Shown piece after piece: positions 1 to 34,899 of a stretch of DNA of 34,899 nt (its first letter is position 1; each line of letters opens with the position of its first letter). The position numbers and the translations under genes were made by a program. A model generated the notes under the pieces. The model was given only the letters and a program-made list of their open reading frames with translations. It searched no databases and was not told the DNA's origin. The DNA is taken from the NCBI GenBank assembly GCA_011620275.1, contig WOZK01000026.1:44599-79497 (forward strand). The letters are read 5' to 3'. Source of the stretch: Candidatus Omnitrophota bacterium. GTDB taxonomy: Bacteria > Omnitrophota > Gorgyraeia > Gygaellales > Profunditerraquicolaceae.

Positions 1-265
1 GTGTCAGGCTGACGTCTTCCGCCGCTTTGACATTATTGACCGTGGAAGACGATATATCCTCTATATTCACGTCTCCTGCAGTCGAAATTACATTGCTTAG
101 ACCGGAATCGCTTACTTCCGATACGGTTATACTCCCGGCTTCGGCGCTTAAATCCGCAAGCGTGGAACCACTGATATGTGTCAGGCTGACGTCTTCCGCC
201 GCTTTGACATTATTGACCGTGGAAGACGATATGTCTTCTATATTCACATCTCCTGCAGTCGAAAC
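1..265 (-). repeat. 177-bp (59 codon) tandem coding repeat in the surface protein
   Basis: gtgtcaggctgacgtcttccgccgctttgacattattgaccgtggaagacgatat occurs at 1-55 and again at 178-232, offset exactly 177 bp; near-identity continues ~30 bp further. Confidence 0.9.
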
Positions 266-2968
266 GATATCTGCCAGATCAGAGCCGGTTACCATATTTA
301 TGATAATACTTCCGGCCAAAGCTTCTATGCCGCTTATCGTGCTGTCTTCCGAGTCAACTATACGTATATCCGTCTCCGCGGACAGATCGGAAGCCGTTAA
401 ATCCTTGTTATTCTCTATATGCAGCGTTTCTCCCGCTGCTATCCTGGACAGCTTAACATTCTCGTTTAAGCCGGCAATTATCAATCCTTTATTCGCCTGG
501 GAATCGGTAATACTCGATCCTTCACCAAACTCCAGATTTTCAATCCTTGTTGTCATACCCTCTGTGGTAAGTTCGGTAGCTTTCGGCAGGGTCAAGGCTT
601 CCTGCTCTGTCCCCAGTTGAACATCAACACCTTCGGCATGCTGCTGGCCGGGCGCGCCTGTTCCGGCGGCAAAGATGATCGCCGGGTCTTCGCCGGCTGC
701 TTCCTCCTGGACTTCATCAAGAGACTTAATAGCAGCGTAATCCTCCGATACTTTGCCTTTAGCTATGTTGGCGGTATCACTTGTAAAGGCGATAACCCGC
801 GTACCCTCCAGCTCGCCTGCGGGATTATCCCGAAAAGCGCTGCTTATCAAACAAAGGGACATCGACTCACAGATGTATTCTGGTTCAACGACATTCTCCT
901 GCCCGATGCCGGCGTCGCCTTCCTGCAGCTGTGCAAGCAGGAACTGGGCGGGTTCATAGTTTGAAGTATGCTCCAATGCCAGTGAACATAACTCCAGGGC
1001 CTTATCGAACTCCCCGATCTTGCTGTATGTTTCTCCCATAAGAGTAATCAAAGAAGCATCCACCAGATTGCTTAAAGGGACGCCTTGTTCCGTATTAAAA
1101 GCCAGTTCGAATTCTTTTGCCGCTTCGGTATATTTCTCCGACGCCTTGGCATAATCACCGTTAGTCTCGGCGCTCTCTGCTTCCAGGAATTTCTGGTTTC
1201 CTATGGACATTGAATATGCCGAATAGATCTGTTTGCTCTCTGTGCTTTCCGTAACCGTCTCAGCTTCAAGCAGTTTTCTGCCTGCATCCAGCCAGGAATA
1301 TCCTTTATCCCACTCCTGGCTTCCGGCTTTGCCGCCGGCAAAACTCTGTCCTGCCTGCTTTAATACCGCGGAATGAGCCGATTCAGAACCTCTTGTCAGA
1401 CCGTCTGCATTATTATCCGTCAGGAAGTCGCTATCTTGAGACTCCCGGAACGTTTTTACTCCGAGGTAATAGAATGCGGCTTCGTATTCCGCTTGTGTGG
1501 CGTCTTTACCCAACACATTGCTTATATTTGCGATGGTTTGCGCGGGAATGAATAAAGTTTGACTGTTTGTATCATAAGAAGCGCTAAAGGTATCCCTTGG
1601 GGTCAATGAAGAGAAAGAAGAGAAGGAAAAACTTGGTATATTGTTGGTTACCACTATATTGAAAGAAGGGACGGTTGGCGCGGTATTCGCGAAGACATAA
1701 TTAAAAGAAGACGAAAGAGTGGAATAAACGAACGAAAAGCTTGTGGAAGGAAGCGCAAACGAACTCCCCGCTGAATAATCAGAAAGAAAACTGCTGAAAT
1801 TGCTGTAAATACTGCTTTTCCCGGTAGAACTCAGAGAACTGGGCGCGGAACTTAAATAGTAGGGAGAATAGTCGGAATATCTGTTGGCTGAATACCAGGA
1901 AGAGCTCCCGGAAGGAATGGCGCTGCTTGTCCCACTGCTCCTGCCTGTCGAGAAACTACTGCTTCTGGAGCCGCCCCAGGATACCCCGCCGTATGACCCG
2001 CTGCTGCCTGATGACGCCTGGGCACTGGCAGCCGCGCCCCAGCTATATCCCCAAGCGATGGCAATGCTGCTCCCTTTTTTATTAAGGAAAGCCGCCAATT
2101 CCGGCAAAGACCTCGAGATTGATAGTATTTCGCACCCTTTATTAAGGTAAGCGAAAAGGACGGAGGAATCATTCCCAATATCGGCCTTTCCGGCTGTTGT
2201 ATCAATGACGACCCTTTTACCGGTGCTGGCATCTTTAATTGTCAATAATGCGTGCCCTATATTTCTCGCTTTATCCTTAATTAATACGATCTCGGGATCA
2301 AGGCCGAGGCCGCTGGCGGCTCTAAACAAATAAACGCTTCTATCCAAACAATCGGTAGGAATGCCTAAAGTAGCTACAACAGCCTGCCGCGCTTTTAAGC
2401 TGTTAAGATCGCAGTAAAAACTATCCGAGGTGGGTTGATATACGGTTGATGCCATTTTCCGCAATTCATATAGAAATGCGGTCATCTCTTGATACGGTTG
2501 ATTTTCTGCTGATTTTTCAAATGATACGGTAGGCTGATAGCGGTATTGCCGGACCGGGTTATCTATGATACGGTTGGTTTCCTGTCCTATGGCTCCATTG
2601 CCGGTGCTTTCCTCCAGCGGGTTCTCTGTGATACGGTCAGAGCCTTTCCCTTGGTATGCAGTATCACTCTTGATACGGTTAGAAGCAACAACTACATCAT
2701 AATTTACTATTGTATTGGTTATTTCGGCGTGGGCAAAAGGAAAAAGAATAGATGAGAAATTAGTATATATCTCATTAAATGTATCAAATAGACTTTTCTT
2801 TACAGGTGTCTGGTTTTCTTGGGATGAAGGAATATTACGGTTGGCGGTAACAGCCGGGGGCAGAATAAAATCCGTTCTGGCGGCCCAGGTAACTTCCGAG
2901 AAAGCGAAGATACCGGCGACTGCCAAAGCGACAGCTTTAAGCCAGAGTTTCCCCCTCCAACTACTCAT
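1..2968 (-). CDS. Large exported/surface protein, C-terminus truncated by the window edge: signal peptide, papain/transglutaminase-like Cys-His-Asp module, Ser/Tyr-rich linker, TPR-like region, 59-aa beta-solenoid repeats
   Basis: Minus frame from ATG at 2968 (MSSWRGKLWLKAVALAVAGIFAFSEVTWAA...) with a GGGGGAG RBS. I read every codon to position 2 and found no stop (989 codons). Contains TDCLDRS...IGHALLTI...VVIDTTAG (possible C/H/D triad) and YAKASEKYTEAAKEFELAF (TPR-like). Missing from the ORF track because no stop lies in the window. Confidence 0.9.
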   Translation of the reverse strand, partial: MSSWRGKLWLKAVALAVAGIFAFSEVTWAARTDFILPPAVTANRNIPSSQENQTPVKKSLFDTFNEIYTNFSSILFPFAHAEITNTIVNYDVVVASNRIKSDTAYQGKGSDRITENPLEESTGNGAIGQETNRIIDNPVRQYRYQPTVSFEKSAENQPYQEMTAFLYELRKMASTVYQPTSDSFYCDLNSLKARQAVVATLGIPTDCLDRSVYLFRAASGLGLDPEIVLIKDKARNIGHALLTIKDASTGKRVVIDTTAGKADIGNDSSVLFAYLNKGCEILSISRSLPELAAFLNKKGSSIAIAWGYSWGAAASAQASSGSSGSYGGVSWGGSRSSSFSTGRSSGTSSAIPSGSSSWYSANRYSDYSPYYLSSAPSSLSSTGKSSIYSNFSSFLSDYSAGSSFALPSTSFSFVYSTLSSSFNYVFANTAPTVPSFNIVVTNNIPSFSFSSFSSLTPRDTFSASYDTNSQTLFIPAQTIANISNVLGKDATQAEYEAAFYYLGVKTFRESQDSDFLTDNNADGLTRGSESAHSAVLKQAGQSFAGGKAGSQEWDKGYSWLDAGRKLLEAETVTESTESKQIYSAYSMSIGNQKFLEAESAETNGDYAKASEKYTEAAKEFELAFNTEQGVPLSNLVDASLITLMGETYSKIGEFDKALELCSLALEHTSNYEPAQFLLAQLQEGDAGIGQENVVEPEYICESMSLCLISSAFRDNPAGELEGTRVIAFTSDTANIAKGKVSEDYAAIKSLDEVQEEAAGEDPAIIFAAGTGAPGQQHAEGVDVQLGTEQEALTLPKATELTTEGMTTRIENLEFGEGSSITDSQANKGLIIAGLNENVKLSRIAAGETLHIENNKDLTASDLSAETDIRIVDSEDSTISGIEALAGSIIINMVTGSDLADIVSTAGDVNIEDISSSTVNNVKAAEDVSLTHISGSTLADLSAEAGSITVSEVSDSGLSNVISTAGDVNIEDISSSTVNNVKAAEDVSLT

Positions 2969-3025
2969 TTCTCCCCCTACACACCCTTGTGATACACCCT
3001 TAAAACACCCCCTAATTAACAAAAA

Positions 3026-3053
3026 GACCGAGCTTTTGATACAAAGCCCGGTC
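3026..3053 (-). terminator. Terminator-like hairpin in the 5' leader of the 2968 gene
   Basis: Minus strand GACCGGGCTTT-gtatca-AAAGCTCGGTC followed by TTTTTG (T-tract at 3021-3025), about 60 nt upstream of the ATG. Confidence 0.7.
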
Positions 3054-3068
3054 CATAAAGAGAGAATA

Positions 3069-3116
3069 ATCCTTTCTTGGATCCGTGGCTTTCCTATTCT
3101 AAGCTCTCAGAATAGG
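3069..3116 (-). promoter_or_regulatory. Candidate structured leader RNA element (copy A)
   Basis: Minus strand CCTATTCT-gagagctt-AGAATAGG + AAA + GCCACGGATC + caag + AAAGGAT; same layout as copy B at 5949-5997. Confidence 0.55.
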
Positions 3117-3182
3117 CTTACTTAGATGTAAGTTTACTGCAAAACGATTAAAAAATGTTTTGAAAAACTTTCACCTACTTAA

Positions 3183-3211
3183 ATTATAATGTCCGGCCAG
3201 GAAATTGTCAA
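3183..3211 (-). promoter_or_regulatory. Sigma70-type promoter for the surface-protein gene
   Basis: Minus strand TTGACA (3211-3206), 17-nt spacer, TATAAT (3188-3183). Confidence 0.8.
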
Positions 3212-3237
3212 GGAAAGAATCTTACTTTTGTTTCAAC

Positions 3238-3561
3238 TTACGCTACAGGCTGGGGAGTATTAGAATGACGGTATTTACGCATATATTCACGCATATACTC
3301 CCGTCGCTGGGGGGCATGGTTCTTCGCGTATTCGCGCAGGTAGTCACGGTGGGCAAGTCTCCATAATTTAACGTATCTATAGCGGTTTTCCTGCCATACC
3401 TGGTCCTGGCCATGACAGCGAAAATAGTCCGGATTCCGCTCCCTCCACGCCCGTTCATTCATAAGCTGCCTGAGATGCTGGCACTCCGGAGAAGAACAGG
3501 TTTGTTGAGAACGGTTGTATTTACTCGGAGAAAACTCACTATTGCATATTTTACATCTCAT
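3238..3561 (-). CDS. Small Zn-ribbon-like, basic hypothetical protein
   Basis: MRCKICNSEFSPSKYNRSQQTCSSPECQHLRQ... with CxxC and CxxxxC pairs. The start at 3561 is preferred over 3597 because a TTGACA-N17-TATATT promoter occupies 3597-3569. Confidence 0.75.
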   Translation of the reverse strand: MRCKICNSEFSPSKYNRSQQTCSSPECQHLRQLMNERAWRERNPDYFRCHGQDQVWQENRYRYVKLWRLAHRDYLREYAKNHAPQRREYMREYMRKYRHSNTPQPVA

Positions 3562-3568
3562 AGAAAAA

Positions 3569-3597
3569 AATATAACACACAAAGGGTCGGCTGTCAA
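3569..3597 (-). promoter_or_regulatory. Promoter of the Zn-ribbon gene (near-leaderless)
   Basis: Minus strand TTGACA (3597-3592), 17 nt, TATATT (3574-3569); the ATG is only 8 nt downstream. Confidence 0.65.
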
Positions 3598-3672
3598 GAC
3601 GACCGGAGAGACATACGGCCTTGTTTAATACCGCCAACCGTATCATAAGTATTGTAAGTATCATAAAAAGTC

Positions 3673-3701
3673 TTGACAAGAATATTTGTGTATAATATAC
3701 T
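3673..3701 (+). promoter_or_regulatory. Promoter of the TolC-like gene
   Basis: TTGACA 3673-3678, 17-nt spacer, TATACT 3696-3701. Confidence 0.65.
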
Positions 3702-3719
3702 TTTAGTCAAATATATGAT

Positions 3720-5624
3720 ATGCTTACAACGCGCCAAATCAACCGTATCATATCTCAAAATCTTATGCGCCGGAAACCGCTGATACACTTGTTGGCGTTT
3801 TTTGTTCTGGCCTGCGGACTGCCTGCCGTATTCGGCAATATAGAACCCAACTCCGCCTATTTGACCCTCCTGCAGGAAAAGATATACTCCCAGCTTATTT
3901 ATCCCCCTAAAGCGGCTGTCCAGAATCTGGAAGGGATCGTTAAAATCAAACTTCTTTTGTCAAAAGACGGCAGGATCAAAAACATAGATATTGCCCAATC
4001 TTCAGGATATCCTTTACTGGATGCCGCCGCGATCTTAAGCGCGCGCAACGCCAGTCCTCTGCCGATCCCTCAGGGATACAACAGCAGCAAGGATCTCCAG
4101 GTCATTGTCCCAATAACGTACAAGAATTCTGCCGCCGTTCAAGACATCCGCCGGGATATAAATGTTTCTTCAGAAGTCGGTTTACCGCCCAGCCTGCCTT
4201 TCAACAAAAACCAACCGGGCTCTGCGCAGCCGAAGGCAAAGCCGCCGTCATCTTCCCAGGCAACTAGAACCGCCGGCTCGGCTGTCGAACCAAAAGTTCT
4301 GCAGAAACCTGTAACCCAGGAAACGGAAGACGAAATTAACCGTTTTATGAACATCGCGGTAAAGAGCAACGAACCCTCCCAGGTTGCCAGGGAAGAAATA
4401 GAATTGGCGCAGATAAAAGTCATGGAGGCGGTAAGGAATATTTATCCGGCCATAAAGATACTCGGATACAATACTACCGGTGAAGTTTATAAAGTGGAAT
4501 ACGAAGAACGGGAAGCCAAACTTCAGATCGATCAACCTATATATTACGGGGACCGGCTCAGGAATACCTACCTGCAGGCAAAGACCAACTTGGATATTAC
4601 CAAGAAAAACTATGACCGCCTGCGCATAGATACGATGAATAAAACTGAAACCGCTTTCTACAACCTCGTGGCGGCAAGAATGAACCTCGCCGCCAAAGAC
4701 GCCATTAAAGAAGAGGCCAATGAGACAGTGGACCAGGTACAAAAGCTGTTCGACGCCGGGATGATAATCCCGCTTGAGCTCATCACCGTCAAAAACTGGT
4801 ATAATCAGATAATATTCCAGATGAACGGGATAAAACAGGATTTGTTCATGGCCGAACTGACCTTCAAACAAGTCCTTAACGTCCAAGACAATCCTTTTAT
4901 AAGCACCGACGAGCTGGAAGCCAGGCGCCTGGATCTCAAGCTTGAAGACTGCATTAAAGCCGGGTTACAGCACCGGCCGGAGCTGGCTTTGAGCGAATTA
5001 ATGATAAAATTCCAGGAATACGGACAGCGCATAGAAAAAGGCAAGAATTCCTTTACCGTTGATCTAAGCGGTTCATACGGTTATTACGAAGGCGCCTACA
5101 AAACCGAGTCGATGAGGGACGCAAATAACTGGTATGTGGGGCTGAAAGTCAGTAAACCCTGGGGAGCCAGCACGATCAACAGCTCGGTCACCTCCGAATC
5201 CAGCCAGCCGAGATTCGGACAGACCTCGCCCACGAAATCCACCACCGGGAACTTCGAGCTTAACGTTATGGATAATATAAAGCGCATTTACGACAGAAAA
5301 AAGTCGGATATAGATTTGCACCGCTCCATCAGCGATAAAGACCAGACGGTAAAAACCATAACCTTCGAAATTCAGGACGCTTTCCTTAATTACCAAAAGG
5401 CGCTCCTCCAATTGAATGCCACAGAAACAGAAATGGAATTCCGCAGAAAAGAGGCGGAAGTGATAAAAATACGCTCCCGGGTCGCCGAAGTAGCCCTCTC
5501 CGAATCAATGGAGTCGCTCTACAATCTTTGCGACGCCCAGACCAAGTATTTCCAGGCTCTTGCCAATTATCATATATCTCTGGCCAATCTGAAAAAAGCC
5601 TGCGGTTACGGAATAAGAATCTAA
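3720..5624 (+). CDS. TolC-family outer membrane efflux protein with an N-terminal TonB C-terminal-like domain
   Basis: Signal peptide (start may be 3765), then YPPKAAVQNLEGIVKIKLLLSKDGRIKNIDIAQSSGYPLLDAAAILSARNASPLPIP (TonB_C-like), then a long TolC/OEP-type coiled-coil repeat region. Confidence 0.85.
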   Translation: MLTTRQINRIISQNLMRRKPLIHLLAFFVLACGLPAVFGNIEPNSAYLTLLQEKIYSQLIYPPKAAVQNLEGIVKIKLLLSKDGRIKNIDIAQSSGYPLLDAAAILSARNASPLPIPQGYNSSKDLQVIVPITYKNSAAVQDIRRDINVSSEVGLPPSLPFNKNQPGSAQPKAKPPSSSQATRTAGSAVEPKVLQKPVTQETEDEINRFMNIAVKSNEPSQVAREEIELAQIKVMEAVRNIYPAIKILGYNTTGEVYKVEYEEREAKLQIDQPIYYGDRLRNTYLQAKTNLDITKKNYDRLRIDTMNKTETAFYNLVAARMNLAAKDAIKEEANETVDQVQKLFDAGMIIPLELITVKNWYNQIIFQMNGIKQDLFMAELTFKQVLNVQDNPFISTDELEARRLDLKLEDCIKAGLQHRPELALSELMIKFQEYGQRIEKGKNSFTVDLSGSYGYYEGAYKTESMRDANNWYVGLKVSKPWGASTINSSVTSESSQPRFGQTSPTKSTTGNFELNVMDNIKRIYDRKKSDIDLHRSISDKDQTVKTITFEIQDAFLNYQKALLQLNATETEMEFRRKEAEVIKIRSRVAEVALSESMESLYNLCDAQTKYFQALANYHISLANLKKACGYGIRI

Positions 5625-5872
5625 CTCCCCTGCCCTTGACCCTCCCTTACCTATATATAGATAACCCTCGCTTGTTCTGCCTTCAGGCAGATTTTACAGG
5701 CCGGTTCCTGCGCAAAAAAAAAGCTAACCGATAGGCAGAATAGGCTATGAATTTTTAATTTAAGCATTATTAGGAGACGCGCAATTTAATGTTGTTGCTG
5801 TATCCTTCTGTAGGTTTGGACATTACGTATAATTTAACTTCTGTAAACTAAAACAATAGCTGACAAAAAGAC

Positions 5873-5901
5873 TTGAAATTCTTGTGGAAATAGTGTATAT
5901 T
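5873..5901 (+). promoter_or_regulatory. Sigma70-type promoter
   Basis: TTGAAA 5873-5878, 17-nt spacer, TATATT 5896-5901. Confidence 0.65.
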
Positions 5902-5928
5902 TTATGTGTTAGTTAATACTTTTAAAAA

Positions 5929-6017
5929 GTATTGCTTATCCTTCGATATGTCCGGCGTATCCCCTACACCGGACAGTAGCCACGGATCGTAAAGGATAAC
6001 GTATGAGCAATACGTTA
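5929..6017 (+). promoter_or_regulatory. Candidate structured leader RNA element (copy B) with mutually exclusive pairings
   Basis: TGTCCGG(5949-5955)...CCGGACA(5969-5975) + gta + GCCACGGATC(5979-5988) + gt + AAAGGAT(5991-5997). GTATTGCTTATCCTT (5929-5943) can pair with AAGGATA...AGCAATAC (5992-6013); the alternative hairpin is TAACGTAT(5997-6004)/ATACGTTA(6010-6017). Confidence 0.55.
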
Positions 6018-6033
6018 TTCATTGATTTTGTCG

Positions 6034-6077
6034 TCCGGGTTACCTTGAGAAGGAAAAAGGTAAAACCCGGATTTTTT
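6034..6077 (+). terminator. Intrinsic terminator-like hairpin directly upstream of the start codon
   Basis: TCCGGGTTACCTT (6034-6046) / AAGGTAAAACCCGGA (6057-6071) followed by TTTTTTC. Confidence 0.75.
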
Positions 6078-6096
6078 CTTGGGGAAAGGTAAAGAT

Positions 6097-7914
6097 ATGT
6101 ACTGCAGAAAGCCATACAGATTGTGGAAAATAGCCTTTTTAGCCTTTTTCTTCGTGGCTTTGACTTCAGTTAACTCCCCCGCTGCCGTAGAAGAATATAC
6201 CCCCGAATATCTGAACGGCAAAAGCTACTGGGATTATATCAACAAGGTCATCACATCCGGGTATTCCCCGGATGTTTTCGTTAAGATAGACCGCCGTAAT
6301 ATGGAACGGGTCGAAAAGCAAAAAGTCATAGATTCGGTGCTTAGATACGCCACAGCGGCGGCGCCGATCTCCAGTTCAGGCGTGGACCTGGCAGAATACC
6401 TGCGTCAGGAAGCCTCAGCCAATATAACCAAGACCGTGGTGGATAACCGCCAGCAGCGGGAAAAGAACGCCGCCGCCAACGGGGAATTCAATTACATACC
6501 CACCAGCGACGGGGGCACGGATTATTTTACCGACGGTCTGCTAACCACGAGCGTGAACCATGTGAAGATAGACGAACTCGGCAACCGAAGTTTGAGCTCC
6601 ATGCGCAACATGAAATACAACGATGACCGCCTTCTGGTAAGCTACACCGGAGAAAAACTCGACAATCTCGATAATAAAACTACGTTCTCCTGGACCGGCA
6701 GTTATCTGCCGGGTTCTTTATTTTACGCCACCGCCGAAACCAACGCCTATAAGAGCTACGCCACCTATAATATGAAAGAAGTGGACCCGGGCGGAAATAT
6801 TACGGACACGCAATGGACGGCCAACAGCTACAACCAGAATAAGAAATTGGTGCTTTCTTTCAGCCAGAAAACTACGGACAGCGTTTACGGCACGAGCGAA
6901 TTCACCCGCTCCAACATCGAGTATGCCGACGGACATATAGACCGTCCTTCCTATTATTACGAAGAAGGCGTGGGCACGGACGGGCTTTCCTATACCTCGG
7001 AACGCAAAGACATACAGTATAACGGGCGCGGACAGGTAACCTATTTCGACGACACCACGCGGGTGGACTACAGCAGTGTGTCGGCTGAACCGGAAGCCGG
7101 GGAAGGAAACATCGTCACCACCCATACCACAGCCAGCTTTAATTACCGCGAAGACACCCCTCATCCCTTCGGAGAAGACATCGAACCTATGGCCATGCGC
7201 CTTGAATCCAGCAGCGTTACCTCGACGGTAACCAGGGCCGACGGATCTTTCCAGAAGGATTACACGACGACAAAATACGTGTATGACCAGGACCTCAAAC
7301 TTACAGGCGCCTCCAGTACCACTACCTTCAACGGCCAGGTTGCACAATGGTATCAATATACAGACTCCGAAGGCAACATCCTGACCAAAAAAGAAGACGG
7401 CACCTATTCTTACATCAATGACGACGAAGAGGAGGTCGGCGTAGATGCCGCGGACGTGATCAGCACGCTTAAAGACGGAGATACCTATAACGGCACCAGC
7501 GCCACCGAGATGGAAATACTCTACGGTAAACCGATGGCAAAGTCCACCACTACCACGACAAGCTATACCAATGCCGATGACGGATGCAACTATAAAACCG
7601 AGACTTCTACCGTCACATACAACAACGCCCTTGTGCGCAATCTACAGCGTGTCATCTCCGGCACGGAAGAAAGCACGACTTATCAGCCTTATCTCGATCC
7701 GGACAAGGAACACCTGGAAACTACCCATATAGTCACGACCTACACATACGATCCTGACACCGCCAACCTTACCGGAGTCTCCGGCAGCGGCACAAAAACA
7801 GGCTATATATATTCAAGCACTACCGGTTGGCATGACCAGTATACAAACGACATAACCAAGAAATATGAAATAATCCTCGGAAAACCGGTAATGATTGGAT
7901 ATTCCGATAAATAA
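6097..7914 (+). CDS. Exported Thr-rich repeat protein (YD-like), unknown function
   Basis: ATG 6097 after GGGGAAAGG; signal peptide MYCRKPYRLWKIAFLAFFFVALTSVNSPAA; repeated TTxYxYDxxxxLTGxSSxxT and EIxxGKP motifs. Confidence 0.8.
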   Translation: MYCRKPYRLWKIAFLAFFFVALTSVNSPAAVEEYTPEYLNGKSYWDYINKVITSGYSPDVFVKIDRRNMERVEKQKVIDSVLRYATAAAPISSSGVDLAEYLRQEASANITKTVVDNRQQREKNAAANGEFNYIPTSDGGTDYFTDGLLTTSVNHVKIDELGNRSLSSMRNMKYNDDRLLVSYTGEKLDNLDNKTTFSWTGSYLPGSLFYATAETNAYKSYATYNMKEVDPGGNITDTQWTANSYNQNKKLVLSFSQKTTDSVYGTSEFTRSNIEYADGHIDRPSYYYEEGVGTDGLSYTSERKDIQYNGRGQVTYFDDTTRVDYSSVSAEPEAGEGNIVTTHTTASFNYREDTPHPFGEDIEPMAMRLESSSVTSTVTRADGSFQKDYTTTKYVYDQDLKLTGASSTTTFNGQVAQWYQYTDSEGNILTKKEDGTYSYINDDEEEVGVDAADVISTLKDGDTYNGTSATEMEILYGKPMAKSTTTTTSYTNADDGCNYKTETSTVTYNNALVRNLQRVISGTEESTTYQPYLDPDKEHLETTHIVTTYTYDPDTANLTGVSGSGTKTGYIYSSTTGWHDQYTNDITKKYEIILGKPVMIGYSDK

Positions 7915-7952
7915 CAGGAATAAATGGCTATTTTATTCGAAAGGAGAAACAA

Positions 7953-8867
7953 ATGAAAAAAAGTATTTTACTGGCACTGACGACGGCGTTCATTCTTCTT
8001 GGGATAGGGAGTTTTGTAAACGCTGCTGATGACACCACCAGCATCGTCAGCACGACCACGAAGATGGTGATAACGGTGGAGAATGTCTTTAATAACCGCG
8101 GCGTGCAGATCAGCGGCACAGAAACCACCACCACAACCACCTCATCCGTTAACAGCAAAAATGAGACTTCGACTACGGTAACGACGCAAACCGTAAATTT
8201 CGAATGGCGCGGTGGAAGTATAAAAGTCGCGACCATAGACGGCACATCAAAGACAACCGGCACGGATGATTCCTCGTCCGATACGACATTTACCATTACT
8301 TATCAATACGAAGACGGCACCGGTAAATTAAAAGGCGCCTCCGGCACCTCAACTACTACAGGCGACAGCGGTAAAGATGCTGACAATAAAGAAATCGGCA
8401 CTTATAAGACCTCGACGACCGATTCTTATACCATCCGCAACGGCCAGGCGCTGCGCACCAAATCCGTGACAACCGGAGAAAGTTACGGTTCGGACGGCAC
8501 CAAAAAAGGCGATATAACGCAAACGAGCACAACCGAGTATAAACTGATCGCCGGCACATGGCAGACCATAAAAGAAACCACCGCTTCCAAGAACACCGGA
8601 GTGGACGGCAGTTCAGAAAGCGTCACCAGGGTTAAAACCTATACCCGCGATGAAAACGGCATTATCACCAACGTTGCGCAAACAGCCACAGGAACAAGAG
8701 TTGCGATAGGCGGTACGAGCGGAACGGTAACTTTAGGCATGACAAATTATGAAGCTACTTTCGCCTTTGATGAAGAAGGCGGCTGGTATCAAGCGAAAGA
8801 GTATTACAAATGGGAACAAGGGGCTTCCGGAGAAGAGCCTTCAGATGATGACGCCGCTTCGGAATAA
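7953..8867 (+). CDS. Exported Thr/Ser-rich repeat protein sharing motifs with the upstream gene
   Basis: RBS aaaggag; signal peptide MKKSILLALTTAFILLGIGSFVNA; TITYQYEDGTGKLKGASGTSTTTG resembles TTYTYDPDTANLTGVSGSGTKTG upstream. Confidence 0.8.
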   Translation: MKKSILLALTTAFILLGIGSFVNAADDTTSIVSTTTKMVITVENVFNNRGVQISGTETTTTTTSSVNSKNETSTTVTTQTVNFEWRGGSIKVATIDGTSKTTGTDDSSSDTTFTITYQYEDGTGKLKGASGTSTTTGDSGKDADNKEIGTYKTSTTDSYTIRNGQALRTKSVTTGESYGSDGTKKGDITQTSTTEYKLIAGTWQTIKETTASKNTGVDGSSESVTRVKTYTRDENGIITNVAQTATGTRVAIGGTSGTVTLGMTNYEATFAFDEEGGWYQAKEYYKWEQGASGEEPSDDDAASE

Positions 8868-8905
8868 TTAATAAACGTCACGTAAGAAAACAACCAGGTC
8901 GCGCA

Positions 8906-9079
8906 ATGAAAAGGATGCCTACGGTGTTTGTGGCGGTCAAGAAAGAGTCCAGAAAAACAGCTCAACGCGGAATGAGAGAGAAAATCATCCGCAGCCAAGT
9001 AGAGAACATCTGGGCGGAGACCATGAAAAGACGCGTGAAGCTCTTCAAGGTCACCAGGAGCGCGATCATGGAGATGTAA
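8906..9079 (+). CDS. 57-aa basic small ORF
   Basis: MKRMPTVFVAVKKESRKTAQRGMREKIIRSQVENIWAETMKRRVKLFKVTRSAIMEM*; below the ORF-track cutoff; followed by a clean terminator. Confidence 0.5.
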   Translation: MKRMPTVFVAVKKESRKTAQRGMREKIIRSQVENIWAETMKRRVKLFKVTRSAIMEM

Positions 9080-9110
9080 CAAATACTTTTCACCCGTTGC
9101 GGTTCGATTA

Positions 9111-9146
9111 AAGGGAGGGAGCCAAAACCCCCTCCCTTTTTTCTTG
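9111..9146 (+). terminator. Rho-independent terminator
   Basis: AAGGGAGGG...CCCTCCCTT followed by TTTTC. Confidence 0.8.
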
Positions 9147-9228
9147 CAATACTCTCTGTTTATGTTAAACTAATTCAATAAGTTAAACTGAATTATCCTG
9201 TTTTTAAAAACCTATAGAAAGGAGCAAT

Positions 9229-10035
9229 ATGAAGACTACCATTTCTCTATTTTGTTTAATCTTTATTTCTTCTCTTTTTTGCTCTGTTCAGCCCGCGGCC
9301 GCTGAAAACAACATTAAACAGCCGGCCGCCGACGCGCCCGCCAAAGACGTCCAGATCCAGGTAACCGGAAAGGTCAGCGTAGAGAAAATCCAGAATAATA
9401 AAGACCGTATATGGTTTACCGACCTGCAGGGAAAAAGCTATAGGCTTTCCGGAGAGCTTTCCGGAAAACTTAAGGATAAGTTCACAGAGCTCGGAGAAAA
9501 CAATCTCTTCTCCCTGAAGATCACTCCCGACGGGAAATTCAGTCTTTCCTGCGAGAAGACCCAAACTTATGTTTTCAACGACAAGAATGAAAAGACCCTG
9601 CAGATAGACGCTAAATGCATACGCGCTTATTTCGCCAGGATCGACGCCATCCTTTCCGCCAAACGCAGCGATAAACCCGGGCCGGAGCCTATCCGGGACA
9701 CAGCCGAAGAAAGGAACCTTATAGTATCATCAACCCCGCAGAAATCCGGCATAACAAACCCTTTCACCATCGGTGAAATATACGGAAAAATAAGCGAAAT
9801 AAACCTCAATTCTCCTTTTAAAACGTTGACCGTAACCAACAGAAACTCCTCCGACGCGCTCAAGAAGATCTCCGCGATCATAACCCAGAACACGCGCATC
9901 GTCAAGAAGATAGGCACGGCAGAACCGATCATTCTCCTGCCCAACGCGTTGTCGGTTGGACAGGAAGTGACCTTGGTTTACGCCCGTGACGAGCTCAAGA
10001 ACGAAGCTTTATATATTACCATCACCAAGGAATAA
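9229..10035 (+). CDS. Exported hypothetical protein
   Basis: RBS aaaggag; signal peptide MKTTISLFCLIFISSLFCSVQPAAA; no family recognised. Confidence 0.75.
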   Translation: MKTTISLFCLIFISSLFCSVQPAAAENNIKQPAADAPAKDVQIQVTGKVSVEKIQNNKDRIWFTDLQGKSYRLSGELSGKLKDKFTELGENNLFSLKITPDGKFSLSCEKTQTYVFNDKNEKTLQIDAKCIRAYFARIDAILSAKRSDKPGPEPIRDTAEERNLIVSSTPQKSGITNPFTIGEIYGKISEINLNSPFKTLTVTNRNSSDALKKISAIITQNTRIVKKIGTAEPIILLPNALSVGQEVTLVYARDELKNEALYITITKE

Positions 10036-10054
10036 CGTCGAAATAACGCTCCAT

Positions 10055-10086
10055 ATCCGCCCGGCTCACCGGGCGGATGTCTTTTT
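10055..10086 (+). terminator. Rho-independent terminator
   Basis: ATCCGCCCGG-ctca-CCGGGCGGAT followed by gtcTTTTTC; perfect 10-bp stem. Confidence 0.85.
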
Positions 10087-10104
10087 CATACAACCTCTTA
10101 ATTT

Positions 10105-13100
10105 ATGTCGATTTCCAGGCTCGCGATACACCGCCCGGTGACAACCTTGATGGCTTTCCTCGCGCTGATACTGCTTGGATTGATATCCTGGTCCAGGCTG
10201 CCGCAGGAGCTTTTTCCCTCAATAGCCTATCCTCAAATAACCGTGGTCACTTCCTACCCTAACGCGGCCCCGGAAGAAATAGAGAATCTCATAACTAAAA
10301 TCATAGAAGAAAGCGTGGGGACGGTAAACAACGTCAAACGCATCAGTTCGATCTCGCGCGAAGGGCTGTCCCTGGTAATGGTCGAGTTCAACTGGGGCAC
10401 CAATATGGACTTTGCCGCCTTGAACGTGCGCGAGAAGATAGACCTCATCAAAGAGCGCATCCCGAGAGAATCGCAGGAACCGGTGGTAATGAAATACAAC
10501 CCCTTCGACCTGCCGATAATGAACCTGGCGGTGACCGGCCCGTATTCTTCGCTTGAACTGCGCGAAATGAGCCGCAAATACATCAAGGACGGCATCGAGA
10601 AGGTCGAGGGCGTGGCCTCGGCCGTCATCACCGGCGGCGACGAGCGCGAGATCCTGGTGGAAATAGACCAGCCGAGATTAAGGGTCTCCCAGATATCCAT
10701 AGTCTCGGTAGTGGACAGCATAAAATCAGCCAACATAAATTACCCCGCCGGCACCCTTAAAGAGAATTTCTACGAATATCTTATCCGCACAATGGGAGAA
10801 TACCAGAAGGTCTCGGAGATAGCCGAGACCCCCACCGCCCTTGAGGTCCCGGAAGAGGCTGCCGAAACCCTGCAGCAGAAGGAGAAACTCGAAAAAAAGG
10901 CGCGCAGGCTGGTCTTTCTCAAGGATATCGCAAAAGTAAAAGACAGCGTCAAGGAAACATCGAGTATTTCCCGTTATAACGGCAAGGAAAGTATCTCCAT
11001 CGTCGTCCGCAAACAATCCGGCAGCAATGCCCTGAAAGTCGCCCAGGGCATACGCAAGGAGATAACGAAATTACAACAGGAAAAACTGCCCAAAGGCGTG
11101 AATATCCAGGTGACCTACGACCAGTCGCAGTTCATAAACGAAGCCGTCTCCAACGTTACCGGTTCTGCTCTGCAGGGGGCATTGCTGGCTTTCTTGGTGC
11201 TGCTTTTCTTCCTGCGGGAGATAAAGTCTTCTTTGGTCATCACCTTCTCCATCCCCATTTCCATCATGACCACCCTGTTTCTTATGTATTGTTTTAAGAT
11301 AAATATGAATATGATGTCCTTAGGAGGCTTGGCGCTCGGCATAGGCATGCTGGTGGATAACTCCATCGTGGTCATCGAAAACATCTTCCGGCACCGGCAG
11401 ATGAACAAAACCTTCAAAGAGGCCTGCGTGGACGCCTCGGAAGAGATGCTCGCGCCTATAATCGGTTCCACGTTGACGACCGTTGCGGTCTTCCTCCCTT
11501 TCGCCTTCGTCTCCGGTATCGCCGGCCAGATTTTCAAACAATTGTCCCTGACCATCACCTTCGCCTTGACGGCTTCCATCCTGGTAGCCATAACTCTGGT
11601 CCCGGTTCTCATCTCCCTTTCCATCTGGAGAAGGGACGGCCGGGCCGCGGCAGAACCCCGGCAGAGAAATATCCCGGTTTTCGACAAGCTGGAAGAAGCG
11701 ATCGTCTGGGGAATAGACCGCAAGGAAAAAGTGGTGGTGCTGGCCGGCGTCCTGTTCGTCGTAAGCCTCGGAATACTCGCTATCCAGGAAAAACAATTTA
11801 TGCCGAAAGTGGACCAGAGACAATTCATCATCAAGATCGACATGCCTCCGGGGACCACCCTTAAGGCCACCAACGCTATAGTGCACAGGTTTGAGTCCGC
11901 CCTACTCGGATTCAAGGAGACACAAGACGTCACGGTAAACATCGGCTCAAGCGAGGACAAAAATTCCCTGGAAGAGACGGCGGTACAAACCCTCGGCAGC
12001 CATCAGGCGCAGATACTCGTCAACCTCAAGAAGAAAGCCAGAGGGCTGCCCTTTCTGCCTTCCGGCATACGCTCCACCGACGAAGTAATCCAGCAGTTGA
12101 AAAATACCGCCGAAAAAGGCGACCTTGAAGGCGCCTCGGTGGAATACGTTGCGCAGGAGACGTCTCTCGGTTCGGCGGTAGAACAGGGAGCGCCTATCGC
12201 GATAGAAATAAAAGGCCCGCAGATATACCGGCTTACCGATATCGCCGCCGGACTGCAGTCCGACCTGCGCAAGATAAAAGGTATCTACGGCATAAAGAAC
12301 AGCATGCCTGCCGCGAGCCCGGAAACAAAACTGCATATTCTGAAAGACAAGGCGTCTTTATACGGCCTTTCCGTGCGCGACATAGCGGTTACCGCGCAGG
12401 TGGCGCTGAAGGGCTATGTCGCCACGAAATTCAAGGATAAAACCAATCAGGAGGATATCGACATCCGTATCCGCCTGCGTCACGAGGACCGGAGCGAATT
12501 AAGCAACCTGCGCCGCATCCTCATCCATTCCCCGCTGGGATTCGACATCTCCATGTCCGACGTGGCTTATCTGACCAAAGGAACCGGGCCCACGGAAATT
12601 AAACGCATCGACCAGCAGAGAAGCATCGTCATCAGCGCAAATGTTTATAAACGGGGGATCGGGGAGGTCAACCGCGCAATAGACAAGATCATAGCGGCAA
12701 GAACGGTTTCCCTTCCCAAGGAATACGCTATCGAGCTGGCCGGCGAACAGCAAAAAATGCAGGAGTCGTTCCAAAGCCTGGCCTTCGCCCTTATACTGGC
12801 GATCACCCTCGTGTATATGATCATGGCCGCCGAATTCGAATCCCTCTGGCAGCCGCTGTTGATAATGTTCACCGTCCCTCTTTCCCTTATAGGCGTGGCT
12901 TTCTTCCTTTTCATAACCAATACCCCTTTAAGCGTGGTCGCCTACCTGGGCATCATCATGCTGGGCGGCATTGCCGTCAATAACGGTATAGTGCTTATAG
13001 CATTCATCAACGATCAGTATAAACAGGGGTATTCCCCTTACAACTGCGTCATAGAGGCCAGTAAAACCAGGCTGCGCCCGATCCTGATGACTTCTTTAAC

Positions 13101-14106
13101 TACTATTCTCGGCCTTCTGCCTCTGGCGCTCGGCATCGGAGAAGGCGCGGAATTACAGGCCCCTATGGCCCTGACCGTAATGGGAGGACTGCTTTCCGCC
13201 ACTTTTCTTACCCTGGTGGTTATCCCTTCGATATTCTTGATAGTCGTGGAAAGGATATCCGGCGTGCAGGCCAGGCGGCCGGAGCAGGCTCCGGTAAAAG
13301 ACGAACCGCTTATCAACCCGGAACTGGAGACGCTATTGAAAGCCAGAGAAGGACATAAAGAACAAACTGCTTTACCGCAGGCCGCTTGCCCGCCGGAAGA
13401 ACAGCCGTCATCCGAGCAGACACAGCGCCCCGTGATCAACGACTTGAAAAAACGGATACCTTTCGAGGAGGTGCCGGTACCGGCAGCGCACCGCCTGCCT
13501 CCGATTACCCCGTCCACAGCTTATCAGCCCGACAAGCCTTCTTCCGAAGCCGCGCCGGCGCAGAATCAACCCGGCGAACAGGGGATTTTGCCGGCGGCCC
13601 CCTCTTTCTCAAAAGAAGATACCGGGATAAATCCCATACTTCCGGGAAAAGAATCGGGGAAACCTCCGCAGGAAAACAAGGGAATCCCGTCCAAAACACC
13701 TCCGGACAATACGCCTGTCATACAAACGGAGAAAAAATCTCCTCCGGCGCAGATAAAAGAAGAGAAGAAAGAACCGGCTAAAGCTTTCCCGGTATCCAAA
13801 CCTGAACTGCCGCCGGAAGAAAAAACGCCTTCTCTTCCCCGTCCTGCGTCCGTAAAACAAGAGGCTCCCCGGAAGGCCAAGGTAGAGATGCCGCCGCCCC
13901 CGGCTATGGAATATAATATAAACCCGCGCCAGAAAGACCTTCTGGAAAGATTGAAGAGCATAAAGAAGATAACGCGGAAAGAATACGCTGAGATGTTCAA
14001 CGTTTCCATTCCTACCGCGGCGCGTGATTTGAAGGAATTGATGGATAAACAATTGCTGAAGGCCGAAGGGCCGCTCGGGCCGGGACGCTGGTACGAACCG
14101 GTATAA
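10105..14106 (+). CDS. RND efflux permease with a C-terminal Pro-rich linker and winged-helix DNA-binding domain
   Basis: Typical AcrB/MexB-type RND features (MSISRLAIHRPVTTLMAFLALILLGLISWSRLPQELFPSIAYPQITV; GGLALGIGMLVDNSIVVIENI; RPILMTSLTTILGLLPLALG). After the last TM (~aa 1055) comes a ~210-aa Pro/Glu/Lys-rich stretch, then NPRQKDLLERLKSIKKITRKEYAEMFNVSIPTAARDLKELMDKQLLKAEGPLGPGRWYEPV. Confidence 0.9.
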   Translation: MSISRLAIHRPVTTLMAFLALILLGLISWSRLPQELFPSIAYPQITVVTSYPNAAPEEIENLITKIIEESVGTVNNVKRISSISREGLSLVMVEFNWGTNMDFAALNVREKIDLIKERIPRESQEPVVMKYNPFDLPIMNLAVTGPYSSLELREMSRKYIKDGIEKVEGVASAVITGGDEREILVEIDQPRLRVSQISIVSVVDSIKSANINYPAGTLKENFYEYLIRTMGEYQKVSEIAETPTALEVPEEAAETLQQKEKLEKKARRLVFLKDIAKVKDSVKETSSISRYNGKESISIVVRKQSGSNALKVAQGIRKEITKLQQEKLPKGVNIQVTYDQSQFINEAVSNVTGSALQGALLAFLVLLFFLREIKSSLVITFSIPISIMTTLFLMYCFKINMNMMSLGGLALGIGMLVDNSIVVIENIFRHRQMNKTFKEACVDASEEMLAPIIGSTLTTVAVFLPFAFVSGIAGQIFKQLSLTITFALTASILVAITLVPVLISLSIWRRDGRAAAEPRQRNIPVFDKLEEAIVWGIDRKEKVVVLAGVLFVVSLGILAIQEKQFMPKVDQRQFIIKIDMPPGTTLKATNAIVHRFESALLGFKETQDVTVNIGSSEDKNSLEETAVQTLGSHQAQILVNLKKKARGLPFLPSGIRSTDEVIQQLKNTAEKGDLEGASVEYVAQETSLGSAVEQGAPIAIEIKGPQIYRLTDIAAGLQSDLRKIKGIYGIKNSMPAASPETKLHILKDKASLYGLSVRDIAVTAQVALKGYVATKFKDKTNQEDIDIRIRLRHEDRSELSNLRRILIHSPLGFDISMSDVAYLTKGTGPTEIKRIDQQRSIVISANVYKRGIGEVNRAIDKIIAARTVSLPKEYAIELAGEQQKMQESFQSLAFALILAITLVYMIMAAEFESLWQPLLIMFTVPLSLIGVAFFLFITNTPLSVVAYLGIIMLGGIAVNNGIVLIAFINDQYKQGYSPYNCVIEASKTRLRPILMTSLTTILGLLPLALGIGEGAELQAPMALTVMGGLLSATFLTLVVIPSIFLIVVERISGVQARRPEQAPVKDEPLINPELETLLKAREGHKEQTALPQAACPPEEQPSSEQTQRPVINDLKKRIPFEEVPVPAAHRLPPITPSTAYQPDKPSSEAAPAQNQPGEQGILPAAPSFSKEDTGINPILPGKESGKPPQENKGIPSKTPPDNTPVIQTEKKSPPAQIKEEKKEPAKAFPVSKPELPPEEKTPSLPRPASVKQEAPRKAKVEMPPPPAMEYNINPRQKDLLERLKSIKKITRKEYAEMFNVSIPTAARDLKELMDKQLLKAEGPLGPGRWYEPV

Positions 14107-14242
14107 CAACCGGTAAATTGCGTTACGGAGATAACGCTACGCCCCCGGCAGAATTACGTCTTCCCTCCGTCCGGCATCGATACGACGGGAACGCTTGGGC
14201 TCCCGCAACAAAACATTATCGCTGAACAAGAACGGGCTTAGT

Positions 14243-17200
14243 ATGAGTTTACCGGGGTTCTCGGTCAACAGGCCGACCTTCATATCGATGCTTTTCGCCG
14301 GCATCATCATAATCGGGGTGATCGCCCTGAAGATGCTGCCGGTGGAGATGATGCCGAACATAAGTTACGGCGATATCACCATAAATATAGACGTGCGCGG
14401 CGGCATCCCCGCTTCCGAGATAGAGAACCGCATCTCCAAACCGGTGGAAGAAGCGGTCAGCTCCGTTTCCCATCTAAGAAACATCCTCTCCATATCCAAA
14501 GAAGGCAACGCCACCATTATCCTGGAATTCGAGCCCGGCACGGAAATGAATTTCGCCGCCCTGGAAGTGCGCGAGAAATTCAACCGTATCCGCAACAAAC
14601 TCCCCAGAGAGATAGAAAAACCCGTCATCGCCAAATATGAATATATGGACGTGCCGATAATGATATTGGCCGTTACCAGCGACCGCCGTTCCCCGGAACA
14701 ACTGCGCAAAATAGTCGATGAGCGGATAAAAGACCGCATTCAAAGGATAGAAGGTATAGCCAGGGCTGAAGTGGTCGGCGGCCGCGAAGGCAAGATCATA
14801 ATCGAGATAGACCAGTACCGCCTGCAGGCATACCAGCTTTCCATAAATAGAGTGGTGGACATCATAAACCTTAACAATTCAAACCTCCTGGCCGGAGAAA
14901 TTAAAAGGGCCAAGGACAAATATCTGGTAAGGACCATCGGAGAGCTGGAAAGCCTGGAGGACATCGCCAACCTGGCGGTGGCGACAACCAAAGAGGGCTC
15001 GGTGGTCCGCCTGAAAGATATAGCAAGCATCAAGGATTCTTTTCTCGAACCCACCGCCTTTGCCAGGCTGAACGCCCAACCGGTAATCTCCATTTATATC
15101 CAGAAAGAGTCGCTGGCAAACACGGTGCAGATCTCCAAGGACGTGAACAAGGAAATAGAAAACCTGAAACGCAGCCTGGAGAGCGATATAAAGCTTTCCT
15201 TGATCTCTAACCAGGCGGACATAATCCAGCAAGCCGTCAATCAGGTAAATTCCTCCCTGATCACCGGAGCCCTGCTGGCGAGCTTGATACTTTTCATCTT
15301 TCTCTGGGACATCCGGCTTGTATTCATTATTAGCTCAAGCATTCCTCTCTCCGTGATACTCACCTTCTGCCTGATGTATTTCTCCAAACTGACACTCAAC
15401 GTAATGACCTTGAGCGGCCTGGCGCTCGGAGTAGGCATGCTGGTGGACAACGCCATCGTGGTTCTCGACAACACCTTCAAGAAACGCGACGATTTTCTGG
15501 CGCAACCGGGCAGGTTCCCGGAAGACATGCCGATGAAGGAGATACAGAAGAGGCTGGCGGTGGAGGCCAGCGAAGAGATGTTCCTGGCGATAGTGGCCTC
15601 CACTTTTACCACCATCGTGGTCTTCCTTCCCCTGTTTTTCATCAATCCGGAGATCAAGCTCCTTTACAGCGGCATCGCCCTGACCATTACCTATTCCCTG
15701 CTGGCATCCCTATTCACGGCAATAACCCTAATCCCCCTGCTGGCGTCGCGGTTGAAGTTGAAAGACCCGCGCCTGCCGCCGCCGGTGCCGGAAGAATCCT
15801 TGTCGAAAGATACCGTGACGGCGGGAACGGAAAAAGAAAAAATGAAAGAACCCGCAGGAGGGTTCCTGGAAAAACTATACAAGATATTCATCGCCCTGGT
15901 GCTGTTTCTGCGATATCTGGTGGTCTTCCTGGTGGTAGTGGCACTGCTGCGCGTAGTGCAGGAGGCTTCCAAGCTGGAGCAGGAATTCATCGGCATCGCC
16001 GAACAGAATAAATTCACCATTTTCGTGGAGATGCCCACAGGGACGAAGATCGAAATAACCGACAAGATAATCGCCGGCATAGAATCGTTCGTGGCAAGGA
16101 TGCCGGAAGTCAAGAACGCTACCTCCAAGGTGGAGCCCTGGTCCGGAAAGATCTTCGTGGAACTTAAACCGCTGGCGGAACGCAAGAAATCAACAGGCGA
16201 ATTCATGAACACGCTGCGCCCCTACACGGACAAGTTCTACCAGAGCCACCGGGCGTTCGTCTATTACGAGGAACCGCAGGAGGTCGGCACCAAAGAAATC
16301 CTGCTGGAACTCTACGGTCACGACTACGAGGTGCTGAAAAGCCTTGCCATCCAGGTGGCCCAGCGCCTGCAGACCATACCGAAATTCACCGATACAAAGA
16401 TCCGCATGCGCGAGGGCCGCCCGGAGATACAACTCATTCTCGACAAGCGCGAAGCCGCGATGTTCGGGCTTACCGCAGAGGAGGTGTCTCTGGCGCTGCA
16501 CACCCATATGCGGGGGCTGGTGGCCACGCGCTTTCGCGGCAACCGGGAATCGTTGATAAAAACCCGGGACCCTAACTTCAACCCGCAATGGCATTTCAAC
16601 GGCAGCCCAGCCTTGAACAACGGGACTTCCCGGGACGGCGCTGAAAAGGCGGAGGAAACGGAGACGATCGTCCGCATCGGAGAGGAATTCCGCCACACGC
16701 GAGACGACCTGCGCAGGATAACCCTGGTGACCCCTTATGGAGATATGGTTTTTCTGAACCAGTTGACCGCGTTCAAGGATGAATACGGCCCAAGCGAGGT
16801 ATGGAGAAAAAACAAGTCGCGCATGGTCCAGGTAAGCGCCAACACAGGCGGCGTCGCGCTGGGAACGGCGGCCATTAAAGTGAAAGAGGCGATCAAGGAT
16901 CTCAAATTCCCGAAAGATTATTTTTGGCAATTCGGCGGTAATTATGATAAAATGATACAAAATCAGAAGGAGCTTTACTGGGCGTTGATAATCAGCCTGG
17001 TGCTGGTCTATATGATACTCGCGGGGCTCTTTGAATCGCTTACGGAACCTTTCATTATTCTATGCACGGTGCCGATGGCGGCGATAGGCGCAGTCACGGC
17101 GCTGAGGCTGACCGATAAACCAGTGGGGACCGGGGTACTTATCGGGGCAATAATGCTCGGCGGGATAGTCGTCAACAACGCGATCATACTTGTAGACCGC

Positions 17201-17488
17201 ATAAATTTCCTGAGGAATAACTTTAAGGACAAGTATTCCCAGCGGGGCGGCGCCAAGAAAGCGGTGATAGACGCATCCTTCGACAGGCTCAGGCCGATCA
17301 TGATGACATCTTTAACTACTATACTGGGGCTCATCCCGATGGCCCTGGATAAAAGCGAATCGGCCAACTTGTGGTCGCCTCTTGCGATAACCGTTATCGG
17401 AGGGCTTTCGGTCGCGACTTTTCTCACTCTTTTCGTAATACCTTGTGTTTATCTTGTTTTCCGGGATTTCTGGCTGGTTAAACGATAG
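14243..17488 (+). CDS. Second RND efflux permease
   Basis: MSLPGFSVNRPTFISMLFAGIIIIGVIALKMLPVEMMPNISYGDITI; GLALGVGMLVDNAIVVLDN; RPIMMTSLTTILGLIPMAL. Track ORF begins 14195 with TTG. Confidence 0.9.
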   Translation: MSLPGFSVNRPTFISMLFAGIIIIGVIALKMLPVEMMPNISYGDITINIDVRGGIPASEIENRISKPVEEAVSSVSHLRNILSISKEGNATIILEFEPGTEMNFAALEVREKFNRIRNKLPREIEKPVIAKYEYMDVPIMILAVTSDRRSPEQLRKIVDERIKDRIQRIEGIARAEVVGGREGKIIIEIDQYRLQAYQLSINRVVDIINLNNSNLLAGEIKRAKDKYLVRTIGELESLEDIANLAVATTKEGSVVRLKDIASIKDSFLEPTAFARLNAQPVISIYIQKESLANTVQISKDVNKEIENLKRSLESDIKLSLISNQADIIQQAVNQVNSSLITGALLASLILFIFLWDIRLVFIISSSIPLSVILTFCLMYFSKLTLNVMTLSGLALGVGMLVDNAIVVLDNTFKKRDDFLAQPGRFPEDMPMKEIQKRLAVEASEEMFLAIVASTFTTIVVFLPLFFINPEIKLLYSGIALTITYSLLASLFTAITLIPLLASRLKLKDPRLPPPVPEESLSKDTVTAGTEKEKMKEPAGGFLEKLYKIFIALVLFLRYLVVFLVVVALLRVVQEASKLEQEFIGIAEQNKFTIFVEMPTGTKIEITDKIIAGIESFVARMPEVKNATSKVEPWSGKIFVELKPLAERKKSTGEFMNTLRPYTDKFYQSHRAFVYYEEPQEVGTKEILLELYGHDYEVLKSLAIQVAQRLQTIPKFTDTKIRMREGRPEIQLILDKREAAMFGLTAEEVSLALHTHMRGLVATRFRGNRESLIKTRDPNFNPQWHFNGSPALNNGTSRDGAEKAEETETIVRIGEEFRHTRDDLRRITLVTPYGDMVFLNQLTAFKDEYGPSEVWRKNKSRMVQVSANTGGVALGTAAIKVKEAIKDLKFPKDYFWQFGGNYDKMIQNQKELYWALIISLVLVYMILAGLFESLTEPFIILCTVPMAAIGAVTALRLTDKPVGTGVLIGAIMLGGIVVNNAIILVDRINFLRNNFKDKYSQRGGAKKAVIDASFDRLRPIMMTSLTTILGLIPMALDKSESANLWSPLAITVIGGLSVATFLTLFVIPCVYLVFRDFWLVKR

Positions 17489-17503
17489 GAGGGGCAAATA
17501 AAT

Positions 17504-18763
17504 ATGGGCTCTAAATTATTGAAACTTCTGCTTATCCTGGTATTGGCCTTTGTAATGTGGGGAGTCTACCAGACAGGCATCAAGCTTTCCACGCAAAAGA
17601 CTCCTTTCATACAGGATATGATAAGCAAAGTGAAGAAAGAACCCTCTCCGGCCCAGAAGCAGAACGCGGCAACACCGGACCAGCAAGAAGAACCGCCCGC
17701 GCAGCAGCAGGCGCTGTCCGAACCCGCGCCTATCATGGTGCGGGTGTTCAAGATGAAACCCACCGATTTTCACGATTTTCTCCCGGTAATGGGTACGGTA
17801 AAAGGCAAAACGGAAATTGAACTGAAATTCGAAATTCCGGGTGTAATCAAGAAAATCTATTTTAAAGAAGGCGAAAAAGTGAGAAAAAGCGCGCTGATCG
17901 CCTATCTGGTCCCGGATGACGCTAAACTAAAGCTGAAATACGCGAGGAATAAATTCATATCGGCCCAGGCAGCATACGAATCCTCCTTGAAGAAATACGA
18001 GATAAACCAGAAGCTGTTCGAGGTCGGGGCGATCATCAAATCCAAAATGGAAGAAGCCGAACTTGATGCGAGAAGCGCCAGGGCTCAGGTAGATACGGCT
18101 AAAGCCGAAGAAGACCTGGCAAAGAACGATTTTCGCAAAGTCTTCCTCTACTCCACAAAAGACGGGGTCATGGGGCCGAGAGAAGCCGAGGAAGGGGAAT
18201 TCGTGACTTCCCAGGATAAAATGGGCACGCTGTTCGAAATCAGTGAAGTTTACATTGAAGTGGGTATCGTCGAAAGAGACATAAATAAGGTCCGGCTCGG
18301 ACAGAAAGCCAGCATATACGTTGACGCTTACCCTACCAGGGTGTTCGAGGGAACGGTGGACAGCGTCTATCCCATAATAGAGGGAAAAAGCAGGACGCTC
18401 ACCGCCAAGATCAAGGTGGACAACAAAGAAGGTCTGCTTATGCCGGGTATGTTCAGTAGGGCGGAAATAAGCATAGCGGACCTGAAACAAGTTTTGATAA
18501 TCCCTACTTCCAGCATCATGCAAGCCGGCGGCGGAAAGATACTGGTGCCGGTCGTCCCCAAGACGACGTTGAGGACCGGAGAAGACGGCATACAGACCGG
18601 AACCGTTCAGATACGCAGGGTCGTGCAGGGATATGCCACAAACGACTATGTGCAGGTGGCGCAGGGGCTGGGAGAAGACGATCTGATCATCATAGAAACG
18701 CAGGGCGAATTGAAGGATAACGCCAAGGTCAAGATTGTGGGGACGGAAGAGCTGGGCCTTTAA
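17504..18763 (+). CDS. RND membrane fusion (periplasmic adaptor) protein, HlyD-like
   Basis: N-terminal anchor, lipoyl/hairpin region GVIKKIYFKEGEKVRKSALIAYLVPDDAKLKLKYARNKFISAQAAYESSLKKYE, beta-barrel VYIEVGIVERDINKVRLGQKASIYVDAYPTRVFEGTVDSVYPII. Confidence 0.92.
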   Translation: MGSKLLKLLLILVLAFVMWGVYQTGIKLSTQKTPFIQDMISKVKKEPSPAQKQNAATPDQQEEPPAQQQALSEPAPIMVRVFKMKPTDFHDFLPVMGTVKGKTEIELKFEIPGVIKKIYFKEGEKVRKSALIAYLVPDDAKLKLKYARNKFISAQAAYESSLKKYEINQKLFEVGAIIKSKMEEAELDARSARAQVDTAKAEEDLAKNDFRKVFLYSTKDGVMGPREAEEGEFVTSQDKMGTLFEISEVYIEVGIVERDINKVRLGQKASIYVDAYPTRVFEGTVDSVYPIIEGKSRTLTAKIKVDNKEGLLMPGMFSRAEISIADLKQVLIIPTSSIMQAGGGKILVPVVPKTTLRTGEDGIQTGTVQIRRVVQGYATNDYVQVAQGLGEDDLIIIETQGELKDNAKVKIVGTEELGL

Positions 18764-18825
18764 CCCGCGGTTTGCGAAAAATCAGACTGCATGTAATCAA
18801 TTGGAGGGAAAATTCCGGCAGTACC

Positions 18826-19749
18826 TTACTTGATCCTGCCTTCGTGTATCTCCAGGCTGGAATTGTTCTTCAGATCCTGCAAAAGTTTCTTTATCCTGTC
18901 CTGCTTCTTTTTCTGCAGCAGAACGGCTTTTATTTCACCCTGCATCTCTTCAAAAGGCCGCCCCTGAAACCTGCGTATTTCCTCTATCCTCACTATATAG
19001 AATCCTTCGGGGCAGGAGAACACGCTGCTGATCTCTCCTTCATGCAGTTCCGGAGAGAATACCGCCTTGTCGAACTCCGGGGAATGTTTACCGCGCTTTA
19101 AAAACCCCGCGTCCCCGCCTTTATTGCGGCTTTCCGTCCGGGAATAAGCCTCGGCCAGCGAAGCAAAATCTTCCCCCTGGAGAAGGCGGATCAGGATACC
19201 CTGCGCCTCTTCTTCAGTGGACAGCAATATTTCCCGGACATGACGTTCTTCCAACTCCGACAGTTTGGCTTTATACCCGCGGTAGTATTCTTCGGCTTCT
19301 TCCCCGCTTATCTCCGAGCCGGACGTCTCCTGTTCTAAAAGCAGCAAGGCCAGGATCTCCTGCCTGGTCTTTTCCATCAGCCGCTTGAATTCTTCCTCTC
19401 CCTCCAGGCCGCGCCGCTGAGCCTCCTGGGAAATAAGCAGGCGCTGTATAATCTCTTCTTTCAAATAGTCGGTCTTGGCGGAAAGAGAATCAATTCTTCT
19501 CCGGTCTCCTTCCGGAAAGGCGGAGTTATAATATTTTACTTCGAAATCCAGATCGTTATCGGTAATGACCGTGCCGTTCACCGAAGCGACGGCGTTAGCG
19601 GGAGTGCCGGGAACAGGCTCTTTGCGGGAAGAACAGCCGGCCATAAAGATTACCGCCGCCGCCAAACAAGCCGGCATTGACAGGAGGCGGAGCGAAAGAA
19701 GATTATTCAAGATACGTGTATATCTTGCCTTTATAATTGCGCAGGACAT
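18826..19749 (-). CDS. Parvulin-type peptidyl-prolyl isomerase, putative lipoprotein
   Basis: AAAVIFMAGCSS lipobox-like; VNGTVITDNDLDFEV; ERHVREILLSTEEEAQGILIRLLQGEDFASLAEAYSRTESRNKGGDAGFLKRGKHSPEFDKAVF (rotamase). True start may be internal (19680). Confidence 0.88.
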   Translation of the reverse strand: MSCAIIKARYTRILNNLLSLRLLSMPACLAAAVIFMAGCSSRKEPVPGTPANAVASVNGTVITDNDLDFEVKYYNSAFPEGDRRRIDSLSAKTDYLKEEIIQRLLISQEAQRRGLEGEEEFKRLMEKTRQEILALLLLEQETSGSEISGEEAEEYYRGYKAKLSELEERHVREILLSTEEEAQGILIRLLQGEDFASLAEAYSRTESRNKGGDAGFLKRGKHSPEFDKAVFSPELHEGEISSVFSCPEGFYIVRIEEIRRFQGRPFEEMQGEIKAVLLQKKKQDRIKKLLQDLKNNSSLEIHEGRIK

Positions 19750-20896
19750 ATTTTCCCCTTGCCTGCGAAAGTATGTAGCTCGGGCTTACCGGTATCTTGC
19801 CGCCGCCCCCCGGGCCGTCTATCACATAGGTAGGGACGGCATACCCGGAAGTATGCCCGCGCAGTTTCTCCATTATGTTTATACCGGCGGCCACGGGAGT
19901 GCGAAAATGCTGGGTGCCCCTGACCGGATCGCACTGGTAAATATAATAAGGCCTCACCCTTATCTGCAGCAGATCGTGCATCAGGCGTTTCATAATGTAA
20001 GGCCTGTCGTTTATTCCCTTCAAAAGGACGCTCTGGCTGCCGAGCGGGATGCCGGAATCGGCAAGCATTTCACAGGCGATACGGCACCTCTTGGTTATCT
20101 CCTTGGGGTGATTGAAATGTATGCTCATCCATAACGGATTGTATTTCTTGAGTATCCCCGCGAGCTTGGCTGTAATACGCTGGGGAAGGGTTACCGGGAC
20201 GCGGCTTCCGATACGAAGGAACTCCACGTGTGATATCGCGCGGACCTTCTTGAGGAGGTCCTCTATCTGCTCGTCTTCCATGGTCAAAGGGTCTCCGCCG
20301 GAGATCAGGACGTCCCTTATCTTACGATTGGACTTTATGTATTCAACCGCCGCGTCGAACTTGCCCGCCCCGCAGGCGCCTTCTTTATCCTGCGCGCAGT
20401 CATGCTCGCCCACCAGCCTGCGCCTGGTGCAATGACGGCAATACATCGCGCAATGATCGGTGGCCAGCAGCAAAACCCTGTCCGGATACCTGTGCACCAG
20501 ATGCGGCGCAGGAGAATCCCTGTCTTCCGCGCACGGATCGACCATTTCATGCGGCCCCACGGAATACTCCTGGACCACAGGAACGGCCTGTCTGCGCAGC
20601 GGACAGGCGGGATCCTCAGGGTCCATCAAAGAAGCCCAGTACGGAGTAATGGCCATGGAAAGCCTGTCGTTGGCCCTGCGGATAGCTTCTTCTTCCTCTC
20701 CGCTCAATTTGATTATCTGCGCGAGTTCCTCCCGGGAGCGCACGCGTTTTTTCATCTGCCAATGCCAGTCCTCCCAATCAAGAGGATTGACATCCTTGAA
20801 AAGCGGTATCTGCTGGTAATCCCTAGGCCTTCTCAGAAAACGTATCTGCGGTTCCGGCTGGTTCTTTTGCTGTTCTGCCAGTATGGTATTCTCCAA
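19703..20896 (-). CDS. kamA: KamA-family radical SAM aminomutase (lysine 2,3-aminomutase family)
   Basis: ATDHCAMYCRHCTRRRLVG (CxxxCxxC), SGGDPLTMEDEQIEDLLKKVRAI, IGSRVPVTLPQRIT, HPKEITKRC, PYYIYQCDPVRGTQHFRTPVAAGI. Confidence 0.92.
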   Translation of the reverse strand: MENTILAEQQKNQPEPQIRFLRRPRDYQQIPLFKDVNPLDWEDWHWQMKKRVRSREELAQIIKLSGEEEEAIRRANDRLSMAITPYWASLMDPEDPACPLRRQAVPVVQEYSVGPHEMVDPCAEDRDSPAPHLVHRYPDRVLLLATDHCAMYCRHCTRRRLVGEHDCAQDKEGACGAGKFDAAVEYIKSNRKIRDVLISGGDPLTMEDEQIEDLLKKVRAISHVEFLRIGSRVPVTLPQRITAKLAGILKKYNPLWMSIHFNHPKEITKRCRIACEMLADSGIPLGSQSVLLKGINDRPYIMKRLMHDLLQIRVRPYYIYQCDPVRGTQHFRTPVAAGINIMEKLRGHTSGYAVPTYVIDGPGGGGKIPVSPSYILSQARGKYVLRNYKGKIYTYLE

Positions 20897-20897
20897 T

Positions 20898-21896
20898 TTA
20901 CCCTCTCCTCCTTTTAAAGGCGCCCAGTAAGATCGTTTCTATCAGGTCTTCATACTGCATACCTGCCGCGTATGCCATAATGGGAAAGTTGGAATCTTTA
21001 GGGTTCAATCCCGGCAATGGGTTGATCTCCAGGACATAAGGCACGCCTTCTTCGTTCAACCGGATATCGGTGCGTGATATGTCGAAACATCCCACCGCGC
21101 GGTGGGTCTTGAGAGCGGTTTCCTTCACCAGGCGTTCGGTGTTCTTATCGAGCCGCGCCGGGCAGTAAAAATGCGGCACGAGCCCCAGATCCTTGTTTCC
21201 CTGGAATTCCTTCATCTTCCATGAGTAGAAATATTCGCCGCTCCCGGAGCAATCGGAGAAATCTATTTCGAGTATCGGCAGAATTATGGTGCTTCCGTTC
21301 TCCAGGACCCCCACGGTCAGTTCCTTGCCGTTGATGAACTCCTCGGCCAGGATGGCCTGATTGTATATCTTCATCAGGTCACGGACCCTGGAATACAATT
21401 CCTCCGTGTCGCGCACGACGTTGGAAGACAATATCCCTTTTGCAGACCCTTCGAAATTAGGTTTAACGATCAAGGGGAACTTGAGCGTCCCGTCGATCTT
21501 CTCGCTGCCGCGGGAGAAAAGCTGCGAACGCGGAGTGGGAATACCCTCCGCCTTCAGTATCTTCTTGGTCGCCGATTTATTCAACGCCAGGGCGAGCGCG
21601 AAGGTGTTGGATCCGGTATAAGGGATTTTGAGATAATCCAGGATTGCGGGTATTTGCGATTCGCGGTATTTGCCGACGCGGCCTTCGGCGATATTGAAGA
21701 CCATATCTACGCGGTTTTTTCTGAAATACGATACGATGTCGGGATTGCCGACTTCCACCGGCAGGACATTATGCCCTTTCTTGCGCAGGGCGGAAGTAAT
21801 GGCGTCTATGGTTTCCTGCGAGTCAAACTCGGAGAAATAGTCCGGGGGTTTCGATTCATCCTTCTCTTTCAGGTTATAGGTTAAGGCGATATCCAT
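20898..21896 (-). CDS. ATP-grasp ligase, D-alanine--D-alanine ligase-like (copy 2)
   Basis: NIAEGRVGKYRESQIPAILDYLKIPYTGSNTFALALALNKSATKKILKAEGIPTP; FPLIVKPNFEGSAKGI; VPYVLEINPLPGLNPKDSNFP. Confidence 0.88.
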   Translation of the reverse strand: MDIALTYNLKEKDESKPPDYFSEFDSQETIDAITSALRKKGHNVLPVEVGNPDIVSYFRKNRVDMVFNIAEGRVGKYRESQIPAILDYLKIPYTGSNTFALALALNKSATKKILKAEGIPTPRSQLFSRGSEKIDGTLKFPLIVKPNFEGSAKGILSSNVVRDTEELYSRVRDLMKIYNQAILAEEFINGKELTVGVLENGSTIILPILEIDFSDCSGSGEYFYSWKMKEFQGNKDLGLVPHFYCPARLDKNTERLVKETALKTHRAVGCFDISRTDIRLNEEGVPYVLEINPLPGLNPKDSNFPIMAYAAGMQYEDLIETILLGAFKRRRG

Positions 21897-21898
21897 GC

Positions 21899-22888
21899 TT
21901 ACTCCAGTCCGTACCTTTTCAGGGCCGCGCGGAGAATATTCCCCACGATTTGTTCGTAAGAGATTCCTCCGGCCTTCGCCACCAGCGGGAAGACGTCGGC
22001 GGTCGACAATGAAGGCAGCGGATTTATCTCCAGCACATACGGCCTGCCTTCCGGGTCAACCCTGAAATCCACCCTGCCGAAATCGCGGCAGTCTACCGCG
22101 AGGTAAGTTTTCAACGCCAGCTCTCCCAGGGTTTTCTCCATTTCACGGCTGATGCGCGCCGGACAGATGTATTCTATCCTGTCGGAGGCGATACTGCTGA
22201 ACGTATAGAATTTATCGTTAAGCTTCACCTTGCCGTCTATCTTCACCTGAACGGCCGGCATCACCTCTACCGGGTCGTTGCCGACGATTGCCACGGTAAA
22301 TTCCCGTCCGGCAACGAATTCTTCCACCAAAGCAGGCTGATGGTATGCGTTCAGGATATACTCCGCCTGTTTCTTAAGCTCTTCCGGAGTCTCCACCCGC
22401 GAACTCTCGCTCAACCCCTTAGAAGACCCTTCAAACCTCGGCTTCACGATCAATGGAAACCGCAGATGGCCGGTCTCCAGCATAGAAGAGGCGTCCTTGA
22501 TCTCTATCGAATTGGGGGTCGGGATACCGTCGGCCTGGAATATCTTCTTGGCCATTACCTTGTCAAGAGTAAGCCCAAGCGTCAGCGCGTCTGCGCCCAC
22601 ATAAGGGATATCCGACATCTCCAAAAGCATCGGCACCTGTGATTCCCTGTTTCTCCCCTCCGTGCCTTCGGAGATATTGAAAACTATATCGACGTCAAGA
22701 TTGTTCATCCTTTCCAAAAGCGACGATACGTTGCCGATCTTCTCCACCTTATATCCCTGGGACTCGATGGCGTCCACCAGCACGTCTATGGTTGACGGAT
22801 GATCGAATTCCGCGTTGGCGTCGGGAGGGTCCCCTTCCCTGAATTCGTAATCTGTTTTTAGATCGTACGTCAGTCCTACTCTTTTCAT
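21899..22888 (-). CDS. ATP-grasp ligase, D-alanine--D-alanine ligase-like (copy 1)
   Basis: MKRVGLTYDLKTDYEF...; NISEGTEGRNRESQVPMLLEMSDIPYVGADALTLGLTLDKVMAKKIF; FPLIVKPRFEGSSKGL; RPYVLEINPLPSLS. GAGGGGCAG precedes the ATG at 22888 (track ORF begins 22933). Confidence 0.88.
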   Translation of the reverse strand: MKRVGLTYDLKTDYEFREGDPPDANAEFDHPSTIDVLVDAIESQGYKVEKIGNVSSLLERMNNLDVDIVFNISEGTEGRNRESQVPMLLEMSDIPYVGADALTLGLTLDKVMAKKIFQADGIPTPNSIEIKDASSMLETGHLRFPLIVKPRFEGSSKGLSESSRVETPEELKKQAEYILNAYHQPALVEEFVAGREFTVAIVGNDPVEVMPAVQVKIDGKVKLNDKFYTFSSIASDRIEYICPARISREMEKTLGELALKTYLAVDCRDFGRVDFRVDPEGRPYVLEINPLPSLSTADVFPLVAKAGGISYEQIVGNILRAALKRYGLE

Positions 22889-22940
22889 TCTGCCCCTCGA
22901 AATGCTTCCATTTCCCGTCGAAAAAAAACGCAACAGATAT

Positions 22941-22974
22941 AAAAAATAAGGGCTCCTTCTTTACAAGAGCCCTT
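22941..22974 (-). terminator. Rho-independent terminator downstream of the glycosyltransferase gene
   Basis: Minus strand AAGGGCTC-ttgtaaagaag-GAGCCCTT followed by ATTTTTT. Confidence 0.75.
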
Positions 22975-23102
22975 AAGAGATCTATTTCTGTTTTTTCCGG
23001 TAATCCTCCGCGTTGGAATTAATAATTGTTGTTATTTTTTTAACATAAGCGGGGATGATTGTCAAGTAAAAAAAGCCGTGAGTAAAAAAGCCTTACCGTC
23101 GG

Positions 23103-24254
23103 TTATAAGCGACAGGCTTTCAAGGCGATTATGCCCCTGATGCCTTCCCTGTAAACGCCTAAGGAAACGGCCGCTTCCCGGCTGTAATCCGGCGGGACTG
23201 AAGCGCGCTGCGGCAAGGCGGAACGTATCGCTGTTTCCAGGGAAACGCCGTTCAGGACAACGGCTCCTTGCCCCCGGAACGCGGAGGCCGCCTCTTCCAG
23301 TCCCGGCGAGGGATAATACAAGACCTGCTTTCCGGCAGACAGGGCCTCCTGCAGGGCGAGTCCGAACGGTTCGTTCCTCAATATCGGAAACACGCAAATA
23401 TCGCATAACGCCAACAGCTTGTCCATATCATTACGGAAACCGAGCATCCTGACGCATTCTTGCAGCCCTTCCTTCGTTATGACTTCCCGTATCGCGCTTT
23501 TATAAGACAGGCTCTTTGAGGTTCCCAAAGAACAATCCCCCGCCAGCAGGACCGTAACCTCATGACGCTTTAATACCGGGGAGAAATCGCGTAGGAATTC
23601 CATCTGCCCTTTGAAAGGATGTATCCTGGAAGGCAGCAATATGACCGCCGTATGCCGGGGGATGGACAATTCCCTGCGCAACATCCCGTCTTCCTCAGTC
23701 AGGCGAGGAAAGTATGGCAGAGGCTCGCGGATAACCGCCACTTTGTCCCCTGCCTCCGGAGACCTGTCCCCGAACATCTCTTTCCGAATGTTCTCCGACA
23801 TGCAGATTATCCTGCCCGGTAATACCAATGCCAGCCCGGCGAGCAAGCGGTTGAGAAAAGGAAACGGGGAATACTCCCTGAACATCCAGATATGCTTTTT
23901 CCCGCACAGGCACGCCGCCGGAAGCGGCGGCAGAAGCAAAAGGCTGTTTGAGACTATTCCTGCATAGCCGCCGAGGACCGCGTAAAGCATGATGTAAAAC
24001 GTATTGAACGCCGAAAGCAGAAGATATCCTGCCGCGCGCGCCGGCGAGCAAGGCGAGGAAAGTACTGCCAGCCTGTGCAGTTTGACGCGGTATCCGCGTT
24101 TCCGCAGTAACTCCGCCAGCGGGCCATCCCCGGGCAGGAATACCGTAATCTCATATAGCCCGTCCAGAACGGAACAGAGATTGAGCAACGCTTTTTCCGC
24201 GCCGTATATGAAGGCGCAGGAACCGAAGATCAGCAATCTGGGAGAGGAAGGCAT
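23103..24254 (-). CDS. Glycosyltransferase, GT4-like
   Basis: FGSCAFIYGAEKALLNLCSVL N-terminus; HPFKGQMEFLRDFSPVLKRHEVTVLLAGD; VFPILRNEPFGLALQEALSAGKQVL C-terminal nucleotide-sugar site. Confidence 0.88.
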   Translation of the reverse strand: MPSSPRLLIFGSCAFIYGAEKALLNLCSVLDGLYEITVFLPGDGPLAELLRKRGYRVKLHRLAVLSSPCSPARAAGYLLLSAFNTFYIMLYAVLGGYAGIVSNSLLLLPPLPAACLCGKKHIWMFREYSPFPFLNRLLAGLALVLPGRIICMSENIRKEMFGDRSPEAGDKVAVIREPLPYFPRLTEEDGMLRRELSIPRHTAVILLPSRIHPFKGQMEFLRDFSPVLKRHEVTVLLAGDCSLGTSKSLSYKSAIREVITKEGLQECVRMLGFRNDMDKLLALCDICVFPILRNEPFGLALQEALSAGKQVLYYPSPGLEEAASAFRGQGAVVLNGVSLETAIRSALPQRASVPPDYSREAAVSLGVYREGIRGIIALKACRL

Positions 24255-24304
24255 ATTTTTAACACTTTGACACGCATGCGCTTTTGTCTTAAAATTATAG
24301 CATA

Positions 24305-25435
24305 ATGCTTACGCCGCTTCTAATATTAATCTTTTTGCGCCCCTTCATTTCCCCTGAAGCCTTTCCGACTGCCGGAGCCGTTTATTTAAATCTGCTTCTG
24401 GCCTGTTTGAGCGCGCTGTTGTGCCTCTTTTTACTGGACAAAAGGAGACGCGGCAAGGCGGAAACGGCATCCTTACTGCCGGCAGCCCTCTTTATAATCG
24501 CAATACTACCCTCGGCCTTTCACGGAAACGCGGACGGAGCCGCGCTGTTGATAAACCAACTGGCGGGCTTTTCCGCTTGCCTGCTCGTCTCCCGGATGGA
24601 TAAGGAACGGACTTCGCTGATAATAGACGCTATCACGGCGGCCGGAGTGGGAATAGCTGTCATCGCCCTTTATCAGTACTTTTACGGATTCGGCCACCTG
24701 GCGGAATACTTAGCGAAAAACGAAATGTCCGGCGGCATCGCAAGCGATTATCTGGGGTCAAAACGGGTATTCGCCCCTTTCGTGACGTCCAACGCGCTGG
24801 CCGGATTCCTGGCCATGGTCATACCTCTGCGAATGGCCGGCAGAAAAACGGCGCTGCCTTCTTTGCTGCTCATCGTCCCGGCCTTCCTGCTGGCGAAATC
24901 CCTGGGGGCGACGGCCGCGCTCTTCTGCGGGACGCTGCTTTTTTTCTCTCTTTCAAAGAACAAGTTCAAGAAAACGACGCTGGCCGTTCTGCTGCTTGCC
25001 GGGGTTTTTATAGCGGCCGTTTTCGTCTTACGTTCGACGGGGAGCCAATCCCCGGTTTTCTCCCTGCATTCGCGTCTCGTTTACTGGAGAGAAATCGCGC
25101 TGGCCATCAAAAATTCTCCCGTATGCTGGAACGGAACGGGCAACTGCGCCGGCTCGGCCTCTTCTTTCGCCCACAATCTTTTTCTTCAGCTCTGGTGCGA
25201 GCTCGGCATCCCGGGAACAGCCGCGTTCGCCTGGTTCATTATCTCTACGGCCGGGAAGGCATACGCGCATATACGCCGCAGCGGGGACGATAATTATCTT
25301 CTAATATTCTGCGCCTGGACGGTATTTTTAGTCCACAACCTGGCCGACTTCACTTTCTTCCTTCCGCAGATATCATTCATCTGGTGGCTGACCGGCGGGA
25401 TGCTCATTTCAAAGCCTGATCTATCAGACTGCTAA
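24305..25435 (+). CDS. O-antigen ligase / Wzy-like polymerase family membrane protein
   Basis: Multi-TM; SRLVYWREIALAIKNSPVCWNGTGNCAGSASSFAHNLFLQLWCELGIPGTAAFAWFI fits the Wzy_C-type pattern. Confidence 0.82.
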   Translation: MLTPLLILIFLRPFISPEAFPTAGAVYLNLLLACLSALLCLFLLDKRRRGKAETASLLPAALFIIAILPSAFHGNADGAALLINQLAGFSACLLVSRMDKERTSLIIDAITAAGVGIAVIALYQYFYGFGHLAEYLAKNEMSGGIASDYLGSKRVFAPFVTSNALAGFLAMVIPLRMAGRKTALPSLLLIVPAFLLAKSLGATAALFCGTLLFFSLSKNKFKKTTLAVLLLAGVFIAAVFVLRSTGSQSPVFSLHSRLVYWREIALAIKNSPVCWNGTGNCAGSASSFAHNLFLQLWCELGIPGTAAFAWFIISTAGKAYAHIRRSGDDNYLLIFCAWTVFLVHNLADFTFFLPQISFIWWLTGGMLISKPDLSDC

Positions 25436-25900
25436 CGGGAGTTCCCGCTCCTTCTGTTTCTCCTTAAGCAATTTCCCGGACAAGAGAACGAACACCGCCA
25501 GGGCGATACCGAACACAACAACCCCTGCGGTGAAACTCCTGCGAAGGAGAAAGCTGCCGGCCAGCAACGTGGAGACCCCGGCATGATTGAAGGCCCAGCC
25601 AAACCCCCAGATGAACATGCTTACGCTTAACAACCAGGTGCCCGGGCACAGAACGAGAAGGAACAGCCCTGCGGTCATCAATAATACACCCATCCCGGCC
25701 GCCTTTCGTCTGCCGGCATGATCGGCGAACCTGCCCCCGGCAGCCTCTCCCGGAATACCGCTTATACCGCTCCATGTCATCAGAGAGCTTATCTCCAGCT
25801 ATCCCAGGTTTAAGACGCTGGAGAAGTAAACGCCCAGCCACTGCCGTACTCCGTGATAGAGCAGGCTGATCGCCGCAATATAGAGCCTGTTGCGAAATAG
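25424..25900 (-). pseudogene. MFS transporter remnant, 5'-truncated with an in-frame stop
   Basis: Frame reads ...LYIAAISLLYHGVRQWLGVYFSSVLNLG*LEISSLMTWSGISGIPGEAAGGRFADHAGRRKAAGMGVLLM...; in-frame TAG at 25801-25799. Confidence 0.75.
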
Positions 25901-25982
25901 CTTAAAATAACGATGTCAAGCATTTAATTTCTCGACGCTGTTATGGTATAATGAGGGTATAAAAACCGAAAGGAGCCCTCAA

Positions 25983-26177
25983 ATGTTATTTTATAGCTAT
26001 TTAGAGAAAATAGTGCGTGCTAACCATCCCTTACGGAGTGTGGCGCGGATAGTGGATTTCGGGCATCTGGCTGTGCAATTCTGCAAGGAGTTAACGAAGA
26101 TGGGCAGGCGGGGATACGGGTTAGATGTTGGAATGAATACTCCACGGGCTGAAGTCCGGGGTTTCTTTCTCAAGTAA
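25983..26177 (+). mobile_element. N-terminal transposase remnant (IS5/IS1182-like)
   Basis: MLFYSYLEKIVRANHPLRSVARIVDFGHLAVQFCKELTKMGRRGYGLDVGM resembles transposase N-termini of the HPLR..I...D type; truncated at ~50 aa; RBS and TATAAT upstream. Confidence 0.6.
26142..26175 (+). repeat. IS200/IS605-end-like hairpin repeat, copy 1
   Basis: ccacGGGCTGAAGTCCggggtttctttctcaag. Confidence 0.5.
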
Positions 26178-26219
26178 CCCCGTGTCGTAAGATACCGGAA
26201 AATCCCTATGGTATTTTCC

Positions 26220-26460
26220 CACAAGGGAACACTTGCCCAATTCCACACAAGGGCAAGGTGTAACACACAAGGGAACACTTTCGCACGAGCGAATACTTGG
26301 CCTTCCGATAAGCCAAGGTATAACGCACGAGCGAATACTTGGCTTTCCGATAGGCCAAGGTATAATGCACGAGCGAATACTTGGCTTTCCGATTAGCCAA
26401 AGTGTCACACAAGTGAACACTTGGCACTCCGATTAGCCAAGGTGTTATTCCGATTGGTAA
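26220..26460. repeat. 42-bp tandem repeat with an internal palindrome, 3 good units plus degenerate flanking units
   Basis: gcacgagcgaatacttggcnttccgatnagccaaggtataa units start at 26283, 26325 and 26367 (exactly 42 bp apart); degenerate units flank; each contains CTTGGC...GCCAAG. Confidence 0.9.
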
Positions 26461-26462
26461 AT

Positions 26463-26490
26463 CCGGCTTGAAAGCCGGGGATTTCTACGG
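26463..26490 (+). repeat. IS200/IS605-end-like hairpin repeat, copy 2
   Basis: CCGGCTTGAAAGCCGGggatttctacgg. Confidence 0.45.
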
Positions 26491-26606
26491 TTTGATTAAA
26501 TACCTCTAAAAACAGAAAAAACGAAAATCACAGGGGAAATCTTATTTTTGTGGAGTTTTGAAACTCTATAAGCAGAACTTTGCGCATCAAACCCTCCTTC
26601 CGGGGA

Positions 26607-27302
26607 TCATTCCGGAACGCTCACCCCGTATTCCAGCTTGAATTTTTCGATAAAGTTTTTCTTGGTTAGAAATTCTTCTTCTTTGAGCCTGCGTATATAA
26701 TCGGCGAATATCCTTTTTAAAAGCCGTAGAAATTCCACGGGGTTGACGTTTATCTCTTGTTGCCCGTCTCCCCACTTGACTATTTTTACCACTTCTCCGG
26801 AATAACGCGTGCTTATGCGGCCGTATTCGAGTATGCCGGCCGAATGCACTACCCCGCAGCGGAAGCAGTGGTAAAAACCGTCCGCCACGTCCTTAATAGT
26901 TTCTTTCAACCATTTCTTACGCCTTTTGTTGAAATAACAACTGGTTATCGGGGGGGCTATATCGTAATTGCATTCTCCCAGGTATTCCCGAAAGAATTTC
27001 TTGAAAACGGATTCCCCGGACACCGGGACTGCATAGGCATACTGACTCATAAGATCCAGGATAGTGCTGCAGAGTATGACGACGGCAAAATTGTAGTCGG
27101 CTATCTTATGCTGTATCTCCTCCGCCACGTTAAAATACCATCTGTTTATCCTGTCCTCGAATATCTCCACTATTTCCTGATAAGAACGGGATTCCAGGTC
27201 AGAGTTCAACACGCCTGGGGCAAACGGTTTGCCGGGATCGCCCCCGCGTTTCAAAGCGTAGACTTCATAAAGAGAGAGTATCTTTTCGGATTTCTTTGAC
27301 AT
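26607..27302 (-). CDS. Hypothetical protein with a HEPN-like RX4H motif
   Basis: ATG at 27302; all-helical-looking; DGFYHCFRCGVVHSAGI contains R-x4-H. Confidence 0.65.
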   Translation of the reverse strand: MSKKSEKILSLYEVYALKRGGDPGKPFAPGVLNSDLESRSYQEIVEIFEDRINRWYFNVAEEIQHKIADYNFAVVILCSTILDLMSQYAYAVPVSGESVFKKFFREYLGECNYDIAPPITSCYFNKRRKKWLKETIKDVADGFYHCFRCGVVHSAGILEYGRISTRYSGEVVKIVKWGDGQQEINVNPVEFLRLLKRIFADYIRRLKEEEFLTKKNFIEKFKLEYGVSVPE

Positions 27303-27469
27303 GCTTTATGGCAACCGTCCTCGTAGCTTGAAGTCTATAAGAATAAGGCGGTTTAAATGAAGCTCCCCGGGCTTCTTTATATCTCATTTTTTTAAAAACC
27401 GCTGACGATACTGTAAACGCGTTTAAGAATGCGCAGATAATCATCATGTTCCTGGGCGGACAACTGTCC

Positions 27470-27822
27470 TTAAACCTCTTCCAGATTAAACCTGCGCTGG
27501 CGGATTACCGATTCCATCAATTTGCGGCCCTTGCCGGTCAGGCAGACCTTGATGACCCTTCTGTCTGAGATGTCCGGTTTCCTAATCACGTAACCGCTTC
27601 TCACCAGCCTGTCCACGATCCCGGTAGCCGCGGCGGTGCTCACGAACAGGGAGTGCGCCAGTTCATTCATCTTCACTTATCCACGGGAAAACAAAAAATC
27701 CATCACATAAAACTGGGGCAAGGTGAGTTTATCCCTGGAGATGTCGTTGGAGTATCTCCTGGAAAACTCTTCATAACCAAAGGCAACAACCCGAATATCT
27801 GTTCAATAAAAGCCGCCGACAC
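27470..27822 (-). pseudogene. MarR-family regulator pseudogene (frameshift + in-frame stop)
   Basis: VSAAFIEQIFGLLPLVMKSF, then a shifted frame FSRRYSNDISRDKLTLPQFYVMDFLFSRG*VKMNELAHSLFVSTAAATGIVDRLVRSGYVIRKPDISDRRVIKVCLTGKGRKLM. Confidence 0.8.
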
Positions 27823-28031
27823 CGCCTTGCCTTCCGATATTGTTAACTATGTTATGCTAAGCATACCTCTGCGCATCGTACCCATCAAGAAAAGTTTACA
27901 GTCCGACGGCGCTCTGCGGAACAACCTGCGGTCAAAATAATGGATGAAACCACACCGCGCAAAGCCGAAGTGGCGAAACGTGAGCGCGTCGAATTGATTC
28001 CCGGGTTTTCTCCGGGGGAAAGGAAGCAGCG

Positions 28032-28991
28032 TTACTTCTTCTCTTCCAGGATCCTGCCTATTTTACGGAATTTCTCATATCTGGAATCAAGCAGGGATTT
28101 CCTATTCTGTTTAAGAAGTTTTTTCAGGTAACCGGAGACCGCCTCTTTTACGTTGGCGGCAGTTTCCTGGGGATTACGATGGGCGCCTCCCATCGGTTCC
28201 GGAACCACGCAGTCTATCACTCCCAGCTTCAGCAGGTCGGCCGCCGTCAATTTCAGGACTTCCGCGGCGTCCGGCGCTTTTAAACCGTTTTTCCACAGGA
28301 TCGCGGCGCATCCCTCCGGAGAAATAACCGAATAATAAGCGTTCTCCAGCACGCAGACCGCGTCGGCCACGCCTATCCCCAGCGCCCCGCCGGAGCCGCC
28401 CTCTCCGATGACAGTGGCTATTATGGGAACGCCGACGCAGACCATTTCTCTAAGATTCAAGGCTATGGCCTGAGCCTGACCGCGTTCTTCCGCTCCTATG
28501 CCGGGATATGCGCCCGGAGTATCTATGAATATTATCACCGGAAGCCCGAATTTCTCGGCCAGCTGCATGACGCGCAACGCCTTGCGGTAGCCTTCCGGAT
28601 GCGCGCAGCCGAAATTGCGCTTCAGATTTTCCTTGGTGTCCCTGCCTTTCTGGTGCCCGATAACGGCTACCTTCGTCCCTTCAAAAACGGCGAAACCACA
28701 AATCATGGCTTTGTCGTCTCCGAAGATCCTGTCACCGTGCAATTCCACGAAATCGGTCATCAGGGCAGAGATATAATCCATCGTATAAGGGCGCTGCGGA
28801 TGCCTGGCTATCTGCACTTTCTGCCAGGGGCTGAGGCTGCCGTAGGTACGGCGTCTCAAGGCCTCGAGTTTTTCCTCCATTTTCTTGATCTCGGAGGAAA
28901 GGTCTATTTTCTTTTCCGAAGCGAACAACTTCAGTCCCTCTATCTTTTTTTCCAGTTCTGCGATCGGTTTTTCAAAAGGAAGGACGTTCAT
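28032..28991 (-). CDS. accA: Acetyl-CoA carboxylase carboxyltransferase subunit alpha
   Basis: [20 protein letters not shown]...; [89 protein letters not shown]. Confidence 0.97.
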
Positions 28992-29019
28992 ATTTACGAA
29001 ATCTTCTCCTCGCCTGTTT

Positions 29020-29832
29020 TCAGTCGACGATGACCACTTCCGTGCCGACGGGAATTATGGTATACAATTCCTCCACGTCCGAATTCGCCATGCGCACACA
29101 TCCCTGGGTTACCTGCCGTCCGAGTTCCCCCGGTTCTGTTGTGCCGTGGATGCCGTAACCGGAAATATCGAATCCCATCCAGCGCGTCCCCAGCACGTTC
29201 TCCGGGCTCCCCGGAGGAACCACCGCCCCGGATTTAAACCAGGTGGGATTGACTATCTTGTTGACTATCTTGAATGTCCCCACCGGTGAAGAATTGTCGG
29301 CGCCGGTGGATACAAGATAGGTCTTGACGATTTCTTCTCCGTTTTTCAGGATGAGGATATTTTGGGATTTATCCACAAAAACGCTGAAAGGCGATGTGCA
29401 AACTTTTATCTTTCTGCCCGGCATAATTCTGTCCCCGGTCATGTTGTTGCTCTTCATTATCAATTCCGGGGTAGTCTTGAACTGCTTCGCTATTTTTATC
29501 AGGTTGTCTCCCGGTTTTATCACGTAAGCCGCGCTGTTGGCCGTGATGATCGGGGAAAACAGAAGTTGAATATTGAGCTCATCGGCCTTCTTCTGCCATG
29601 ACACGACTTCCGGGGAATTCGGATATTCCGCGATAAGTTCCTGATACACGGCGGACGCCCCCGACAGATCGCCTTTCTTCTCGAGCCCCCTGGCCTGTGA
29701 CAGCATAACAGAAGGTTTTTCGGATATCCGCCGCGTTTCACTCCCCCCCCCTTTATGCGTTTTCACCACGGCTACCAGTATCAAAACGGCCGCGAGCGCG
29801 CCGGCAACGGCCAAAAGCAAATATTTCTTCAT
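29020..29832 (-). CDS. LysM + YkuD L,D-transpeptidase
   Basis: [42 protein letters not shown] (LysM); [31 protein letters not shown] (YkuD HGT...GCVRM). Confidence 0.95.
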
Positions 29833-29862
29833 CGCATCCTCCGTTCAAACTTTTTAAAAACG

Positions 29863-30309
29863 TTATTTGGCCAAAACGGCGATCAAAACGCCAAGCAGGC
29901 ACCCGGCTATAACCTCCAAAGGAGTGTGCCCCACCAGTTCCCTCAGCCTGACCTCGTCTATCTTGCCCTGCCAGTAAATATCTTCCATTATTTTGTTCAG
30001 AATGCACGCCTGTTTACCGGTCGCCCTGCGCACACCTTGCGCGTCGAACATAACCACCAGCGCAAAAGCGGCGGCGAGCGCGAAGAATACGCTGTCGAAC
30101 CTGTAGGCAAACCCGACCGAGACAGCCAGACAGGAAGCCCCGGCGGCGTGACTGGAAGGCATCCCGCCGGTCCCCACGAACCAGCGAAAATCTATCTTGT
30201 GTTCCCTGAGTACCCCCATGGTGACTTTTATCGTCTGCGCCACAATCCAGGCAGAAATGGTAATCATGAATATCTTATTGGCAAATAGCTGGCGGATGAT
30301 CTCTTTCAT
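29863..30309 (-). CDS. Divergent PAP2 family protein (DUF212)
   Basis: GTGGMPSSHAAGASCLAVSVGFAYRFDSVFFALAAAFALVVMFDAQGVRRATGKQA; LRELVGHTPLEVIAGCLLGVLIA. Confidence 0.92.
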   Translation of the reverse strand: MKEIIRQLFANKIFMITISAWIVAQTIKVTMGVLREHKIDFRWFVGTGGMPSSHAAGASCLAVSVGFAYRFDSVFFALAAAFALVVMFDAQGVRRATGKQACILNKIMEDIYWQGKIDEVRLRELVGHTPLEVIAGCLLGVLIAVLAK

Positions 30310-30920
30310 CGGGAAGAAGTAGGAACGACTTCTATTCTGATCGTCTTGACAAAGGTCGGCTTACCGTTCTTTATCAGAAACCCTTTGTTTCCTTCCAGGA
30401 TCTGCTCCTCAACGGGTTTCTTCGGTTTTTCTTTACGGACTAACGGCGAGGAGGGAGCGCGAGTTTTCTTTTTTTTTAGGCCCCGTATGGCCTTATTCAA
30501 CTCCGGGAGAGACGTCATGCTTAAACGCAGCTTCGCCTCTTCTTTCATCACAAAGAACAACTGCGCCTTCAAAGCGGAGTTTTCGCAGCGTAACAAAGAA
30601 TAACCGGTGTCCAATTCCTTCAGCTTGGCGTTGGTATTTTCAAGCTCGGCCGTCAAAGCCGAGATATGTGCGCCCTGCGCCTGGACCGTGCTGCCGAGAA
30701 ACGCGTTGTCGTCACCCAGTTTCTTGACGGCTTCCCTTCCGGAGTTCAAAGACTGGACCAACTGCGCCTTGTCTTTCTCCAGAACCAGGACGCGCGCGTT
30801 GACCTCTTCAAGCGCGCGGGAGAGATGGGCCTTTTCCTGCAAAAGAAAAGAATAATGCACTATGCTTATCAAACCGGCCCCAAAAAGGAACACTATTAAC
30901 GCGTTGCGAAGTTTTATCAT
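30306..30920 (-). CDS. Membrane-anchored coiled-coil hypothetical protein
   Basis: N-terminal TM then a long heptad-like coiled coil; start ATG at 30920; overlaps the start of the DUF212 gene by 4 nt. Confidence 0.8.
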   Translation of the reverse strand: MIKLRNALIVFLFGAGLISIVHYSFLLQEKAHLSRALEEVNARVLVLEKDKAQLVQSLNSGREAVKKLGDDNAFLGSTVQAQGAHISALTAELENTNAKLKELDTGYSLLRCENSALKAQLFFVMKEEAKLRLSMTSLPELNKAIRGLKKKKTRAPSSPLVRKEKPKKPVEEQILEGNKGFLIKNGKPTFVKTIRIEVVPTSSR

Positions 30921-31099
30921 AGCCTCTCTCTGCTTTACGGTATTTTACTCTTTAAATTATATAAATACGCCGGCCAAAAAGCAAGAACTTTCTCCCCACC
31001 ACACTGTCAAGCCAAAGTGCGATAAAAAACATGTTAGATTCCGCTTCTAATTACCGTCTATTAATTAGGAGACCTATGAAATCTTTGAAAGGGGGGGAT

Positions 31100-32626
31100 A
31101 TGCTGGCAAAAACGCTGAGTTACGGACTTAACGGGATCGAGGCTTATCTTATCGAGATAGAAATAGATGTAGGCAGAGGTCTGCCGTCGACCAACCTAGT
31201 AGGCCTGGCCGATGCCGCCATCAGGGAAAGCCGGGAGCGGGTAAAATCCGCCATAAAGAATTCCGGTTACAAATGGCCAGGGGGGCGTATAACTATAAAT
31301 CTGGCTCCTTCGGACATCAAGAAAGAAGGCGCCAGTTTTGACCTCCCGATAGCACTGGGCATACTGGCGGCAAGCGGGCAGATTCCGGCGGAACCGCTAA
31401 AAGATTATTTCCTGCTGGGAGAATTATCCCTGGACGGATCCTTGCGCGCAGTCCAAGGTCTCCTGCCCATAATGATCTGCGTCTCCGAAAAAGAAAACAT
31501 AAACGATGTGATAATACCGGCGCAGAATGCCCCGGAAGCCGGCGTGATCTCTCTTCTGAACGCTTGGCCGGTCAGGACCTTGAAACAGGCAATCTCACTG
31601 ATGAACGATCCTTCGCAGGCGTCGCCGTATAAAGAAGACATAAACGATCTTTTCGCCCGCAACTCCACTTACGCGCACGATTTCCAGGAAGTCAAAGGAC
31701 AGTATTTCGCGAAAAGAGCGATCGAGATCGCCGTCTCCGGAGGTCATAACCTGCTGATGATCGGCCCTCCCGGGGGCGGCAAGACAATGCTCGCCAAAAG
31801 GATCCCCACTATTATGCCCGCCCTGAGCCTCCCGGAGGCGCTGGAGATCACCAAGATCTATTCTGCCGCCGGACTTCCCCCCGCCCATGGCATAATCGCG
31901 CAGAGGCCTTTCCGCGCCCCCCACCATGACATATCCGATTCCGCCCTGATAGGGGGCGGCTGCGTCCCCAAGCCTGGGGAGATCAGCCTGGCCCACCACG
32001 GCGTGCTCTTTATGGACGAACTGCCGGAGTTCAACCGCGGCACCTTGGAAACCCTCAGGCAGCCGCTGGAGGATGGTTTTGTCTGCGTCTCACGCGCAGC
32101 GCGCAGTTCGGTATTCCCCTCTTCTTTCATGTTCGTCGCCGCCATGAACCCCTGCCCCTGCGGTTATTACACCGACCCGAACAGGAACTGCCGCTGTACG
32201 CCTTCCAAAATAGAGCGTTACGCCGGCAAAATCTCCGGCCCGCTGCTGGACCGCATAGATATACACATAGAGATGCAGCCGCTGAGTTTCGGCGAGCTCT
32301 CCGGGAAGGGAGACGGGGAGCCTTCCGCGGCCATCAAAGAAAGAGTCGACCTGGCAAGAAAAACGCAGGCGGAAAGATTCAAAGAGGAACGTATCTTATT
32401 GAACGCCAGGATGAACAACAAACAAATCAAGAAATTCTGCCGGCTCTCCACAGACGCCGAAAACCTGCTGGAAAAAGCGATGAAAGAACTCAAATTATCC
32501 GCCAGGGCCTACAGCAAGATACTGAAAGTAGCGCGGACCATCGCCGACCTCTCCGGCGCACAAGCCATTCTGCCCGAGCACGTTGCCGAGACGGTGCAAT
32601 ACAGGAACCTGGATAAACAGTGGTAG
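31100..32626 (+). CDS. comM: YifB/ComM family Mg-chelatase-like AAA+ ATPase
   Basis: MLAKTLSYGLNGIEAYLIEIEIDVGRGLPSTNLVGLADAAIRESRERVKSAI; GGHNLLMIGPPGGGKTMLAKRIPTIMP; FRAPHHDISDSALIGGG; MNPCPCGYY. Start 31100 follows GGGGGGG; track ORF begins 31031. Confidence 0.95.
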   Translation: MLAKTLSYGLNGIEAYLIEIEIDVGRGLPSTNLVGLADAAIRESRERVKSAIKNSGYKWPGGRITINLAPSDIKKEGASFDLPIALGILAASGQIPAEPLKDYFLLGELSLDGSLRAVQGLLPIMICVSEKENINDVIIPAQNAPEAGVISLLNAWPVRTLKQAISLMNDPSQASPYKEDINDLFARNSTYAHDFQEVKGQYFAKRAIEIAVSGGHNLLMIGPPGGGKTMLAKRIPTIMPALSLPEALEITKIYSAAGLPPAHGIIAQRPFRAPHHDISDSALIGGGCVPKPGEISLAHHGVLFMDELPEFNRGTLETLRQPLEDGFVCVSRAARSSVFPSSFMFVAAMNPCPCGYYTDPNRNCRCTPSKIERYAGKISGPLLDRIDIHIEMQPLSFGELSGKGDGEPSAAIKERVDLARKTQAERFKEERILLNARMNNKQIKKFCRLSTDAENLLEKAMKELKLSARAYSKILKVARTIADLSGAQAILPEHVAETVQYRNLDKQW

Positions 32627-32704
32627 AGAAATCCAACTATTATGAAATGATCCGAGGGAAAAAACAGTTAAAAACAATCGGCAAGAAGCAAAGATTGAAG
32701 CTCT

Positions 32705-32735
32705 CCGGCCTGAAGCCCGGGGTTTCTTTCTCGAT
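32705..32735 (+). repeat. IS200/IS605-end-like hairpin repeat, copy 3
   Basis: CCGGCCTGAAGCCCGGggtttctttctcgat; shares CTGAAGnCCGGGGTTTCTTTCTC with copy 1. Confidence 0.5.
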
Positions 32736-32903
32736 TAAAACCATACATATCTTTCTTCTTGTAGCTCTTGTTAACTCCGCGGTTACGTATTAAGGTCAGA
32801 AATGGGGAAAAAACGCATAATCCGACAAAGAGAGAATTTCGAAACGGGATATAAAGATGCTCCGATTAACAAGCCGTAACCTCTTCATTAAACATATGTT
32901 AAC

Positions 32904-32934
32904 AAAAAGACGCCGCCCATCGCTGGACGGCGCC
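32904..32934 (-). terminator. Rho-independent terminator, minus strand
   Basis: Minus strand GGCGCCGTCC-agcgat-GGGCGGCGTC followed by TTTTT. Confidence 0.7.
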
Positions 32935-33064
32935 TCAACTCCTTCTACACATGGTAGATGAGCTATTATAAGTTTAATATCTTCCAAATTACTTGTCCAG
33001 AAGATTTTACTATATTATACGCCTTGCATACTTCTTTTCCAAAAGTCTCCTATAATGATCTCCA

Positions 33065-33304
33065 CTAATGTGAAAAGCTGTTATAAGAAAAAAGTGGTTT
33101 CTGAGCTTCTTTAGAAATAACAATATAATCAAAATTAGGTAACCACAAATATGTTTTCAATGCCCTACTTTCTTTTATCCACCAGTGCTTAATCTCTGGC
33201 TGTGAATAATTCTCTATAATCGGACGAATCCATGGTAATTTCTCTGCACTCCTAATGTCTGTCTGGCGACGAATACCGTTTTGCCTAAAGTCATGCTCTA
33301 CCAA
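33065..33304 (-). CDS. Small hypothetical protein, probably an N-terminally truncated remnant
   Basis: Frame is open upstream to ~33354 (NSGFIREYYLYIRVHISNLVEHDFRQNGIRRQTDIRSAEKLPWIRPIIENYSQPEIKHWWIKESRALKTYLWLPNFDYIVISKE...) with no clear ATG/RBS upstream. Confidence 0.45.
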   Translation of the reverse strand: MVEHDFRQNGIRRQTDIRSAEKLPWIRPIIENYSQPEIKHWWIKESRALKTYLWLPNFDYIVISKEAQKPLFSYNSFSH

Positions 33305-33416
33305 ATTGGAAATATGGACTCTGATGTATAAATAATATTCTCTAATAAAACCACTGTTATTTTACCGGGAATCCCGGGGAGATACATATATCAATCTTAA
33401 GTCAATGTTGCATTGC

Positions 33417-33482
33417 GTCCACAACATCCTAATGATCGGCCCTCTGGGAAATGGCAAGACCATACTCGCCAATAGGAATGCT
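33417..33482 (+). pseudogene. Decayed comM-like Walker A fragment
   Basis: Encodes VHNILMIGPLGNGKTILANRNA, matching ComM HNLLMIGPPGGGKTMLAKRIP at 31745-31806; also similar at nucleotide level (atgatcggccct, ggcaagac, ctcgcca). Confidence 0.75.
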
Positions 33483-33519
33483 TGTCTTGTGAATGACGGT
33501 CAGCAAACGCTACGCCCCG

Positions 33520-34845
33520 CTAAGGCGCCGGGAGAGGTGCCGTTTGCCCGCGATTCGATTCCTGCCGCTTTTCCATGAAGGAGTATTTTCTTGAGGACGA
33601 TTGCCTGGCTTTACTCAAAGCGTCCTGCGCCGCCGGAAGATTATCGAGGTTCTTTTGTATGTCCGCCAGCACCAGATACGCCTGCGGATGGTCCTTTTTT
33701 ACAGCGAGCGACTTATTGATATAATCCAGCGCAACGGAATATTCCCCCGCCCCGTTGCACGCCGCCGCCATATCTGCCAGCAGAAAAGGTTCCTGCGGAT
33801 TGAGCGCCAGCTTCTCCGAGACGATCGACATCTCTTCACGGTATTCTGCGCCGGCCAGGTCAGGACGCCCCAGGTTCTTATACACGCCGGCGAGATCGTT
33901 ATGCACGTTGGGAAATGCTAAGTCTTTGGCGATCACCGCCCGGTATGCCGACATCGCCTCCTGCAGACGCCCGCTGTCCCGGTAAAGACAAGCCAGGCTG
34001 TAAAGCAGGTTAACGTCTCCGGGCTTTAGCGCCGCGGCTTCCTGCAGAAGACGGATTGCCTCGTCATATCTCTCTAGGTTCATATACGCCAAGGCCGCGC
34101 TGTTCAACAGCGCCGGGTCCGTCTTGTCCGAAGAGAGAGCGGCGTTATATTCTGCGACGGCGTTTTCGAACCTGCCCTCCTCAAAATAAATATCCCCCAA
34201 CAGTCTGCGCACCGGGAAGAATCTCGCGTCTATCTCCAGCGCTTTATCCGCCATCGCTTTGGCAAGAGGATAATTCCGTTCCGAGAAATACAGGTAGGCT
34301 AAAAGATAGTAGGTAAAGACATACTGCGGTTCGAGATGAACGGCTTCATAGAGCAGGCGGTAAGCTTTTGTCTTGTCGCCGGAGATGAAGGCATCGGTCG
34401 CTCCCTTAAACAAATCGGTCAGGCGGGAAAACTTCACCAGCGCCGACAACTCCTCTATTTTCCCGTTGCCCGGGCAGGAGGCAACGGCTTCCTTCATGAT
34501 CTCTTCGGCCTGCAGGAAAGAGTTTTCCCGAAGATATAAATGCGCCAACGCCTCGAAAGCCGGGAAAAAATCCGGTTTAATTATCGCCGCCAGGCGGAAT
34601 TCGAATTCCGCCGCTCTTTTCATATTCACGTCCAGGTAAACGTTCCCCAGGCCGTAATGCGCGGCGGCCGACGGCTCAAGCGCGATGAATTTCCTGAAAT
34701 ATTCGATCGCGCTGGCATACGAGCCATTCTCAGCCGATGTCACCGCCCGGTTATAATAAAATGCGTTGAGTTTGTTCCTGCAGATAAAAACAAGGAGTGA
34801 AAAAAGGAATACCGCAAGGATGATCTCCAGCGTTCTTTTCATCAT
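33520..34845 (-). CDS. Membrane-anchored TPR-repeat protein
   Basis: N-terminal TM (LEIILAVFLFSLLVFICR) then many TPR units (AIEYFRKFIALEPSAAAHYGLGNVY; AVAEYNAALSSDKTDPALLNSAALAYMNLERYDEAIRLLQEAAALKPGDVNLLYSLACLY). Confidence 0.92.
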   Translation of the reverse strand: MMKRTLEIILAVFLFSLLVFICRNKLNAFYYNRAVTSAENGSYASAIEYFRKFIALEPSAAAHYGLGNVYLDVNMKRAAEFEFRLAAIIKPDFFPAFEALAHLYLRENSFLQAEEIMKEAVASCPGNGKIEELSALVKFSRLTDLFKGATDAFISGDKTKAYRLLYEAVHLEPQYVFTYYLLAYLYFSERNYPLAKAMADKALEIDARFFPVRRLLGDIYFEEGRFENAVAEYNAALSSDKTDPALLNSAALAYMNLERYDEAIRLLQEAAALKPGDVNLLYSLACLYRDSGRLQEAMSAYRAVIAKDLAFPNVHNDLAGVYKNLGRPDLAGAEYREEMSIVSEKLALNPQEPFLLADMAAACNGAGEYSVALDYINKSLAVKKDHPQAYLVLADIQKNLDNLPAAQDALSKARQSSSRKYSFMEKRQESNRGQTAPLPAP

Positions 34846-34899
34846 CAGTACTTTGTTAGAAAATATTTTTCTTCCCGATTATTTTTAAAATCGTCATTA

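Follow-up and report, generated by a model that had tools for sequence, protein, structure and literature searches.

Streamlined derivatives of the c-di-GMP-I riboswitch probably control two exported-protein genes in an Omnitrophota bacterium

The 34,899-nucleotide stretch of DNA analysed here (the window; contig WOZK01000026.1 of a Candidatus Omnitrophota bacterium) contains two structured leader elements, each 5' of an exported-protein gene (signal peptides were judged by eye throughout), and raises the question of whether these represent a new riboswitch class or a known one in altered form. Copy A lies at about 3021-3131 on the minus strand, within a leader of ~200 nt that runs from the promoter at 3211-3183 to an ATG at 2968, and copy B at 5938-6077 on the plus strand. 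The components that the initial annotation had described for copy A, namely the consensus promoter, the ~200-nt leader and, in 5' to 3' order, a hairpin, AAA, GCCACGGATC (3089-3080), AAAGGAT and a terminator hairpin with its T-run, were all found in the sequence, as was the recurrence of the same layout on the opposite strand in copy B, where GCCACGGATC occupies 5979-5988. The hairpin, AGCCACGGATC and the terminator are common to both copies, whereas AAAGGAT, which had been proposed as a fixed block, sits in the variable P3 loop and is unconserved in relatives. The features of both leaders are collected in Table 1.

Table 1. Positions of the leader features and downstream genes of copies A and B in the window.
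Feature	Position	Strand	Evidence
Copy A promoter, TTGACA-N17-TATAAT	3183..3211	-	12/12 consensus match
Copy A base equivalent to Vc2 G20, G	3117	-	covariance model alignment and sequence
Copy A P2 hairpin, CCTATTCT..AGAATAGG, continuous 10 bp	3093..3116 (3116-3093)	-	fold; R2 match
Copy A P3 5' strand, AGCCACGG, antiterminator	3083..3090	-	sequence, covariance model alignment, folding
Copy A P3 3' strand, CCGGGCU, also the terminator 5' arm	3045..3051	-	folding, overlap check
Copy A position equivalent to C92, U	3043	-	sequence, anchored on CCGGGCU
Copy A intrinsic terminator, stem 3026-3054, T-run 3021-3025	3021..3054	-	sequence, folding
Gene 3' of copy A, large exported protein, extends past window edge	2..2968	-	ORF
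Copy B promoter-like TTGAAA-N17-TATATT	5873..5901	+	10/12 match
AT-rich inverted repeat AATACTTTTAAAAAGTATT, upstream of the copy B aptamer	5915..5933	+	sequence; comparable repeats in the leaders of many relatives
Copy B P1 5' strand, UCCUUC, pairs with 6049-6054	5939..5944	+	pairing in P3-forced fold
Copy B P2, continuous 7-bp helix, large non-GNRA loop	5949..5975	+	fold; covariance model
Copy B P3 5' strand, AGCCACGG, antiterminator	5978..5985	+	covariance model alignment, folding
Copy B P3 3' strand, CCGGGUU, also the terminator 5' arm	6035..6041	+	folding, overlap check
Copy B intrinsic terminator, stem 6035-6070, T-run 6072-6077	6035..6077	+	sequence, folding
Gene 3' of copy B, 605-aa exported protein, ATG 6097	6097..7914	+	ORF

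The comparison with Rfam that had been proposed, including RF01051, missed both copies: nothing in the window reached threshold, and no member of the c-di-GMP clan matched copy A or copy B even at E<=10. The GCAAACC and GNRA parts, already noted as lacking, are missing from both copies as judged by sequence and folding. A match of copy A to the PyrR binding site (RF00515) was rejected, scoring 24.6 bits against a threshold of 54 and having no counterpart in copy B, and the other Rfam matches of copy A at E<=10, to microRNA and sRNA families, were rejected as chance; copy B gave no match to any family at that cutoff. Within the 1.48 Mb genome the string AGCCACGGATC is confined to copies A and B, with one occurrence in each, and it was encountered 50 times in 97 genomes, compared with 3 times for the reversed pattern. 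Riboswitch-like leaders account for about half or more of the matches inspected, the rest looking like chance occurrences in coding sequence, and many of the matches in relatives are textbook c-di-GMP-I riboswitches.

Three forms were distinguished by eye among the leaders. Form 0 is the canonical one (GGCAAAC..GNRA..GGCGCAAAGCCACGG); in form 1 the G21-C46 pair is swapped to C21-G46 with the internal loop and tetraloop kept; and in form 2 P2 is one continuous helix placed directly between G20 and AAAGCC, with the usual internal loop absent and the tetraloop mostly absent (some variants in relatives are still GNRA-capped). Form 2 was counted at 26 loci of relatives, to which L206, from another family, was added by eye, and copies A and B belong to it by layout and architecture; P2 of copy A has neither an internal loop nor a GNRA tetraloop, its loop being GAGC. 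Forms intermediate between canonical c-di-GMP-I and the layout of copies A and B were found among the relatives. The covariance models and searches of related genomes suggested by the initial annotation yielded both further copies and covariation in P2. P2 is 95.8% paired in 14 form-2 relatives, with two-sided (compensatory) changes in 6 of 7 pairs, and covariation over the whole structure was 0.521 versus 0.151 +/- 0.023 for shuffled controls (0/500) and at most 0.112 for slid ones, while 12 further relatives outside the model gave compensatory changes in 7 of 7 P2 pairs and a value of 0.566 versus 0.180 for shuffled controls; both alignments were fitted to the model and are thereby biased towards structure, the slid controls lying far lower. 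None of 20 form-2 RNAs from relatives passed the Rfam threshold, and the best sub-threshold match of most of them was c-di-GMP-I or c-di-GMP-I-GGC.

Further arrangements were observed among the relatives. In L148, L149, L150 and L128:3482-3602 P2 is built differently, its GGAG-type loop being followed by GGATGCGCAAAGCCACGGGAC, and these may be a further variant; L022 and L024 carry, around position 1501, a P3-like AGCCACGGATC with a terminator, apparently without P2. The canonical c-di-GMP-I leaders of L026, L029, L048, L071 and L080 have an extra AAGCCACGG just 5' of P1, which duplicates the 5' strand of P3 and could be a competitor for CCGGGYU. Variant riboswitches are clustered in L111 (G048:C23), where five hits within 15 kb all lie 5' of exported-protein genes, clustered or tandem variant riboswitches are present in G099:C26 and G099:C111 (two of them 57 nt apart), and a PilZ-type gene was noted by eye behind a form-1 leader in L124. 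The gap between promoter and aptamer in many form-1 and form-2 leaders contains a conserved AT-rich inverted repeat resembling TTAAAGACTTTTAAAAAGTCTT (window 5915-5933, L068, L076, L086, L091, L011, L119, L126), and similar A/T-rich sequence is found 3' of the terminators in some canonical leaders (L018, L019).

Two covariance models were built from relatives' RNAs, both without copies A and B and both with E-values that rest on a short calibration. Model R1, comprising five form-2 RNAs, finds copy B at 30.8 bits (E 3e-4 genome-wide) and copy A at 24.1 bits (E 0.017 genome-wide; 4.9e-4 over the window plus L067), these being its sole matches in the genome at E<=1, and model R2, comprising 14 RNAs, finds copy A at E 5e-5 genome-wide and copy B at 20.7 bits. 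Locus L121 (G022) contains a divergent gene pair homologous to the genes of copies A and B, each gene with a c-di-GMP-I leader: that of the A-type gene is canonical (G022:C97:5795-5909, 68.4 bits with RF01051) and that of the B-type gene is of form 1 (C21-G46) and lies above the RF01051 threshold (51.8 bits, L027). The copy B gene product, to which no family was matched in a Pfam search, is 40% identical over 602 aa (E 2e-129) to its riboswitch-controlled counterpart in L121; the copy A gene, homologous at its N terminus to relatives' genes behind canonical riboswitches, matches its L121 homologue at 40% over the N-terminal 83 aa only (E 2e-14). The A-type gene in L111 likewise lies behind a canonical riboswitch. 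On the strength of the matches to models of relatives' variants, the syntenic canonical riboswitches and the intermediate forms, copies A and B are, as judged from sequence, diverged derivatives of c-di-GMP-I (GEMM). What had been put forward as a candidate new riboswitch thus holds up as far as conservation, structure and a terminator switch in the leader are concerned, but not as a new, unrelated class. Simplification of P2 probably arose more than once, since the leader of the B-type gene is of form 1 in some genomes and of form 2 in others, and form 2 includes both C21-G46 and G21-C46 types.

RF01051 riboswitches are present in 59 of 59 genomes searched, and the source genome has two c-di-GMP-I riboswitches elsewhere and four GGDEF matches. 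Three GGDEF proteins were checked, and the R(Y/F)GGEEF and GD motifs are kept in all three; this GD, in place of a substituted version, is that of ordinary diguanylate cyclases. A literature search on riboswitches or c-di-GMP in Omnitrophota found nothing. Elsewhere in the window, a single protein (3720-5624) combines a TonB C-terminal domain with an outer-membrane efflux domain, and two AcrB-type pumps are encoded together with an HlyD-type adaptor in an efflux locus at 10105-18763.

Comparison with the sister species gave identities for copy B of 97.9% in the aptamer, 100% in the terminator, 91.4% in the gene and 85.5% in neighbouring intergenic DNA. Copy B therefore appears to be under selection, its aptamer and terminator being more conserved than its own gene. 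Selection on copy A is less clear from the corresponding values (core 89.1%, upstream leader 98.3%, terminator 96.9%, gene 93.3%), and the differences in its core fall in loops, in the spacer and at one pairing-compatible position of the P2 stem (C to U opposite G). Both leaders fold more stably than shuffled sequences (z -4.2 and -4.4), and no P1 was recognisable in copy A. Pseudoknot candidates were noted by eye, GAGAG/CUCUC in copy A and UAUCC/GGAUA in copy B, each absent from the other copy.

P3, formed by AGCCACGG with CCGGGYU, shares one strand with the terminator, so that by sequence and folding the two are mutually exclusive. The probability of P3 is 1.0 in both copies before the terminator 3' arm is made and 0.02-0.03 in the full leader, the cost of forcing P3 being 3.4 kcal/mol in copy A and 1.5 kcal/mol in copy B, where forced P3 also permits P1 (UCCUUC with GAAGGA). 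The P3/terminator overlap followed by a T-run was seen in nearly all form-2 relatives (not in L119:3928; L118 was left out). As the P3 3' strand is also the terminator 5' arm, an antitermination ON switch is the likely mechanism of copies A and B. By sequence and folding, P3 forms first and the terminator prevails in the full transcript unless P3 is stabilised; a ligand, which for the variant as a whole is most likely c-di-GMP, would stabilise P2 and P3 around G20, A47 and C92, and the stabilised P3 would block the terminator and turn the exported-protein gene on. The layout is shared with the pilM-type 3',3'-cGAMP riboswitch, which, unlike form 2, retains the GEMM P2 architecture. That RNA is an ON switch in which aptamer and terminator exclude each other and ligand leads to antitermination (PMC9262584).

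Position 83 is G in all 38 sequences in which C44 is present. C44 is lost in form 2, where A83 is found in 13 of 19 sequences; C44 is likewise missing from the three remaining A83 sequences, and in copies A and B C44 is absent and position 83 is A and U, respectively. C44-G83 is taken here to be a tertiary contact in Vc2, and the form-2 pattern is what loss of this pair would leave; c-di-GMP-I aptamers are thought to require P2-P3 tertiary contacts for binding. The equivalent pair in Cd1 is G79 with C35, and the Cd1 mutants C81A and A24-26U show no c-di-GMP binding (PMC9262584), A24-26 corresponding in our own reading to the P2 tetraloop. Since these mutants lost binding, RNAs without such contacts may not bind in the known way.

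Key bases predicted in this family are G20, A47 and C92 (Vc2 numbering), and its RNAs have been divided into types by a GNRA or GYRA P2 tetraloop (PMC11218506). All three bases are kept in form-2 relatives according to our reading of the alignment; L147 reads AUA at 47-49, and L188 has a change adjoining C92. In copy A, G20 and A47 are kept and, in the two species of the genus alike, C92 is replaced by U. In copy B, C92 is kept, position 20 is ambiguous, and GUA after P2 reflects either a changed A47 or a one-base shift. The P3 core, GCCACGG paired with CCGGGYU after AAA, is present in both copies, but copy B has GUA for AAA. The resemblance to c-di-GMP-I (RF01051; GEMM-I, Vc2/Cd1/Bc1; CL00126) thus comprises a P2 hairpin followed by AAAGCCACGG, P3 with CCGGGYU, the P3/terminator overlap, association with surface or exported-protein genes and, in relatives' variants, G20, A47 and C92. 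However, copies A and B lack the P2 internal loop (GGCAAAC/GACGC) and C44-G83, fall below the gathering score and differ at position 92 (A) or the A47 site (B), and the GNRA/GYRA tetraloop, receptor-paired in type I, is mostly gone in the variant and absent in both copies. c-di-GMP-I-GGC (RF03167) is the top sub-threshold family for most relatives' variants and is passed by canonical relatives, whereas the variant is without the P2 internal loop and the tetraloop of that family, and neither copy was matched. Form 2 being clamp-free with its contacting bases in place, either binding works differently or the ligand or regulator has changed. Sensing of c-di-GMP by the form-2 variant is likely from its sequence; continued sensing by copies A and B themselves is plausible and uncertain, given C92 to U in A and the altered A47 region in B.

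We consider it probable (roughly 0.6) that copies A and B are streamlined c-di-GMP-I riboswitch derivatives controlling exported-protein genes by antitermination. An independent class that came to resemble GEMM in P3 by convergence would account for the blank Rfam result and the absent GGCAAAC and GNRA parts, but is highly improbable in view of the synteny with canonical c-di-GMP-I leaders and the intermediates, with the covariance model matches and the relatives' sub-threshold clan matches pointing the same way. It is unlikely that both copies are decayed c-di-GMP-I riboswitches that bind no ligand and act as fixed attenuators with a constant read-through fraction: the changed pocket positions in both, the unrecognisable P1 of copy A and scores below all Rfam models would fit such decay, whereas P2, P3, the terminator and the mutually exclusive fold are kept in both, both are conserved in the sister species (B beyond its own gene) and the sole P2 stem change in copy A preserves pairing.

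It is rather improbable that copies A and B, or the continuous-P2 group as a whole, now respond to a different ligand, such as another cyclic dinucleotide, or to a regulatory protein. Retention of G20, A47 and C92 in the relatives' continuous-P2 RNAs and the GD of ordinary diguanylate cyclases in the three GGDEF proteins speak against it, but the clamp contacts are lost across the group, C92U in copy A and the changed A47 site in copy B affect positions expected to touch the ligand (PMC11218506), and natural GEMM variants with altered specificity are known (PMC7266159). We suggest, tentatively, that the continuous-P2 RNAs may be a distinct type that binds a cyclic dinucleotide around G20, A47 and C92 without the tetraloop-receptor and C44-G83 clamps, with the ligand of copies A and B shifted.

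The preferred reading of copies A and B as streamlined c-di-GMP-I derivatives places them in a recurring natural variant that has neither clamp and retains the contacting bases and the terminator switch, which tests which parts of c-di-GMP-I are needed. The variant also points to a gap in current Rfam models, which would overlook part of the c-di-GMP regulon of uncultured bacteria, and it connects a probable c-di-GMP regulon with a large number of exported proteins that are as yet unnamed.
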